Of a stretch of 64,000 bases of DNA, positions 1-64,000 are shown one piece after another. Each line of letters begins with the position of its first letter. Position 1 is the stretch's first letter. The position numbers were made by a program, and so were the translations under genes. Source of the stretch: an uncultured bacterium (GTDB taxonomy: Bacteria; Bacillota; Clostridia; Oscillospirales; Oscillospiraceae); the NCBI GenBank assembly GCA_948469375.1, contig CAOKLO010000010.1:1-64000 (forward strand), read 5' to 3'. Under the pieces are notes generated by a model, which saw nothing but the letters and a program-made list of their open reading frames with translations, searched no databases and was not told the origin of the DNA.

Positions 1-98
1 TTGCTATTTTGTTGATTTAGCCTACTCCTCGCTATTTTTCAAACAAGGCCTAAAGGTAAATGGTCATTTACCGTAGAGATAGAAAGGAAGCGCTCGAC

Positions 99-684
99 AT
101 GATAACAGGCAAACTGGAGAACAGGATCAACAACCTCTGGGAGATTTTCTGGATGGGCGGCATCATCAACCCTCTGGATGTGGTGGAGCAGATGACCTAC
201 CTCATGTTTATCCACGACCTAGACAAAACGGACAATCTCTGCGCTCGGGATAGTACAATGCTGGGACCCCCCCACCAGAGCATTTTCACGGAGGAAGTGC
301 GTATTGGAGAGTGCACCGTCATCGGAAATCAGCTCAAATGGTCGGTGTTCCACGACTTCCCAGCTGAGAAAATGCACGCCGTCATGCATGAGCAGATGTC
401 CCAGGTCCGGGATGGCGATGTCCGGGGCGACGTGTACAAGTTCCTGCTGTCCAAAGTCGCACCGCCGGGGTCAATGGCCCGTTCTGCACACCCCGGCACA
501 TCATCAAAATGATGGTGGAGCTGATGGCCCCGGCCCGGATGAGGTGATCTGCGACCCGGCCTGCGGCACCTCCGGTTTCCTAGTGGCGGCGGAGTATCCG
601 CCCGCCAGTGAGATTTTTGCGGAGCTGAGAGAGCTGGAGGTGGAGGTTTGTAAAGGGTTGGAGGAGTTGGAGGCGATGGTTTGA
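99..684 (+). pseudogene. hsdM: Type I restriction-modification M subunit (HsdM) remnant
   Basis: This is a broken remnant of the DNA N6-adenine methyltransferase subunit of a type I restriction system. The N-terminal region typical of HsdM is readable (ITGKLENRINNLWEIFW, then the LDVVEQMTYLMFIHDLD block). It is followed by the SAM-binding motif ICDPACGTSGFLVAA and then directly by a typical HsdM C-terminal tail (EIFAELRELEVEVCKGLEEL). Reading these parts needs at least two frame changes, near 465 and near 530-540. The target-recognition and NPPF catalytic region between motif and tail is absent, and a shorter block before VRGDVYKFLLSK also seems lost. Intact family members are about 500 residues; about 190 codons remain here. 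The start is placed at the ATG at 99, after an AAAGGA-like site, rather than at the ATG at 60. No hsdS or hsdR follows. The gene cannot make a working enzyme. Confidence 0.85.
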
Positions 685-758
685 TGATAATATTTATCAT
701 GGGGTTTTACCCTCCAATCCTTCGTGAACTGTCTGGTCTATTATGGTACACACCGCAG

Positions 759-1422
759 ATGACGCTGGCCCAACGAAGGGAAAACAGCAGCGGCCAGGTC
801 CAATCCTTTGCGGGTCTGGTAAAATGTGCCGACTGCAGCTTCCTCTATGAATGTGAACTACGATAAGAAGAAAGGCAGGTATAACGGCTTCTCCTGCTGG
901 ATATATAAAAACTACGGCAAGGATCGCTGTACCTCCCATGCTATCGGGTGGAAAACGCTGAACCAATTGGTGCCGAAAGTCATCCGGCTCAATGCTGAAG
1001 CCGCTAAACTGGCCACAGGCAAATTGGTGGCTGCGAAGGCAGAGAAACGGCAAAGCGAAATCCAGCGGGGCAAACGGGATTTGAAAAAAGTGGACAAGCG
1101 AATCACGGAACTGACCAAAATTCTGACCAAACTGTATGAGGACTTAGCCCTGGAAAAAATCAGTGAAAAGCGTTATCAGACCATGGCTCCAAGCTATGAG
1201 TGGGAGCAGGCAGCTTTGAAAGCACAACGTGAGGACCTGGCAGCAGAAATTGCTCAAGGTGAGGAAATCTACGACTACATTGAGCCGTTTCTCCCAATTA
1301 TCTGGAAATATACTAATATCACCGAACTGAATGCCCACATAATAATCACCTTACGGACAGTCAGCGGTCGTGTGTTTGAGTCACATTACCCGCTCCAAAA
1401 AAGCTCCGTTCAGATTTTCTGA
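759..1422 (+). pseudogene. Large serine recombinase, C-terminal remnant
   Basis: This is the 3' part of a large serine site-specific recombinase of the TnpX / Tn4451 kind. The end of the recombinase domain and a zinc-ribbon region can be read (FAGLVKCADC, then NGFSCWIYKNYGKDRCTSHA), followed by a long basic coiled coil like the C-terminal DUF4368 region (KRDLKKVDKRITELTKIL) and an ITELNAHIIITL block near the usual end. A one-base frame change near 840 separates the first zinc cysteines from the rest. The whole N-terminal catalytic resolvase domain with its nucleophilic serine is missing. The last 25 or so residues look like read-through into unrelated sequence. Together with the hsdM remnant it marks the decayed edge of a mobile element or defence island. 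It ends on a strong hairpin shared with the convergent gene. Confidence 0.8.
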
Positions 1423-1432
1423 ACGGAGCTTT
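1401..1432. terminator. Bidirectional intrinsic terminator
   Basis: A perfect stem AGCTCCGTTCAGA / TCTGAACGGAGCT with a TTT loop is flanked by an A-run on the left and a T-run on the right, so it can end transcription from both sides. It lies between the recombinase remnant (plus strand) and the anti-sigma-like gene (minus strand). Confidence 0.9.
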
Positions 1433-1449
1433 TTTATGTTTATGTTACT

Positions 1450-2583
1450 TTATTGTGCCACCTCATACCGATAGCTGTCCACGATGACCGCCGTTACCTG
1501 GGACAGGCCTACCAGGCGGTTGAAAACATAACGCACCACCATATTGGGGCGCTCCCCGCCGCCAAGTACATAATCGGCGTTGTCCAGGTTGCTGGCCTTG
1601 TCCTTCACCACATAGCGGGTACCATCGGCGTAATCCAAGGCCACATAACCCACCATGTCCATGTCCTCGCAGTTCAGCTTGAGGCCGATGGCGGACAGCT
1701 CGGCAGTTCCCGCGGCCGGGTCGGACGCAGAAATGCTGGGCAGGCTCTTGACCCCGGGCAGCTCAAGCTCCCCCTCTACCCTTGGGTCGTCCCGGGAGAT
1801 GATGTGCTTATCTCCGATGTCCTGCTGATGCTCCTCCCCCGGGATGCTGAAGCGGATGCGCACGCCGTCCTCCGCCTTCCAACCGGTGCCGACGGCAGCC
1901 CCACTGTCGACCAAGCACAGCTTTTCCGGGGTGGAGCGCTCCACGTCCACATAAGTCCGTCCACCAAACGAAACAGACCAATCCACATCCGACATGGATT
2001 CAAAGGACACATACAGCATGTTGGCGGTATAGTTCAGATAACCGTGCTGCCAGTCCACCGCGTCCTCCGGAAAACCACCGGGGTGCTCCACCGTGTAGTA
2101 GAATTTGGCCGTGCCGGTGCGCTCGTCCAGCACATAGCCCTCCACCGTGAGGGTGTAGCCCTCGATCTGCCACTGGTAGCCGTTCTCAGGGAGGTAATCC
2201 CCCAGCAGGGCCATAGCCTGGTCCGGGTCCGCCGGGACCGTCTGCCGGTTGTACCAATTGTGCTCCAGCTTCCCGTACTCGTCATAGACCTGCTCCTCGT
2301 CCCAAGAGGGCTGTCCGCCGCCCACAATGCCCTGGACCGTCTGAGGCTCATCCACCGGCACGTTCTGCCGGACATAATACTCATAGGCCGCCCCGGCCGT
2401 CAGGCACAGCGCCGCCACAAGCGCCGCCGCAATCAGCACCGTGCGCACAGGTTTCGGCCCTTTTCGTTTGGCCGGACGCCGCTTCCCCTTCAACTGTGCA
2501 TAGGTATCTTCCAGCTTCTTATTTATCATGTGAGGCACCTCCACCTGTTGTCCCAAAATCTCGTGCAGTCTCTGCTCGTCCAT
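1450..2583 (-). CDS. Putative membrane anti-sigma / DUF4179-like protein
   Basis: This is a 377-residue protein with a cytoplasmic N-terminus of about 45 residues, one transmembrane helix near residues 47-66 (VLIAAALVAALCLTAGAAY) and a large outer domain. It lies 12 bp downstream of an ECF sigma factor gene and is probably co-transcribed with it. That position and topology suggest a sigma-factor partner (anti-sigma or sensory membrane protein of the DUF4179/RsgI-like kind). This is inferred from context, not from a diagnostic motif. The start is set at the ATG at 2583 because AGGAGGTG lies six bases upstream; a longer GTG start would fall inside that site. The outer domain is rich in Asp, Glu, Gly and aromatic residues, with no recognisable catalytic motif. 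Confidence 0.7.
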   Translation of the reverse strand: MDEQRLHEILGQQVEVPHMINKKLEDTYAQLKGKRRPAKRKGPKPVRTVLIAAALVAALCLTAGAAYEYYVRQNVPVDEPQTVQGIVGGGQPSWDEEQVYDEYGKLEHNWYNRQTVPADPDQAMALLGDYLPENGYQWQIEGYTLTVEGYVLDERTGTAKFYYTVEHPGGFPEDAVDWQHGYLNYTANMLYVSFESMSDVDWSVSFGGRTYVDVERSTPEKLCLVDSGAAVGTGWKAEDGVRIRFSIPGEEHQQDIGDKHIISRDDPRVEGELELPGVKSLPSISASDPAAGTAELSAIGLKLNCEDMDMVGYVALDYADGTRYVVKDKASNLDNADYVLGGGERPNMVVRYVFNRLVGLSQVTAVIVDSYRYEVAQ

Positions 2584-2595
2584 CCTCCGCACCTC

Positions 2596-3093
2596 CTATT
2601 CCGCCTCGTAAGCCAGCTTAAACCCGGCCCTGGCCCGCTTGAGACGTGTCTTTACCGTCTCCACCTTCAAATCCATAGCCTTGGCAATTTCCCGTACCGT
2701 GAACCCTTCGCCATAGTACAGCAGCAGCACCGTACGGTACTTTTCGTCCAGTCTGTCCAGCAAATCTAAAAATTCCACCCGGGCATGGCCCGGCTCCGTA
2801 CAGCCCACCGGAATCACTTCCTCCAGCGGCACGCTTCGTCTCTGCTCCCGCAGTATATCCTGACATTTACGGATCAAAATCCGGGTAAGCCAGGTTCGGA
2901 AATACTGCGGCTGACGCAGGGTGTCCAGCTTTTCAAAGCAGGTCAGCACCGTCTCGCTGATGGCATCCGCCGCGTCTGCGTCATTATGGAGATAGCTTCG
3001 GGCTACCTTATACATGGTCCCCTTCTGGCTCTCTATCAGCTCCACAAAGGCCGAACCGTCCCCCGCTCTGGCCCGCCGTATCAGCTCTTCCAT
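2596..3093 (-). CDS. ECF-type RNA polymerase sigma factor
   Basis: This is a 165-residue sigma-70 family factor of the extracytoplasmic-function type. Region 2 is visible in the first 90 residues (DAADAISETVLTCFEKLDTLR and YFRTWLTRILIRKCQD). Region 4 with its helix-turn-helix is at the C-terminus (YYGEGFTVREIAKAMDLKVETVKTRLKRAR). It would direct core polymerase to a small regulon, probably including its own operon. The ATG at 3093 has a GAAGGG site; a longer frame reaching 3174 would run through the candidate promoter and was not used. The neighbour downstream is a one-pass membrane protein that could be its regulator. Confidence 0.9.
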   Translation of the reverse strand: MEELIRRARAGDGSAFVELIESQKGTMYKVARSYLHNDADAADAISETVLTCFEKLDTLRQPQYFRTWLTRILIRKCQDILREQRRSVPLEEVIPVGCTEPGHARVEFLDLLDRLDEKYRTVLLLYYGEGFTVREIAKAMDLKVETVKTRLKRARAGFKLAYEAE

Positions 3094-3134
3094 ATCATCC
3101 CTTCTTTGATCGTCTGTTGACCGGTCACAAGTAT

Positions 3135-3163
3135 TAGACGGACAGACTCGCCCTTTGGGTTCA
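3135..3163 (-). promoter_or_regulatory. Candidate ECF-type promoter for the sigma operon
   Basis: On the minus strand TGAACC is followed after 17 bases by CGTCTA, 42 bases before the sigma factor start. This resembles the TGAAAC / CGTC promoters used by Bacillus ECF factors and suggests autoregulation. No good sigma-A promoter was seen in the same interval. Confidence 0.5.
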
Positions 3164-3191
3164 CACCCTGTCATTTTCCGCGCAAAATAAA

Positions 3192-3214
3192 GTCCCCCGG
3201 CTTTACCGGGGGAC
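3192..3214 (-). terminator. Intrinsic terminator after guaB
   Basis: A 9-bp stem GTCCCCCGG / CCGGGGGAC is followed on the minus strand by TTTATTTT, just after the guaB stop codon. Confidence 0.88.
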
Positions 3215-3223
3215 CTAACCCTT

Positions 3224-4717
<1,494 letters not shown>

Positions 4718-4729
4718 TTAATTTTTCCT

Positions 4730-4758
4730 ATTTTACGCTCTGCCTGGGTCCGTGTCAA
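4730..4758 (-). promoter_or_regulatory. Sigma-A promoter of guaB
   Basis: TTGACA and TAAAAT are separated by 17 bases on the minus strand, 31 bases before the guaB start. The -35 box overlaps the last codons of the upstream gluQ gene. Confidence 0.85.
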
Positions 4759-5681
4759 GATAAACAAACCACAATGTCATTTTTCGGCACTTTTGCCCAT
4801 GAGAACTGGGAGACAAGCTCCTTTGCTGTCACTTTTTCCGGGTGCTCCAGCAGTCCTGCATAGCAAGCCAGCAGTCCCGTCAGCTCCTCCGGCGTGTACT
4901 GGTCCTGCAGGGCGCCCATATCCAGGTCGTGGTCCCGCTTGGCCAGCCGCCGCCCATCCGGAGCCAGCAGCAGCGGCGTATGAAAAAACTCCGGCGGCTC
5001 ATATCCCAACATCTCATGAAGCCACGCCTGCCGGGGCGCAGAGCACAGCAAGTCCCGCCCCCGCACCACGTGGTTCACCCCCATCAATCCGTCGTCCACC
5101 ACCACGGCCAGCTGATAGGCAAACACTCCATCGGAACGGCGGACAATGAAATCTCCGCAGTCCCGTGCCAGGTTTTCGGCATAGGATCCGCAGTTTCCAT
5201 CCTCCAGCGTGACCTCCCGGTCAGGGCACCGGACCCGCCAAGCCGGGCGGCGGCCCGAGCGCTCCAATTCCATTCGCTCCGCCGCCGTCAAACCATAGCA
5301 CTTTCCGCCGTACACCACCGCACCGTCATCCCGGTGGGGCGCAGAAGCCGCCATGCGCTCCGACCGGGTGCAATAGCAGGGATAAACGAGCCCCTTTTCC
5401 TCTAAAACATGAAAGGCCTTTTCGTAATAGGCCGTGCGGCAGCTTTGCATATAGGCAGGCTCCAAACCGCCCTCGTCCCAGTCCAGGCCCAGCCAGCGCA
5501 AATCCTCCATCAGCTGCTGGGCAAACGCCCCACTGGTGCGCTGGGTATCCAGATCCTCAATACGCAGCACCAGTTCTCCCTCCGCGCTGCGCACATCCAG
5601 CCAGGCCAGCAGGGCCGCCAGCAGGTTCCCCAGGTGCATTCGCCCGCTTGGGGTGGGGGCAAACCGTCCCCGTACTTCCAT
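4755..5681 (-). CDS. gluQ: Glutamyl-Q tRNA(Asp) synthetase-like protein
   Basis: This 308-residue protein resembles glutamyl-tRNA synthetase without the anticodon-binding domain (GluQRS/YadB family), which attaches glutamate to queuosine in tRNA(Asp). It shows the class I HIGH-type signature GRFAPTPSGRMHLGN, the LRIEDLDTQR block, the cysteine-containing insert YPCYCTRSE and a KMSK-like loop RRLAKRDHD. The length fits GluQRS rather than the roughly 480-residue GltX. The ATG at 5681 has GGAAGAGGA upstream; an upstream in-frame ATG at 5726 would overlap the preceding gene and was rejected. It lies 13 bp downstream of the radical SAM gene, probably in one transcript. Confidence 0.9.
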   Translation of the reverse strand: MEVRGRFAPTPSGRMHLGNLLAALLAWLDVRSAEGELVLRIEDLDTQRTSGAFAQQLMEDLRWLGLDWDEGGLEPAYMQSCRTAYYEKAFHVLEEKGLVYPCYCTRSERMAASAPHRDDGAVVYGGKCYGLTAAERMELERSGRRPAWRVRCPDREVTLEDGNCGSYAENLARDCGDFIVRRSDGVFAYQLAVVVDDGLMGVNHVVRGRDLLCSAPRQAWLHEMLGYEPPEFFHTPLLLAPDGRRLAKRDHDLDMGALQDQYTPEELTGLLACYAGLLEHPEKVTAKELVSQFSWAKVPKNDIVVCLS

Positions 5682-5694
5682 CGTCCTCTTCCTT

Positions 5695-6585
5695 TCAGTC
5701 AAAAAATGTAAGCTGACGGTCCCCATAGCCCAGCGTGGCCGCCCGGATGATTGCGCTCATGTCATACAGAATTCCCCGCTCCCGGCAGGCCTGTGTGAAC
5801 ACCCTCCACAGCGCCCGTGCCCTGGGACTGACGCACTGGTAACGGTCCCCATACTGCCGCAGATAGCGTTCCCTCAGTCCTTGGCCAGGAAAAACCCGTT
5901 CCAGGCTGTCCAGAAAATACTCCCGCTGGCCCTGACGCATGGTGACGCCAAAAGCGGGGTAAATGAATTTCGCCCCGGCCTGAGCCGCCCTCTCCACCAC
6001 CGCCAGCACACCTTCATCGCTGTCCTCCAAAAAAGGCAGCACCGGCATGAGCAGCACTCCGGCAAACAGCCCCGCCCCGCTCAGCCGCTCCAGCGCCGCC
6101 AGCCTGCGGCTGGGAGAGGGCGCAAATGGCTCAATTCCGGTGGCCAGAGCGTCGTCCGCTGTGGTGACTGTAATCTTACAAATCACTGGAGAATGCGCTT
6201 GAATAGAGGTCAGAATATCCGTATCCCGGATAATCAAATCGCTTTTGGTGGCAATCGCCGCGCCGCAGTCATACGCGTCAATGAGCTCCAGTGAATGCCG
6301 GGTAAGCTGCAATTCCTTTTCAAAGGGATTATACGGGTCGCTCATGGACCCCATGCTGACAAAGGCGGGCTGAACCTTCCGGGCCAAATCGTCCCGAAGG
6401 ATGCGCAGGGCGTCCGTCTTGACCCGCACCTGGTCAAACGCTTCGATCCGGTAACAGTCGCTGCGGCTGTCGCAGTACAGGCAGCCGTGGCAACACCCCC
6501 GGTAAATATTCATGGTGTGGTCCGTGCCGAACCATTCCGTGGATTTGTTTCGGTGAAGCAAATGCTTGGCAGGCACATATTCCAC
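5695..6585 (-). CDS. SPL-like radical SAM protein
   Basis: This 296-residue radical SAM protein has the cluster-binding CxxxCxxC as YRGCCHGCLYC (Cys31, Cys35, Cys38). The flanking sequences NIYRGC near the start and MGSMSDPYNPFE about 60 residues later are typical of the SPL-related group that includes the Rv2578c type. Spore photoproduct lyase repairs a UV thymine dimer, but this protein is shorter than true SplB and its substrate cannot be told from sequence. It is followed closely by gluQ. The function is best left as a radical SAM enzyme of unknown substrate. Confidence 0.85.
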   Translation of the reverse strand: MEYVPAKHLLHRNKSTEWFGTDHTMNIYRGCCHGCLYCDSRSDCYRIEAFDQVRVKTDALRILRDDLARKVQPAFVSMGSMSDPYNPFEKELQLTRHSLELIDAYDCGAAIATKSDLIIRDTDILTSIQAHSPVICKITVTTADDALATGIEPFAPSPSRRLAALERLSGAGLFAGVLLMPVLPFLEDSDEGVLAVVERAAQAGAKFIYPAFGVTMRQGQREYFLDSLERVFPGQGLRERYLRQYGDRYQCVSPRARALWRVFTQACRERGILYDMSAIIRAATLGYGDRQLTFFD

Positions 6586-6642
6586 ACCGGCTTCCTCCCC
6601 TCTGCTCCGCTCTCAGGCCTATTTTCATCGGATAGGCGTGAA

Positions 6643-6669
6643 CCCCTCCCGGACAAGAGTCGGGAGGGG
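6643..6669. terminator. GC-rich hairpin after ftsZ
   Basis: A 9-bp stem CCCCTCCCG / CGGGAGGGG lies just beyond the ftsZ stop. The T-rich tail (TATTTTT) is on the plus-strand side, so it is not a classic intrinsic terminator for minus-strand ftsZ. It may still stabilise the ftsZ 3' end. Confidence 0.45.
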
Positions 6670-6674
6670 TATTT

Positions 6675-7838
6675 TTACCTCTTATTAAAAATTTTGAAAA
6701 TATCGTCGAAGGGATCGTCCTCCACCGACTCTGCTGCATTTTCCGACAAAGGCTTTGGGGGCGTGACGGGGCCCACACCGGCGGGAACGCACTTGGGCTT
6801 GTCCTCCACCGCAGCCTTGGGCTGAGCCTTGGCCTGTGTCTGGGCGGGCTGCTCTCCCTCCTTCTCGGGAACGGGATTGTCCACCGTACCAAATCCGGTG
6901 GCGATGACAGTGACCCGCAGCTCGTCCTCTAAGGTGTCGTCAAAGGCGGTGCCCATCATGAACAGCGCGTCGGGATCGGCCACCTGCTTGACCATTTCAG
7001 CGGCCTGCTCCACCTCCTCCAGGCCCATGTCCATGGGACCGGTGATGTTGACGATGATGCCCTTGGCCCCCTGGATGGAGGTCTCCAGCAGGGGGCTGTT
7101 GATGGCGATGCGGGTGGCCTCCTCCGCCTTGTTCTTGCCCGCAGCCCGACCCACACCCATGTGGGCCAGCCCCGCGTCCTTCATCACGGCAGTGACGTCG
7201 GCAAAGTCCAGATTAATGAGACCGGTGGTCTTGATCAGGTCGGAGATGGACTGCACCGCCTGACGCAACACATCGTCGGCGATGGCAAAGGCGTTGGCGA
7301 AAGTGATCTTCTCGTCAGTGGCGTACTGGAGCCGGTCGTTGGGGATAATGACCAGGGAGTCCACCTTCTGGCGCAGCTCCTCAATGCCGCTGGCCGCCTG
7401 TTCCATGCGGCGGCGGCCCTCAAAATTGAAAGGCTTGGTGACCACACCCACAGTGAGAATCCCCTTCTCCTTGGCGATTTCCGCCACCACAGGGGCCGCG
7501 CCAGTGCCGGTGCCGCCGCCCATGCCGGCGGTGACGAACACCATGTCCGCCCCCTCCAGCAGGGCGTTGATCTGCTCCTTGCTCTCCCTGGCGGACTCCC
7601 GGCCCACCTCTGGGTTGGCCCCCGCACCCTTGCCTCCGGTGAGCTTCTCACCGATGGCCAGCTTCTGGGTGGCCTCGGAGGCGTTGAGACACTGGCGATC
7701 CGTATTCACCGCGATGAACTCCACACCCTGCATCCCCGCACGGACCATGCGGTTTACCACATTATTGCCGCCGCCGCCTACGCCAATGACCTTTAATACG
7801 TCCTCATGACTGGCGGCGGAATCCATTACAAATGCCAT
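6675..7838 (-). CDS. ftsZ: Cell division GTPase FtsZ
   Basis: This is the tubulin-like GTPase that forms the cytokinetic Z-ring at midcell. The 387-residue protein has the N-terminal [14 protein letters not shown], the tubulin signature [13 protein letters not shown], the T7 synergy-loop region NLDFADV and a variable Pro/Ala/Lys-rich linker at about residues 320-365. It ends with the conserved tail [11 protein letters not shown], which binds anchoring proteins such as FtsA or SepF. No ftsA is present; in many Clostridia SepF serves as the anchor. It is the last gene of the dcw block and has its own promoter at 7907-7935. Confidence 0.98.
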
Positions 7839-7906
7839 CCTGTGACCCTCCTATGTAAAACCAGTGATAGTAACCCTGTGAAAGATACAAAACTACATCT
7901 TGTTAT

Positions 7907-7935
7907 ATTGTACCCTTTTTTCTCCAGTCGGTCAA
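7907..7935 (-). promoter_or_regulatory. Sigma-A promoter of ftsZ
   Basis: TTGACC and TACAAT are separated by 17 bases on the minus strand, about 70 bases before the ftsZ start. The leader contains an AGGAGGG site close to the ATG. Confidence 0.85.
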
Positions 7936-7974
7936 TAGAAAATCGCAGTTTTTTGCCGTTCCTCCAAAATTTAA

Positions 7975-8751
7975 CTATTTATCCGGCTGAAAATAGGCCT
8001 TTCCATCAGCAATGGTCAGATCCAAAAGGCCGCTTTGTCCCTCTTGAATTTTTCCCTCCTCCAGACCGCGGGTCAGCGCACTCTGGGCCAGCCGAATGAA
8101 GTACTCATACTCTCCGCCTCGGGGCAGCTTCAAGCGGTAGATGTCATAGTTCAGCGTCATGGAGGCCGCAGCGGTGCAGTCCAGCGATGTGCACTGCTCC
8201 AGCATTCCATGGCTCTCCAGCACGCCCAGCAGCTCCTTCACATATTCCAGGGTGAGCGTCTCCTCCTCTGCGGTCTGAACCATGCCTCCGGCATAGGGCC
8301 CCACCGCCGTCATACCTGTGATTTGGATCGTGCGGATGGTGCCGTTATCCTTTTCCAACAGCTTCCCCTGAGAGGAGATGAGCCAGCGCCCCTCGGCGCT
8401 GTCCACCGACGCCGACGCTACCCGCTCCGTCACCCGGATTACCAGGCCGTCGGGATACACCCGCCGGATGGTCACCCCTTCCACATAGGGCAGCTGGGCC
8501 CGGATGGAGGCCGACACCCGGCTGGCGGGCAGAGCAATGAGGTTGTCGCCGGTCTTCACACCGGAGGCGTCAATGATCTCCTGGGCGGTGTAGCGCACAT
8601 TGCCTTCCACCTCAATGGAATTCACCCGGAAAAAGACCACGCAGGCCACAATGATCGCCACGGCCACAAGCAGAATGGACAGCACCTTATAAAGGCCGCT
8701 GAACCGGCCTCGCCGCCGGCTTGGCCGGTTGTGTCTGCGCTGTCGTGCCAT
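7975..8751 (-). CDS. ftsQ: Cell division protein FtsQ/DivIB
   Basis: This 258-residue bitopic divisome protein bridges early and late division proteins. It has a basic cytoplasmic N-terminus, one transmembrane helix (LSILLVAVAIIVACVVFF, about residues 23-40) and an outer POTRA domain (VNSIEVEGNVRYTAQEIIDA) followed by the FtsQ beta region (PDGLVIRVTERVASA). The ATG at 8751 is chosen because CGGAG lies nine bases upstream; the ATG at 8760 would touch that site. It sits between murA and ftsZ as in many Firmicutes. Confidence 0.92.
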   Translation of the reverse strand: MARQRRHNRPSRRRGRFSGLYKVLSILLVAVAIIVACVVFFRVNSIEVEGNVRYTAQEIIDASGVKTGDNLIALPASRVSASIRAQLPYVEGVTIRRVYPDGLVIRVTERVASASVDSAEGRWLISSQGKLLEKDNGTIRTIQITGMTAVGPYAGGMVQTAEEETLTLEYVKELLGVLESHGMLEQCTSLDCTAAASMTLNYDIYRLKLPRGGEYEYFIRLAQSALTRGLEEGKIQEGQSGLLDLTIADGKAYFQPDK

Positions 8752-8807
8752 GGGTATCATCTCCGTTCTGGTCTGTCTGGACACCGCCGGAACTGGGCGG
8801 CTGTTTC

Positions 8808-10064
8808 CTATTCCTCTCTCCGCTCCACATCTGCTCCCAAGGTCCGAAGCATATCCTCCAAGCCCTCGTAGCCCCGGTCAATGTGATTCAGGCCGGACAG
8901 CACGGTGGCGCCCTCCGCCCCCAGGGCCGCCGCGGCCAGCGCTCCCCCGCCCCGCAGGTCCGACGCCTCCACCCGGGCGCCGTGGAGACGTTCCACACCC
9001 CGCACCAGGGCCACGCGGCCTTCGGTAGTGATGTCCGCCCCCATACGGATGAGCTCTGGAACGTGGCGGTAACGGCTGTCGAACATGGTCTCCACAAACA
9101 GCGTACACCCTTGGGAGGCCGCCAGCGCCGCCATCACCGGAGCCTGCGCATCGGTGGGAAACCCGGGATAGGGCGCAGTCCGGATGGTAGGCACGCCTTT
9201 GAGGGGCGTCTCCCGGTCCCGCTCCAGCTCCACATGCTCCAGCTTGCTCTCCACCCGGCACCCCGCCTGATGGAATACAGACATGACGGTGGCCAGGTGC
9301 CGCCAGTCCACACCCCGCAGGCGGACCCTGCCTCCGGCGGCGGCGGTGGCAGACAGCAGGGTTGCCGCCACAATGCGGTCCCCCATGACGGAAAATTCCC
9401 CGCCGGACAGCTCCCGGCCTCCCTCCACAATGATGGTGGAGCTTCCCGCTCCCCGAACATGAGCTCCAAGGCTGTTGAGAAAATTCTGCAAATCACCGAT
9501 TTCCGGCTCCCGGGCCGCATTGGTAATTGTGGTAATCTTTGACGCCCCCACAGCGCACAGCATGGCGTTTTCCGTAGCGCCTACGCTGGGCATGGACAGC
9601 TGGACCTCACCTCCCAGGGGCCGTCCCTGGCAATGGATGCCCCGGTCCTCGCTGACCTCGCACCCCATGGCCCGAATGGCGCTGAGGTGCAGGTCGATGG
9701 GCCGGGGACCCAGCTCACATCCACCGGGATAGGTCAGATGAGCCTCCCCCATCCGGGCCAGCAGCGGCCCCAGAAAAATGATGGACGAGCGCATGGCCCG
9801 CATCTGTTCTTCCGATATCGTGCTTCCCAAAGCCCCCGTTGGGTCTACAGTAATCGTGTGCCTCTCCTGCTGCGCACGGCAGCCCAGGCGCCGCAGAATG
9901 CCCAGCGCGGCGTCCACATCGGTGAGCCGCGGGCAGTTGCGCAGCGTCACCGTTCCCCGGGCCAACAAGCAGGCCGCAAGTATAGGCAGCACACTGTTTT
10001 TTGCCCCGTGGACGGTCAACTCACCCTCTAGCGGCCTTCCGCCCCGAAGATACATCACACTCAT
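8808..10064 (-). CDS. murA: UDP-N-acetylglucosamine 1-carboxyvinyltransferase
   Basis: MurA transfers enolpyruvate from PEP to UDP-GlcNAc, the first committed step of peptidoglycan precursor synthesis and the target of fosfomycin. The 418-residue protein has HGAKNSVLP with Lys22 and Asn23 at the canonical positions, and the active-site loop PGGCELGPRPIDLH with Cys116, equivalent to Cys115 of E. coli. The Cys predicts fosfomycin binding, in contrast to Asp-type MurA. The ATG at 10064 follows GGGGAGG. That ribosome site is itself inside an imperfect hairpin (10068-10118). Confidence 0.96.
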   Translation of the reverse strand: MSVMYLRGGRPLEGELTVHGAKNSVLPILAACLLARGTVTLRNCPRLTDVDAALGILRRLGCRAQQERHTITVDPTGALGSTISEEQMRAMRSSIIFLGPLLARMGEAHLTYPGGCELGPRPIDLHLSAIRAMGCEVSEDRGIHCQGRPLGGEVQLSMPSVGATENAMLCAVGASKITTITNAAREPEIGDLQNFLNSLGAHVRGAGSSTIIVEGGRELSGGEFSVMGDRIVAATLLSATAAAGGRVRLRGVDWRHLATVMSVFHQAGCRVESKLEHVELERDRETPLKGVPTIRTAPYPGFPTDAQAPVMAALAASQGCTLFVETMFDSRYRHVPELIRMGADITTEGRVALVRGVERLHGARVEASDLRGGGALAAAALGAEGATVLSGLNHIDRGYEGLEDMLRTLGADVERREE

Positions 10065-10067
10065 GGC

Positions 10068-10118
10068 AAAGCCTCCCCATAGAAAGAAATCTCGATTCAT
10101 TCTATGCGGAGGGGCTTT
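10068..10118 (-). promoter_or_regulatory. Hairpin covering the murA ribosome-binding site
   Basis: On the minus strand AAAGCCCCTCCGCATAGAA can pair with TTCTATGGGGAGGCTTT across a 15-base loop, with a small bulge and one mismatch. The downstream arm contains the GGGGAGG site of murA, so folding would hide it. There is no T-run, so a terminator role is unlikely. Confidence 0.5.
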
Positions 10119-10124
10119 CGCCGG

Positions 10125-11237
10125 TTATTTTATGAGCGCAATGAGGTTTTCGTAGATATCCTGTGCCGCATAGGGAGACGCCAGCTCCTTCAGCGCCCTG
10201 CCCATAGCCGCCCGACGGCCTCCGTCGGACAAAAGCTCCAGCGCCGCCTTGTACAGGCCCTCGCCGGTGCAGTCCTTTTCCTCTATCAGCTCCACCCCGC
10301 CCCGGTCGGCCAGCACCTTGGCGTTCTTATATTGATGGTTTGCCGCCACAAAAGGCGACGGAACCAAAATGGCGGGCTTGCCCAGCGCGGTCAGCTCCCC
10401 GATGGTGGACGCGCCCGCCCGGCAGATCACCAGATCGGCGGCGGCCATCACCACCGGCATGTCGTCGATGTAGGGCCGCACCTCGCTGCCGGACACCGCC
10501 ACATTCCGCTTTTTCAGCTCTGCGGTCATGTCCTCATAGTCCCGTCCGGCGGCGTGGATGTAGTGAAACCGCCGCCCCTCTGCCGACCAGCGCTCCACCA
10601 AATCCACAGTGCGCTCGCTCATGTGCCCCGCTCCCTGGGACCCCCAGAAGGAGATAACCAGAGGCTGGCTGTCCAGCAGACCCAGCTTCAGCCGGGCCTG
10701 TTCCCGGTCCAGGGTGAAAAATTCGCCCCGGACGGGAGTCCCGGTGACGGCCACCTTTTTGGCGTCCTTGTAATACTCCGCCGCCTCGGGAAAGCCCACC
10801 ATCACCAGATTTACCTTGTTTGCCAGCGCCCGTGTGGTCAGCCCCGGGTAGGCGTTGGACTCGTGAATGGCACAGGGGATGTGCCGCTTTGCCGCCTCGT
10901 GGACGGCGGGATAAGAGGCGTAGCCCCCTGTGCCCACCACCAGATCGGGTTTAAACTTTTTAAGCACAGCTGCCGCCTCATGCTGGCCCACCGGAAGCTT
11001 GAACACGCTTTTCACATTATGGCGCAGATGGGTCCAGCTCCAGGTACGCTCGAAGGTGGACACCTTGACCGTCTCAATGGGGTAGCCCGCCTGGGTGACC
11101 AGCCGCTGCTCCATCCCCCGCTCCGCGCCCACGAACAAAATCTCGCAGCCGGCATGACGGACCTCAAACATCTGCGCCACAGCCAGGGCAGGATTCACAT
11201 GGCCTGCCGAGCCGCCGCAGGTAAATATCACTCTCAT
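10125..11237 (-). CDS. murG: UDP-GlcNAc:undecaprenyl-PP-MurNAc-pentapeptide transferase
   Basis: MurG adds GlcNAc to lipid I on the cytoplasmic face of the membrane to give lipid II. This 370-residue GT28 enzyme has the N-terminal glycine-rich loop TCGGSAGHVNPALA, the acceptor-side TGGYASYP and HESNAYPG, a middle SFWGSQGAGHMSE, and the nucleotide-sugar motif ICRAGASTIGELTALGKPAIL with PSPFVAANHQ. The ATG at 11237 has GTGAGGAC upstream; the longer frame to 11261 adds residues not typical of MurG. It lies between ftsW and murA. Confidence 0.97.
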   Translation of the reverse strand: MRVIFTCGGSAGHVNPALAVAQMFEVRHAGCEILFVGAERGMEQRLVTQAGYPIETVKVSTFERTWSWTHLRHNVKSVFKLPVGQHEAAAVLKKFKPDLVVGTGGYASYPAVHEAAKRHIPCAIHESNAYPGLTTRALANKVNLVMVGFPEAAEYYKDAKKVAVTGTPVRGEFFTLDREQARLKLGLLDSQPLVISFWGSQGAGHMSERTVDLVERWSAEGRRFHYIHAAGRDYEDMTAELKKRNVAVSGSEVRPYIDDMPVVMAAADLVICRAGASTIGELTALGKPAILVPSPFVAANHQYKNAKVLADRGGVELIEEKDCTGEGLYKAALELLSDGGRRAAMGRALKELASPYAAQDIYENLIALIK

Positions 11238-11250
11238 GCCGTCCTCACAT

Positions 11251-11383
11251 CGTCGAAGCAAAATCCGCTTGGCGACCTTTCCGCCTTTGGCAAAAACTGC
11301 GCACGCTCCCTTGCTTCTCCTCTCCCCACAAAGCCAAAGGCCGGCCTTGCAGGGCCCTTTGTTTGTCTCACAAACTTCATTCT
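11251..11383 (-). repeat. Intercistronic repeat, copy 2 (ftsW-murG)
   Basis: This non-coding stretch of about 130 bp resembles the one before ftsW (12650-12777). Both, read on the minus strand, have a G/C-rich inverted repeat around GGCTTTG, a purine-rich GGGGAGAGGAGAAGCAAGG-type segment and the shared end TTTGCTTCGACGA, which abuts the ribosome site of the next gene. Confidence 0.55.
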
Positions 11384-11402
11384 CTTACCTCCACCTTTCC
11401 TC

Positions 11403-12632
11403 CTATTCCGCCTTGGGCGCGGCAATCTGTCTTGATACACTGAGCACCATGCCCATCTCTGCCAATTGTATGGCCAGAGCCGTGCCTCCATAGCTGAAAA
11501 ACGGCAGCGAAATGCCGGTGGGCGGCAAAAATCCGGTGACCACGCCGATGTTAAAAAAGACCTGCATACCTGTCAGCGACGTGACGCCCACAATGAGCAA
11601 CGTACCAAACCGGTCCCGGGCATGGAGAGCCAGCCAAAAGCCCCGGATAATCAGCAGGGCAAACAGCGCTATGATAACGATGGCCCCGATCATGCCAAGC
11701 TCCTCGCAGACGATGGCAAAAATATAGTCGTTGTGCTCCTCGGGGAGAAACAGGTGCTTTTGCTGGCTGTTGCCCAATCCAACTCCCATAAGTCCGCCTG
11801 AGCCGATGGCAATTCGGCCCTGCCAGGGCTGATAGCCGCCGTTTCGCAAATCACTGAGGGGGTCCTGCCAGATTTGAATGCGCGCGGCCATATAATCTGT
11901 CTTGGTGATGATGAACCACAGCGCAACGCCCACCGCCGCTCCTCCAAGGGCAAACCAGCTCAGTGCGACGCCGGACGCGAACAGCACCGAGGCCGCCGCC
12001 ACTACCACTAGAATCATACAGGACATGTGCTTCTGCAATGCGATGATGCCCAACACCACCATCAGGATCAAGCCATAGGGAACCAGCTCCAGCAGGCCGA
12101 CGCGGTCTAAACGCGCCGCCATCCGGCCGGTAAAAGTTCGCTTACTCCACTTTCTTGGTAAGCCTACCTGGCCGCTTCGCTTGGATAGCCCGGCGGCAAA
12201 AAACATGATAATACCCACCTTGGCAATTTCTGAGGGCTGAAAACGGATACCGAAGAGATTGATCCACCGCTTCACGCCGCCGCCCGCTCTGCCCAGAGGA
12301 GTGAACACCACCAGCGCCATCAGCACAATGGACGCCCCCAGCACAAACACGGACATCCAACGGAAATGCTGGTAGTCAATTTTAGAGATGACGAACATGG
12401 CCGCCACGCCCAGCACTGCAAAGCCAAACTGCCGCTTGAAATAGTACAGCGGATCGCCTCCGGTGTTCACCGATGCGTCCAAATTGTACATGGCGGAGGC
12501 ATAAGAGGCCGACAGCACCATAATGAGGCCAATCGCGGTGAGCAGCATCACCAGCGCCAGAAAGGGCAGGTCAATGGGACCTCCAGCCAGCTGCTGTTCT
12601 ATGGTCAGGTCCCGTTTTGCTTTTCTGCCCAA
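11403..12632 (-). CDS. ftsW: SEDS peptidoglycan polymerase FtsW
   Basis: FtsW is the septal SEDS glycosyltransferase that polymerises lipid II together with a class B penicillin-binding protein. The 409-residue protein has about ten hydrophobic segments and conserved SEDS blocks such as GGVKRWINLFGIRFQPSE, PDLS-like WQDPLSDLRNGGYQPWQ with GSGGLMGVGLG, and the final LPPTGISLPFFSYGGTAL. The start is placed at the TTG at 12632, because AGGAGGGGAGG lies just upstream. The ATG at 12671 would put this site inside the gene and the extra residues do not resemble FtsW. The gene could be the SpoVE paralogue; sequence alone does not separate them here. Confidence 0.93.
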   Translation of the reverse strand: MGRKAKRDLTIEQQLAGGPIDLPFLALVMLLTAIGLIMVLSASYASAMYNLDASVNTGGDPLYYFKRQFGFAVLGVAAMFVISKIDYQHFRWMSVFVLGASIVLMALVVFTPLGRAGGGVKRWINLFGIRFQPSEIAKVGIIMFFAAGLSKRSGQVGLPRKWSKRTFTGRMAARLDRVGLLELVPYGLILMVVLGIIALQKHMSCMILVVVAAASVLFASGVALSWFALGGAAVGVALWFIITKTDYMAARIQIWQDPLSDLRNGGYQPWQGRIAIGSGGLMGVGLGNSQQKHLFLPEEHNDYIFAIVCEELGMIGAIVIIALFALLIIRGFWLALHARDRFGTLLIVGVTSLTGMQVFFNIGVVTGFLPPTGISLPFFSYGGTALAIQLAEMGMVLSVSRQIAAPKAE

Positions 12633-12649
12633 GGGCCTCCCCTCCTTTT

Positions 12650-12777
12650 CGTCGAAGCAAAGTCCGTTCAACTGTGCTTTCGCCCGCAGCGAAAATTTCG
12701 TTTGTTCCTTTACTTCCCTCTCTCCGCAAAGCCAAAAGGCGGCTTTGCGGGAGCCCCAGCTTTGACTCCCTGAATTC
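12650..12777 (-). repeat. Intercistronic repeat, copy 1 (mraY-ftsW)
   Basis: This non-coding stretch is similar to the copy between ftsW and murG. It contains an inverted repeat CCGCAAAGCC / GGCTTTGCGG at about 12725-12750 and ends (minus strand) with TTTGCTTCGACGA before the ftsW ribosome site. It sits where murD is usually found in related clusters. Confidence 0.55.
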
Positions 12778-12786
12778 TACCCGTAT

Positions 12787-13776
12787 TCAGATGGCGTATC
12801 TATACATCACGCCGACGAACGCCAGCAGACAGAACGCCACGGTGATTCCGGTAAAAGTAATCACAATGCGCACCTCGCTCCACCCACCCAGCTCCAAGTG
12901 ATGGTGCAGAGGCGCCATGCGGAAAATGCGCTTGCCGTGGGTGAGCTTGAAATAGCCCACCTGAATGATATCGCTCATGGTCTCAGCGATGTAGATGACA
13001 CCCACCGGCACCAGTACCAGCGGCGCATCCAGGGCAAAGGCCATGCCGCATACCGCGCCCCCCAGGAACAGGGACCCAGTGTCGCCCATAAACACCTTGG
13101 CGGGATGGAAGTTATACACCAGAAAGCCCAGCAATCCTCCCGCCAACGCCCCGGCGAAAATTCCCACCGAACCGTAGCTCCACCACTGAGACAGCACGGC
13201 GAAAAACACCGATACCGCCAGCGTCACCGACCCGGCCAGGCCGTCCAGGCCGTCGGTGAGATTCACCGCGTTGACGCAGCCCACCATGACAAAGGCGGCA
13301 AACACCATATACACCCCCCAGGGTAGCGGCACAGACGCGTTGACAAAGGGGATATACAGGTTGGGCGTCAGGTGGCGGCTCCACCGCAGCAGGGCCAGAA
13401 ACGCGATGGCCGCCGCCAGCTGGAGCAGGAACTTCCATCCGGCGGTGAGGCCGGTGTTCTCATGCTTGCGGATTTTGGCAAAGTCGTCCACAAAGCCGAT
13501 GGCTCCGCACACCAGGGCAAAGGCCAGCACAAACAGCGCCTGCCAGTTTCCCTCCAGCACGTCCCGCCAGCCAAGGCCCAGCACCACCGCAATCACCGCA
13601 GCGATGAACATGATGCCCCCCATAGTGGGAGTGCCCTCCTTGCTCTTGTGCCAGTTTGGGCCGATCTCCTTGATGGACTGGCCTGCGTGCAGGGCACGCA
13701 GGGCGGGAATCAAAAACCACCCTGCCACCGCCGAGATTACAAAGGCGACCGCCGCCGCCAGCAATATTTGTGTCAT
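12787..13776 (-). CDS. mraY: Phospho-N-acetylmuramoyl-pentapeptide-transferase
   Basis: MraY transfers phospho-MurNAc-pentapeptide from UDP to undecaprenyl phosphate, making lipid I. The 329-residue polytopic protein has the expected motifs: HKSKEGTPTMGG near residue 45, the Asp pair GAIGFVDDFAKI near residue 95, NLTDGLDGLAG near residue 170, FMGDTGSLFLGG near residue 230 and the MAPLHHHLELGGWSE loop near residue 285. About ten membrane segments are evident. It lies between a Mur-ligase-like relic and ftsW; no intact Mur ligase is adjacent. Confidence 0.98.
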   Translation of the reverse strand: MTQILLAAAVAFVISAVAGWFLIPALRALHAGQSIKEIGPNWHKSKEGTPTMGGIMFIAAVIAVVLGLGWRDVLEGNWQALFVLAFALVCGAIGFVDDFAKIRKHENTGLTAGWKFLLQLAAAIAFLALLRWSRHLTPNLYIPFVNASVPLPWGVYMVFAAFVMVGCVNAVNLTDGLDGLAGSVTLAVSVFFAVLSQWWSYGSVGIFAGALAGGLLGFLVYNFHPAKVFMGDTGSLFLGGAVCGMAFALDAPLVLVPVGVIYIAETMSDIIQVGYFKLTHGKRIFRMAPLHHHLELGGWSEVRIVITFTGITVAFCLLAFVGVMYRYAI

Positions 13777-13830
13777 AGCTTCTCCTCCACATTCTCTTTT
13801 GTATTCCCGTACTCTCTTCCCAATTCGCGC

Positions 13831-14373
13831 TCAACCGTTTAGTCTTGCCACCGCGTCGCCCAGCGGCACGCCCAGCGCCAGCGCTCCCGCCAGCGCCGCC
13901 AGATGGTCGTACAGCCTGGGCCTTCCGTTTGCGGGCACCCGCACCCGCATCAGCTCTCCCCGGGTGGTAAACGCTTCGAACTCCAGCCGTTCCCCCCGAA
14001 GCCGAACGTTCTTTGCAGTAAGGTCCGCCTGGGGCCTGCCGTCGGAATAGGCGTACACCGCCCCTGGCATGGCCCCGGCACAGCGCTGGCCCTCCGGGTC
14101 GTCCAGCCCCACCACGGTGACGCCGGACCGCTGGGACAGTGCCCACCGGGCTACAGCGCAGCCGCTGAGGGTCCTCCCGGCAGCGGGGTCAAAGTTCTCC
14201 ACCACCACCGCCCGGCAGTCCCCCTCATACAAGGCCGCCTGACAGGGAGTGAACTCCACTACTGGCCCGGGCAACAGCCTGCGCAACAGTCCGGCGGTGA
14301 GGGTCCCTCCTCGGCCAACCACGGCCACGGGCGCTTCTGCCCTGCCACTATTGGTGGTCTCCATATTCCACAT
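13831..14373 (-). CDS. Truncated Mur-ligase-like protein, probably inactive
   Basis: This 180-residue protein occupies the murE/murF position between spoVD and mraY. Its second half resembles the end of the Mur-ligase central domain: VVGLDDPEGQRCAGAM (compare the NxDDP motif), then VYAYSDGRPQADLTAKNVRL, then RPRLYDHLAALAGALALGV (compare the FNxxNxLAAxAxA helix). Near the N-terminus VAVVGRGGTLTAGLLRRLL looks like a worn P-loop, with the GTNGKTT lysine missing. The UDP-binding N-domain and the C-terminal ligase domain are absent, and intact ligases are about 450-500 residues. The frame is open with no internal stop, so it may be a retained non-catalytic protein rather than a fresh pseudogene. 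It overlaps the end of spoVD by 26 bp; the ATG at 14364 is an alternative start. Confidence 0.6.
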   Translation of the reverse strand: MWNMETTNSGRAEAPVAVVGRGGTLTAGLLRRLLPGPVVEFTPCQAALYEGDCRAVVVENFDPAAGRTLSGCAVARWALSQRSGVTVVGLDDPEGQRCAGAMPGAVYAYSDGRPQADLTAKNVRLRGERLEFEAFTTRGELMRVRVPANGRPRLYDHLAALAGALALGVPLGDAVARLNG

Positions 14374-16750
14374 TGGTCACAAATCTTACCTCCACCACAG
14401 TACCTGGGACTACCATCGTTCCTGCGTCCACCGACTGAGCAGCCATCACTACCGAGGGGTCGGTGTAATCCACCACACCGGTGGCCCGCATAAACAGCCC
14501 CTGGTCCTCCAACTTGACCTTGGCGGCTGTCGGACTCAGACCTGACAGATCCGGGGTCTCCACCTGAGCGTCCGGGGTCTCCTCCCCCAGATACAAAATG
14601 ACGTTGGACCCACCCGGGATGGACACACCGGATAAGGGCACCTGGTGGGTAACGATATTGCCTGTACCCACGGTGCGGCACTCGAACCCTGCCTCCTGGA
14701 TGTTGCTCTTAGCCACTGTCAGCTCTTTGCCTACCACGTAGGGCATAGGAGCGTCCGCCCCGGACAGGTCGCCGCTGTTGTATTGCTTCTCAATGCCCAT
14801 ATAGTCCAAAATGTTGGCAATGAGCGCCCCCGCCATAGGAGCGGTGATGTTTCCGCCGCTGATATAAGTGCCCGACGCAGTATAGTTGGATTTGGGCGCG
14901 GAACGCTTGGGCGTATCATACACAACCAGCACCAGCACTTGGGGATTCTCCACCGGAGCAAACCCCATAAACGAGCACATCACGTCGTCGTTGCTCGGAT
15001 CAATGGCCTTGATGGCAATGTTCTCCGACGTACCCGTCTTGCCGCCAATGCTGTAGCCACTCTGGGCAGCATTGTGGCCGGAGCCCGCCTTGTCGCTCAC
15101 CACCTGCTCCAGAATCCCCCGGACCTTATCGGAGGTGGACTCGCTGATGACCTGGCGTACCTCCTGGGTCTCGTGGTAAAACACCGTGTTGCCGTCTCCG
15201 TCACTGATGGTCTGTACCAGATAGGGCTGAAGCAGGTGCCCGCCGTTGATGACGGCCGCAAAGGCAGAGATCATCTGAAGGGGTGTGATGGCAAAGGTCT
15301 GACCGAAAGAAGCTGTAGCAACCGACTGCGCACCATAGGGACCCTTAAAGGTGTCCTCTGTCCAAAGCTGCCAATGGCCCTCCCCTGCCAGGTCGATGCC
15401 GGTGTAGTCCAGCAGGCCGAAGTCCTCAAAGTATTTCCACATGATATCCGGGCCCATCTCCTCCGCGATATCCATCAGGCCCACGTTGCAGGAGTTCATC
15501 ACCACATGGGTGAGGTCCTGGTCCTTGTGTCCGCTGGGCTTATGGCATTTGATGGTCCGGTCACCTACCACCTTGCCGCCACCGCAGTAAAACCGGCTGT
15601 CCATGGTGACGACGCCCTCCTCCAGCGCCATAGCCACCGTGATGGGCTTGAACACCGAACCTGGCTCATAGGCATCGGACAGGGCCCGGTTGCGCATCTG
15701 TTTGTCCCACGCTTCGTCCCATGCGGCGTCGACCTCCTCGCTGTCGTCTCCATGTTCCGCCGCCACCTGGTCAATCTGGGCTTGCAGCTCGTCGCTGAGG
15801 ATGCTGTTCCAATTATTGGGATCGAAATCCGGACTGCTGGCCATGGCCAGCACCGCCCCGGTTTGAGGGTTGATGGCCAGCCCAAACGCACCGTTCTGTA
15901 CGTCATAGGTTTCAATGCCCTCCGCCAAGGTCTGTTCCAGCATGGCTTGGACGCGCTCGTCGATGGTGAGGTAAATGTCGTAGCCGTTCTGGGCGTCAAA
16001 ATACATATCGTAGCCGGAGAGCATCTCCTGCCTCCAGCCGTTCACGGAGGTAACCACCCGGCCCAGCTCACCGGACAGCACATCCTCGTACCCCAGCTCA
16101 ATGCCCGCCTTGCCCACCATATTCTCACCGCTGGTTTTCGTCTGGCCCATATAGCCCAGGATGTGTGACCCTATGGAGGAAAAGGGATAGTACCGCTTGC
16201 TGGATGGAGTGAGGTAGAGCAGGTCGGAAATCTTATTCTCGCTGGTGAATTCCCGGATTTTCTCCGCGTCCTCCTCCTCCAACTCGTAGTACAGCACCTC
16301 ATAGCCGGAGTTGATGCGCTCAATGCGGGTCCAAAGCCGGTTCTCATCGTAGCCCAGCAGGTCCACGACACCGTCCACAATGGTCTTGCGCAGATCATAT
16401 AGGGCCTGCTCGTAGGCGGCAGTATCCTCATAGTCATCCTTATCAACCGCGCCGTACACGCCTATAGGTGACAGAATCAGTTTGTAGACCGTGGCCGACA
16501 TAGCCATGGCCCGGCCCTCCTTATCGTAAATAGTGCCCCGGTTTGCGGCCACAGATACGCTTTTTGTCTGCTGATTGGCGGCCCGCTCCTTCCAATCCTC
16601 GTGCTCCACGATTTGAAGCTTGTATAGCTGTGCAACCAGAGGCAGAAACACCCCCACTCCCAGCGCCACCATTAGGAAAATGGTACGCCGGAACAGGCTT
16701 CGGTTGCTTTTGCCGTCCGAACGGCGGGGTTTACGATTAGGGTCTTGCAT
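14348..16750 (-). CDS. spoVD: Class B penicillin-binding protein with PASTA domains (SpoVD/FtsI-like)
   Basis: This 800-residue transpeptidase cross-links peptidoglycan at the septum or in the spore cortex. It has one N-terminal transmembrane helix (TIFLMVALGVGVFLPLVAQL), a dimerisation domain (NRGTIYDKEGRAMAMS), and the catalytic motifs SVFK (in YEPGSVFKPITVAM), SCN (in MNSCNVGLMD) and KTG (in GGKTGTSENI). Two C-terminal PASTA repeats begin near PMPYVVGKELT and VETPDLSGLSP. PASTA domains in a dcw-encoded class B enzyme are typical of Firmicute SpoVD/PBP2B. The ATG at 16750 follows a GGGAG site. It would pair with FtsW and FtsL encoded nearby. Confidence 0.94.
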   Translation of the reverse strand: MQDPNRKPRRSDGKSNRSLFRRTIFLMVALGVGVFLPLVAQLYKLQIVEHEDWKERAANQQTKSVSVAANRGTIYDKEGRAMAMSATVYKLILSPIGVYGAVDKDDYEDTAAYEQALYDLRKTIVDGVVDLLGYDENRLWTRIERINSGYEVLYYELEEEDAEKIREFTSENKISDLLYLTPSSKRYYPFSSIGSHILGYMGQTKTSGENMVGKAGIELGYEDVLSGELGRVVTSVNGWRQEMLSGYDMYFDAQNGYDIYLTIDERVQAMLEQTLAEGIETYDVQNGAFGLAINPQTGAVLAMASSPDFDPNNWNSILSDELQAQIDQVAAEHGDDSEEVDAAWDEAWDKQMRNRALSDAYEPGSVFKPITVAMALEEGVVTMDSRFYCGGGKVVGDRTIKCHKPSGHKDQDLTHVVMNSCNVGLMDIAEEMGPDIMWKYFEDFGLLDYTGIDLAGEGHWQLWTEDTFKGPYGAQSVATASFGQTFAITPLQMISAFAAVINGGHLLQPYLVQTISDGDGNTVFYHETQEVRQVISESTSDKVRGILEQVVSDKAGSGHNAAQSGYSIGGKTGTSENIAIKAIDPSNDDVMCSFMGFAPVENPQVLVLVVYDTPKRSAPKSNYTASGTYISGGNITAPMAGALIANILDYMGIEKQYNSGDLSGADAPMPYVVGKELTVAKSNIQEAGFECRTVGTGNIVTHQVPLSGVSIPGGSNVILYLGEETPDAQVETPDLSGLSPTAAKVKLEDQGLFMRATGVVDYTDPSVVMAAQSVDAGTMVVPGTVVEVRFVTNVEYGDHQ

Positions 16751-16873
16751 AGGGCTTCGCTCCCGTTTCTTGGATTTCACAGGCGTTATGGGAGAGGGGC
16801 GCGGGGAACCCTGTGCGTTCCTCACGCCCCTCATGTCTCTCTATGGGTCAATGTATGTGCTGGGACAATCCTA

Positions 16874-17449
16874 TTATGACAGCAGGTCTGCAAAAAACCG
16901 TTCCGCCCTTTGAAGCAGACCGGACAGCCCCTCTCCTGCGCCGTCATAATACACCACGCTGTCCCCGCCGGACAGGTCCAGGTACACCGTTTGCCCCGCG
17001 CCGGGATGAATCATGCTGCCGTCGGACAACAGCTGTTTTTCAATGGCCTCCAGGTCGAACATCAACTCATATTTGGCCTGAAGGTTTCGGTTCTCGTCTT
17101 GAAGGTCGGCCAAAGTGGAGCGCAGCTCCACGATATCATGATTAGCCACCGCCAGTTGAGCGCTACTCACCACAAGCAGCAGAGCACAGGCCAGCACAAC
17201 AAACAACCCCACCACCGTAAAGGGTGCCACAGCTCCCTGCGGACGTACTTCGATGTTGGGACGGGCTGCCGGCCGTCTGCGGGGCCGGGACTGAGAACGC
17301 CGCCGGGGTTCTGGACGGCGGGCCGGCGCGGCGTTCATCCGCTCCCTCCGGGAGGGCGAACGGGCGGACTCCTGCTCGAACTCAGGCTGGTAGGCCGTGC
17401 TGCCCTCCGTCCGGTATCTTCTTGTATCACTCCTGCGCCGTGTCGCCAT
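16874..17449 (-). CDS. ftsL: FtsL-like septum formation protein
   Basis: This is a 191-residue bitopic protein. A long, very basic, Arg/Pro-rich cytoplasmic tail (about 75 residues) precedes one transmembrane helix (FTVVGLFVVLACALLLVVSS) and a short coiled coil (DIVELRSTLADLQDENRNLQ). This topology and its place between rsmH and spoVD identify it as FtsL/septum initiator-like, although FtsL sequences are poorly conserved. FtsL normally binds DivIC and DivIB to activate FtsW-PBP. The tail is longer than in B. subtilis FtsL. The start at 17449 follows GGAGGTGAATGCCCT. Confidence 0.75.
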   Translation of the reverse strand: MATRRRSDTRRYRTEGSTAYQPEFEQESARSPSRRERMNAAPARRPEPRRRSQSRPRRRPAARPNIEVRPQGAVAPFTVVGLFVVLACALLLVVSSAQLAVANHDIVELRSTLADLQDENRNLQAKYELMFDLEAIEKQLLSDGSMIHPGAGQTVYLDLSGGDSVVYYDGAGEGLSGLLQRAERFFADLLS

Positions 17450-17508
17450 AGGGCATTCACCTCCGTATATGGTCCATGCCCTACCATGTTGTCCGCAGGG
17501 TCAAGGGG

Positions 17509-18444
17509 TTACAGCTTCTCCGCTATCCGCAGCTTGGCGCTGCGCGCTCTCGGATTATCTTTTAATTCCGCTTCGCCCGCTGTGATGGGGCGTCTGCCCA
17601 CCAGCTTCATCTTTGGGGTTCTGCCGCACACACACACCGGGAAATCCGGCGGGCAGATACAGCCCTTGGCCCAGTCGGCATAGGCGGTCTTGACCAGACG
17701 GTCCTCCAGCGAGTGAAAGGAGATGACGGCCAGACGCCCGCCTGTGTTCAGCGCGTCCAGCGCGCCGCTCAGCAGCCGCTCCACCTCGCCCAGCTCATCG
17801 TTCACCGCAATGCGGATGGCCTGGAAGGATCGTTTCGCGGGGTGCTGCTTTTCTCGCTTGGCCTTGGCCGGCATAGCGCTTCGAATCAGCTCCGCCAGAC
17901 GGCCGGTGGTCTCAATGGGAGCCTTTTCCCGCTCCCGGACAATGGCAGAGGCAATAGGACCGGAATAGCGCTCCTCTCCGTACTGCCAAAGGATGCGTTT
18001 CAGCTCCTCCTGACTCCAGCCGTTCACCACATCCCTGGCTGTAAAGGGGGCAGATTGGTCCATGCGCATGTCCAGCGGAGCGTCCTGGAGATAGGAAAAC
18101 CCCCTGTTTCCGTCATCCAGCTGGGGGGAGGACACCCCCAGGTCGAACAGCATTCCGTCCACGCTGTCCACGCCCAGAGAGGCCAGAATCGACCGCAGAT
18201 CGCCAAAGTTCCCCCGAACCAGGGTCACCTTGTCCATGTACCCCTCCAATCGGACGGGCGCGGCCTCCAGCGCGGCCTTATCCCGGTCGATGGCAATGAG
18301 CCGTCCCGTGGTGAGCCGCCTGACGATCTCCAGCGAGTGTCCCGCCCGACCCAGAGTGCCGTCCACATAAATGCCGTCGGGCCGGATGTTCAAACCGTCC
18401 AGGCACTCCTTCAGGAGCACCGGCTTGTGTGTGTATTCCTCCAT
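17509..18444 (-). CDS. rsmH: 16S rRNA (cytosine1402-N4)-methyltransferase
   Basis: RsmH (MraW) uses SAM to methylate N4 of C1402 in the decoding centre of 16S rRNA. The 311-residue protein begins with HKPVLLKECLDGLNI and has the SAM-binding VDGTLGRAGHS, MLFDLGVSSPQLD, the RGFSYLQDAPLDMRMD block and the final VISFHSLEDRLVK segment. These are diagnostic of the family. It starts just after mraZ and is clearly in the same operon. Confidence 0.97.
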   Translation of the reverse strand: MEEYTHKPVLLKECLDGLNIRPDGIYVDGTLGRAGHSLEIVRRLTTGRLIAIDRDKAALEAAPVRLEGYMDKVTLVRGNFGDLRSILASLGVDSVDGMLFDLGVSSPQLDDGNRGFSYLQDAPLDMRMDQSAPFTARDVVNGWSQEELKRILWQYGEERYSGPIASAIVREREKAPIETTGRLAELIRSAMPAKAKREKQHPAKRSFQAIRIAVNDELGEVERLLSGALDALNTGGRLAVISFHSLEDRLVKTAYADWAKGCICPPDFPVCVCGRTPKMKLVGRRPITAGEAELKDNPRARSAKLRIAEKL

Positions 18445-18445
18445 A

Positions 18446-18862
18446 TCAAATCCCCAGGTTTTTCATCAGATTGGCGATGGTCTCCGGGTTGAGCTGCTGC
18501 TGAGTCTTGGCTCTCCAGTTGTCCGCGCTCCAGATCTGGGCCCGGTCGTTGTTGCCGGTGACCACCACATCCCGGTCGATTTTGGCATAGTCCTTCAGGT
18601 AGGAGGGAATTTGAAACCGCCACTGCTTGTCCGCCTCGCAAAGCTGGGCAGAGGCAAAAAACAGGTCCATAGCTGCGGCGTCCGTGGTGGACAGCTCGGA
18701 TACCCGTGCCCGCAGCTTGTCCCAGGTCTCCATGGGATAGAGGGTCAGGTTCTCTTTCACCCCCACCGCCAGATAGAAGGTAGAGCCCAGCTTGTCCCGC
18801 AGCTTGGAGGGTACGATGAGACGGCCGGCGTTGTCAATGCTGTGCTCGTAGGTGCCGGTCAT
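18446..18862 (-). CDS. mraZ: Transcriptional regulator MraZ
   Basis: MraZ is an AbrB-fold DNA-binding protein that regulates the dcw operon it heads. The 138-residue protein starts MTGTYEHSIDNAGRLIVPSKLRDKLG and holds a second copy of the fold around GNNDRAQIWSADNWRAK. In studied bacteria MraZ binds short direct repeats between promoter and gene. A matching array of repeated five-base boxes lies in the leader here (18871-18916). The ATG at 18862 has GGAGGG upstream. Confidence 0.95.
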   Translation of the reverse strand: MTGTYEHSIDNAGRLIVPSKLRDKLGSTFYLAVGVKENLTLYPMETWDKLRARVSELSTTDAAAMDLFFASAQLCEADKQWRFQIPSYLKDYAKIDRDVVVTGNNDRAQIWSADNWRAKTQQQLNPETIANLMKNLGI

Positions 18863-18870
18863 CCTGTTCC

Positions 18871-18916
18871 CTCCATTCCACTCCTAAACTTAGCAGATTT
18901 ACTCCATTTTCCTCCA
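18871..18916 (-). promoter_or_regulatory. Candidate MraZ operator repeats
   Basis: On the minus strand, TGGAG occurs at 18916-18912 and again at 18906-18902, then AGGAG at 18885-18881 and TGGAG at 18875-18871. Within each pair the period is exactly ten bases, and the pairs are about three helical turns apart. E. coli MraZ binds TGGGN boxes spaced by five bases, so this arrangement matches. Confidence 0.55.
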
Positions 18917-18927
18917 CCACGCTTTTC

Positions 18928-18956
18928 AGTATACCGTAGGTACCCCTAAAATGCAA
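18928..18956 (-). promoter_or_regulatory. Sigma-A promoter of the dcw cluster
   Basis: TTGCAT and TATACT are separated by 17 bases on the minus strand, upstream of mraZ. The start of transcription would be near 18921, so the repeated boxes lie in the leader. This probably drives mraZ through ftsQ. Confidence 0.85.
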
Positions 18957-19078
18957 GAACTATTTTTTGTCGAATCTGCCCAATTTGGCGGAACATTCCA
19001 CCAATTCCAATCGAACGGTCATTCGTTCGCATTTTGTGCATTCCGGCTGTTGAGCGGCACAGAAGCCTTGTTAAGGCA

Positions 19079-19115
19079 CAAAAAACCCTGCTGCAGCATC
19101 CTACAGCAGGGTTTT
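19079..19115 (-). terminator. Intrinsic terminator
   Basis: The stem ACCCTGCTG / CAGCAGGGT is followed by a six-base T-run on the minus strand. It ends the transcript of the coiled-coil gene at 19150 and separates it from the dcw promoter. Confidence 0.85.
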
Positions 19116-19149
19116 GTCTCAATATCTTCATGCTCCATTTGTTCGAGTT

Positions 19150-19677
19150 TTACTCGTCCGCCTCCGCGTCATACATCCGACTTCCTCCGGAGGAGCTGGG
19201 CCGGTCGCTCCCTCCGGAGCTACCCATTCCGGACCGGAACTGATTGTGCACCTGGCGCATCTCGGCATGGGCGGCGGCCAGAGCGTCCTCTGTGCGGCGC
19301 AACAGGTCCACACAGTATTCGTTGGTCTCCCGACAGGTTTTTTTTGCCTCCTCGTCGGCGTGGGCTAACACCTCTCGGGCCTTTTGCCGGGCTTGGTTCA
19401 TCACGGGCGCCTCGCTGACCATCTGGTTGGCCTCAATTTCCGCCCGCTTGCGGATCTCCTCCGCCTCCCGCTTCGCGGCGGCCAGGTACTCGTTACGGGC
19501 ATTCAAAATCTTCCGCGCCTCCGCCAGATCCACCGGAAGCTGCTTTTTGGCATCCTCGATCAGATCCAGCGCCTTGTCCCGTTCAATCACACACTTATCT
19601 CCGCTGAATGCGGCGTTCTTCGCCTCGTCAATCATGTCAAAGAGCATATCCAGCAACTCGTCTACAGCTGTCGCCAT
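19150..19677 (-). CDS. Coiled-coil protein of unknown function
   Basis: This 175-residue protein is almost entirely predicted coiled coil, rich in Ala, Glu, Lys and Arg (for example LNARNEYLAAAKREAEEIRKR). It ends in a Gly/Ser-rich tail. The middle resembles the stalk-like helices of ATP synthase subunit b/H and DivIVA-type proteins; similar proteins are often labelled ATPase without evidence. It lies just downstream of coaD, a placement I believe is common in Clostridia. No enzymatic motif is visible. Confidence 0.75.
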   Translation of the reverse strand: MATAVDELLDMLFDMIDEAKNAAFSGDKCVIERDKALDLIEDAKKQLPVDLAEARKILNARNEYLAAAKREAEEIRKRAEIEANQMVSEAPVMNQARQKAREVLAHADEEAKKTCRETNEYCVDLLRRTEDALAAAHAEMRQVHNQFRSGMGSSGGSDRPSSSGGSRMYDAEADE

Positions 19678-19719
19678 GCATCATCTCTCCTTTTCCTGTG
19701 TGAAATCTGTCGCCATCTA

Positions 19720-20220
19720 TCAGGTATAGTCCTTTCTGCTCTTCGCCACCTTGAGACGCACCTGCTCAATGATCTGCCGGGGCACAAAATCAGACAGATC
19801 CGCCCCATACCGGGCCAGCTCCTTCACCACGGTGGAGCTGAGAAAGGCATATTTCGGCCGGGTGTAGAGAAACACCGTATCCAGCTTAGGATACAGCTTG
19901 GCGTTGACCATGGCCATCTGAATCTCCGACTCGTAGTCGGACACCGCCCGCAGTCCCTTGACCAGCACCCGGGCCCGGTTCCGTTTGGCATACTCCGCCA
20001 CCAGCTCCCGGCAGCAGTCCACCTTGACATTGGACAAATCCTCCGTCACGATTTGGATCAGCTCCATCCGCTCCTCCGGCGAAAACAGCCCAGAATCCTT
20101 GGCCGAGTTTACGCTGACGCACACGATCAGCTCGTCAAACATAGCGGCGGCCCGCTTGATAACGTCCAGATGGCCCAGGGTCACCGGGTCAAAGCTGCCG
20201 GGATAGATGGCACGTTTCAT
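19720..20220 (-). CDS. coaD: Phosphopantetheine adenylyltransferase
   Basis: CoaD transfers AMP from ATP to 4'-phosphopantetheine, the penultimate step of coenzyme A synthesis. The 166-residue protein has the nucleotidyltransferase loop YPGSFDPVTLGHLDVI (TxGH form), the conserved VLVKGLRAVSDYESEIQMA segment and the ISSTxVKE-like LSSTVVKELARYGAD. The length is typical. It is preceded at four bases by rsmD, a very common pair. Confidence 0.97.
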   Translation of the reverse strand: MKRAIYPGSFDPVTLGHLDVIKRAAAMFDELIVCVSVNSAKDSGLFSPEERMELIQIVTEDLSNVKVDCCRELVAEYAKRNRARVLVKGLRAVSDYESEIQMAMVNAKLYPKLDTVFLYTRPKYAFLSSTVVKELARYGADLSDFVPRQIIEQVRLKVAKSRKDYT

Positions 20221-20223
20221 CTC

Positions 20224-20769
20224 TCATGCCCTCCTGCGGTATAAGGTAAATTTGATTTTGCCGTAGCGGTACTCCTTCCCCTTCTCATAGGGCTCGGGGA
20301 GCTCCGCCATCCGGTGATCCGCCGGACTTTCGCAGACTATTATACCATTTCTCACCATAATGTCAATCGTGGTAATAAGCGCAAGAGCTCGCTCCAGATT
20401 TCCGGAGGCATAGGGCGGATCTAGAAAGATGAGCCCATATTTCTCCCTGCTCCTTCCAAGAAAGGCGGTGAAATCCTTTCCGTGGTAGGCGGAACGGTCC
20501 TCAAAGCCGCAGGTCTTGACGTTTCGCTGGACCACTTTCAGCGCGGCGGGAGCACTGTCCACAAAATCGCAGAAGGCCGCCCCCCTGGACAGCGCTTCAA
20601 TCCCCAACTGGCCGGTGCCCGCGAACAGGTCCAGCACCCGCCGTCCCTCAATGTCAAATTGAATGGCGCTGAACAGCCCCTCCTTCACCCGCCCAGTGGT
20701 AGGCCGGGTGTCCAGGCCGGGCAGTTCCTCCAGCCTCCGGCCCTTGGCCAGTCCCGTAATCACTCTCAT
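20224..20769 (-). CDS. rsmD: 16S rRNA (guanine966-N2)-methyltransferase
   Basis: RsmD methylates G966 of 16S rRNA. The 181-residue protein begins MRVITGLAKGRRLEELPG, then TRPTTGRVKEGLFSAIQ, has the SAM loop VLDLFAGTGQLGIEALSRGA and the catalytic motif IFLDPPYASG. All are diagnostic. Its start overlaps the uvrC stop by four bases, indicating translational coupling. Confidence 0.96.
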   Translation of the reverse strand: MRVITGLAKGRRLEELPGLDTRPTTGRVKEGLFSAIQFDIEGRRVLDLFAGTGQLGIEALSRGAAFCDFVDSAPAALKVVQRNVKTCGFEDRSAYHGKDFTAFLGRSREKYGLIFLDPPYASGNLERALALITTIDIMVRNGIIVCESPADHRMAELPEPYEKGKEYRYGKIKFTLYRRRA

Positions 20770-22613
20770 GGCGTCTCGTCCTTTCCCGGTTGTTCGTTCT
20801 GCTGGTGGAAATGGGTATACACCGCCTGGGCGGTGCTCCTAGGCACTATGGCGGCCAGCTCCTCCAGAGAAGCGGCTTTTACCGCCTTAACGCTCTTAAA
20901 TGCCTTGAGCAACTGCGCCTTTCGAGTTGGCCCCACCCCAGGGATATCGTCCAGCGCTGAGCCCTTCAAATGGCCGGCCTGCTGCTGGCGATGGAACTCA
21001 ATGGCGAAACGGTGGGTCTCCTCCTGGATGCGGCCCACCATGGCGAACAGGGCTTGATTGGCCTGAATGCCGATTTCTCTGCCGTCCCCGGTCACCAGGG
21101 CCCGGGTGCGGTGCCGGTTGTCCTTTACCATGCCGTATATTGGAATGTCCCCCAGCCCCAGCCGCTCCAGAGCCTCACAGGCCACCTTCACCTGCCCCGC
21201 GCCGCCGTCCATCAGCAGCAGGTCGGGGCGGGCGGAAAATTTTTCGTCCCCATCCAGGTAGCGCCGGAACCGGCGCTCCACCACCTGCTCCATGGAGGCG
21301 TAATCGTCCGCGTGGGGCATGTCCTTCAATTTGAAATGGCGATAATCCCGCTTTAACGGCCTGCCGTCGATGTGGACGGTCATGGAGGCCACGATATCCG
21401 AGCTGCCCGTATTGGAGATATCGAAGGCCTCAATCCGGTGGGGCGGTCCTTCCATCCCCAGCAGCATCCCCAGGGCCTCGGTGAGCTTGGAACGGCGTTC
21501 CTCCGCCGTGGTAGCCCGGAGCACCTCCTCGGCGGCGTTCTCATTGGCCAGGCGTACCAGCTCCATCTTGGCCCCCCGCTGGGGCGTGAGCACCTCCACC
21601 TTGCGGCCCACCGCCTCGGTGAGCATTCGAGCCAGCTCCACCTGCTCGTCGATGTCGCAGGGCAGCAAAATCTGACGGGGCAACTGTCCCCGCCCGCCGT
21701 AATATTGAGCAGCCAGGGTGGAAACCGTGGTCTGCTCATCCTCCATGGGAACGGCCAGCAGCTCCCAATCCTTAGCCGCCAGCTCACCGCTGATATAATG
21801 AAGCACCACGAAGCAGCTTTTGGCCTCTCCCCGGTGATAGCCCACCACGTCGGTGTCCGCCAGCGACCCGGCCACCGCCTTCTGCCGCTTGGAGAGCAGC
21901 TGGATGGAGCGGATGCGGTCCCGGAGCTGGGCTGCCTTTTCAAACCTCAGCTCCTCTGCCGCCAGTTCCATCTCCACCGTCAGCTCGTCCACCACCTCGT
22001 CCAACCGTCCCTCCAGCAGCCGCACCGCCTGATTGATTGAGTGTTTATACTGGGTCTGGTCCATCTCTGGGCGGCAGTATCCGTCACATACACCCATATG
22101 GAAATTGAGGCAGGGGCGCTCTTTTCCAATATCCTTGGGGAATTTCCTGCGGCAGGCCGGCAGACGCAGGGCCTCCCTCAGGGCGTCGATAATGCCTTGA
22201 CTGGCAAAACGGGACCCATAGGGTCCGAAATACCGCGCCCCGTCGTCCTCCGCTCTGGAGGCTAGGGAAAACCGGGGATACTCCCCCGGCGACAGCCGGA
22301 TATAGGGAAAGCCCTTGCTGTCCTTCAGCAGGATATTATATCGGGGCTGATGCCGTTTAATCAGCGCACATTCCAGCACTAATGCCTCAAATTCAGACTG
22401 CACCACAATGACGTCAAAGTGGTCTATCTGGCTAACCATGACCCTAGTCTTTTCATTGTGCCGGGATTGGTCCTGGAAGTACTGGCTAACCCGGTTTTTC
22501 AAGGCCTTCGCCTTCCCCACATAGATGACCTCACTACCAACGTTCTGCATAATATATACCCCGGGCTTCAACGGCAAGGCGTGGGCCTTATCCCGCAATT
22601 CATCAAACGTCAA
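20766..22613 (-). CDS. uvrC: Excinuclease ABC subunit C
   Basis: UvrC makes both incisions in nucleotide excision repair. The 615-residue protein has the GIY-YIG domain at the start (KPGVYIMQNVGSEVIYVGKA), a cysteine-containing segment (RPCLNFHMGVCDGYC), a UVR UvrB-binding motif near residue 205 (ELRFEKAAQLRDRIRSI), the RNase H-like nuclease (EAFDISNTG) and C-terminal helix-hairpin-helix repeats (LDDIPGVGPTRKAQLL). I place the start at the TTG at 22613, because GGAGGTGA ends six bases upstream. The ATG at 22628 lies immediately before that site and is the alternative. Confidence 0.95.
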   Translation of the reverse strand: MTFDELRDKAHALPLKPGVYIMQNVGSEVIYVGKAKALKNRVSQYFQDQSRHNEKTRVMVSQIDHFDVIVVQSEFEALVLECALIKRHQPRYNILLKDSKGFPYIRLSPGEYPRFSLASRAEDDGARYFGPYGSRFASQGIIDALREALRLPACRRKFPKDIGKERPCLNFHMGVCDGYCRPEMDQTQYKHSINQAVRLLEGRLDEVVDELTVEMELAAEELRFEKAAQLRDRIRSIQLLSKRQKAVAGSLADTDVVGYHRGEAKSCFVVLHYISGELAAKDWELLAVPMEDEQTTVSTLAAQYYGGRGQLPRQILLPCDIDEQVELARMLTEAVGRKVEVLTPQRGAKMELVRLANENAAEEVLRATTAEERRSKLTEALGMLLGMEGPPHRIEAFDISNTGSSDIVASMTVHIDGRPLKRDYRHFKLKDMPHADDYASMEQVVERRFRRYLDGDEKFSARPDLLLMDGGAGQVKVACEALERLGLGDIPIYGMVKDNRHRTRALVTGDGREIGIQANQALFAMVGRIQEETHRFAIEFHRQQQAGHLKGSALDDIPGVGPTRKAQLLKAFKSVKAVKAASLEELAAIVPRSTAQAVYTHFHQQNEQPGKDETP

Positions 22614-22640
22614 CCAATTCACCTCCATGCCCTGTTCTAC

Positions 22641-22670
22641 AAAAAAAGCGCCGCTTCCGCGGCGCTTTTT
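22641..22670 (-). terminator. Intrinsic terminator after the HPr gene
   Basis: The stem GCGCCGC / GCGGCGC with a GGAA loop is followed by seven T on the minus strand, 17 bases beyond the HPr gene stop and 28 bases before the uvrC start. Confidence 0.9.
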
Positions 22671-22686
22671 CGTGGTCAGCGTTGAA

Positions 22687-22953
22687 TTACTCCGAGAACT
22701 CAGAGTTGATAAGCTCAACCAGAGCGTTGATGGCAGCCTCCTCATCAGGGCCGTCGGCAATAAGGTTGATGGTCGTGCCCTTCACAATCCCCAGGGACAA
22801 AACACCCAGCAGGCTTTTGGCGTTCACACGGCGGTCATCCTCTTTCTCCACCCAGATGGAGCTTTTGAACTCGTTGGCCTTCTGGATAAAAAACGTAGCC
22901 GGACGGGCATGCAGACCGACCTGGTTGTTTACCGTAGTCTCTTTCATAAACAT
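22687..22953 (-). CDS. HPr family phosphocarrier protein
   Basis: This 88-residue HPr-fold protein has the phosphoryl-acceptor His15 in NNQVGLHARPATFF and a regulatory-type serine at position 47 in VNAKSLLGVLSLGI. Both PTS phosphotransfer and HPr-kinase control are therefore possible, which argues against a Crh-like protein lacking the histidine. There is no ptsI, hprK or PTS permease nearby, so its partners are encoded elsewhere. It is monocistronic with its own promoter and terminator. The ATG at 22953 follows GGAGGG by eight bases. Confidence 0.92.
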   Translation of the reverse strand: MFMKETTVNNQVGLHARPATFFIQKANEFKSSIWVEKEDDRRVNAKSLLGVLSLGIVKGTTINLIADGPDEEAAINALVELINSEFSE

Positions 22954-23036
22954 GAACGATTCCCTCCATCATAAAACTCGGCTCCGGCACTGCTAGACCC
23001 TTTACCGGACCTGCTCCGAATCTTTGTACCTATAGT

Positions 23037-23065
23037 AGGATACCAAATTTAGCCGTTATCGTCAA
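23037..23065 (-). promoter_or_regulatory. Sigma-A promoter of the HPr gene
   Basis: TTGACG and TATCCT are separated by 17 bases on the minus strand, with a leader of about 75 bases before the HPr gene. Confidence 0.75.
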
Positions 23066-23132
23066 GAGCATTTTCACCAAAAATCCCATCACCCATTCAT
23101 AAAAACCGCCTAGAACTCACTATTGCGGGGAC

Positions 23133-25514
23133 CTATTTCAGCGTAGCTACCGTCACGCCGTCTTCCCCTTCGCCATAGACGCCGGGGCGGAATTCCTTCA
23201 CATACCGGCTTCTTTTCAAATGGTCCCGCACCGCCTTGCGCAAAGCGCCGGTGCCCTTGCCGTGGATGATGGTCACCGTCTCCAGCTTGCCCATCAGGGC
23301 ATTGTCCAAAAACAGGTCCACCGCCCCCAACGCCTCGTCTACCATCATACCCCGCAGGTCCAGCTCCGCCTTGGCGGCGGCCGCACGGAAGGGATGTCTC
23401 ACCGCAACGTTGCGCTGCTTGTCCCGGGCGCTCTGCTTCTTCCGGGCTGTTACGTCCTCCAGCACCCGCACTTCACTTTGCTTGGCCTTCAGCTTCAAAA
23501 TGCCCGCCTGAAGCTGGAGCGTACCGTCCTTGTTCACACTGACAACCTCCGCCTGGGTCCCCATCCTAACAAGCTCCACCGTGTCGCCGGCCACGGCGTC
23601 CCGGGTGGGCGGAGGAGGCGGTAGCTCCTCTTTTTTGCCGCCCAGCGTGCGCTTCGCCTCGTTCAGCTTCCGGCGCAGCTCGGAGCGTTGCTCGTTGTCG
23701 TCCACCCATTCTGTCGCCTGCTCCTGGCGGCGGCGCATGTCATTGAGCTCCTTAAACGTCCGGTCGGCGGCGTCCCGGGCTTGCTCAATGATGGACCGGG
23801 CCTCCGCCTGGGCCTTTTCAGTGGCCTTCCGCCGCTCCTCTTCGATATGGGCACGGTACTGCTCCGCTTGGGCTCTGGCCTCCTCCATCTCCCGGCGCAG
23901 CTTGGCCGCCTTCTCCTTCTCCTTCTCCATGGCCTGGCGCTGGATGTCCAGCTGGCTGAGCACATCCTCAAAACGCACGTTTTCCGCGTCGATGCGGTCC
24001 GCCGCCTTCTGGATGATATAATCGGGCAGGCCCAGCCGCCGGGAGATGGCAAAGGCGTTGGACTTGCCGGGAATTCCGATGAGCACCCGGTAGGTGGGGG
24101 CCAGCGTCTCTACGTCGAACTCACAGGAGGCGTTCTCCACACCGGCGGTGGTCATGGCGTACACCTTCAATTCGGCATAGTGGGTGGTAGCCGCCACCGC
24201 TGCCCCCATTCCCCGGGCAGACTCGATGATGGCTGCCGCCAAAGCCGCACCCTCCACCGGGTCGGTGCCCGCGCCCAGCTCGTCGAACAGGATCAGGGTC
24301 TCGTCGTCCGCCTGCTCCAAAATGGCCACGATATTGGTCATATGAGAGGAGAAGGTGGACAGGGACTGGTCGATGGACTGCTCGTCCCCGATATCAGCCA
24401 GCACAGAGGAACACACCTTCACCGTAGACCCGTCCGCCGCCGGGATGTGCAGGCCGCACTGGGCCATGAGAGTGAGCAGGCCCAGGGTCTTGAGGGTGAC
24501 GGTCTTGCCGCCGGTGTTGGGGCCGGTGATCACCAGGGTGTCAAATTTCCCGCCCAGCTTCAAATCGTTGCGCACGGCGGTTTTCGGATCCAGCAGGGGA
24601 TGGCGGGCCTTTCTTAGCTCAATATGGTTCCCCAGCACTGGCTCCATGGCCCCCATGGCAGAGGATAGCTTGGCCCGGGCAAAGATACAGTCCAGGGAGA
24701 TCAGCGTCTGATAGTCGTCCTCGATGCTCTCCTTAAACCCGGCGCAGTCGGCAGACAGCTCCGCCAAAATGCGCTCAATTTCCTTCTGCTCCTTGGCCTG
24801 GAGCTCCCGCAGCTCGTTGTTGGCGTTCACCACGCCCATGGGCTCGATGAAAAATGTGCCGCCAGAGCCGGATACGTCGTGCACCAGGCCGGGGATGTCG
24901 TTTTTGTGTTCGCTCTTCACGGGCACCACGTAGCGCCCGCCCCGCATGGTAATGATGGCGTCCTGCAAATATTTTGATTGGTTGGAGGAGATCAGCCGGT
25001 TGAGCACGTCCCGTACCTTACCAGCCGCCGCACGGATGTGCCGCCGGATGTCGGCCAGCTCCGGGGAGGCCGCGTCCGCAATCTCATCCTCACTGAGAAT
25101 GGACCCGTTGATCTTGTCCTCCAGAAAGCGGTTGGCGGTAAGACCCTCAAAATAACCGTCCAGCACCGTTTTGCCTTCGCCCCCGGCTCCGTACTCGCGC
25201 ACGTTCCGGGCACAGCGCAGCACCTGAGCGATGTCCAACAGCTCCCGGGTGTTCAGCGCTCCGCCCCGGTCTGCCCGCTGGAGGGCCGCCGCCACCGGCT
25301 TTACCCCGGACAGGGACGGCGTGCCGTGCTTCACCAGCAGGTCAAAGGCAGCGGAGGTCTGCTTTTGCAGCCGTTGGACGTCGCTCTGAACGTCCAGGGG
25401 CCGCAGGGCCAGGCACCGCTCCTTGCCCTCCTCGGTGGCCGCCTCGTTGGCCAGCAGCGCCATCACCCGAGGCAGCTCCAGGGTCTCTATGGATTTTTCA
25501 AATAAAGGCGTCAT
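23133..25514 (-). CDS. mutS2: Endonuclease MutS2
   Basis: MutS2 is a MutS-like ATPase with a C-terminal nuclease domain, acting in control of recombination or in rescue of collided ribosomes. The 793-residue protein lacks the mismatch-recognition domain of MutS. It has the Walker A GPNTGGKTVTLK, Walker B region LILFDELGAGTDP, a long charged coiled coil at about residues 510-620, and a C-terminal Smr domain starting at LDLRGMMVDEAL with IIHGKGTGALR. The ATG at 25514 is preceded by GAGGATATAAGCT. The GT39-like gene upstream ends three bases before its start. Confidence 0.96.
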   Translation of the reverse strand: MTPLFEKSIETLELPRVMALLANEAATEEGKERCLALRPLDVQSDVQRLQKQTSAAFDLLVKHGTPSLSGVKPVAAALQRADRGGALNTRELLDIAQVLRCARNVREYGAGGEGKTVLDGYFEGLTANRFLEDKINGSILSEDEIADAASPELADIRRHIRAAAGKVRDVLNRLISSNQSKYLQDAIITMRGGRYVVPVKSEHKNDIPGLVHDVSGSGGTFFIEPMGVVNANNELRELQAKEQKEIERILAELSADCAGFKESIEDDYQTLISLDCIFARAKLSSAMGAMEPVLGNHIELRKARHPLLDPKTAVRNDLKLGGKFDTLVITGPNTGGKTVTLKTLGLLTLMAQCGLHIPAADGSTVKVCSSVLADIGDEQSIDQSLSTFSSHMTNIVAILEQADDETLILFDELGAGTDPVEGAALAAAIIESARGMGAAVAATTHYAELKVYAMTTAGVENASCEFDVETLAPTYRVLIGIPGKSNAFAISRRLGLPDYIIQKAADRIDAENVRFEDVLSQLDIQRQAMEKEKEKAAKLRREMEEARAQAEQYRAHIEEERRKATEKAQAEARSIIEQARDAADRTFKELNDMRRRQEQATEWVDDNEQRSELRRKLNEAKRTLGGKKEELPPPPPTRDAVAGDTVELVRMGTQAEVVSVNKDGTLQLQAGILKLKAKQSEVRVLEDVTARKKQSARDKQRNVAVRHPFRAAAAKAELDLRGMMVDEALGAVDLFLDNALMGKLETVTIIHGKGTGALRKAVRDHLKRSRYVKEFRPGVYGEGEDGVTVATLK

Positions 25515-25517
25515 AGC

Positions 25518-27044
25518 TTATATCCTCATATTCTTGATGTTTTGTGTTGTTGAACGCCGCCGCCACAGCTCCCACAGCCCGTCCAGTCCTGCCCCAATCA
25601 GCGGGAAAGCCACGGCCAGCATCAGCGAGCGGTAGCGCGGCTGTATTTCGATCAGCAGATGCGCTCCAAAATAGGCCAGCGCGGACAGTGCCAGCAGCTG
25701 GGCTGTCTCTCTTTTGCACGCTCCGGTCCACAGCACCGCCACCCCTCCCGCCGCCGCCAGCAGGAAGCACACCGCATATAGTCCGCTGGCCGACCATTGC
25801 ACCGCCCACTTTATATAATCGATTCTGACGGGCAGGTTCATCCTCTCCAGCTGCTCCACCACATTTTTGGTGAGCATCCAGTCCAGCGACTCCACCGTGC
25901 CCCACATGGTGTTCACCTTTTCGCGAAACAGGCGAGCCAGCCGATCCGGCGGAATTTTGATTCGATCCAGCGCCAGCTCCCGGGCGGTCTGTCTGGGGTT
26001 CTCACTGCCGAAAATCAACGCAGAATCCTCGTCGCTGTATATCCCACAGGTGCTTTCATTCAACCCGCAGGCAAATTTCCATTCCGGACAGCTGCTGCCC
26101 AGCCCATACTCGTTGGTGCCTGTGGCCCTGACCAATCCGGAAAAACCCGCCATCAGTCCGGCGTACACCGCCGCCAGCAGAATAAACCGGAGAACTGTTC
26201 TATTTCTATTCCGGCCGCTTTCACATCCATGGAGCATTTCCAGCACCATCATGCACCCTGCCGCCGCCAGCGCCACCACTGCCACAGGGCGGATGGCGTT
26301 CGCCAGGGCCAGACAAGCTCCCGCCGCTCCAGCCAGAGCCAACCGCTTTTTCTCCCCCCGAGCCGGCGTTGTATAGATGTAAATTGCCCCCATGAACAGC
26401 ACCTCAGACAGGTGCTGGTTGGTGAGCACCGGAAGCAGCAACCATGTCCCCGGATACAGCGAATACAATAGCCCCGCCGCCCTTGCCCCGCCTTCTGAGG
26501 CAAAGCGCTTCGCCAAGGCGTAAACCAGCACGCCGGTAAGGGCAGAATACAGGGCGTTGGCCAGCTTCAAAAACAGTATGTCCGCTCCAAGGAAACGAAT
26601 CAACGCCGCCATGTACAGCACAAAGCCGCTCTGATAAGGCCAAATGCGGAAGTACTCATAATGGGTCATCGGATGTCCGGACCGGGCAAACCAAACCGCA
26701 GTTCCATAGAGTATTCCAAAATCCGTTTCGGGCCGGGTATCGATTAGAACCGCAAACGTCCCCTTCAGCACCAGCGTCGCCAGAAACAGCACCGCCAGAA
26801 ACCGCCGTCCGCCGATCTCCTTCGCATTCCAGCACGCTCCCGCAACAGCCGCCGCCACGCCGCAGCCCAGCAAAACACAGGCCAGCGATATTCCCACATT
26901 CCCGGTTCCCGGCAGAAGGCGGAACAGGCTCACAGCACATATCATTGCGGCCATCAGAGCAAAACATCCAAAGATCAGCCCCAGCAGCAGCTTCTCCGCC
27001 ACAGCCTGTGTCCGCCCACAGCCCAGTCGTATTTCCTCGTCCAT
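25518..27044 (-). CDS. Membrane glycosyltransferase, GT39/ArnT-like
   Basis: This 508-residue polytopic protein has about eleven hydrophobic segments. After the second or third helix comes DTRPETDFGILY, like the acidic outer-loop motif of GT-C lipid-linked sugar transferases. These enzymes move a sugar from a polyprenyl-phosphate donor onto protein or lipid outside the membrane; the acceptor is unknown. The C-terminal half has a large outer loop with cysteines (GLGSSCPEWKFACGLNEST). The ATG at 27044 is preferred because the GGGAG site is nine bases upstream of it but abuts the ATG at 27053. It sits between recO and mutS2, where it is not part of the usual conserved order. Confidence 0.75.
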   Translation of the reverse strand: MDEEIRLGCGRTQAVAEKLLLGLIFGCFALMAAMICAVSLFRLLPGTGNVGISLACVLLGCGVAAAVAGACWNAKEIGGRRFLAVLFLATLVLKGTFAVLIDTRPETDFGILYGTAVWFARSGHPMTHYEYFRIWPYQSGFVLYMAALIRFLGADILFLKLANALYSALTGVLVYALAKRFASEGGARAAGLLYSLYPGTWLLLPVLTNQHLSEVLFMGAIYIYTTPARGEKKRLALAGAAGACLALANAIRPVAVVALAAAGCMMVLEMLHGCESGRNRNRTVLRFILLAAVYAGLMAGFSGLVRATGTNEYGLGSSCPEWKFACGLNESTCGIYSDEDSALIFGSENPRQTARELALDRIKIPPDRLARLFREKVNTMWGTVESLDWMLTKNVVEQLERMNLPVRIDYIKWAVQWSASGLYAVCFLLAAAGGVAVLWTGACKRETAQLLALSALAYFGAHLLIEIQPRYRSLMLAVAFPLIGAGLDGLWELWRRRSTTQNIKNMRI

Positions 27045-27075
27045 TTCGGACATCTCCCTTTTCGTCTCGTTCCAG

Positions 27076-27828
27076 TCAGCGTTCTATCCTCAACCGCTTA
27101 TAAAAGTCCAAGGTCCGAAAGCCCCGTTCCAGTCTGGTCATGAGATAAGCCTCCGAGGCATCGGACAGCCTTTTCAGACCGTCCTGGTCCAGCCGAAAGG
27201 ACAGCAGGCGCTTTCGGGGACCCCAGGTGATATGCCGCAACGCCGCCAGTGCCGCTGTGGTCAACGGCATGGATACCCCCTCTCCCAGTCTCTCCCGGCA
27301 GGGGGCACAGTGGACCATGCCCTCCCCCAAATGGATGTGGGGCTCCATTGGCTCCGGCCTTCCGCACACCGCGCAGCGCTCAATTTGGGGCTCGTACCCT
27401 GCCAGGGCCATGGAGCGCCACTCGAAGGCGGTCTTTACCTGGGTCAGGGGCACGTTCAGCTTATCCAGGGCGTGAAGGCAGTTCAGCGTCATCAACAGCA
27501 ACCCAAGCTCCGGCTGTCCCTCCTCCGCCAGGGCCTCCGTGACCTCCACAAAATAACTGGCCAGGGCGACCTTTTCCAAATCCCCCCGTATCCCGTCAAA
27601 CAGCCGCTCAGAGGCGGTCTCCTTCACCGACCACAGCCCGTTGAACTCATACAGGGTGAACTCCCCCCAGGCCAGCAGCTGACAGGCGGAGGCAATGAGG
27701 CTTCCCTTCTTTCTGCATCCACGGGCGGACACAGTGAGCTTACCCTCCTCCGTGAGCAGGGTGAGGATTTTATCCGATTCCTTATAGTTTGCCTCTCGCA
27801 GCACGAGGGCGTTGGTGGTCAGGTGCAT
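27076..27828 (-). CDS. recO: DNA repair protein RecO
   Basis: RecO, with RecR, loads RecA onto SSB-coated single-stranded DNA. The 250-residue protein begins with the OB-fold segment TNALVLREANYKESDKILTLLTEEGKLTVSARG and carries a zinc-finger pair CAVCG ... HCAPC at about residues 150-180. Length and motifs are typical. It follows yqzL and era as in B. subtilis. Confidence 0.95.
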   Translation of the reverse strand: MHLTTNALVLREANYKESDKILTLLTEEGKLTVSARGCRKKGSLIASACQLLAWGEFTLYEFNGLWSVKETASERLFDGIRGDLEKVALASYFVEVTEALAEEGQPELGLLLMTLNCLHALDKLNVPLTQVKTAFEWRSMALAGYEPQIERCAVCGRPEPMEPHIHLGEGMVHCAPCRERLGEGVSMPLTTAALAALRHITWGPRKRLLSFRLDQDGLKRLSDASEAYLMTRLERGFRTLDFYKRLRIER

Positions 27829-27881
27829 AAAAACGCTCCTATGTACGCCCCGGCAAACTGCCGGGACGCCTCTCTAAAGTT

Positions 27882-28073
27882 TCAGTAAAGGTTCCTCGGA
27901 CTGCCGGGCACGCTGCTGGGCAGCGGAGACGGAGAACCCGCCAAGGGTCCAGGCGCTCCCTGCCCGCCTCCCTGAACTGCTCCGGACCAGGGGGACATCC
28001 CCTGGTCCCGGCTCATGAGCCACGCCTCTGGCATTCCGGTGATCCAAAACAGATCCCAATACGCTGTGTTCAT
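27882..28073 (-). CDS. yqzL: YqzL-like small protein
   Basis: This 63-residue protein begins MNTAYWDLFWITGMPEAWLM, which matches the pattern of the small Bacillus YqzL protein (aromatic start, then F-x2-TG-x2-xAYLL). It lies exactly between era and recO, where yqzL is found in Firmicutes. The function of YqzL is unknown. The ATG at 28073 follows AGGAGGTACGGCA, a strong site; an upstream in-frame ATG at 28103 is less likely. The Gly/Pro-rich second half is longer than in Bacillus and may be dispensable. Confidence 0.75.
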   Translation of the reverse strand: MNTAYWDLFWITGMPEAWLMSRDQGMSPWSGAVQGGGQGAPGPLAGSPSPLPSSVPGSPRNLY

Positions 28074-28125
28074 TGCCGTACCTCCTGTCCATACCATTAG
28101 CATGGGCAGGGGGACGGTGAATATG

Positions 28126-28236
28126 TCAGGGAAATTTTACGTCCCCAGCGCGTCCGGCCTCCGTCAGGGCTGAGCTGCTCCAGCGCAGCAGGCGGGATTC
28201 AAACGCATTCTTCAACTTCCCGGCAAGCTCATCCAT
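28126..28236 (-). CDS. Possible 36-residue ORF between era and yqzL
   Basis: An open frame starts at the ATG at 28236 (MDELAGKLKNAFESRLLRW...) and ends at 28126, filling the gap between era and yqzL. The composition is coding-like, but the ribosome site is weak and I recognise no family. It is recorded as a candidate only. Confidence 0.25.
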   Translation of the reverse strand: MDELAGKLKNAFESRLLRWSSSALTEAGRAGDVKFP

Positions 28237-28260
28237 TCATGTTTCAATCTCAACCATGGC

Positions 28261-29154
28261 TCAATCCTCAGTATACCCAAAGTTCTGGATGGCCGCCGGA
28301 TTATCCCGCCAACTCTCCTTCACCTTGACCCAGGTCTCTAAATACACCTTGGCCCCCATAAAGACCTCCATGTCCTGCCGGGCCTGGGTGCTGATTTTTT
28401 TCAGCATGCCTCCGCCCTTGCCGATGATAATTCCCTTGTGGGACGCTTTCTCACAGTATATGGTCACATGGCAGTCGATAATGTCGTTGTCCCGCTGGGA
28501 GAATCTGGTTACCTCCACCGCCGTACCATGGGGAATTTCCTGGTCCAGCTCCCTCAGCAACTTTTCCCGGACGATTTCCGCCATAATCTGCCGCTCTGGC
28601 TGGTCGGTCACCGCCCCATCGGGGAACAGCTGGGGTCCCTCAGGCAACCAGCCGCCCAGCACCTCCAGCAGCTCATCCACTCCTTCGCCGTTCTTGGCCG
28701 AGATGGGCACCACCGCGTCCCAATCGTGGGCCGCACCGTAAACAGCCATCACCGCCAACAGTTTCTCCTTCTCCACCGTGTCGATCTTGTTGATGACCAG
28801 CGCGGCGGGAGCGCCCAGCGCTTTGATGCGGAAAATCAGTTCCTCCTCCGGCTTCCCGATGCGGTCCACCGGCTCCACCAGCAGCATCACCCCGTCCACG
28901 TCGGCCACGGACTGGCGCACCACCTTGACCATGTAGTCCCCCAGCCGGGTCCGGGCCTTGTGGAGCCCCGGGGTGTCCACGAACACGAACTGGCTGTCCC
29001 CCCGGTTGAGGACGGCGCAAATGCGGTTACGGGTAGTCTGGGGCTTGGGAGAGACGATGGCCACCTTCTCCCCCGCCAGGGTGTTGGTCAGGGTGGACTT
29101 GCCCACGTTGGGCCGTCCGCAGATGGTGATGATTCCGCTCTTCTTGATGTTCAT
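28261..29154 (-). CDS. era: GTPase Era
   Basis: Era is a GTPase that binds the 3' end of 16S rRNA and supports assembly of the small ribosomal subunit. The 297-residue protein has G1 GRPNVGKSTL, G2 around TTRNRICAV, G3 DTPGLHKA, G4 NKID and a C-terminal KH domain (GIIIGKGGGMLKKISTQAR). It lies in the conserved ybeY-era-yqzL-recO order, though the acyltransferase and lipoprotein genes are inserted before it. The start ATG follows GAGGATTACCTAAA. Confidence 0.98.
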   Translation of the reverse strand: MNIKKSGIITICGRPNVGKSTLTNTLAGEKVAIVSPKPQTTRNRICAVLNRGDSQFVFVDTPGLHKARTRLGDYMVKVVRQSVADVDGVMLLVEPVDRIGKPEEELIFRIKALGAPAALVINKIDTVEKEKLLAVMAVYGAAHDWDAVVPISAKNGEGVDELLEVLGGWLPEGPQLFPDGAVTDQPERQIMAEIVREKLLRELDQEIPHGTAVEVTRFSQRDNDIIDCHVTIYCEKASHKGIIIGKGGGMLKKISTQARQDMEVFMGAKVYLETWVKVKESWRDNPAAIQNFGYTED

Positions 29155-29185
29155 TTTAGGTAATCCTCAACTTTCTTTGAGCATT

Positions 29186-29962
29186 TTAGGTTTCTCCGTG
29201 GTAATCCAGGTCTTTCCATTTCCAGCTGACCTGCCGCCACAGCTCCCTTCCTTCGATCTCCTCACCGTCCCAGGGAAATTTCTCGTAATAGACCTGCTGT
29301 AATTCCCCGTCCACCCGCTCCTCAACGAAAACGGTGGACACCTCTCCTTCTCCCCATCTACAGCATGATTCGATCCGCCGTATACATATCAGCTCCCCGC
29401 CCTCCCAGCGGTGGAAGGTGGTCACGCCGTCGCCGGCCCCGCTGCTGCGGGCCCAGCCGTCCATGATCCCCGTCTCCGGGTCACAACGGGGCGAGGAAAT
29501 GTGAGCGTACTCCGGCACCTCCACAAACTGCGCCGCGTCCTCGTTCCATATCCAGAGATAACCGTAACTCGGCTGATTTCCCATGGCATAGGTATAGCTG
29601 AAGTCTTCAAAACCGTCAAAATTGGCGTCCAATTCCTCGTGCCAACCAAATGCATTAAAGACCGTCTTTTCCATCTCCTGAATGGGATGGCTCATATCTG
29701 TGGGGTTCCAGATGGCAAAGTGTACAAGAGACTCCCGCAGCGCCTCGTCAAACTCCTCCAGCTCCGCCGTTACCAGCAGTGTTCCCAATCTGCCTCCGGT
29801 GTCCACCAGAAAGGCGTTGTGGGTGTCGTCCTGGAGCTGTTCCTCCAGAATCCGCGCCGGTGTTTTTGTCTCTACAGAGACGCCGGACGCCTCCGGTCCC
29901 GCGCCGCAGGCCGTCAGTGCCGGCATCAGACAGACCGCCAGCAGAAGTCCCCTCCGCCTCAT
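29186..29962 (-). CDS. Predicted lipoprotein of unknown function
   Basis: This is a 258-residue secreted lipoprotein. A basic start and hydrophobic stretch lead to the lipobox LTAC, with the lipidated cysteine at residue 19. A segment with LDANFDGFEDFSYTY, followed by YLWIWNEDAAQFV, resembles the repeats of XAC2610-type proteins, which pair an acidic Asp-rich loop with aromatic strands. No enzymatic motif is visible. Its start overlaps the end of the acyltransferase gene by four bases, so the two are probably translated together. Confidence 0.7.
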   Translation of the reverse strand: MRRRGLLLAVCLMPALTACGAGPEASGVSVETKTPARILEEQLQDDTHNAFLVDTGGRLGTLLVTAELEEFDEALRESLVHFAIWNPTDMSHPIQEMEKTVFNAFGWHEELDANFDGFEDFSYTYAMGNQPSYGYLWIWNEDAAQFVEVPEYAHISSPRCDPETGIMDGWARSSGAGDGVTTFHRWEGGELICIRRIESCCRWGEGEVSTVFVEERVDGELQQVYYEKFPWDGEEIEGRELWRQVSWKWKDLDYHGET

Positions 29963-31026
29963 CGTACCTCTCCCCCGCTAGCCGCATTTTGTGTTTTAGC
30001 AGGAACCAGCCTCATCAACGCCTCCGCCGCCCAATCCACCAGCTGGGCCAGCACCAGGGAGCAGACCACCACCACCGGCACCGCCAGCGGCATGGCGAAC
30101 AGCCGCCTATGGGCCTCCGGCACCGCCTGGGCCAGCACCGGATAGACGATCTGGTCGGCGATGTACGACACCAGGTACATGGGCAGGGCCAGCCTGGCCG
30201 CCCGGGCCACACACCACCGCACCGGGCCGGGGAGGCCCTCTCCCTTCGTCCGGCGCAGGCAGGAGAACAGGCACACCGCCTCCAAGGTCAGCGCCAGGCT
30301 CCCCCACTGGTCCTCAGGCATCCAAAGGTAAGTCCCGCCGTTGGCCGTAAAATAGCCCTTGGCCCCCATCACCGCCGCCAGACAGAGCCAGCATATCAGC
30401 AGCTGCCAGCCCTTGAGCCGCAGGGGATGCTCCCGCAGCCACGCGCCCAGAGTGTAGTAGGTCAGCGGGTAAATCCCCACCCACCATGTGGGCAAGAGTG
30501 GTCCGATTTGATTCACCAGCCCCGGCAAAGCCGTCAAGCCCACCAGAGTGAGGACCAGCGCCTTTTTTCCACCGTCCTCCAAGACATGCCATGCGGCGTT
30601 CAGGAAAGGACTGAGCAGAAACAAGCCGACGTACATCTCAATATACCACGCATAGGGCGCGGCGGCATAGACGGTAAACTGCCGCACAATGCCTTTCCAG
30701 GTAAACACTTCTCCCTGCCAAACACACCGGAACGCAAGACAAGCCGCCCCAGCCAACACATAGGTAAACAGCACCGGCAATAGCTTGCGGTAATACCCTT
30801 TGGACCACTTGCGGTTGATGCAGGTGTACCCTGTCAAGAGCAGGAACAGCGGCACACAGCTCATACAAAGCATCCGCACCATACAAGCAGCCAGCATGGT
30901 TTTGCCCGCCTCCGGGGTCTCATAGAAGCCGCTGTTGAGAAAAAAGTGGACGCTCAGGGTGAGCACGCCCGCCACCGCCCGAGCCAGGTCCAGGCCAAAA
31001 TCCCGCCGTTTGTTTGCCTGTCCCAT
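29959..31026 (-). CDS. Acyltransferase 3 family membrane protein
   Basis: This 355-residue protein has about ten hydrophobic segments and the acyltransferase-3 pattern: DLARAVAGVLTLSVHFFLN near the N-terminus with the conserved basic/His helix, then MSCVPLFLLLTGY, then YAWYIEMYVGLFLLSPFLN. Members O-acetylate or succinylate cell-surface sugars; the substrate here is unknown. It starts just after ybeY and overlaps the lipoprotein gene, so it is inserted in the ybeY-era operon. Confidence 0.85.
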   Translation of the reverse strand: MGQANKRRDFGLDLARAVAGVLTLSVHFFLNSGFYETPEAGKTMLAACMVRMLCMSCVPLFLLLTGYTCINRKWSKGYYRKLLPVLFTYVLAGAACLAFRCVWQGEVFTWKGIVRQFTVYAAAPYAWYIEMYVGLFLLSPFLNAAWHVLEDGGKKALVLTLVGLTALPGLVNQIGPLLPTWWVGIYPLTYYTLGAWLREHPLRLKGWQLLICWLCLAAVMGAKGYFTANGGTYLWMPEDQWGSLALTLEAVCLFSCLRRTKGEGLPGPVRWCVARAARLALPMYLVSYIADQIVYPVLAQAVPEAHRRLFAMPLAVPVVVVCSLVLAQLVDWAAEALMRLVPAKTQNAASGGEVR

Positions 31027-31027
31027 G

Positions 31028-31522
31028 TCAGCCCTCCCGGGGCAGGCCCAGCGCTTCCATAATGGCCTCCTCCCGTCCCCGCATCTGGGCCTTCATGGGG
31101 CCCTCGTCCAGATGGTCATAACCCAACAGGTGCAAAACGGAGTGGACCGCCAGATAGGCCAGCTCCCGCTCCACCGAGTGGCCAAATTCCTCTGCTTGAG
31201 CCTGGGCACGCTCAAGAGAGATACACATATCCCCCAGCGGAATCAGACCAGTGGCGGGGTCCGCGTCCTCTTCGGCGGGCTTGTCCCCCGGCGTCAAGTC
31301 GAACATGGGGAAGGACAAAACGTCCGTGGGGGCGTCAACGTTCCGCGTATCCACATTGACGCGGTGAATGCCCGTGTCGTTGGTGAGCAGTACGTTGATT
31401 TCACAGGGCACGTCCACCCCCTCCGCGTCCAGGGTGGTGCGGACAGCTCTGCAGATGAAGGACCACAGCTCTTCATCCACTCCGGGCACGTCGGCGGAAA
31501 TGATGATTTCATGCTTTGGCAT
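31028..31522 (-). CDS. ybeY: Endoribonuclease YbeY
   Basis: YbeY is a zinc-dependent endoribonuclease needed for 16S rRNA 3' maturation and ribosome quality control. The 164-residue protein has the zinc motif HSVLHLLGYDH (His127, His131, His137) and the family segment TDVLSFPM. Its start overlaps the XRE gene stop in a TAATG arrangement. That makes the small regulator gene the leading cistron for ybeY here. Confidence 0.96.
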   Translation of the reverse strand: MPKHEIIISADVPGVDEELWSFICRAVRTTLDAEGVDVPCEINVLLTNDTGIHRVNVDTRNVDAPTDVLSFPMFDLTPGDKPAEEDADPATGLIPLGDMCISLERAQAQAEEFGHSVERELAYLAVHSVLHLLGYDHLDEGPMKAQMRGREEAIMEALGLPREG

Positions 31523-31740
31523 TATCGGTTGACCTCCCGCTTGTCGGTGCGGCCCATGAGCCAGTCCACCGACACCTCAAAAAAATCGGCGATTTGAAGC
31601 AGGCTTTTATAATTCGGCAAATGTCCGTCCGCTTCCAGCCTTTGATAATGACGATAATTAAACTTGAGTGTACCAGCGGCTTCTTCCTGCGTCAAGCTCT
31701 TTTCTGTTCGCAGTATTTTCAGGCGTTCGTTGAAAATCAT
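31522..31740 (-). CDS. XRE-family DNA-binding protein
   Basis: This 72-residue single-domain helix-turn-helix regulator of the Cro/CI (XRE) type has the fold pattern ERLKILRTEKSLTQEEAAGTL ... YQRLEADGHLPNYKSLLQIAD ... VDWLMGRT. It lies between phoH and ybeY, where no regulator is normally found. A perfect pair of inverted half-sites lies in the short divergent region upstream, so autoregulation together with the opposite small ORF is plausible. Confidence 0.9.
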   Translation of the reverse strand: MIFNERLKILRTEKSLTQEEAAGTLKFNYRHYQRLEADGHLPNYKSLLQIADFFEVSVDWLMGRTDKREVNR

Positions 31741-31755
31741 TTTTCCACTTCCCTA

Positions 31756-31807
31756 TTGACACGTACAGAAATGCCGTGCACAATAACACATATATGATAG
31801 TACGTGT
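31756..31807. promoter_or_regulatory. Divergent regulatory region with inverted half-sites
   Basis: ACACGTAC (31759-31766) and GTACGTGT (31800-31807) are perfect inverted half-sites, centres 41 bp apart. A plus-strand promoter TTGACA (31756) - 17 bp - CACAAT overlaps the left one. GTGCAC sits between them at 31776. The region separates the XRE gene from a plus-strand small ORF. Confidence 0.5.
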
Positions 31808-31821
31808 TAGGAAAAACCCCC

Positions 31822-32004
31822 ATGGAACATGAAATCCCTTTGATTGTGGATTCATTGTATCGTTATTTCGTAACTCAGCCCGACCCGCAATTTTGGCCGG
31901 ACTACTTCAAAAAAGACCCAATCCAGGGCCACGGCCTCTGGTCCTTCTATCAAGGGCTTCAGCTTGGAATGCAGCTGACCGACGCCTGTCTGGAAAAGCT
32001 CTAA
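31822..32004 (+). CDS. Small protein of unknown function
   Basis: This frame of 60 residues begins MEHEIPLIVDSLYRYFVTQP and ends CLEKL. It is divergent from the XRE gene and shares its regulatory region. It has an AGGA-type site nine bases before the ATG and codon choice like its neighbours. It is rich in aromatic residues, with no membrane segment and no recognised family. Its stop overlaps the convergent phoH stop by four bases. It could be a partner of the XRE protein, but this is inference. Confidence 0.55.
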   Translation: MEHEIPLIVDSLYRYFVTQPDPQFWPDYFKKDPIQGHGLWSFYQGLQLGMQLTDACLEKL

Positions 32005-32978
32005 CGCTTGTCCCGCTTGGCAGCCCTTTTCTTCTCATCCTCCTCATATGCCTTGATGATGCGCTGGACAATGACGTGCCGCACCACGTCCGCCCCAGTG
32101 AGCTGGCAAATCGAGATGTCCTCTACGCCCTTCAGCACCCGCATGGCCTCCTTCAGGCCGGACACTTTATCGGCGGGCAAATCGATCTGCGTGGCGTCTC
32201 CAGTGATGACGATCTTCGACCCGAACCCCAGCCGGGTGAGGAACATCTTCATCTGCTCCCGGCTGGTGTTCTGGGCCTCGTCCAGGATGATAAACGAGTC
32301 ATCCAGCGTCCGCCCGCGCATATAGGCCAAAGGGGCCACCTCAATGTTCCCCCGCTCCAGGTATTTCTGATAGGTCTCCGCTCCCAGCATGTCGAACAAC
32401 GCGTCATACAGCGGCCGCAGATACGGGTCCACCTTGGACTGCAAATCCCCCGGCAGAAAGCCCAGCCGCTCCCCGGCCTCTACGGCGGGCCGGGTCAAAA
32501 TAATGCGGTTGATCTGCTTCTCCCGAAAAGCCGCCACCGCCGCCGCGACGGCAAGATACGTTTTGCCTGTTCCAGCGGGGCCCACGCCGATGGTGACGGT
32601 GTTGTTCTTGATGGCGTCCACATACTTCTGCTGGCCGATGGTCTTGGCCTTGATGGGCTTGCCCTTGGCGGTGACACACACCACATCTCCGGCCAGCTGG
32701 GCGATCTTGCCCTCATTGCCGGACCGGACCAGCTCAATGATATATCGCACATTCTGCTGGCCAATGGCCTCCCCTTTGGCGGACAGGATCAGCAGCCCCT
32801 GGATGGCCTTCACTGCCAGCATAACGTTTTCGCCCTCGCCGGAAATTTTCAAATTGGACTCCCGATTCACCACCGATACGTCCAGCTCCTGCTCGATCAG
32901 GCGGATGTTCTCATCGAACAGGCCGAACAGGTTGACGGCCTCTTCCATCCGCTCAATGCTAATGCTCTGCTCTGTCAT
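32001..32978 (-). CDS. phoH: PhoH family ATPase
   Basis: PhoH-like proteins are P-loop ATPases of unclear role, linked to RNA metabolism and often encoded with YbeY. The 325-residue protein has the Walker A GPAGTGKT (residues 133-140), the RPAVEAGERLGFLPGD segment and the Walker B region FIILDEAQNTS, followed by GDATQIDLP. The length is typical. It follows yqfD, as in B. subtilis, but is separated from ybeY by the XRE gene and the opposing small ORF. Confidence 0.95.
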   Translation of the reverse strand: MTEQSISIERMEEAVNLFGLFDENIRLIEQELDVSVVNRESNLKISGEGENVMLAVKAIQGLLILSAKGEAIGQQNVRYIIELVRSGNEGKIAQLAGDVVCVTAKGKPIKAKTIGQQKYVDAIKNNTVTIGVGPAGTGKTYLAVAAAVAAFREKQINRIILTRPAVEAGERLGFLPGDLQSKVDPYLRPLYDALFDMLGAETYQKYLERGNIEVAPLAYMRGRTLDDSFIILDEAQNTSREQMKMFLTRLGFGSKIVITGDATQIDLPADKVSGLKEAMRVLKGVEDISICQLTGADVVRHVIVQRIIKAYEEDEKKRAAKRDKR

Positions 32979-33002
32979 TGGTACACTCCTTATATGCGGC
33001 CC

Positions 33003-34259
33003 TCAGCCGTTGTCGTTGGTATCGTTCTGGGGCATACCAAAGATGCGCCCCGTTTCTCCGCCCCGCTCCACAGTGCGGCCAATCTCCTCCCGGCACTCCA
33101 CCAGCAGGGTGACGGTGAGCCGTCCGTTTTCCTCCCGGGTCACAAAATCGGTCTGGATGACCTCACCCTGGTTGGCCGCCATCAGCTCCTCCAGCCGGGC
33201 ATTGAGGACATGCTCCAGCCGCTGAACGGCCTCCTCCTGGTCCACAGTCCGCTCCTCCAGGCTGTAGCCCCGCAAGGTCGTAGTGGTCAACCATACAGGC
33301 AGAGGGTGGTCAAAAAGGACCAGCTGGTCAGTTCTAGTTATTTTATCATATCTCCCACTGAAAATGCTACTGTTTTGAAAAAAATCCAGATCAAACCACA
33401 AAATTTTTATACCGTACCCGATGCGCTCCTCTCCCGTGTACGTCTTTCCCTGGACCGTAAGGGGAATCGACTCCTCCAACGTCCGCCAGGTGCGGGCCGT
33501 CACGGTCCCTTCAGCATGGACAATCAGGTGGCCCAGGTCCACCGTACCGTACGCAGGCTCCTTCAGGTCCAGGTCTCCTGTAATGAGCACTTCCCCCTTT
33601 GCCACAATGTCCCCGTCCTGAAACAGAGCGCGGCCTCCGCTGACGTGAATGTGCTCAATGATGCCGTCAGCCTTTGCCACCACGTCGGTAGGAACGTCCT
33701 CCTCCAACAGCTTGGGCTTTTTCTCCGCCTCATGAACCACCACCTCCGCCCGGGTTCCATAGATGTTAATGGCGAGATAACTCAGCTCCGGCAGGCCCAG
33801 CAGAGCCTCGTTGGCGGCCTCCTTTTCCACGATGGCGGGACCGTAGGCCCCGGGCCGCACACCCACCCGCTGAAGCTGGGACAGGATGACGGCGGTGGGA
33901 ACAGTGTCGTTGCCCGTCACCTCGATGACCAGCAGAAAGCGGGATAAGAAGCTCACCGCCAAAAAGCAAAATGCCAGCCCCGCCACAAAGCCCCACCGAC
34001 GCTGGACAATGCCCTCCGCCACCACCACCGCCCCCCGGCGGCCCTTTTCGTTCAGATCACACATGGCTCGCCGGGCCAGCTCCTCCAACCGTTTCCGATC
34101 CTGGAGCGCAATGCGGAAGGTAAAGCTGGTCTCATCGATCCAGCACAGCCTCCAGAATTGCAGCCGGTTCTGGGCGCACAGGTTCAAAAGCCGTTCCGGA
34201 AAGGCGCCGGAGACCTCAAGCTCCACGTAGCCCCGCAGCAGATTGATGAGCTTCTTCAT
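33003..34259 (-). CDS. yqfD: Sporulation protein YqfD
   Basis: YqfD is a membrane protein of the sporulation programme, under mother-cell sigma-E control in B. subtilis. The 418-residue protein has a cytoplasmic N-domain, one transmembrane helix near residues 90-112 (GFVAGLAFCFLAVSFLSRFLL) and a large outer region with VIEVTGNDTV, NIYGTRAEVVVHEAEKKP and GIIEHIHVSGG. It lies four bases after yqfC. Its presence, with yqfC and spoVD, suggests an endospore former. Confidence 0.93.
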   Translation of the reverse strand: MKKLINLLRGYVELEVSGAFPERLLNLCAQNRLQFWRLCWIDETSFTFRIALQDRKRLEELARRAMCDLNEKGRRGAVVVAEGIVQRRWGFVAGLAFCFLAVSFLSRFLLVIEVTGNDTVPTAVILSQLQRVGVRPGAYGPAIVEKEAANEALLGLPELSYLAINIYGTRAEVVVHEAEKKPKLLEEDVPTDVVAKADGIIEHIHVSGGRALFQDGDIVAKGEVLITGDLDLKEPAYGTVDLGHLIVHAEGTVTARTWRTLEESIPLTVQGKTYTGEERIGYGIKILWFDLDFFQNSSIFSGRYDKITRTDQLVLFDHPLPVWLTTTTLRGYSLEERTVDQEEAVQRLEHVLNARLEELMAANQGEVIQTDFVTREENGRLTVTLLVECREEIGRTVERGGETGRIFGMPQNDTNDNG

Positions 34260-34263
34260 TCTC

Positions 34264-34539
34264 TCACCTCATGAATTCCACAGCCGTGATGGTGCCTGTA
34301 ATCAGCAGCTCGTCCGGAGTCATGGCCCGCAGCTCAAGGCCGCTGCCCCGCACCAACACAACCACGCTGCCGCCTGAAATGTGGATCTCCTCCGGCCCAT
34401 AGGCCAAAATGCCCCGGTGGGGCCCCATGCGCAGCTCCCCGTCTCCCACGACCTCCACCCGGGGCGCGCCCGCCAGCGCGTCGGCGGGCAGGTCGAACAG
34501 CCGGGACGCCCGGACCAGCAGCCCTTCTTTTTCTCCCAC
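34264..34539 (-). CDS. yqfC: YqfC-like sporulation protein
   Basis: This 91-residue protein belongs to the small YabP/YqfC sporulation family: LPADALAGAPRVEVVGDGEL, then GILAYGPEEIHIS, then LELRAMTPDELLITGTI. In Bacillus these are mother-cell proteins of the sporulation programme. It uses a GTG start at 34539 with AGGTGA seven bases upstream. It is the first gene of the yqfC-yqfD-phoH set. Confidence 0.9.
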   Translation of the reverse strand: MGEKEGLLVRASRLFDLPADALAGAPRVEVVGDGELRMGPHRGILAYGPEEIHISGGSVVVLVRGSGLELRAMTPDELLITGTITAVEFMR

Positions 34540-34605
34540 GATACATCACCTCTGAGAAGCTTATGAGGGAAAGAGGTCAGGCTTGCTTGTCCCGCCGGAA
34601 TTTCA

Positions 34606-34634
34606 TGGACTTTTCCTCCCGGTTATGATACAAT
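34606..34634 (+). promoter_or_regulatory. Sigma-A promoter of the RluA-like gene
   Basis: TGGACT and TACAAT are separated by 17 bases on the plus strand, 30 bases before the RluA-like gene. It is divergent from yqfC. Confidence 0.6.
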
Positions 34635-34663
34635 GTCCGCAAATCAAGAAATCAGGTGACGAA

Positions 34664-35554
34664 ATGGACCATAAAAACAATCGTCGGGGCGAGGTCCCTG
34701 CCTATACGGTCAGCGAGCCCACCACCCTGCTCCCCTTTCTGCTGACCAGCGTGAAGGGCAAGAGCCGGAACAATGTAAAATCCCTCCTCTCCCGCCGACT
34801 GGTGGCGGTGGACGGCGTGCCCGTCTCCCGGTTCGACACGCCGCTGGCCCCGGGGCAGAGGGTGACCATTCTGCCTTCTTCCGCTCCAAGGGTGGACGCC
34901 CTGCCCTTCCCCATTCTCTATGAGGACCAGCACCTAATCGTGGTGAACAAGCCCGCCAAGCTGCTCAGCGTGGCCAACGACAAGGAAAAGGTGCGCACCG
35001 CCTACCACATGGTCACCGACTACGTAAAAAGTAAGCGAGTGAACGACCGCATTTTTGTACTCCACCGGCTGGACCGGGACACCTCCGGGGTACTCATGTT
35101 CGCCCGGGACCCGGAAACCAAGGAGCTGTTTCAGTCCCACTGGAACGACATGGTCACCCGCCGGGGCTATCTAGCGGTGGCGGAGGGGGTTCCCAAGCCG
35201 GACCGGGATACCATCCGCTCCTTTTTGGTGGAAACGGACACCCACCTGAGCTTTTCCGGTGCGCCCGGGAGGGGAGCCAAGGAAGCCATCACCAGCTACC
35301 AGGTGGTCAAGGCCGCAAATGGGTATTCCCTGCTGAATATTAACATTGAGACCGGGCGGAAAAACCAAATTCGGGTGCATATGAAGGAAAAGGGCTGTCC
35401 CGTGGCCGGGGACAAGCAGTACGGCGCCCGCACCAACCCCATCGGGCGGTTGTGTCTCCACGCCAACGAGCTGTCCTTTATCCATCCCACCACCGGGGAG
35501 CAGATTACCTTCAAGGCAAAAATACCCAGGGACTTCAACCGGGTGTTTCGATAA
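34664..35554 (+). CDS. RluA family pseudouridine synthase
   Basis: This enzyme isomerises uridine to pseudouridine in rRNA or tRNA; the target site is not predictable. The 296-residue protein has an N-terminal S4-like RNA-binding region (LPFLLTSVKGKSRNNVKSLL), the catalytic-aspartate motif HRLDRDTSGVLMF, and the family segments NKPAKLLSV and GRKNQIRVHM. The start at 34664 follows AGGTGA closely; the longer frame to 34583 adds residues outside the family pattern and would overlap the promoter. Confidence 0.92.
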   Translation: MDHKNNRRGEVPAYTVSEPTTLLPFLLTSVKGKSRNNVKSLLSRRLVAVDGVPVSRFDTPLAPGQRVTILPSSAPRVDALPFPILYEDQHLIVVNKPAKLLSVANDKEKVRTAYHMVTDYVKSKRVNDRIFVLHRLDRDTSGVLMFARDPETKELFQSHWNDMVTRRGYLAVAEGVPKPDRDTIRSFLVETDTHLSFSGAPGRGAKEAITSYQVVKAANGYSLLNINIETGRKNQIRVHMKEKGCPVAGDKQYGARTNPIGRLCLHANELSFIHPTTGEQITFKAKIPRDFNRVFR

Positions 35555-35577
35555 GCATATTTCTTGGAGGGCATAAA

Positions 35578-35880
35578 ATGGAGCTTATTCTCTGCCTTGC
35601 CATCATCCTCGCCATCGCAACGACTCTCGTGGCAAACATCATTTATTTCAAAAAAGCTCTCGACTGTGTGCGCCAGAAAAGGGCTGTTAGCGACATATGT
35701 AAGCGCCTGCGGGTACTGTTTGGCGTGTTTCTAGCCTTGTGGCTGGCGGGCGGCGTCCTGATCCCCCACCTTCTGGGGGGACCCTATGGCTTCACCCAGC
35801 CCATACTGCAAACCATTTTCAGCGGGATAGCTGGGTACTGGGTTATCAGCCTATTTCAGAAACACGATAAAGCCTCATAA
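35578..35880 (+). CDS. Small membrane protein of unknown function
   Basis: This 100-residue protein has one transmembrane helix at the N-terminus (MELILCLAIILAIATTLVAN), a second near residues 47-67 (LFGVFLALWLAGGVLIPHLL) and a third weaker hydrophobic segment near the C-terminus. The short basic loop between the first two contains CVRQKRAVSDICKRLR. The ATG at 35578 has GGAGG eight bases upstream. It lies 23 bp after the RluA-like gene, probably in the same transcript. I recognise no family. Confidence 0.75.
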   Translation: MELILCLAIILAIATTLVANIIYFKKALDCVRQKRAVSDICKRLRVLFGVFLALWLAGGVLIPHLLGGPYGFTQPILQTIFSGIAGYWVISLFQKHDKAS

Positions 35881-35887
35881 AAAGCAG

Positions 35888-35916
35888 GGCCCCCGCTCAT
35901 CATGTGAGCGGGGGCC
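35888..35916. terminator. Bidirectional terminator
   Basis: A 12-bp stem GGCCCCCGCTCA / TGAGCGGGGGCC has a T-run on the minus-strand side and a short TTTA on the plus-strand side. It lies between the converging small membrane protein and rpoD genes. Confidence 0.85.
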
Positions 35917-35921
35917 TTTAC

Positions 35922-37229
35922 TCAACTCAAAAAGTCCTTCAGCTTCTTGCTCCGGGAGGGGTGGCGCAGCTTGCGCAGGGCCTTGGCCTCGATCTGCCGG
36001 ATGCGCTCCCGGGTGACGTTGAACTCCTTGCCCACTTCCTCCAGGGTGCGAGTCCGGCCGTCCTCAATGCCGAAACGCAGGCGCAACACCTTTTCCTCCC
36101 GGGGCGTCAGGGTGGACAGCACATCCACCAGCTGCTCCTTCAACAGCGTGAAGGACGCCGCCTCCGACGGCTCCGACGCGTCCTCGTCGGGGATGAAGTC
36201 ACCCAGATGGCTGTCCTCCTCCTCACCGATGGGGGTCTCCAGGGACACCGGCTCCTGGGCGATCTTGAGAATCTCCCGCACCTTCTCCACCGGCATCCCC
36301 ATCTCCTCGGCGGTCTCCTCCGGAGTGGGGTCGTGGCCCAGCTCCTGCAAAAGCTGACGGTTCACCCTGATTACCTTATTGATGGTCTCCACCATATGCA
36401 CCGGGATGCGGATGGTCCGGGCCTGGTCGGCGATGGCCCGGGTGATGGCCTGACGGATCCACCAGGTGGCGTAGGTGGAGAACTTGTACCCCTTGGTGTA
36501 GTCGAACTTCTCCACCGCCTTGATGAGGCCCAGGTTGCCCTCCTGGATCAAATCCAGGAACAGCATCCCCCGGCCCACGTACCGCTTGGCGATGGATACC
36601 ACAAGCCGCAGATTGGCCTCCGCCAGCGACTGCTTGGCCCGCTCGCCGCCCTTGACAGCCTTTTTCAGCTCCTTTAAGGTCTCCTCTGGGATGGGCTCAC
36701 CGGACTTTTCCAGCTCGGCCAGCTGCTCCTTGGCCGCCGCTCCGGCCCCCATGGCCTGGGCCAGCTCCACCTCCCGCTCGGGAGTGAGCAGGTCAACCTT
36801 GCCGATCTCCTTCAAATACATCCGCACCGGGTCATCGATGGCGAAGGAGTCCACCAGCGTGTTGGGGTCAACGATCTCCTCCTCGGGGATCTCCTCCAGC
36901 TCGGCGGCGGGGGGCAGCATACCGTCGTCGCCCAGCTCCAGGGTAAACTCCTCGCCAACGGTGTCGATACCCAGATTTTCCAGTACATCATACACCTTGT
37001 CCATCTGCTCGCTCTCCAGACTGATGGAATCCAGCGTCTCCATCATCTCACCGGAGGACAGCTTACCTTTTTTATATCCGGTGTCGATAAGCTCCAGCAG
37101 CTTTTCGCCGTTCTGGACCCCCTCCACCATTTTGGCCAGCTCGGCCTTGGCCGCCTCCAGCTTCTCAGGGCTGGCCTGGGTATGGGGCGCGGCGTCCGCC
37201 TTTTTGGCCGTTTTTTTCTTTTCACTCAT
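35922..37229 (-). CDS. rpoD: Primary sigma factor (sigma-A)
   Basis: This is the housekeeping sigma factor. The 435-residue protein has an acidic N-terminal region and the start of region 1.2 ([25 protein letters not shown]). It has the highly conserved region 2 ([29 protein letters not shown] ... [17 protein letters not shown]), regions 3 and 4.1, and region 4.2 with [20 protein letters not shown]. It overlaps the end of dnaG by four bases, the usual dnaG-rpoD pair. The many strong TTGACA/TATAAT-like promoters in the window are its expected targets. Confidence 0.98.
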
Positions 37230-39022
37230 GGTCTTTCATCCTCCGTTGCTTTTTTCTGTTTCAGCGCCTGCCTGAACCTGTTCAAATCCTGCGCGCTATG
37301 TACTTCCATGGCCGCCTTGCGATGCTCCGCAAGGATAATTCCTTTGCATTCCTCCAGCGCCTCCCGGGCGGTATTGCGCGCCTGAGGCTGCTGGGCGATG
37401 GCAGTCAGCTGGTCCAGCTCCTCCGGGACGAGCTGCCCCTCCAACGCCGGGAGGGATACGCTTCTGCCCGCCTCCCAGCGCTCCCGCAGCAAGGCGAATG
37501 CCTTTCCCAGTAAGGGCGAGGAAAAGTGCTCCGGCGCGAGCCCGTCCAGCACCCGGAAAAAGTCGCCGTCCAGCAACACCACCCGCAAAATGCCCTCCTC
37601 CGCCAAGGCGGACCGGACGTTGCTGTACCGCAGTCCCCGGTCGCGGGGCTGGAGCTGCCGGGCGGGCGTTAGGTTTTGGCGCTCCTCCTGCTTCCGGGCC
37701 TGCCGGCTCTGCTTTTTCCGCAGGCGGTCCACCTCTTGGAGCACCGCCTCCCGGGATACCCTGGCTGTCTCGGCGCACCGGCCGGCGTAGATCTCCCGTT
37801 CCACCGGACTGGACAGGCCCGCAACCACCTCCGCCGCCGCCAGCAGGTACTGGGCCCGCTGATCGTCCCGGCTCAGGTCAAAGCCCGCCTGCACCACGCT
37901 CAAACGGTATTCCGCCGAGTTAGCGCTCTGGTTCATCAAATCCTCAAAGGCCTGGGGACCCACGTTTTTGATGTAGTCGTCCGCGTCCTGCTTTACCATC
38001 CGGCCGTCCGGGGCCTGCCGCCTGGGCAGCCGGAGCACCCGCACCCCCACCTCCGATTGTTTCAGCAGGGCGATGGCCCGCTGAGTGGCGTCTTCGCCAG
38101 CGTCGTCGTTGTCATAGCACAGCACCAGCTCCTTGGTGTACCGCTCCAGCAGGCGGATGTGCTCCTCGGTCAACGCGGTGCCCATGGTGGCCACCGTGTT
38201 GTCAAAGCCCGCCTGGTGCAGGGTTATCACATCGATGTTTCCCTCTACCAGGATGAAATTATGCCGCTTGGTGTTTTTGGCGTAGTTGAGGCCGTACAGA
38301 ATGGACCGCTTTTTGAAAATGGCCGTCTCCGGAGTATTCAGGTATTTCGGCGTGGAATCGTCCATCACCCGGCTGGTAAAACCGATCACGTCCCCCCGCA
38401 CGTCGATCACCGGGAGCATCAGGCGGTTGCGGTACTTGTCGTACACGCCGCCCCCCTTGCCCGCCATGGCCAGGCCCGCGTCGATGAGCTCAGCCTTGTC
38501 GTAGCCCTTCTCTTTCATGGCGTTGATGAGATTGTCCCAGCCCTCCGGCGCGGCCCCCAGACCGAACCGGGCGGAAAACTTAGAGCTGATGCGCCGTTTG
38601 TCCCGGATATAGGACGCTACCGCCGCCCCCCTCGGGTCGGCCAGCATAGAGCGGTAGAACCGGGCGGCCTCGCGGTTCAGCTCCAGCACACGCTTGCGCT
38701 GTTCCCGCCGCTTTCCGTCTCCAGGACTGTCCTCCGGCACCTGTAGGCCCGACTGTTCCGCCAGCTTGCGCACCGCCTCCGGAAAAGGCAGGCCGTCCAT
38801 CTCCATAACAAAGCGGATGGGGCCGCCCCCCTTGCCGCAGCCAAAGCAATGGAAGATCTGCTTGGACTCGTTCACGGAAAAGGATGGGGTCTTCTCATGA
38901 TGGAACGGGCACAATCCCCAGTAATTAGCCCCCTTCCTGGTCAGGGGCAGGTAGGAAGAGACCACATCCACAATATTCAGCCGTCCGTTCAGCTCGTCCA
39001 GAAAGGAATCTGGTATGGCCAT
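37226..39022 (-). CDS. dnaG: DNA primase
   Basis: DnaG makes RNA primers for replication. The 598-residue protein has the CHC2 zinc finger ([11 protein letters not shown] ... [10 protein letters not shown], residues about 38-63), the RNA polymerase fold with the TOPRIM domain ([15 protein letters not shown] and [16 protein letters not shown]) and a C-terminal helicase-binding region. The zinc residues and acidic TOPRIM residues are intact. The ATG at 39022 follows GGAGGTGAGACC. Confidence 0.97.
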
Positions 39023-39078
39023 GGTCTCACCTCCTGATAATAGCCAATTTTGCTCAATTTTATCACTGTTTTGTGATT

Positions 39079-39708
39079 TTATCGCTCAACCGGAACCGGT
39101 CGAAACACTTCTCCCAGCTCCACCGCGGCAAAATCTCCGGCGGACAGCTCCGTCATTTGGGTGCAGAACGCCTCTGCGCGCTCCTCGGGCAGCAGGGCGT
39201 GAACCGTGACGCCCGCTGCATACTCGATTTCCCCCACTATACCGTTCTGAGCGGCACAGGCCCGCTTCACCCGCTCCAAAAAACTGTAGGGGCACTCCAC
39301 CGCCAGCTCCAGCCAGCGGCGCACCGTAGACACCCCCGCCGCATCCAGCGCGTTCTTAGCGCTCTGGGTATAGGCCCGGACCAGTCCTCCCGCGCCCAGC
39401 AGCATCCCGCCGAAATACCGGGTGACCACACAGCACACATTGGTGACCCCTTCCTTCTGGAACACCCCCAGCATGGGCTGTCCGGCCGTGCCCTGGGGTT
39501 CGCCGTCGTCGGAATAGCGCACCGGGCCGTCCTTGATGAGATAGCACCAGCAATTGTGCCGGGCGTCGTGGTATTTCTTTTCCATCTCGTCAATGCGGGC
39601 ACGGGCCTCCTCCTCCGTCTCCACCGGCCAGACATGGCCGATAAAGGTGGAGCGCTTTTCGGTAAACTCCGTCTCCGAGGGTTTTGTTGGAACCAAATAC
39701 TCTGTCAT
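39079..39708 (-). CDS. YigZ/IMPACT family protein
   Basis: This 209-residue protein of the YigZ/YvyE (IMPACT-like UPF0029) family has the core KYHDARHNCWCYLI ... RYSDDGEPQGTAGQPML and VVTRYFGGMLLGAGGLVRAYTQSA. These are the conserved family blocks, followed by the C-terminal ferredoxin-like domain. The bacterial function is uncertain; eukaryotic IMPACT regulates translation. It lies alone between dnaG and the dGTPase gene. Confidence 0.9.
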   Translation of the reverse strand: MTEYLVPTKPSETEFTEKRSTFIGHVWPVETEEEARARIDEMEKKYHDARHNCWCYLIKDGPVRYSDDGEPQGTAGQPMLGVFQKEGVTNVCCVVTRYFGGMLLGAGGLVRAYTQSAKNALDAAGVSTVRRWLELAVECPYSFLERVKRACAAQNGIVGEIEYAAGVTVHALLPEERAEAFCTQMTELSAGDFAAVELGEVFRPVPVER

Positions 39709-39782
39709 ACTCTTCCCTGCCTGTTGTCATGCTGCGCCTGTTCGCAGCGCGCGGCTTCGCTGCTCACGACAGCTCCACACTT

Positions 39783-40793
39783 CTATTTGACCACCCAGCC
39801 TCTCGGAATAAACAGCATGCTGAACTGCTCCACGGCGTAGGTGTCCGTCATGCCCGCGATGTAGTCCAGCGCCGCCCGCGCCTTCCCCTCCCGCACCAGA
39901 ATATCCTGATACTCAGGGGGCAGCTTGTCCGTGTGCTTGTAATAGTATTCGTACAGCTGGCAAATCATGTCCTCCGCCTTGCCCTCCTCCCCCTTTGCCA
40001 GGGGATTGAAGTAGACGGACTGGAACATGAACTCCTTCAGCTCCGCCATGGCCTGGGCCACCTGGGGCGACTGCCGGATCAGCTCTCCCTCTGCGCTGGC
40101 GCGGATGACGTCCATGGTCAGCGTCTCAATGCGCTCCCCGTGGGTAAAGCCCAGCACCTGGGAGATGTGTACGGGGATGTCGGTGGGGAAAATAATTCCT
40201 CCCCGCATGGCGTCGTCGATGTCATGATTGATATAGGCGATCTTGTCGGCAAACCGCACCAGCTGGCCTTCCAGGGTGTCCGCAACCGGGCCCCTGGTAT
40301 GGCACAGAATGCCGTTTCTAACCTCGTGGCACAGGTTCAGCCCCGCGCCGTCGTTCTCCAGCCGGTCCACCACCCGCAGAGACTGCTCATAATGCCGGAA
40401 TCCGCCCTCCACCATTCGGGACAAGGCCCGCTCCCCGGCGTGGCCGAATGGCGTGTGTCCCAGGTCGTGGGCCAGGGCGGCGGCCTCGGTCAGGTCCTCG
40501 TTGAGCCCCAGCCCCCTTGCCATGGTCCGGGCAATGCGGGACACCTCCAGGGTGTGGGTCATACGGGTGCGGTAGTGGTCCCCTTCCGGCTGGAGAAAGA
40601 CCTGCGTCTTGTGCTTTAAGCGCCGGAAGGACTTGCAGTGCACCACCCGGTCCACGTCCCGCTGAAAGCAGGTGCGCATGGGACAGGGCACAACAGCTAC
40701 CGCCCTTCCCCTGGACTCCGCCGACAGGCAGGCCCGGGGCGACAGGGTCTGGCGTTCCAGGGCTTCGGTGCGTTCCCGGATGGTCTGTTCCAT
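39783..40793 (-). CDS. dgt: Deoxyguanosinetriphosphate triphosphohydrolase-like protein
   Basis: This 336-residue HD-domain enzyme cleaves dGTP (or other dNTPs) to the nucleoside and triphosphate. The metal-binding residues are in HTLEVSRIART and ALAHDLGHTPFGHAGE, after the conserved CKSFRRLKHKTQVF segment. KIAYINHDIDDAMRGGII is also typical. The length fits the short bacterial dGTPase-like group, frequently placed just upstream of dnaG in Firmicutes. The ATG at 40793 follows GGGGGGA; the frame extends to 40814 without support. Confidence 0.9.
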   Translation of the reverse strand: MEQTIRERTEALERQTLSPRACLSAESRGRAVAVVPCPMRTCFQRDVDRVVHCKSFRRLKHKTQVFLQPEGDHYRTRMTHTLEVSRIARTMARGLGLNEDLTEAAALAHDLGHTPFGHAGERALSRMVEGGFRHYEQSLRVVDRLENDGAGLNLCHEVRNGILCHTRGPVADTLEGQLVRFADKIAYINHDIDDAMRGGIIFPTDIPVHISQVLGFTHGERIETLTMDVIRASAEGELIRQSPQVAQAMAELKEFMFQSVYFNPLAKGEEGKAEDMICQLYEYYYKHTDKLPPEYQDILVREGKARAALDYIAGMTDTYAVEQFSMLFIPRGWVVK

Positions 40794-40935
40794 TGCGTTT
40801 CCCCCCGTTTTCAATAAGAGGCAAAATTGCTGTCTATTCTTTATACCCCATCGGTTTCAAAAATCCTTTTTATTTTCAAAAATTTTTTGCATATTTTTCT
40901 TCCCACCCCAATAGGCTTGCCCGGGAGGGATTGCC

Positions 40936-41883
40936 ATGACCATGACCGTCCACCTTGCCCGCCTTCTGGTACTGGCGGTGATTTTCGTCAACGGCTGGAC
41001 CGACGCGCCAAATGCCATTGCCACCGCTGTGGGCTCCGGGGCGCTGAGCTTCCGCCGGGGCGTCTTAATGGCAGCAGTGTGCAACTTCGCAGGGGCGGCG
41101 CTGGCCTGCCTGTGTTTTCCCGCCGTGGCGGACACCATGGGGGAGCTGGCGGCCTTTTTCGACCCAGATGCCGCCGTGGTCACGCTGAACGCAGCTCTGC
41201 TGTCTATCGTGCTGTGGTCAGTGGCGGCGTGGCGGTTCGGCCTGCCCACCAGTGAAAGCCACGCTCTGCTGGCGGGGCTGTCCGGCGGGGCCGTCGCCCT
41301 AGGCGCCGGAGCGGCCCAGCTCAGCGCCGGGGCCTGGCTGCGGGTACTGGCCGGGCTGGCGCTGTCCCTGCCCGTCGGGGTGGCGGCCGGACGGCTGTTC
41401 CGGCAGGCTTTGGCCGGGCGGGTTCGCCGTCCGGCGGCATGGCAGAAGTGCGCCGCCGCCCTTACCGCCCTGCTCCATGGGGTGCAGGATGGACAAAAGT
41501 TTTTGGCCCTGCTCCTCCTCACCGACGGGTTGGACGGGGGCCTCTCCGTTTCCCGGCTGACCCTGACCCTGCTCACCGCCGGGGTGATGGCCTTGGGCAC
41601 TGCCCTTGGCGGAAAGCCGATTGTGGAAAAGGTGGGCTCGGAGCTGGCCTCCCTCTCCCCCGCCGACGGGCTGGCTGCGGACCTGGGTGCCGGCACGGTG
41701 CTGCTGGCGTGCTCTTTGATGGGCCTGCCCGTTTCCACCACCCATGCAAAGGTGGCCGCTATCTGCGGCGCGGGGCAGGGCGCAAACCGGGGGGTCATGG
41801 GACAGATGGCGGGGGCGTGGATCCTCACCTTCCCCGCCTGCGGAGCGATGGCGTTTTTGCTGACAAAAGCGATGCTGGCATAG
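40936..41883 (+). CDS. PiT family inorganic phosphate transporter
   Basis: This 315-residue polytopic carrier of the PiT (Pit/PHO4) family would bring in phosphate with a cation. The family repeats are visible twice: GWTDAPNAIATAVGSGAL near the start with FGLPTSESHALLAG, and later LLHGVQDGQKF with LPVSTTHAKVAAICGA. The first repeat has GWTDAPN where most members have GxNDxxN. About nine membrane segments are evident. It is divergent from the dGTPase gene and no PhoU-like gene is adjacent. The ATG at 40936 follows GGGAGGG. Confidence 0.9.
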   Translation: MTMTVHLARLLVLAVIFVNGWTDAPNAIATAVGSGALSFRRGVLMAAVCNFAGAALACLCFPAVADTMGELAAFFDPDAAVVTLNAALLSIVLWSVAAWRFGLPTSESHALLAGLSGGAVALGAGAAQLSAGAWLRVLAGLALSLPVGVAAGRLFRQALAGRVRRPAAWQKCAAALTALLHGVQDGQKFLALLLLTDGLDGGLSVSRLTLTLLTAGVMALGTALGGKPIVEKVGSELASLSPADGLAADLGAGTVLLACSLMGLPVSTTHAKVAAICGAGQGANRGVMGQMAGAWILTFPACGAMAFLLTKAMLA

Positions 41884-41913
41884 AAAGGGCCCCGGGATAT
41901 CCCGAGGCCCTTT
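41884..41913. terminator. Bidirectional terminator
   Basis: A nearly perfect inverted repeat with arms AAAGGGCC and GGCCCTTT lies immediately after the PiT gene and is followed by TTTGTGTT. It also ends the convergent pgsA transcript. Confidence 0.75.
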
Positions 41914-41916
41914 GTG

Positions 41917-42018
41917 TTATTCCGTTGAATCCTTTACAAACCGCGCTGCCCAGTCCAGCTCAGGGATCCCGTACTCCCCGCCGCAAAAGGGCCGGATCTT
42001 ACGGCCTTTCTGTGTCAC
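41917..42018 (-). CDS. Small coupled ORF after pgsA
   Basis: A 33-residue frame starts at a GTG that overlaps the pgsA stop in a GTGA arrangement and ends four bases before the terminator. The product reads MTQKGRKIRPFCGGEYGIPE and ends FVKDSTE. It fits exactly between pgsA and the terminator, and the overlap would allow translational coupling. No family is recognised; it could also be chance in a GC-rich region. Confidence 0.4.
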   Translation of the reverse strand: MTQKGRKIRPFCGGEYGIPELDWAARFVKDSTE

Positions 42019-42572
42019 TTGTTCCAGTTGAGCACATCCTTATTCTTCACAAAATACTCCACACCGGAGTACAGGGTGGTAACTACGATCACAGCGATGC
42101 ATACCCAGTCCAGATAGCGTGAGTAATCCGGCGCGGAATAAAGCCCTTCCGGTCTCTGCCACAGGTGCATCAGACAAAGGCACACCATGGTGGAGGCGGT
42201 TTTGACCTTGCCCGACCACCCGGCGGCAATGACCCGGCCGTTGTCCACCGCCACCAGCCGCAGGCCGGACACGGCGAACTCCCGGGCCATCACAATGACC
42301 AGCGCCCAATCCGGAAAGCGGCCCATGGCGCAGAAGCAGGTCATGGAAGTGAGCACCAGCATTTTATCCGCCAGCGGGTCCATGAATTTTCCGAAATCCG
42401 TCACGAGATTGTACTTCCGGGCAATATGGCCGTCCAGCAGGTCAGTGAGGCTGGCCACGATGAACACGGCCAGAGCCGCGTAATTGTTGCCAGGGAATTC
42501 CAGGTGCCACAGCACCAGATACACCGGAATCAAAATCACGCGCATCATCGTCAATTTGTTAGGTAAATTCAT
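42015..42572 (-). CDS. pgsA: CDP-diacylglycerol-glycerol-3-phosphate 3-phosphatidyltransferase
   Basis: PgsA makes phosphatidylglycerol phosphate, the precursor of the major anionic phospholipids. The 185-residue membrane protein has the CDP-alcohol phosphatidyltransferase signature in DLLDGHIARKYN ... DFGKFMDPLADKML, with all Asp and Gly residues of D-G-x2-A-R-x8-G-x3-D-x3-D. It begins NLPNKLTMMRVILIPVYL as most PgsA proteins do. It lies downstream of rimO, a very common pair. Confidence 0.96.
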   Translation of the reverse strand: MNLPNKLTMMRVILIPVYLVLWHLEFPGNNYAALAVFIVASLTDLLDGHIARKYNLVTDFGKFMDPLADKMLVLTSMTCFCAMGRFPDWALVIVMAREFAVSGLRLVAVDNGRVIAAGWSGKVKTASTMVCLCLMHLWQRPEGLYSAPDYSRYLDWVCIAVIVVTTLYSGVEYFVKNKDVLNWNK

Positions 42573-42600
42573 GGTTTTCCTCCTTCATGTTCCGCGCTAG

Positions 42601-43926
42601 TTATTCCTCAATCTCGCCGGTCAGGTCGCCATCGGACACACCGGTGATCCGAACCCACACAAACGCTCCCGCAGGCACCAGCCCCGCCGCCGTGAACAGC
42701 ACCCGTCCGTCGATGTCCACCGAGTCGGCATAGGTGCGGCCCACATAGCAGCCCGCCTCCGCGTCAAAGCCCTCGCACAGCACCTCCATACACGTACCCA
42801 GCCGGTCCTCGTTGTACTGGTCCATGATACGGGACTGCAAATCTACCACCAGCTCCACCCGGCGCTCGGCAATTTCTGGCTCCACCTGGTTTTCCATGGC
42901 GGCGGCCAGCGTCCCCTCCTCCGGGGAGAACTGGAACACTCCCGCCCGCTGGAGCTTCTGCTCCCGCAGGAACTCGCACAGCTCCTCAAACTCCGCCTCG
43001 CCCTCTCCGGGAAGCCCGCAGATCAAGGAAGTGCGGATGACCACATCCGGCATGGCTGCACGAAGCTTGGCAAACAGCGCCTCGATTTCCGCCTTGGTGC
43101 TCCGGCGGCGCATGGCCTTCAAAATACCGTTGTTGGCGTGCTGGATGGGAATATCCAGATAGTGGACGATCTTCTTTTCCCGGGCAATGATCTCGATCAG
43201 CTCGTCCGTCACCGCCTCCGGATAGAGGTAGTGCAGCCGAATCCAGTGGAAATCAAGCCTGCATAGCTCTGTCAACAGCTTGGCCAGGGTGGTCCCATCC
43301 TCCAAATCCAACCCATAGCGGGTGATATCCTGGGCGATGACGATGAGCTCCTTCACCCCCCGCCGGACCAGTCCCTCCGCCTCACTGAGCAGGGCCTCCA
43401 TGGAGCGGCTTCGATACTTCCCCCTCAGCCTGGGAATGACACAGAACGCACAGCCGTTGGAGCAACCCTCAGCAATTTTCAGATAGGCGGTATAGGGCGG
43501 CGTAGTCACCCAGCGCTCGCCGTTCTCATAGGTACGGTGGATATCGCCGAACTGCTCCGGCCTCTCCCCCGCCATCAGCCGCTCCACGGCGGACACCACG
43601 TCGGTATAGCTTCCCGTGCCCAGCAGGCCGTCCACCTCGGGCAGCTCGGAGCGGATATCGTCCGGGTAACGCTGGCTGAGGCAGCCCGCTACCAGCAGCT
43701 TTTTCAGCTTTCCATCGTTTTTCAGCGCAGCCAGCTCCAGAATGCTGTCAATGGCCTCGCTCTTGGCGGACTCAATGAAACCGCAGGTGTTGAGCACCGC
43801 CACATCGGCCCCCTCCGGGTCACCGGTAACGGTGTAGCCCGCATCCCGGCACAGGGCCATCATCTGCTCGGTATTCACCAGATTCTTGGCGCAGCCCAGG
43901 GACTGAAACGCCACTTTATACCCCAT
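42601..43926 (-). CDS. rimO: Ribosomal protein S12 methylthiotransferase
   Basis: RimO is a radical SAM enzyme that adds a methylthio group to an aspartate of ribosomal protein S12. The 441-residue protein has the N-terminal cluster cysteines (SLGCAKNLVNTE, NTCGFIESAKSEAI, and the GCLSQRYP loop), the radical SAM motif CSNGCAFCVIPRLRGKYRSR and a C-terminal TRAM domain. The GFIESAKSEAI segment is typical of RimO rather than MiaB. The ATG follows GGAGGAATGGGAGTAA. Confidence 0.96.
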   Translation of the reverse strand: MGYKVAFQSLGCAKNLVNTEQMMALCRDAGYTVTGDPEGADVAVLNTCGFIESAKSEAIDSILELAALKNDGKLKKLLVAGCLSQRYPDDIRSELPEVDGLLGTGSYTDVVSAVERLMAGERPEQFGDIHRTYENGERWVTTPPYTAYLKIAEGCSNGCAFCVIPRLRGKYRSRSMEALLSEAEGLVRRGVKELIVIAQDITRYGLDLEDGTTLAKLLTELCRLDFHWIRLHYLYPEAVTDELIEIIAREKKIVHYLDIPIQHANNGILKAMRRRSTKAEIEALFAKLRAAMPDVVIRTSLICGLPGEGEAEFEELCEFLREQKLQRAGVFQFSPEEGTLAAAMENQVEPEIAERRVELVVDLQSRIMDQYNEDRLGTCMEVLCEGFDAEAGCYVGRTYADSVDIDGRVLFTAAGLVPAGAFVWVRITGVSDGDLTGEIEE

Positions 43927-44637
43927 TTACTCCCATTCCTCCTCACGGAGCCTATCCAGGGCGGCGGAGATCTCCTCCCAGCCGTAGCCCCGGCGGGCCA
44001 GATAGTCGGACACTTTTTTCAAATTCTCCCGGGTGGGCTCGTCATCCCGGAGCTTCTGCCGGGCCAGCTTGTCAATCTGGCGCCCGTCCGGCTCACGCTC
44101 CTCTAGGGCGTCTTCCCAATATTCCCGGGGCACCCCCCGGCGATACAGCTCATCCCGCAGCTTCCTGGGGCCGTACCCCTTGGCGGCGTAATGCCGCACC
44201 ACCGTATGGGCATACTCCCCGTCGTTCAGCAGACCCAGGTCGGTGAGGCGGTCGGCCACGGCCTCCGCCTGCTCCCGGACAGCTTCCTTCCGCGCCTGTA
44301 ACGCATCAAAATCTGGAGCGTCGTCCAGCTTGTCATAGGGGTACTTCTCTTTCTTTTGCCGGGGCGGGGCGCACAGCTTGTCAAGAAGCTCCTTCCGGGA
44401 CATGGGCCGCTGGGAGAGCAGCCCCACCGCCCGCTCCATGAGCCTGAATCTGCCCCCGGCAGCGGCCAGGGCCTCCCCTTCCGCGCCGGTCAGCTCCTTC
44501 CCGGCATACAGCCCCAGGGATACCACATCCCCCTCGCCGACACGGACGATGGAGGCGTCCTCCAGCCACACCAGCCAGCGCCCCTGTTTGTGCTTGGAGG
44601 GCTCCAATTTTTCAATTCTCATCCCAAATCCATCCAA
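43927..44637 (-). CDS. recX: Regulatory protein RecX
   Basis: RecX binds RecA filaments and limits recombination. The 236-residue protein consists of an N-terminal segment (KLEPSKHKQGRWLVWLEDAS) and three-helix repeats (GLLSQRPMSRKELLDKL, AEAVADRLTDLGLLNDGEYA, VRHYAAKGYGPRKLRDELYRRGV). Its location two genes after recA supports the call. A shorter start at 44622 (MRIEKLEP) is possible, but GAGG before the ATG at 44637 is better. The charged insert RQKKEKYPYDKLDDAPD between repeats is a little unusual. Confidence 0.88.
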   Translation of the reverse strand: MDGFGMRIEKLEPSKHKQGRWLVWLEDASIVRVGEGDVVSLGLYAGKELTGAEGEALAAAGGRFRLMERAVGLLSQRPMSRKELLDKLCAPPRQKKEKYPYDKLDDAPDFDALQARKEAVREQAEAVADRLTDLGLLNDGEYAHTVVRHYAAKGYGPRKLRDELYRRGVPREYWEDALEEREPDGRQIDKLARQKLRDDEPTRENLKKVSDYLARRGYGWEEISAALDRLREEEWE

Positions 44638-45080
44638 ACCGCCTCATCGTGGATAGAAGCGTTCTCCACGGCCCGGTAAAATCGAAGGGAATCCGGGTTG
44701 TGGGCCATAATCGCAATCAGGGTATCCACCCCGCGGGACTTCAACGCCTGCCGCAGTTCCCTCAGCAGGCGCTGGGCCACCTGCTTGTGGCGTTCCTCCT
44801 TCAAAACGCAGATCCAGTCCAGGTAGGCGCAGGTGCAGCCCGCGTCACTCCGCGCGGCAAGAATCACCCCGTCAATCCGGCCCACCACCCGTCCGTTCCA
44901 ATAGGCCAGCAGGGACACCGCATTGCAAAACCGGCCATCCTGAAAGCTCCGCTCCAGCAAGGCCCGGTAGTCCTCCCCGGCATCCATGAAAAAAGTATCC
45001 GGCTCCTGATAACGCAGCTCACGCTCGAAGTCCAGCACATCCCCAATCCGGTCCTGGGTAAAGGGCTCCACCGTGATCAT
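44619..45080 (-). CDS. GNAT family N-acetyltransferase
   Basis: This 153-residue protein has the GNAT fold. The acetyl-CoA region is seen in AYLDWICVLKEERHKQVAQRLLRELRQAL, with an R/Q-x-x-G/A-like loop in degenerate form (RHKQVA), and LRFYRAVENA near the end. The substrate is unknown. It lies between recA and recX, starting four bases after the recA stop, so it would be co-expressed with them. The start at 45080 (MITVEPF) follows GAGGG. Confidence 0.75.
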   Translation of the reverse strand: MITVEPFTQDRIGDVLDFERELRYQEPDTFFMDAGEDYRALLERSFQDGRFCNAVSLLAYWNGRVVGRIDGVILAARSDAGCTCAYLDWICVLKEERHKQVAQRLLRELRQALKSRGVDTLIAIMAHNPDSLRFYRAVENASIHDEAVWMDLG

Positions 45081-45084
45081 GGCG

Positions 45085-46185
45085 TCAGCCCTCAAAGTCG
45101 TCGGCGGAGACGTCCACCGCGCGCCCGGCCGCTTTCGCAGCCACCTGAGACTGGCGGCTCATGAGCTTGTAGGAGTTGGCCCGGACCTCGGCCTCCACCT
45201 TCTCGGCGATCTCCGGATTTTCCTGGAAATACTTCTTCACCGCATCCCGGCCCTGGCCCACCCGGGTCTCCCCCATGGAGAACCAGGAGCCGGACTTCTG
45301 CACAATATCCAGTTTAACCGCCAGGTCCACCAGCTCGCCCAGCTTAGAGATGCCCTCGCCGTACATGATCTCAAACTCCGCCTCCCGGAAAGGGGGCGCG
45401 ACTTTATTTTTCACGATCTTAGCACGGGTTCGGTTGCCCACCACCTCGGTGCCGTTCTTGATGGCCTCAATGCGGCGCACCTCCATGCGCACGGAGGAAT
45501 AGAACTTCAGCGCCCGGCCGCCGGTGGTCACTTCCGGGTTGCCGTATACCACGCCCACCTTTTCGCGCAACTGGTTGATGAAAATGACGATACAGTTGGT
45601 CTTGGAAATGGAGCCGGCCAGCTTACGCAGGGCCTGGCTCATCAGCCGGGCCAGCAGGCCCACATGGGAGTCGCCCATGTCGCCCTCGATCTCCGCCCGG
45701 GGGGTCAGCGCCGCCACCGAGTCCACCACCACCACGTCGATGGCGCCGGAGCGCACCAGGGCCTCGCAAATCTCAAGTCCCTGCTCGCCGGTGTCCGGCT
45801 GGGAAATCAGCATGGAGTCGATGTCCACCCCCAAAGCCCTGGCATAGGTAGGGTCCAGGGCGTGCTCAGCGTCGATGAAGGCCACCTCGCCGCCCCGCTT
45901 CTGGGCCTCGGCCACGATGTGCAACGCCAGGGTCGTTTTGCCGGAGGACTCGGGGCCGTAAATCTCAATGATGCGCCCCTTGGGCACGCCGCCGATGCCC
46001 AAGGCGATGTCCAGGGACAGCGATCCGGTGGGGATGGCCTCCACCACGATGTGGGAATTCTCCCCCAGACGCATGATGGAACCCTTGCCGAAGTCCTTCT
46101 CAATCTGCGCAATGCAAGTGTCCAGCGCCTTCTTTTTATCTGCGGCGGGTGCGGCACTCTCCACCATCTTTTTTTTATCAGCCAT
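45085..46185 (-). CDS. recA: Recombinase RecA
   Basis: RecA forms filaments on single-stranded DNA for homologous recombination and triggers LexA cleavage. The 366-residue protein has Walker [14 protein letters not shown], Walker B region [12 protein letters not shown], the DNA-binding L2 region ([23 protein letters not shown]) and an acidic C-terminus (DVSADDFEG). The start ATG follows GGAAAGGATGATCGT. Its upstream region holds an inverted repeat GTCCT-6-AGGAC but no clear Bacillus-type LexA box. Confidence 0.98.
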
Positions 46186-46260
46186 ATACGATCATCCTTT
46201 CCCGCCGGCGTGTTTTTCTCTCCGCCGGCCCTTGCTGTCCCACATGATACTCTTTTATAA

Positions 46261-46276
46261 GTCCTATAAACAGGAC
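46261..46276. promoter_or_regulatory. Inverted repeat upstream of recA
   Basis: GTCCT and AGGAC are separated by six bases (ATAAAC), about 75 bases before recA, next to AT-rich promoter-like DNA. It could be an operator. It does not match GAAC-N4-GTTC. Confidence 0.3.
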
Positions 46277-46324
46277 CAAACTTTATGTTTTCCACTCGTC
46301 CGTCTTATATCTGCTTTTACCTCA

Positions 46325-46681
46325 TCAAACAGGCTCATCAAAAAACTTTCCTTTGAAAAAGTTCTCATTTCCCAGATTTTTCGCAGTTAAGCGAAACATC
46401 ACACAGCCGTCCGGACACACAAATATCTTACTCTTCGGACTGTCGCCTCCCAGATTTTCTAGGTCGCCGCCGCTTCTGACCGCTTCCATAACCGGAAACA
46501 TGACCATCATCAGCTTGGAGCAGATACCCTGTCCGTCCTGGTTGACGGGACAGCCGTAGGTACAGGTGTACCTGTCCCCGAGTTCCTCCCCATTCCGGCA
46601 GTACCGCTCCGTATGGTCACCATGGAGAAAACCAATCACTTCAATTTCAAACTCATATTCCTCGTCAAACCACTTTTTCAT
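46325..46681 (-). CDS. TIGR04076 family protein
   Basis: This 118-residue protein has the cysteine pattern of the TIGR04076 family: GDRYTCTYGCPVNQDGQGIC in the first half and the late CPDGCVMFRLTA. Four or five conserved cysteines suggest a metal site. The function is unknown. It overlaps the end of prmC by 17 bases and has its own GGAGGACGAAG ribosome site. Confidence 0.75.
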   Translation of the reverse strand: MKKWFDEEYEFEIEVIGFLHGDHTERYCRNGEELGDRYTCTYGCPVNQDGQGICSKLMMVMFPVMEAVRSGGDLENLGGDSPKSKIFVCPDGCVMFRLTAKNLGNENFFKGKFFDEPV

Positions 46682-47552
46682 CTTCGTCCTCCTGTTCCAC
46701 GCTGCCTTCCACCACCCGCCAATGCAGGCCGGGGTCCATGGTGCTCTGGAGGTCCTGGAAGCCCTGCTCCTCCATGATAGACTTCACTGCGTTCGCCTGG
46801 TCATAGCCCACCTCAAAAATCAGCTTCCCGCCGGGCCTCAGCGCGCACTTCCACTTCTTTGCAACGGCCCGGTAAAATTTCAAGCCGTCCTCTCCGCCGT
46901 CCAGCGCCATACGGGGCTCATAGTCCCGGACGGACACGTCCAGCCGCCCCACCTCCAGGGTGGGAATATACGGGGGATTGCACAAAATCAAATCAAAATC
47001 CCGCAGCAGCCGGGGCGGCGGCTCCAGCGCGTCCACCTGGATGGGGCTGACCTGGTCGGTGAGCCCGCAGCGGCGGATATTCTGGCGGCACACCCGCAGG
47101 GCGTCCTCCGACCACTCCGCCAAATAGACCTGCGTATTGGGGCAGTTTTCCGCCATCGCCAGCCCAATGCAGCCGCTCCCGGCGCACAGGTCCAGCACCC
47201 GGGTGCCGTCGGGCAGATCCCGGACAAACAAAATGCCCCGCTCCACCACCATTTCGGTGTCCGGTCTGGGGATCAGTACGTCCCGGCAGATATCCAGCGT
47301 CAGGCCGTAAAACTCCCACTCGCCGATGAGATAGGCCACCGGCTCCCCTCTCATACGGCGCTCCAGCAGGTCCCGGAACCGCTTCTCCACTCCGTCGGAG
47401 GCATACAGCGTCAGGTCCCGGAGAAACTCCCCCCGGCCCTTACCGGAGACAAAGCACAACAGCTCTCTGGCTTCCAGCTGTGCCTGCTCCACCCCCGCTC
47501 CCTTCAGGGCCTTCCGTGCGTCCAAATACAGGTCGTTATAGGTGACGGGCAT
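46665..47552 (-). CDS. prmC: Peptide chain release factor N5-glutamine methyltransferase
   Basis: PrmC (HemK) methylates the glutamine of the GGQ motif in release factors RF1 and RF2. The 295-residue protein has an N-terminal helical RF-binding domain, the SAM loop VLDLCAGSGCIGLAMA and the catalytic motif LILCNPPYIPT. The ATG at 47552 follows GAGGGTGA. prfA is not in the window, though a YqhQ-like gene lies just upstream as in many Clostridia. Confidence 0.95.
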   Translation of the reverse strand: MPVTYNDLYLDARKALKGAGVEQAQLEARELLCFVSGKGRGEFLRDLTLYASDGVEKRFRDLLERRMRGEPVAYLIGEWEFYGLTLDICRDVLIPRPDTEMVVERGILFVRDLPDGTRVLDLCAGSGCIGLAMAENCPNTQVYLAEWSEDALRVCRQNIRRCGLTDQVSPIQVDALEPPPRLLRDFDLILCNPPYIPTLEVGRLDVSVRDYEPRMALDGGEDGLKFYRAVAKKWKCALRPGGKLIFEVGYDQANAVKSIMEEQGFQDLQSTMDPGLHWRVVEGSVEQEDEDEKVV

Positions 47553-47582
47553 CGCTCTCACCCTCTCCCGCGATGATTTTTC

Positions 47583-48554
47583 TTACCAGGCGTCCGCGCC
47601 CTTTTCTTCCGGCAAAACCCGTCTCAGCGCCTCAATGCCCACCTCGATCATGGAATCGTCCGGCTCAAAGGTGGTGAAGTTCTGCATCCACATGCCCGGC
47701 GCCCGCAGAGCCCGACAAACCGGGCCGTCGTGGCCGCCTACATAGCGGTTGAATTCGTAGGTCACCCCCACGATAACGGGCAGCATCAGCAGGTGTAGCG
47801 CCATGCGCAGCCAAGTGTTTTCGATCTTCAGCGGCGTGAAGATCACAATGGACAGGAAAATGGACACCGCAATGACCACAAACAAAAAGCTGGTGCCGCA
47901 CCTGGGATGGTGCCGGGGCTGTTTCCGCACATTTTCTACAGTCAGTTCCAGGCCGTTTTCATAGCAGTAAATAGTCTTGTGCTCTGCGCCGTGGTACTCG
48001 AACACCCTATGAATTTCCTTCATTTTGGAGCATAAATAGAGGTAGATCATGAAAATAACCACCTTGAGCACGCCCTCAATCACCGAGCGCACCCACAAAG
48101 GCATGGTCTTCCACACCAGACCGATGAGCCCTGTCAAAGCGGTGGGCAGCAGGATGAACAGCCCCACGGAAAAGGCGATGCCGATCACCGCCGCCAGGGT
48201 GATGATGATGCCCATGGCCTTGTCTTCCTCGAAATGGTCGCTGATCCACTTGTCTAAGCCCGTCAGCTCTTCCTCCTCCAGGGCGCCGTCGTCGGACACC
48301 TCGGCAGAGTGCATCAGCGCCTTCATTCCGTGGACCATGGAGCCGCCGAAAATGAACAGCCCCCGGATAAAGGGCAGCTTGGCCGGTCCCGACCTGGGCT
48401 TAACGGCCTCCTCGGTGACATCCAGCTCTCCATCCGCCTTGCGCACCACAATGGCCCGTTTCTCCGGGCCCTGCATCATAATGCCCTCGATCAAGGCCTG
48501 ACCGCCGCAGGTGGTCTTAAATGGGGTACAATAATTTTCGTCTTGTTTTGCCAT
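47583..48554 (-). CDS. DUF1385 family membrane protein (YqhQ-like)
   Basis: This 323-residue protein belongs to the DUF1385 family (B. subtilis YqhQ). It has the N-terminal GGQALIEGIMMQGPEKRAIVVRK, the middle EYHGAEHKTIYCYENG and RHHPRCGTSFLFVV, and GGHDGPVCRALRAPGMWMQ near the end. Four or five membrane segments lie between. The conserved His and Cys residues suggest a metal site. The function is unknown. It has its own promoter and leads into prmC. Confidence 0.9.
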   Translation of the reverse strand: MAKQDENYCTPFKTTCGGQALIEGIMMQGPEKRAIVVRKADGELDVTEEAVKPRSGPAKLPFIRGLFIFGGSMVHGMKALMHSAEVSDDGALEEEELTGLDKWISDHFEEDKAMGIIITLAAVIGIAFSVGLFILLPTALTGLIGLVWKTMPLWVRSVIEGVLKVVIFMIYLYLCSKMKEIHRVFEYHGAEHKTIYCYENGLELTVENVRKQPRHHPRCGTSFLFVVIAVSIFLSIVIFTPLKIENTWLRMALHLLMLPVIVGVTYEFNRYVGGHDGPVCRALRAPGMWMQNFTTFEPDDSMIEVGIEALRRVLPEEKGADAW

Positions 48555-48587
48555 TTTACGTCTTTCTCCTTTGATTGCCTGACACGC

Positions 48588-48616
48588 AGTATATCAGAAA
48601 CCGGCCCAAACCGCAA
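48588..48616 (-). promoter_or_regulatory. Sigma-A promoter (extended -10) of the DUF1385 gene
   Basis: TTGCGG and TATACT are separated by 17 bases on the minus strand. A TGA triplet before the -10 makes it an extended -10 promoter. Confidence 0.7.
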
Positions 48617-48652
48617 CCGGCTATTTAGAACGTTTATTCGATTTCCTCCCGG

Positions 48653-50167
48653 CTACACACTCTCCGCCCTGATGGGCAGCCGGATGGTGACCACACAGCC
48701 GCCGCCGGAGGCGTTGTCGATGTCCATGGAACCGTTGTGGCTGTTGACGATCTCGTCGCACACCGCCAGGCCGATGCCCGATCCCCGGGCCTTGGACGAG
48801 CCCTTGTAGAATTTGTATTTAATAAAGGGCAGCTCCTCCTCGGGCACGCCGGGGCCGTAGTCCCGGATTCGTATGACCACATCGTCCCCGTCCCGGCCCG
48901 CGGAAACCTCAATCCGGCCGCCGGAGCCGCCGTGCTTGTCTGCGTTGTCCAGCACGTTGCAGAACACCTGCCGCAGCCGCTCCGGATCGCCGCTGATGAT
49001 GGGCAGCTCCTCCTCGCACTCGGTGTAGTCCAGCTCCAGCCCCTTGCGCCGGAAAAATTCCCGATAGGTGTATACCGCGTCCTCCAGCTCCGCCAGAATG
49101 TCGATGGGCTCCACCGACAGGTTGAACCGGCCTGTCTCCATCCGGGAGAACTCCAGCAGCTCCTCCACCATGCGGGTGAGGCGCTGGGACTCGGACACGA
49201 TGATACCCATCCCCTTCTTCACGTCGGAGGCGTCCCGCACCTCCCCGTTGTACAGCGTCTCCGCCCAGCCGTTGATGGCGGTCAGCGGCGTGCGCAGCTC
49301 ATGGGATACAGAGGAGATAAACTCGGACTGGGTGCGCTCCGCCTGGTCGATCTTCATGGACATGTCGTTGATACTGTCCACCAGCTCACCCATCTCGTCA
49401 TCGGATTTTTTCTCCATCTGAACTCCGTAGCTGCCCGCGGCGATGCGTTTGGCTGTCTCCGTCACCCGGATCACCGGGTCCAGCACCGAGCGGATGAAGT
49501 AGGACGCGCACAGCCCCATGACGACCAGAATGATTAGCCCGATGGCGGAGGTCACCGCCACAATGCGCACCATCTGAGCGTGCACCTGCCGCAGGGAGGT
49601 GACCATGCGCACCACGCCCACTACCGTGTTGTTATAGACCACCGGCGCGGAGGCGGAAATCACGTTGTCTCCGGTGTCCGGGTCCTTGCCGATGTGAGGC
49701 CTGACCGCCCTTTCGTTGATGGCGGCGACCACGTCGGGGCTGTGGGTGCTGGCTCCGGAAATATCCATCATGGAGGACATGAGCACCCGACCGCCGGCAT
49801 TGAGAATCTGCACCTCAATGATGGTCTTTTCCTCAAATTGGCTGACGAACTGCCGGGCGGTGGAAAGATAGGCAGTCTCGGTGTAGTTGCGGAACATCCC
49901 GGCGGCGGTCTGGGCCTTGCTCTCCAGCGTGGCCTGGATGGTGGAGGTGTAGTAGCTGTACATGGCCAGAGAGAACGCGCTCACCGCGATAGCCACCACC
50001 ACCAGGGTGACGGCCAGAGTGTTCAGCAGCCAGCGGCGGCGCAGACGGCCGCGGGGCTGCCGTTTTTGGGCGGGAGGCTCAGGCTTCGGCTCCTCCGCCG
50101 GACCTTCCCTTTGCTTGGGCGACATGGGCAGGAGCTTGCGCCGTTTCCGGCGGCTTTCCTGATCCAT
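48653..50167 (-). CDS. Sensor histidine kinase
   Basis: This 504-residue membrane kinase has a basic, Pro-rich N-terminus, a first transmembrane helix near residues 47-70, an outer sensor domain of about 125 residues, and a second helix near 197-222. A HAMP domain follows (VTETAKRIAAGSYGV), then the phosphoacceptor region SSVSHELRTPLTAINGW (His about 290). The ATPase domain is complete: N-box FCNVLDNADKHG, G1 IRDYGPGVPEEEL, G2 ARGSGIGLAVCDEI. It is encoded just after its response regulator and would phosphorylate it. The architecture resembles WalK/PhoR-type kinases without a PAS domain. Confidence 0.95.
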   Translation of the reverse strand: MDQESRRKRRKLLPMSPKQREGPAEEPKPEPPAQKRQPRGRLRRRWLLNTLAVTLVVVAIAVSAFSLAMYSYYTSTIQATLESKAQTAAGMFRNYTETAYLSTARQFVSQFEEKTIIEVQILNAGGRVLMSSMMDISGASTHSPDVVAAINERAVRPHIGKDPDTGDNVISASAPVVYNNTVVGVVRMVTSLRQVHAQMVRIVAVTSAIGLIILVVMGLCASYFIRSVLDPVIRVTETAKRIAAGSYGVQMEKKSDDEMGELVDSINDMSMKIDQAERTQSEFISSVSHELRTPLTAINGWAETLYNGEVRDASDVKKGMGIIVSESQRLTRMVEELLEFSRMETGRFNLSVEPIDILAELEDAVYTYREFFRRKGLELDYTECEEELPIISGDPERLRQVFCNVLDNADKHGGSGGRIEVSAGRDGDDVVIRIRDYGPGVPEEELPFIKYKFYKGSSKARGSGIGLAVCDEIVNSHNGSMDIDNASGGGCVVTIRLPIRAESV

Positions 50168-50194
50168 TCAGCTCCTCCCCTTTCTGTCAAGCCT

Positions 50195-50884
50195 TTACAC
50201 TTCCCACTCGTACCCGTAACCCCACACTGTGCTGATATGGGCCGGATTCTGGGGGTCGTCCTCCAATTTAATGCGCAGGCGGCGGATGTTCACGTCCACG
50301 ATTTTCAGCTCGCCCAGGTACTCCTTGCCCCAGACCGCCTCCAGAATCTCCTCCCGGGCCAGGGCCTTCCCCGGATTCTCCATGAACAGCTTCACGATGG
50401 AATACTCCACCTGGGTCAGCTTCACCCGCTTGCCGTTCTTTTCCAGAGTGCGGTTCCGGGTGTTCAGCAGGAAGGGGGGCTGGGAGATCTCGTCCACGTC
50501 GTGGACAGGCGCGCCGCCGGTGCGGCGGAACAGGGCGTCCACCCGGGCGGTGAGCTCAGCTGGGGAAAAGGGCTTGGTCACGTAGTCGTCCGCCCCGGTC
50601 ATCAAGCCGCTGACCTTGTCCATCTCCTGGGTGCGGGCAGTGAGCATAATAATACCCATCTGGGAGTTGCCCGCCCGGATGCGGCGGCACACCTCAAAGC
50701 CGTCGATCTCCCCGGGGAGCATGATGTCCAGCAGGGCCACCTTCACATCCGGATTCTTTTGAATCAGAGCCAGCGCTTCCTCGCCGGTACCGGCCTCGAT
50801 GGTGTCATAACCCGCCCGCTTCAGGTTGATGACCACAAAGCTGCGGATGTTGGTCTCGTCCTCCAAAACCAGGATCTTGCGCAT
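50195..50884 (-). CDS. OmpR-family response regulator
   Basis: This 229-residue regulator has a receiver domain with phospho-Asp53 (VALLDIMLPGE), conserved acidic residues at 8-9 (VLEDE) and Lys103 (VTKPFSP). A C-terminal winged-helix DNA-binding domain follows (AREEILEAVWGKEYLGELKIVDVNIRRL, ending TVWGYGYEWEV). It pairs with the kinase encoded 27 bp downstream. The start at 50884 (MRKILVLEDE) has GGGGGA upstream; the frame extends to 50926 without support. Confidence 0.95.
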   Translation of the reverse strand: MRKILVLEDETNIRSFVVINLKRAGYDTIEAGTGEEALALIQKNPDVKVALLDIMLPGEIDGFEVCRRIRAGNSQMGIIMLTARTQEMDKVSGLMTGADDYVTKPFSPAELTARVDALFRRTGGAPVHDVDEISQPPFLLNTRNRTLEKNGKRVKLTQVEYSIVKLFMENPGKALAREEILEAVWGKEYLGELKIVDVNIRRLRIKLEDDPQNPAHISTVWGYGYEWEV

Positions 50885-50926
50885 GATAAAACGTTCCCCC
50901 GCTTTCTCAAATCGTCGCTGTTGCAA

Positions 50927-52282
50927 TTACCTGTTCGACCACGCCGCCGTGATCGGCTTAAACCTCTCGCTCAGCCCGTCCTCATCCAGGCCGCTGTTCC
51001 ATACGCCGGTGTCCAAAACGCCGCAGTAAATGGTGCTGCTGTCGCTGAAGAGCACCGTCCGCCCGGGCTGCTTGGACCGGGAAATCCGGTTGCTGCCGGT
51101 GAGGCGGTAAACGGTGAGGAACCGCCTTGGCTCCTCCTCCCGGTCAGGCCAATAGTAAAAGACCACTGCCCGCTCTCCCCGGCCGCTGAGGCTGTCGTCC
51201 CGAGCCACGGTGATGTTGTTGATATCCCAGCCGTTGGGCAGGGTGAGATACCACCCGTCGGTGAAGGAGTGGTACGTGATACAGCTGGTGGCGCTCTTTC
51301 CCCTGGAGTCCACCTGCTGCCAGTAAATCAGGTACTGGCTGCTGACATTTTCCGCCTCCGGCGGAGTGAGCAGCTGGGGCCGGGGAATCTCCATAACCCC
51401 GTCGTTGTTGATGTCCACGGTGGTGGCCTCGGTGTTGGTCCAGGAGGTGGCCAGGCTTACGCCGCTCTCCTCGTCCCGCGTGACGTTTTTCAGCCCCGAT
51501 CGCTCCAGCGTAAAGATATCGGTGAGCCAGCCGTTTTCCGTCTCAAGGGTAACATACACGCCCAGCAGCCCGTCGGACAGCAACCCGGATTCCGCCCGCA
51601 CCACATTCTTCAACCCGTCGGACAGCGGCGCCGAGGAGACCATCACCAGCCCCCCCTCCTGATAATCGTAATACTCCGACAGGTTGTATCCCTCGCCGGT
51701 GGTGTCCTTCTGGAACACCAGCAGCTCCTGACTGCCGTCCTGGTCCAGGTCCACCGTGGTATACCCCTCGTTATAGGTGGTATTCATCAGCTGGTTGGCC
51801 CCGCTCTTGGTAAAATTATAGGCGGACAGGATGTGCACGCCCGCGCTGAGCTGCCAGCTGACAATGAGCTCCCTGCTCCCGTCTCCGGTCAGATCCTCGT
51901 AGGCCACGGAATTAAAGGAGGTGCCCTCTCCGGACAGCATCACGTATTGGCGGTAGGTCTGGCTGCTGTCCTGGCGGAACAGGCACACCCGCATGGGCTT
52001 TTCCTCAGCGGAGGTCACCCGGAGGAACACCGCCGCCGTCTCCTGCTCGCCGTCGCTGTCCAGATCCAGCAGCTGGATGGTGGCGGTGTTGCTGCCATAG
52101 CTGATTGTGGCGTATTCCGCCCCCAGCTCGCTGATGGTGGCGTCGATGGTGTTCTGGAGGTCCCGATATTCCTGGGGCAGCACGGGCAAAGCGTACAGGT
52201 TATCCACCGGCTCGAACACGCAGCCGCTCAGGCCGATAGCCAGCACGGCCCCCAGGACCGCCAGCAGAAACCGCCGCTTCAT
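50927..52282 (-). CDS. Predicted lipoprotein with Asp-rich VCBS/FG-GAP-like repeats
   Basis: This 451-residue exported lipoprotein has the lipobox LSGC (cysteine near residue 21). It carries four or more repeats with calcium-loop-like acidic turns: LDLDSDGEQE, EDLTGDGSREL, VDLDQDGSQELL and VDINNDGVMEI. Such D-x-D-x-D-G turns occur in FG-GAP/VCBS beta-propellers, which often bind calcium. It is the first gene of the lipoprotein-regulator-kinase operon, so it may modulate or report a surface signal for the kinase (inferred from context). The ATG at 52282 follows GAGGAGGGAAAGGCA. Confidence 0.8.
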   Translation of the reverse strand: MKRRFLLAVLGAVLAIGLSGCVFEPVDNLYALPVLPQEYRDLQNTIDATISELGAEYATISYGSNTATIQLLDLDSDGEQETAAVFLRVTSAEEKPMRVCLFRQDSSQTYRQYVMLSGEGTSFNSVAYEDLTGDGSRELIVSWQLSAGVHILSAYNFTKSGANQLMNTTYNEGYTTVDLDQDGSQELLVFQKDTTGEGYNLSEYYDYQEGGLVMVSSAPLSDGLKNVVRAESGLLSDGLLGVYVTLETENGWLTDIFTLERSGLKNVTRDEESGVSLATSWTNTEATTVDINNDGVMEIPRPQLLTPPEAENVSSQYLIYWQQVDSRGKSATSCITYHSFTDGWYLTLPNGWDINNITVARDDSLSGRGERAVVFYYWPDREEEPRRFLTVYRLTGSNRISRSKQPGRTVLFSDSSTIYCGVLDTGVWNSGLDEDGLSERFKPITAAWSNR

Positions 52283-52321
52283 TGCCTTTCCCTCCTCTCC
52301 AAAGCACCGCCGCGGCATATG

Positions 52322-52346
52322 ATAATAGCCGCACCGCGGCTATTAT
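52322..52346. promoter_or_regulatory. Perfect 25-bp dyad over the -10 region
   Basis: ATAATAGCCGC and GCGGCTATTAT are perfect 11-bp arms with a three-base spacer. The dyad covers most of the -10 box and the predicted transcription start of the lipoprotein/two-component operon. As RNA it would also form a short hairpin, but without a T-run after it. Confidence 0.7.
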
Positions 52347-52370
52347 ATCACAGTTTTTTCTCTCTGCCTA
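52342..52370 (-). promoter_or_regulatory. Sigma-A promoter of the two-component operon
   Basis: TAGGCA and TATAAT are separated by 17 bases on the minus strand, with a TGA triplet just before the -10 box. Confidence 0.75.
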
Positions 52371-52400
52371 TGGATTTTTTGTGAACGAAAAAAATTTCTG

Positions 52401-52434
52401 AAAAATGGCAGCACCCTGCGGCGCTGCCATTTTT
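52401..52434 (-). terminator. Terminator of the lost transporter gene
   Basis: A 12-bp stem AAAAATGGCAGC / GCTGCCATTTTT starts right at the stop codon of the MATE-like tail on the minus strand. It lies inside the read-through part of the GNAT frame. Confidence 0.8.
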
Positions 52435-52526
52435 CAGTATTGATATTTTTCTCGCAGCATCCATATAAATGCCGCCGTCACCGCCACAGCCATCACCTCC
52501 GCCGCCGCAATGGACAGCCAAATGGC
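52434..52526 (-). pseudogene. C-terminal tail of a MATE-like transporter
   Basis: Read in the frame ending at 52434, the DNA after the GNAT homology encodes AIWLSIAAAEVMAVAVTAAF followed by IWMLREKYQY and a stop. This is one amphipathic entry, a membrane helix and a basic-aromatic end, the pattern I know from the C-termini of MATE family efflux proteins. A terminator follows directly. Only about 30 codons remain. It is fused out of frame to the GNAT gene. Confidence 0.55.
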
Positions 52527-53024
52527 TCTCCACCGCCGAATGGGCGGATATGTACAGCTTTTTTCCTCCGTGGTCCCTGGCCCAGTCCTTCGCCGCAGCA
52601 AACAGCGCTGCGCCCATCCCCCGGCCCCGCATATCCTCGGAGACATGAATGCTGGTCAAGTCCAGATACCGGTGCTCCCCGCCGAACAGCTCCGGCTCTA
52701 CCGACACAAAGCCCTTCAATTCTCCCTCAAAAAAACCGCCCAGCACCAGCCCGCCGGTATTTACCGTATTGGTCAGGCAGAATACCAGAAAACCGTAATC
52801 CTCCTCCGACCAGTCGTCGATAAAGGGGGTGTCCCTGACGACCCACTCTCCCTGCTCCCGCCGCCAGCACTTGGTCACCACCTGACGCCGGATAAAGGAA
52901 CGAAACAGCTCCCGGTTCAGCTCGCCTGCCGAAAGGGCTCGGTACTCAATCATTAAAAAACCTCCAAAGCGTTCAATTCCCCTCCCATATTATCTGAACC
53001 GCCCCCGCTTGTAAAGGCCGTTTG

Positions 53025-53067
53025 GACAAAAAGAGGAGGGAAGCCCCGCTCCCCTCCTCTTTTTGTC
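53025..53067 (-). terminator. Intrinsic terminator after the Clp gene
   Basis: A 16-bp stem GACAAAAAGAGGAGGG / CCCTCCTCTTTTTGTC overlaps the last bases of the clp stop codon. The descending arm carries the T-run. Confidence 0.88.
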
Positions 53068-55159
53068 ACACTTCCCGCTTTTCCGAGCGCAGGACAATAT
53101 CCTCCCGCTCCACGGCAAGGCACAGGGTATCCCCCGCTCCCAGCTCCTCTGACAGCAGCAGGTCGGCGGCGGGCTCCTCCACCTTCCGGCGCACCGCGCG
53201 GCGGATAGGACGGGCACCCTGCTCCCGCTCTCCGCCGGGGTCGGCCAGCAGAGAGATGGCCTCCCATTTGGCGTCCAGGTCCACTCCCAGCTCGGACAGG
53301 CGCCCCCGCACGTTTCCCAGCATCCGCATGGCAATGCGCTCCAGGTCCCGGCGCTCCAGGCGGTCGAACAGGATCACCTCGTCCAGGCGGTTGAGGAATT
53401 CCGGCTTGAACCGTCCCTTCAGCTCCGCCATCACCGCCTCCCGGCGCTTGTCGTCGGTGTTCCCCCCGGCAAAACCCAGAGGGGGCGATTTGCTCACCAG
53501 CTTCTGGGCCCCAATGTTGGAGGTCATCACCACCACCGTGTTCCGGAAGTCCGCCTTACGGCCCTGGCCGTCGGTGAGCTGGCCGTCCTCCATCACCTGG
53601 AGAAGGATATTCTGCAGGTCGTCATGAGCCTTCTCCAGCTCGTCGAACAGCACCACCGACCAGGGGCGGCGGCGGACCTGCTCGGTGAGCTGTCCGCCCT
53701 CCTCGTGGCCCACGTAGCCCGGGGGCGAGCCCACCAGCCGGGAGGCCGCATGCTTTTCCATATATTCGGACATGTCGAAGCGGATCAGAGCGTCCTCGCT
53801 GCCGAACAGCGCCGCCGCCAAGGCCCGGCACAGCTCCGTTTTGCCCACGCCGGTGGGTCCCATGAACAGGAACACCCCGATGGGGCGGTTTGGCTCCTTC
53901 AAACCCACCCGGCTGCGGCGGATAGCCGCGGCCACGGCGGACACCGCCCTGTCCTGTCCCACCACCCGGCGGTGAAGCTCGCCCTCCAGCTCCAGCAGGC
54001 GCTTGGCCTCTCCCTTGGTGATGGACTCCAGGGGAATCCCCGTCCATTGGGCCAGCACCGCCGCGATCTCCTCCCGGCCCAGCTCCCGGGCGGTCCCGCC
54101 CTTCTGACGGGTCTGCTTGCGGTCCAGCTCCCGGCGGAAATCCGCCTCCGCGTCCCGGAGCATGGCGGCCCGCTCAAAATCCTGCATGGCGATGGCCTGG
54201 GCCTTTTCCCTGGCCGCCCGCTCCGCCCGGTCGGACAGCGCCCGGAGGGTGACAGGCACCTCCTCCTCCACCCGCATCCGGGCCGCGCCCTCGTCGATCA
54301 GGTCGATGGCCTTGTCAGGCAGAAAACGGTCCGGCAGGTAGCGCTGGGACAGCTCCACCGCCGCGTCAATAGCGTCGTCGGAAATGGTCAGGCCGTGGTG
54401 CTCCTCATACCGGCGGCGCAGACCCCGGAGAATGGCCTTGGCCTGGTCCGGAGTAGGCTCCGCCACCCGCACAGGCTGAAACCGGCGCTCCAGAGCCGCA
54501 TCCTTCTCAATATACTTACGGTACTCCTCCAGAGTTGTCGCCCCGACAACCTGAATTTCTCCCCGGCTCAGGGCGGGCTTGAGGATGTTGGCCGCGTCGA
54601 TGGCCCCCTCGGCGGACCCTGCCCCTACAATATTATGGAGCTCGTCCAAAAACAGGATAACGTTCCCCGCCCGGCGCACCTCCGCCAGCACCTGGTTCAC
54701 CCGCTCCTCAAACTCGCCCCGGTATTTGGTGCCCGCCACCATGGACACCAGGTCCAGGCTCAGCAACCGTTTGCCCCGCAGCGGCTCCGGCACCGCCCCC
54801 GACGCCATACGCAGGGCCAGCCCCTCCGCCACCGCCGTTTTGCCCACGCCGGGCTCGCCGATGAGAGCGGGATTGTTCTTGGTCCGCCGGGCCAGAATCT
54901 GAATGACCCGGCCCACCTCCTGCTCCCGGCCTACCAGGGGGTCCAGCGCTCCCATGGCCGCCATCCTGGTCAGGTCCCGGGAAAACCGGTCCGTCAAGCG
55001 GGTGTCCGCCCCCTCCCGGGCCCGGGGCCGCTCCTCCCGGTAAAGCGCCTGGGGATCGCCCCCCGGTCGCCCGGCCACATTCTGGGGCTCCTGCCGCCCC
55101 TTATTTCGATCCATCATAAAAAAACCCCGCAATCTTTGAAAAATACTCAGCCGTTCCAT
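53066..55159 (-). CDS. Clp/Hsp100 AAA+ ATPase lacking the N-domain (ClpC/ClpE-like)
   Basis: This 697-residue Hsp100 unfoldase has two AAA+ modules. The first has Walker A GEPGVGKTAVAEG and Walker B VILFLDELHNIVGAG. The second has GPTGVGKTELCRAL and VVLFDELEKAHDD. Between them lies a UVR-like coiled segment (MQDFERAAMLRDAEADFRREL), as in ClpC and ClpE. The double Clp-N repeat expected at the start is missing, replaced by about 50 charged residues, so adaptor-dependent targeting may differ. A ClpP-binding loop is not obvious between Walker B and the end: the sequence runs SPPLGFAGG. No ctsR-mcsA-mcsB genes are adjacent. M1 at 55159 is kept; MDRNKG near 55114 is an alternative start. Confidence 0.9.
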   Translation of the reverse strand: MERLSIFQRLRGFFMMDRNKGRQEPQNVAGRPGGDPQALYREERPRAREGADTRLTDRFSRDLTRMAAMGALDPLVGREQEVGRVIQILARRTKNNPALIGEPGVGKTAVAEGLALRMASGAVPEPLRGKRLLSLDLVSMVAGTKYRGEFEERVNQVLAEVRRAGNVILFLDELHNIVGAGSAEGAIDAANILKPALSRGEIQVVGATTLEEYRKYIEKDAALERRFQPVRVAEPTPDQAKAILRGLRRRYEEHHGLTISDDAIDAAVELSQRYLPDRFLPDKAIDLIDEGAARMRVEEEVPVTLRALSDRAERAAREKAQAIAMQDFERAAMLRDAEADFRRELDRKQTRQKGGTARELGREEIAAVLAQWTGIPLESITKGEAKRLLELEGELHRRVVGQDRAVSAVAAAIRRSRVGLKEPNRPIGVFLFMGPTGVGKTELCRALAAALFGSEDALIRFDMSEYMEKHAASRLVGSPPGYVGHEEGGQLTEQVRRRPWSVVLFDELEKAHDDLQNILLQVMEDGQLTDGQGRKADFRNTVVVMTSNIGAQKLVSKSPPLGFAGGNTDDKRREAVMAELKGRFKPEFLNRLDEVILFDRLERRDLERIAMRMLGNVRGRLSELGVDLDAKWEAISLLADPGGEREQGARPIRRAVRRKVEEPAADLLLSEELGAGDTLCLAVEREDIVLRSEKREV

Positions 55160-55262
55160 ATGCCGCGTTCGCTCCCGTCGTACTCTATTCGTGACAGTTC
55201 TCTTGGCAAGGATGGGAAATTTTAGCTGAAATTATACATTTTCCTCCGGTCAAAATTTTAAC

Positions 55263-55290
55263 TTGCATTTTTCGCAGGATGTGGTACAAT
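55263..55290 (+). promoter_or_regulatory. Sigma-A promoter of the ferredoxin gene
   Basis: TTGCAT and TACAAT are separated by 16 bases on the plus strand, 39 bases before the ferredoxin start. Confidence 0.75.
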
Positions 55291-55329
55291 AGGGGTCGGT
55301 TCAAAACATTACTTTGGAGGTGTAGTTAC

Positions 55330-55500
55330 ATGGCACGCAAAATCACTGACGCTTGTGTTTCCTGCGGCGCTTGTGAGAGCTCCTGCCCCGTGGGCGCGAT
55401 CTCTATGGGCGACGGCCACATGGTCATTGACGCCGGCGCCTGCATCGACTGCGGCGCTTGCGAGGGCACCTGCCCCACCGGTGCGATCGAGGCTGAGTAA
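55330..55500 (+). CDS. 2[4Fe-4S] ferredoxin
   Basis: This 56-residue clostridial-type ferredoxin carries low-potential electrons. It has two CxxCxxCxxxCP motifs: CVSCGACESSCP and CIDCGACEGTCP, each with all four cysteines. It would serve pyruvate:ferredoxin oxidoreductase, hydrogenase or similar anaerobic enzymes. The ATG at 55330 follows GGAGGTG. It has its own promoter and terminator, and codon use is strongly biased, which suggests high expression. Confidence 0.97.
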   Translation: MARKITDACVSCGACESSCPVGAISMGDGHMVIDAGACIDCGACEGTCPTGAIEAE

Positions 55501-55514
55501 CCTGTGACGCAGAC

Positions 55515-55555
55515 ATCCCCCGTCCTCCCTTTCGGAGGCCGGGGGATTTGTTTTC
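55515..55555 (+). terminator. Intrinsic terminator after the ferredoxin gene
   Basis: The stem ATCCCCC ... GGGGGAT (55515-55547), extended inside by CCTCC / GGAGG, is followed by TTTGTTTTCC on the plus strand. Confidence 0.88.
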
Positions 55556-55727
55556 CTCCCCAAGGGTTTCCAGGCCTTGGGAGGACCGCTCGCCCACTCC
55601 CGCAAGCCCGTTCGTCAAAGTGCTCCGATTTCTCCGGCTTTTTCACAAATTTGGTTGGTTAAAATGCTGATTTTGTGGAAACTTTAACATGCAATTGGAA
55701 ATTGTCGTGGATTTGGATGGGAAGTTA

Positions 55728-55768
55728 TGCTATACTGTGTAGCCGGTGGGAAACGGTGTTCCACCGGC
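55728..55768 (+). promoter_or_regulatory. pckA promoter and 5' leader hairpin
   Basis: An extended -10 (TGC then TATACT at 55731-55736) stands before pckA without a strong -35. The predicted start is followed at once by the stem GCCGGTGG / CCACCGGC (55742-55768), so the mRNA would begin with a hairpin. The rest of 55556-55727 holds no gene that I can support. Confidence 0.6.
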
Positions 55769-55847
55769 ACCATCAGCTCGCGCCCGCGCCCTTCTAGGGG
55801 GAGGCAGACGCTGTAGTGATACACTATATTTAGAGGAGGAACTATTT

Positions 55848-57452
<1,605 letters not shown>

Positions 57453-57483
57453 CCGCACCTGATTTCAGTATCATCAAACGGCG

Positions 57484-57686
57484 GCAAAGCGCCGCGCCGG
57501 AAGCGCGGCGCTTTGCGTCCGTATAAGCCTCGCAGAGTTTGCGCCCGCAGGCGCAAATAAAATAAGATCTGTTTTTTGGACAGCTTTGCTGACCCAAAAA
57601 ATACCTCTCGACCGCAAGTGTGCCCGCAGGGCGCGCGCAGTCGACCGCAACCCCTTTCCTCGAAAGAGCCGAAGGCTTTTTCGAGG
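57484..57686 (+). promoter_or_regulatory. Multi-hairpin region between pckA and oadA
   Basis: This 264-bp gap contains four inverted repeats: GCAAAGCGCCGCGC/GCGCGGCGCTTTGC (57484-57515), TTTGCGC/GCGCAAA (57538-57557), a TTTTTTGG..CCAAAAAA hairpin (57572-57601), and CCTCGAAAGAGCC/GGCTTTTTCGAGG (57658-57686). The first may end pckA transcription and the last stands just before the oadA ribosome site. No convincing sigma-A promoter was seen, and no ORF fits. Confidence 0.55.
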
Positions 57687-57716
57687 AGAAAAGAGAAATT
57701 TGGAGGTGTATCCAAT

Positions 57717-59120
57717 TTGAAGAAAAAGGTCCAGATCACTGAGACTGTGCTCCGCGACGCGAACCAGTCCCTGATGGCCACCCGCCTGCCCTACTCCGAT
57801 TACGCCGACATCCTGTCCACCATGGACAAGGCCGGTTACTACTCGGTGGAGTGCTGGGGCGGCGCCACCTTTGACTCCTGCTTGCGCTACCTGGGCGAAG
57901 ATCCTTGGGAGCGTCTGCGCAACATCCGCAAGAATATGCCCAACACCCGCCTGCAAATGCTGCTGCGCGGCCAGAACCTGCTGGGCTACAAGCACTACCA
58001 TGACGACGTGGTGGAGAAGTTCGTGGAGCTGTCCATCAAGAACGGCATCGACGTCATCCGTATCTTTGACGCCTTGAACGACTTCCGCAACATTAAGACC
58101 GCTCTGGAGGCCACCAAGAAGTACGCCAAGAAGAACACGGTCGCCTCCGGCTGCATCTCCTACACTCAGAGCCCGGTGCACACCGTGGCCAAGTACGTGG
58201 AGATGTGCAAGGAGCTCAAGAACATGGGCTTCGACACCATCTGCCTGAAGGACATGGCCGGCACCATGAGCCCCAACGAGGCCGAGGGCCTCATCAAGGG
58301 CATCAAGGACGCCATCGGCGAGATGCCCATCATCCTCCACACCCACTGCACCACCGGCATGGCCTACATGACTCTGATGAAGGCCATCGACTCCGGCGTG
58401 GACGTCATCGACACCGCCACCTCCTGCTTCTCCAACGGCACCAGCCAGGCAGCCACCGAGACCATGTTCTATGCCCTCCAGCAGTACGGCATCGACACCG
58501 GCCTGAGCGAGGAGGTTATCAACAAGGTCAACGACTACTTCAAGCCCATCAAGCAGAAGTATATCGACTCCGGACTCATCAGCCCCAAGAGCATGGCCAC
58601 CGATTCCCAGGCCCTGGTGTACAAGGTCCCTGGCGGTATGCTGTCCAACATGATTGCCAACCTCAAGGACATGAACGCCATGGACAAGTTCGACGAGGCC
58701 CTGCTGGAGATCCCCAACGTCCGAAAGGACCTGGGCTATCCCCCGCTGGTCACCCCCCTGTCCCAGATGGTGGGCAATCAGGCCGTCACCAATGTGCTCA
58801 TGGGCGAGCGCTATAAGCAGATTTCCAAGGAGATCAAGAACTACTTCAAGGGTGAGTACGGCATCGCGCCCGCGCCCGTCAGCAAGGAACTGGAGACCAA
58901 GATCCTGGGCGAGGGCGGCAAGCCTGTGGACTGCCGCATTGAGGACTCCAAGCGCACCGGCGAGGAGTTCAAGAAGGCCAAGGAGGCCCTGGGCGACCTG
59001 TGCCGCTCCGAGGAGGACGTAATGAGCTATATCTGTTTCCCCGACCAGGCTGAGAAGTTCTTCAAGGACCGTCTGGCCAAGGAGGAGAACATTGCCACCT
59101 ACACCATCACCGAGGCGTAA
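57717..59120 (+). CDS. oadA: Oxaloacetate decarboxylase alpha subunit (carboxyltransferase)
   Basis: This 467-residue subunit moves CO2 from oxaloacetate to biotin. It has the DRE-TIM barrel start ITETVLRDANQSLMATRLPY, the carbamylated-lysine region TICLKDMAGTMSP and the metal ligands in LHTHCTTGMA. A C-terminal PycB-like domain ends the protein and there is no attached biotin domain. This fold marks it as oxaloacetate-type; methylmalonyl- and glutaconyl-CoA decarboxylases use a crotonase-like subunit instead. No biotin carboxylase gene is near, so it is not pyruvate carboxylase. The start is the TTG at 57717, because GGAGGTG lies eight bases upstream and no ATG fits. Confidence 0.92.
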   Translation: MKKKVQITETVLRDANQSLMATRLPYSDYADILSTMDKAGYYSVECWGGATFDSCLRYLGEDPWERLRNIRKNMPNTRLQMLLRGQNLLGYKHYHDDVVEKFVELSIKNGIDVIRIFDALNDFRNIKTALEATKKYAKKNTVASGCISYTQSPVHTVAKYVEMCKELKNMGFDTICLKDMAGTMSPNEAEGLIKGIKDAIGEMPIILHTHCTTGMAYMTLMKAIDSGVDVIDTATSCFSNGTSQAATETMFYALQQYGIDTGLSEEVINKVNDYFKPIKQKYIDSGLISPKSMATDSQALVYKVPGGMLSNMIANLKDMNAMDKFDEALLEIPNVRKDLGYPPLVTPLSQMVGNQAVTNVLMGERYKQISKEIKNYFKGEYGIAPAPVSKELETKILGEGGKPVDCRIEDSKRTGEEFKKAKEALGDLCRSEEDVMSYICFPDQAEKFFKDRLAKEENIATYTITEA

Positions 59121-59132
59121 GGGGGCAGTCAT

Positions 59133-59489
59133 ATGAATACGATTGCTCTTACTGCGTCCCGGATGGGCATTGGCGACGCTGGCATTGCCGCTGTGCTGGG
59201 CTATGCCGTGGTATTCTTCGGCCTGGTGCTGCTGATGTGCGTCGTCATCATCATGGGCAAGGTTATGGCTGGCACCCGCAAGCCGGCTAAGGCCGACACA
59301 CCGGCGCCCGCTGCGGCTTCTGCCGCGCCCGCAGCCCCGTCCGCTCCCCCGGCCCCCGGCAGCGCCGGCGAGGTCAAGCTGTTCGACGTGCCCGATAAGG
59401 AGGCTGCCATAATTATGGCGATCGTGGCCGACAAGATGGGCAAGCCGCTGAACGAGCTGCGCTTCAAGTCCATTAAGGAGGTCAAGTGA
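59133..59489 (+). CDS. oadG: Oxaloacetate decarboxylase gamma-like subunit
   Basis: This 118-residue protein has one transmembrane helix (AVVFFGLVLLMCVVIIMGKVM), an Ala/Pro-rich linker of about 30 residues and a short C-terminal domain (DKEAAIIMAIVADKMGKPLNEL). That is the plan of the OadG/MmdD small subunits that join the soluble carboxyltransferase to the membrane pump. It lies 12 bp after oadA and one base before the biotin-carrier gene. Confidence 0.85.
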   Translation: MNTIALTASRMGIGDAGIAAVLGYAVVFFGLVLLMCVVIIMGKVMAGTRKPAKADTPAPAAASAAPAAPSAPPAPGSAGEVKLFDVPDKEAAIIMAIVADKMGKPLNELRFKSIKEVK

Positions 59490-59490
59490 A

Positions 59491-59889
59491 ATGAAATATA
59501 AAGTGACCCTGAACGGCCGCACCTACGAGGTGGAGGTGGAGGCAGGCAAGGCTATGCTGACGGACGAGTACGAGGCCTACGCCCCCGCACCCGCCGCTCC
59601 GGCCGCCCCCGCTGCGGCTCCCGCCGCTGCTCCCGCTCCTGCTGCGGCCTCCGCAGCCCCCGCCGTCACCGCTGCGGGCGAGCCTGTGAACTCCCCCATG
59701 CCCGGTACCATTCTCCGGGTGGAGGTAGCCCAGGGCGCCGCCGTCAAGGAGGGCCAGCTGCTGGTGGTGCTGGAGGCTATGAAGATGGAAAACGAGATCC
59801 TCGCCCCCAAGGACGGCACCGTCGCGCAGGTGGTCGTGTCCAAGGGCAGCCATGTGGAGACCGGTTCGCCGCTGATCATCCTGGCATAA
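59491..59889 (+). CDS. Biotin carboxyl carrier subunit of the decarboxylase
   Basis: This 132-residue biotin carrier has a small N-terminal domain, a linker of Ala and Pro (residues about 30-64) and a C-terminal biotinyl domain. The biotinylation site is EAMKMEN with Lys in the middle, preceded by the conserved PMPGTILRVEVAQGAAVKEG. It carries CO2-biotin from the alpha subunit to the membrane beta subunit. Here it is encoded separately rather than fused to OadA, as in Acidaminococcus and Veillonella-type decarboxylases. Confidence 0.95.
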   Translation: MKYKVTLNGRTYEVEVEAGKAMLTDEYEAYAPAPAAPAAPAAAPAAAPAPAAASAAPAVTAAGEPVNSPMPGTILRVEVAQGAAVKEGQLLVVLEAMKMENEILAPKDGTVAQVVVSKGSHVETGSPLIILA

Positions 59890-59901
59890 GGAGGGGCTTG
59901 T

Positions 59902-61335
59902 ATGGATATCTTACAAACCCTTTCCAAGCTGGCCACCGACTCCGGCTTTGCCGGGTTCTTCGCGGCGGGCGGCTGGAAAAATCTCATCATGATCGCCATT
60001 GCCTGTGTGCTGCTGTACCTGGGCATCGGCAAGAAGTTTGAGCCGCTGCTGCTGGTGGGCATCGCGTTCGGTGTGCTGCTGACCAACATCCCCGGCGCGG
60101 GACTGTACCACATGGGCATCTGGGATGCCTACGTCTATGAGTGCCCCTACGACGCCGTCCACGACTACGCCCTCTACAACTCGGCGGAGGAGCGGGCCTA
60201 TACCCAGGAGGAGTATTACTACTATGTGTTCGCCAGGGCCTGCGGCCACACCACGGAGCAGATCGAGACGTATCTTGCGGCCGCATCGGAAGCCGGCAGC
60301 AGCATCACCGCCGACGTCCAGACCCTGTCCACCTCCCCCGACATGGACGAGAGCATTGTCACCGCCATTGACACATCCCTCAAAACGGAGCTGTCCTTCA
60401 CCGACATCATCCATTTGGGCGGCCTACTGGACATCCTGTATATCGGCGTAAAGGCCGGCGTGTACCCCTGCCTGATCTTTATCGGCGTGGGCGCCATGAC
60501 CGACTTCGGGCCGCTGATTGCCCGTCCGTCCTCCATGCTCATGGGCGCGGCGGCGCAGATGGGCGTGTTCTTCGCCTTCTTTGGCGCGTGCCTGCTGGGC
60601 TTCGCCGGCAACGTGGCCGCCGCCATCGGCATCATCGGCGGCGCGGACGGGCCAACGGCCATCTACCTGACAACCAAGCTGGCCCCGGCGTTCCTGGGCC
60701 CCATCGCCATTGCCGCCTACTCCTACATGGCGCTGATCCCCATGATCCAGAAGCCGCTGATGCGCGCTCTGACCACGGAGAAGGAGCGGAAGGTGAAGAT
60801 GGAGCAGGCCCGGCCGGTATCCAAGGTGGAAAAGATCGTGTTCCCCATCCTGGTGGCCACCTTTGTCATCCTGCTGATTCCCTCCACCGCGCCCCTCATC
60901 GGCTGCCTGATGTTTGGCAACCTGCTGAAGGAGACCGGCGTCACCGAGCGTCTGAGCGACACCGCCCAGAACGCCCTGATGAACATTGTCACCCTGTTCC
61001 TGGGCATCAGCGTCGGCGCCACCACCGTGGCCGCCCGCTTCCTGTCCCTCCAGACCCTGATGATCGTGGTGCTGGGCGTCATCGCCTTCATGTTCTCCAC
61101 CATCGGCGGCCTGCTGATGGGCAAGCTGATGTATAAGCTGTCCGGCGGCAAGATCAACCCGCTGATCGGCTCTGCGGGCGTGTCCGCCGTCCCCATGGCG
61201 GCCCGTGTGTCCCAGGACGTGGGCCGGGAGGCCAACCCCAACAACTTCCTGCTGATGCACGCCATGGGCCCCAACGTGGCCGGCGTCATCGGCTCCGCCA
61301 TCGCGGCGGGCTTCCTGCTGGCCGTGTTCGGCTAA
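59902..61335 (+). CDS. oadB: Na+-translocating decarboxylase beta subunit
   Basis: This 477-residue polytopic subunit decarboxylates carboxybiotin and pumps Na+ out. It has GVGAMTDFGPLIARPSSM, the ion-site motif GIIGGADGPTAIY (Asp249, apparently equal to Asp203 of Klebsiella OadB), AAYSYMALIPMIQKP and the late NPLIGSAGVSAVPMAAR ... NNFLLMHAMGPNVAG. Between the first helices and LGGLLDILYIGVK there is an extra, acidic, Tyr-rich segment of about 50 residues (VYECPYDAVHDYALYN onward) that I do not know from typical OadB proteins. Classical homologues are about 380-430 residues. Confidence 0.95.
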   Translation: MDILQTLSKLATDSGFAGFFAAGGWKNLIMIAIACVLLYLGIGKKFEPLLLVGIAFGVLLTNIPGAGLYHMGIWDAYVYECPYDAVHDYALYNSAEERAYTQEEYYYYVFARACGHTTEQIETYLAAASEAGSSITADVQTLSTSPDMDESIVTAIDTSLKTELSFTDIIHLGGLLDILYIGVKAGVYPCLIFIGVGAMTDFGPLIARPSSMLMGAAAQMGVFFAFFGACLLGFAGNVAAAIGIIGGADGPTAIYLTTKLAPAFLGPIAIAAYSYMALIPMIQKPLMRALTTEKERKVKMEQARPVSKVEKIVFPILVATFVILLIPSTAPLIGCLMFGNLLKETGVTERLSDTAQNALMNIVTLFLGISVGATTVAARFLSLQTLMIVVLGVIAFMFSTIGGLLMGKLMYKLSGGKINPLIGSAGVSAVPMAARVSQDVGREANPNNFLLMHAMGPNVAGVIGSAIAAGFLLAVFG

Positions 61336-61351
61336 TCCCCTGTCAATGCAC

Positions 61352-61387
61352 AAAAAATCCCGCTTCCAGACTGGAAGCGGGATTTTT
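61352..61387. terminator. Bidirectional terminator
   Basis: A 16-bp stem AAAAATCCCGCTTCCA / TGGAAGCGGGATTTTT with a three-base loop ends both the decarboxylase operon (plus) and the fumarase-beta transcript (minus). Confidence 0.93.
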
Positions 61388-61940
61388 ATGCTTGTTGATA
61401 TTCCGCCCTGCCCTGACGGAACAGATCGTTTCCCCGGCTGTCGATGGCCACAGTGAGGGGCAGGTCCTTCACCGTCATGCGCTTGATGGACTCACAGCCC
61501 AAATCGTCAAAGGCAATGACCTCCGCCGTCTCAATACACCGGGCGATCAACGCCCCCGCGCCGCCTACGGCGGCAAAATAGCAGGACCCGTTGCGCACAA
61601 TGGCCTCCACAACGGCCTGATTTCGCTCTCCCTTCCCGATCATCGCCGCCAGGCCCAGGTCCAGCAGACGGGGGGCGAAGCCGTCCATCCGGCCCGCCGT
61701 GGTGGGTCCGCAGGCCCCCACCGCCATCCCCTGCTGACCGGGGGTGGGACCGGCGTAGTAGATCACCACTCCCTCCAACGCAAAGGGCAGCGGCTTTTCC
61801 CCGTCCAGCAGCTCGAACAGCCGCTTGTGGGCCGCGTCCCGGGCGGTGTAGATGGTCCCGGACAGCAGCACCCGGTCCCCCGCCCGCAGCTCAGGCAGGT
61901 ACCGCGCCAAATCAGCGGTATTCAGCATCCGCTCACTCAT
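61386..61940 (-). CDS. Fe-S hydro-lyase, fumarate hydratase/tartrate dehydratase beta type
   Basis: This 184-residue protein corresponds to the C-terminal (beta) part of class I fumarase or tartrate dehydratase. Visible blocks are AGDRVLLSGTIYTARDAAHKR, YYAGPTPGQQG with ACGPTTAGRMDGFAPRLLDLG, and GKGERNQAVVEAI. The beta subunit needs an alpha subunit carrying the [4Fe-4S] cluster; none lies next to it, the neighbour being a DivIVA-like gene. The alpha partner must be elsewhere. Its start overlaps the DivIVA-like stop by four bases. Confidence 0.9.
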   Translation of the reverse strand: MSERMLNTADLARYLPELRAGDRVLLSGTIYTARDAAHKRLFELLDGEKPLPFALEGVVIYYAGPTPGQQGMAVGACGPTTAGRMDGFAPRLLDLGLAAMIGKGERNQAVVEAIVRNGSCYFAAVGGAGALIARCIETAEVIAFDDLGCESIKRMTVKDLPLTVAIDSRGNDLFRQGRAEYQQA

Positions 61941-62554
61941 TTCAAGCCCCCCTGTTCCCGGAGCTGATTGGCCGTCTCATCCAGCTCCTCCACCTTGTCC
62001 GGCATACCAGCCAACGCCTGTAGCTGGCGCGTCACCTCCACCAGTCCGCCGCGCAGCTCCCCATATTCCTCCATCACACGCCTCAGCCATTTTCTGGTCT
62101 CCGCACGGATATGCTCTGCCTCGGCCTTGGCGTCGCTCACCGCCAGCTGGGCCTTTTGATGGGCCTCCAGCTCCACACTGGCGGCGTGGTCCTTGATCTC
62201 CTGATAGCTGGTGGCCATGGGCTCCAGCTCCGCGATTTGAGCCTGAAGGCGCTCCATCTCCTTTTTGGCCACCGTCAGCTTGGCCTCGGCCTGGGACATC
62301 TCCCCCCGCAGACGGCTCACCATCTGGTTGGAGGCGTCCAGAGCCGCCCGGGTCTTGGAGGACTCGTCCGCCACGGCGTTGATGCCGCCCACGGCCTCCT
62401 CCAGCTCCGCAATGCGGTCCTCCGACCGGTCCAGCTTCTTTTGGAGCTCCGCCAGCTCCTGCCGGTGGACGGCGGCCATCTGCTCGATATAGTCCTGCAC
62501 GTCCTGGCGGTTGAAGCCTCTCATGGCGGTGCGGAATTGCTGAATGACGGCCAT
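61937..62554 (-). CDS. DivIVA-like coiled-coil protein
   Basis: This 205-residue protein has an N-terminal segment like the DivIVA/GpsB membrane-binding region (FRTAMRGFNRQDVQDYIEQM). A long coiled coil follows, with AELQKKLDRSEDRIAELEEA and MSQAEAKLTVAKKEMERLQAQ. Such proteins mark curved membrane at poles and septa. It is divergent from glf and followed by the fumarase beta gene, with which it shares a four-base overlap; the functional link between them is not obvious. The start follows GAGGGAACGAGG. Confidence 0.8.
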   Translation of the reverse strand: MAVIQQFRTAMRGFNRQDVQDYIEQMAAVHRQELAELQKKLDRSEDRIAELEEAVGGINAVADESSKTRAALDASNQMVSRLRGEMSQAEAKLTVAKKEMERLQAQIAELEPMATSYQEIKDHAASVELEAHQKAQLAVSDAKAEAEHIRAETRKWLRRVMEEYGELRGGLVEVTRQLQALAGMPDKVEELDETANQLREQGGLK

Positions 62555-62590
62555 CCTCGTTCCCTCTTTCTCGAATTCGGCGTTTTTGAT

Positions 62591-62619
62591 ATTTTACCAC
62601 GATTTCTGTTCGCTGACAA
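62591..62619 (-). promoter_or_regulatory. Sigma-A promoter of the DivIVA-like gene
   Basis: TTGTCA and TAAAAT are separated by 17 bases on the minus strand, 37 bases before the start codon. Confidence 0.8.
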
Positions 62620-62739
62620 TCTTTTTATCTCCGCCCGCCCAAAGCTTGCGTTTTGCGTACGGCGCGGCGTACTGCGGCAGCGCTGCTTCCGCCGCCTGCA
62701 CCGGACTGGAAATTTTAATGAATTTTCATAAATTATTCC

Positions 62740-62768
62740 TTCCACTCTGGGAAAAATTGTGGTATGCT
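62740..62768 (+). promoter_or_regulatory. Candidate extended -10 promoter of glf
   Basis: TTCCAC and TATGCT are separated by 17 bases, with TGG just before the -10 box. The first in-frame ATG of the glf frame (62764) lies inside this -10 box, which argues for a downstream start. Confidence 0.5.
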
Positions 62769-62823
62769 TGGTAAGAACGGGGCATTTACCCGGGCTAACT
62801 TTGACAGAAATGATGTGAGTGCT

Positions 62824-63996
62824 TTGACGAACTATGACGCCCTGATTGTGGGCGCGGGCTTTGCCGGGGCGGTGACCGCCCGGCGGCTGGCGGAGGACGG
62901 AAACAAAAAAGTGCTGGTGCTGGAGCGCCGGGACCATGTGGCCGGCAACGCCTACGATTGTCTGGACGCCGCCGGTATCCTCATCCACCAGTACGGCCCC
63001 CATATTTTTCACACCAACGACAAGCGGGTGTTCGACTACCTGTCCCGGTTTACCCGGTGGCGGGACTACCAGCACACCGTGGTGGCCAGCATACCCAGGG
63101 ACAGCGCAGGGCATGGACGGCTGCAATATCCCGTCCCTTTCAACCTGGACTCCATGGAGGCCGCCTTCGGTCCCGAGGAGGGCAAACGGCTGGGCGATAA
63201 GCTCATCGCCGCTTACGGCGCCGAGAAAAAGGTGACCATTCTGGAGCTGCGCCAAAATCCCGACCCTGAGATTTCCGCCATCGCGGACTATGTGTATGAG
63301 CATGTGTTCGTCCACTATACCATGAAGCAGTGGGGGCAGAGGCCGGAGGAAATCGACCCCGCCACCACCGCCCGAGTGCCCGTGTTCCTGTCCCGTGACC
63401 CCCGGTATTTCCAGGACGCCTATCAGGGGATGCCGCTGGAGGGCTACACCCCCATGTTTGAGAGGATGCTGGACCACCCCAATATCACGGTAGAGCTGGG
63501 GTCCGATGCGCTGAAGCGGCTGGAGCTGGACAGCGGCGTCATCAAGCTGGACGGAGAGGCCTTCAACGGCCCCGTCGTCTACACCGGACAGGCCGACGAG
63601 CTGTTTGCCTTCCAGTTTAGCCCTCTTCCCTATCGCACGCTGGATTTCAGGTATGAGACCATCGACCGGGACTATTTCCAGTCCCACGGCACGGTAAATT
63701 ATACTGTGGACGAGGATTTCACCCGCATCACTGAATTTAAGCACCTCACCGGCCAGAAGAAGCCCGGCGTCACCACCATCATGCGGGAATACTCCAAAAC
63801 CTACGCCGGGGCGGACCATGAAATTCCCTACTACGCCATCATCAACCCGGACAATAACGCCCTGTATGCCAAATACAAGGCAGAGGCGGACAAATTCCCC
63901 CAGCTCCGCCTGCTGGGCCGCCTGGCGGAGTACAAATACTACAACATGGACGCCATTGCAGCCCGAGCGCTGGCCCTGGCGGACGAAATGCGTTGA
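62824..63996 (+). CDS. glf: UDP-galactopyranose mutase
   Basis: Glf is an FAD enzyme that interconverts UDP-galactopyranose and UDP-galactofuranose for surface polysaccharides. From the chosen start it has 390 residues. It has the FAD loop ALIVGAGFAGAVTARRLAE, VLVLERRDHVAGNAYD, HQYGPHIFHTND, the flavin-side TMKQWGQRPEEI and VYTGQADELFAF, and ends with GRLAEYKYYNMDAI. These are diagnostic. A start at the TTG at 62824 (TNYDALIVG) fits the family; GTG at 62815 and ATG at 62764 are alternatives, none with a strong ribosome site. Confidence 0.93.
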   Translation: MTNYDALIVGAGFAGAVTARRLAEDGNKKVLVLERRDHVAGNAYDCLDAAGILIHQYGPHIFHTNDKRVFDYLSRFTRWRDYQHTVVASIPRDSAGHGRLQYPVPFNLDSMEAAFGPEEGKRLGDKLIAAYGAEKKVTILELRQNPDPEISAIADYVYEHVFVHYTMKQWGQRPEEIDPATTARVPVFLSRDPRYFQDAYQGMPLEGYTPMFERMLDHPNITVELGSDALKRLELDSGVIKLDGEAFNGPVVYTGQADELFAFQFSPLPYRTLDFRYETIDRDYFQSHGTVNYTVDEDFTRITEFKHLTGQKKPGVTTIMREYSKTYAGADHEIPYYAIINPDNNALYAKYKAEADKFPQLRLLGRLAEYKYYNMDAIAARALALADEMR

Positions 63997-64000
63997 ATCC

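Follow-up and report, generated by a model that had tools for sequence, protein, structure and literature searches.

What is an open frame of 180 codons with pieces of a Mur ligase doing between spoVD and mraY, inside the cluster of division and wall genes (dcw) of an uncultured member of the Oscillospiraceae? The initial annotation of the 64,000-nucleotide stretch that carries it (hereafter the window) took it for a Mur-ligase-derived protein without catalytic parts, perhaps kept as a scaffold or regulator of the wall complex. We found the frame as described, on the minus strand (Table 1), and refer to its product as mini-MurE; a second in-frame ATG at 14364 would give 177 instead of 180 residues. 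All three pieces named at the outset, DDPEGQR, DLTAKNVRL and LAALAGALALGV, are present, GKT is missing, the P-loop position reading GRGGTLT, and both outer domains are absent as had been stated: the chain begins with the P-loop strand, the N-terminal UDP-MurNAc-binding domain is missing in the alignment and the structure matches, and neither the C-terminal ligase domain nor the DYAH and DNPR motifs were found in mini-MurE, these motif patterns being imperfect in that three of 28 intact dcw MurEs have neither DYAH nor DFAH (two of them read DYAV). The wall cluster (window 8000-18862) contains no murC, murD, murE or murF, all four ligases lying on other contigs; elsewhere the source genome encodes complete MurC, MurD, MurE, MurE2 (a second MurE-like ligase), MurF and MurT.

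Table 1. Mini-MurE, its parts and its neighbours in the window
Feature	Positions	Strand	Remarks
mini-MurE (MurE-derived, middle domain only, putatively non-catalytic)	13831..14373	minus	180 aa from first ATG
degenerate P-loop strand and next helix, VAVVGRGGTLTAGLLRRLLPG; active dcw MurE has VTGTNGKTTTTYLLK	14262..14331	minus	from alignments, including a pairwise alignment with a full-length sister-genus protein; approximate boundaries
best-conserved half, LDDPEG...YSDGRPQADLTAKNVRL...LEFEA...RVRVP...LYDHLAALAGALALGVPL	13837..14130	minus	from hhalign, alignment and model; approximate boundaries
spoVD-type class B penicillin-binding protein, upstream neighbour	14348..16834	minus	26 bases at its 3' end overlap the mini-MurE frame
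mraY, downstream neighbour	12787..13776	minus	54 bases past the mini-MurE end
ftsW-type gene, downstream in the same cluster	11403..12671	minus	presumed identity, by similarity of its relatives; used in species tree
murG-type gene	10125..11261	minus	presumed identity; used in species tree

Taken as a single sequence, mini-MurE bears a real but weak likeness to the Mur ligases: the Pfam model Mur_ligase_M matches it with E = 0.0017 and 18.8 bits, under the curated cut-off of 24, the NCBIfam murF model with E = 7.5e-4, and the best sequence match in the PDB has E = 0.0016. Its kinship with them is made firm by profile comparison (hhalign), synteny and predicted fold. AlphaFold, run on 41 short sequences, returned a model with a pLDDT of 87.5 and a pTM of 0.85, which Foldseek and VIA-align matched to the middle domains of MurE, MurC and MurF over almost the full chain, so that mini-MurE is predicted to have the Mur-ligase middle-domain fold. 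The model of the corresponding protein of another genus, g119, made from an alignment (A6) that also held full-length rows, has a pLDDT of 87.6 and the same structural matches. The initial annotation had staked its claim on a structural match to Mur ligases, and structure prediction together with the profile search yielded a confident one. Of the Mur middle domain, the last Rossmann strands, the antiparallel three-stranded sheet (ADLTAKN-x-RL, EFEA and RVRVP) and the closing helices have been retained; this core makes up the best-conserved half of the protein. An unrelated Rossmann protein, or chance similarity, is ruled out by the profiles, the synteny, the fold and the intermediates described below.

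The residues needed for catalysis are gone not only from the protein in the window. A pattern search detected the P-loop GxxGK[TS] in all but one of 28 intact dcw MurEs, the exception (genome G045) having GTSGKT, and in none of the 14 short forms of the window genus (g1) and genus g14. The P-loop lysine is absent from all 11 aligned mini forms, and the asparagine of the YNAL motif, which we take to be an adenine contact, occurs in 10/10 active rows against 0/11 mini forms. On the other hand, the motif YSDGRPQADLTAKNV is strictly conserved and Cys72, Glu59 and Asp91 are invariant in the 41 rows, as might be expected if the middle domain had acquired another activity and become a new enzyme. We consider this the least probable of the readings weighed here, as no catalytic motif can be recognised, the Pfam middle-domain model is reached at E <= 0.01 by just one of the 41 members, and YSDGRPQADLTAKNV is shared with active dcw MurEs, where it lies within the structural sheet.

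From which ligase does the protein derive? The gene before mraY was compared in 19 other genera of the family: 16 have a full-length murE there, and the remaining three a compact MurE of 410 aa (G047), a short form (G054) and a gene cut by the contig end (G059). The slot had been described as that of murE and murF; the gene displaced from it is indeed murE, and murE is followed by murF in some genera. The compact MurE of G047 (L122 70-1302) keeps GTKGKT, DYAH and DNPR and appears to be without the ADLTAKN sheet preserved in the mini-MurEs, i.e. the reverse case. When compared with 38 full-length rows, all 14 short proteins tested had a dcw MurE as their best match, and hhalign aligned the short-form profile with dcw MurE at E = 3.5e-23, with MurF at 2.6e-7 and with the second MurE, the full-length copy encoded outside the wall cluster, at 9.7e-5. 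In gene trees, where the short rows form long branches, the short and degenerate forms fall within the clade of dcw MurEs, to which the second MurEs do not belong. An origin from MurF, to which the best single-sequence matches pointed, was rejected on the much closer match to dcw MurE and on the presence of murE in the slot, and an origin from the genome's own second MurE was rejected by best matches, trees and profile comparison. Mini-MurE, being nearest to dcw MurE among the Mur ligases and sitting in the dcw murE slot, is by the evidence of sequence and locus a descendant of the resident dcw MurE and not of the second copy.

Relatives hold dcw copies at many sizes, namely 490, 463, 377, 354, 326, ~220 and ~180 aa. 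The 490-aa copy of G106 retains GKT with DYAH replaced, and is the mildest degenerate form, possibly still active; that of G170 (463 aa) retains GKT and has lost both DYAH and DNPR; those of G126 and G353 (377 aa) retain GKT without the N-terminal domain; and those of G212 and G271 (354-355 aa) and G135 (326 aa) have neither the N-terminal domain nor the P-loop lysine. The shortest forms in the slot outside the window genus are those of g14 (217-223 aa) and g119 (174-192 aa). The wider search gave a match in 265 of 400 genomes; the genera with degenerate forms, counted among the matches listed, are a lower bound. Full-length or N-truncated degenerate dcw MurEs of g88, g79, g123 and g59 (L188-L192, L196 and L197) are useful intermediates for timing the loss of catalysis.

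Although the gene tree joins all short forms, a single origin for them was rejected by a tree of five dcw genes, a quick search built from genes linked to the frame, in which g123 (G170) is the sister of the window genus and g79 the sister of g14, both with an SH-aLRT of 100, and in which constraining g1 and g14 to one clade was 313.7 lnL units worse (p-AU 0.0002). Since G170, the sister, has kept its full-length copy, which is 37% identical to the window protein over 191 columns that cover the P-loop region, reduction to the middle-domain core occurred in at least two independent events. Genus g119, placed with the intact G060 and G055 with a support of 90, may represent a third. For the degenerate states as a whole, a common origin is only weakly rejected (lnL lower by 25.0, p-AU 0.028). 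The full-length MurE that most related genera encode between spoVD and mraY has been cut to its middle domain here, and another lineage or more has reached the same kind of core independently.

Is what remains still under selection? The mini gene occurs in 40 of 42 genomes of the genus, the source genome counted; the copy in G036 is cut by the contig end and the assembly of G032 lacks mraY, neither being scored as a loss. All 39 complete copies are open, with 173-208 aa from the first start, having diverged to ~57-60% identity. The median dN/dS of the core is 0.36 (5-95% range 0.17-0.52; 627 of 741 pairs), as obtained by counting over non-independent pairs with dS of 0.05-1, where base composition may bias dS; it is 0.08-0.43 among the closest 40 of the 741 pairs, and there is an excess of third-position changes. 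Broken frames drifting neutrally in close relatives would have spoken against the initial annotation, and selection was found to have kept the frame. A slowly dying relic without present function might nevertheless be suspected from the graded shrinking series, from a median dN/dS above that of MraY (0.359 against 0.215 in the 606 of 741 pairs usable for both) and from one clean loss: in G013 no mini gene exists and 29 bases separate spoVD from mraY. Mini-MurE is thus not indispensable. We nevertheless find a relic very improbable, because so many diverged copies stay open, the closest pairs show constraint, the core is well folded, and the same core was kept independently in another lineage. 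G013 (L126 1221-4705), the only such loss in the genus, also has a relatively fast FtsW, with a distance ratio of 1.62.

The arrangement of the genes would also suit a role at the RNA level, with the short frame as a spacer coupling the translation of spoVD to mraY, since from its first start the frame overlaps spoVD in 35 of the 39 copies and mraY starts within 57 bases of it in 37. This we regard as improbable, for conservation is seen at the level of amino acids, the fold is predicted with confidence, and in G013 mraY follows spoVD directly. With catalytic residues lost from a homologue that selection conserves, mini-MurE is, as far as sequences tell, a pseudoenzyme derived from the resident dcw MurE, a selected non-catalytic remnant.

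The wall chemistry appears to be done by the second full-size MurE. It carries GTKGKT, DYAH and DNPR or DDPR/DDSR, and in the source genome lies outside the wall cluster (G000:C1:154611-157411), after a gene that we take by eye to be YmdB-like. It was present in 32/32 genomes of the genus searched (one copy partial, G038) and in 12/12 genomes of other genera with a degenerate dcw MurE, that is, in all 44 genomes whose dcw MurE is degenerate, short or lost (G418, where it is present, not being counted), its identity resting on the tree in 25 of the 44 and on 58-80% identity to the copy of the window genome in 19. By contrast, it was found in none of 27 searched genomes with an intact dcw MurE (G059, G047 and G087 excluded). 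Extra matches in such intact genomes were MurE2 in eight (six by tree, two by BLAST), and G072 had one further extra match of 59 bits. MurE2 itself (G000:C1:45055-46410, L003 949-2472; also L224 565-2943) has EEDSGEED in place of the DNPR of MurE, and in some relatives is fused to an amino-acid-kinase domain (in G156, Pfam AA_kinase at E = 1.7e-44), presumably acetylglutamate-kinase-like as judged by eye.

Since all that catalysis needs is lost and a folded core is kept by selection, binding is the function indicated, and a protein-binding role, whether adaptor or regulatory, is our best, as yet unproven, inference. What the MurE middle domain retains would be a surface that binds without catalysing. 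Mini-MurE would then serve, as a small adaptor or regulatory subunit, the complex of MraY, MurG and the Mur ligases that builds the precursor in the cytoplasm, while the second MurE would add diaminopimelate. A mirror-tree analysis, run on nine and then on 27 genomes, placed mini-MurE, MraY and MurG in one group and FtsL, SpoVD and FtsW in another. However, the control UvrC joined the MraY-MurG group as well (partial r 0.49 with mini-MurE, 0.45 with MraY and 0.52 with MurG); as an unrelated protein gives the same signal, the tie is non-specific. Branch-wise rate correlations with mini-MurE, over 44 of 51 branches, were 0.51 for SpoVD, 0.47 for MraY, 0.10 for MurG and -0.52 for MurF; the values for the flanking SpoVD and MraY may have reasons other than function, and an unexpected 0.46 between RsmH and the second MurE (0.56 without the longest branch) shows how noisy the table is. 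Co-evolution with MraY and MurG was therefore dropped as evidence for partners, since UvrC behaved alike and MurG was lost branch-wise. Of the role originally proposed, then, MurE descent, loss of catalytic parts and selection have held up; the scaffold or regulator function itself stays a conjecture, as the co-evolution tests single out no partner and G013 lives without the gene.

In the light of the UvrC and branch-wise results, we hold the best explanation, a dcw-MurE-derived pseudoenzyme retained as an adaptor or regulatory subunit of the precursor complex, to be an evenly balanced proposition. The absence of the gene from G013 and a median dN/dS above that of MraY count against it too. 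Its main rival is a regulator instead of an adaptor, where mini-MurE would bind a ligand (UDP-MurNAc-peptide or nucleotide) or the second MurE and tune its activity. Pseudoenzyme paralogues commonly regulate their active relatives, the second MurE co-occurs in every tested genome with a mini form, and the full middle-domain fold is retained according to the model. Still, a regulator of this kind seems rather unlikely, given that the P-loop lysine and the YNAL asparagine are missing from every aligned mini form, the UDP-binding N-terminal domain is lost, the branch-wise correlation with the second MurE is just 0.11, and G013 has a second MurE without mini-MurE.

Returning to the adaptor or subunit reading, we would suggest more broadly, with belief and doubt about equal, that the middle domain of the Oscillospiraceae dcw MurE has a second, non-catalytic job in the wall machinery, and that once a second MurE had taken over catalysis the ligase parts could decay, leaving the resident protein of separate lineages trimmed to this one domain. 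Mini-MurE would then be an isolated moonlighting part of MurE, laid bare by evolution. Work on Mur ligases treats them as enzymes and drug targets, and a structural role in a precursor complex has often been proposed for them and is hard to split from catalysis; because catalysis and a conserved domain are separated here in one genome, with intermediates in relatives, a non-catalytic function of MurE becomes directly testable. There is also a caution for annotation: a murE-like gene within a wall cluster need not be a working MurE, and Pfam nearly always misses this family of ~180-residue proteins.

How does mini-MurE compare with known systems? With the dcw MurE of related Oscillospiraceae genera, a UDP-MurNAc-tripeptide synthetase, it shares the fold, the locus between spoVD and mraY and descent, but it has 180 against ~485 aa and lacks the N- and C-terminal domains, the P-loop lysine, DYAH and DNPR. 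MurT is a member of the Mur-ligase family without the typical N-terminal domain, in this respect like mini-MurE, and a full MurT is encoded elsewhere in the source genome; it differs in retaining nucleotide binding and working with GatD, and the MurT/GatD structure 9sqj ranks under MurE, MurC and MurF in the structural comparison. In the literature searched, outside which most subscription journals lie, we found no description of a MurE pseudoenzyme or of a truncated dcw Mur ligase. The closest precedent for a MurE leaving ligation is found in plants, which likewise retain a MurE for a non-wall or non-ligase role: moss PpMurE2 reportedly had no ligase action in preliminary in vitro work (PMC9434261), and PAP11/MurE-like is a subunit of the plastid RNA polymerase that contacts PAP1 (PMC9456514). 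The top Foldseek match of mini-MurE by E-value is such a plastid polymerase chain, 8r6s_Q. The plant proteins, however, are full-length or extended, have DNPR-like motifs and act in transcription, whereas mini-MurE is the middle domain alone and lies in the wall cluster. As for the wall machinery itself, MurG is reported to scaffold MurE-MurF, with assemblies in Bordetella and Thermotoga (PMC6420597). These consist of active ligases, no pseudoenzyme subunit being described in the portion of that report consulted, and they are the kind of precursor complex where a non-catalytic Mur domain could act.
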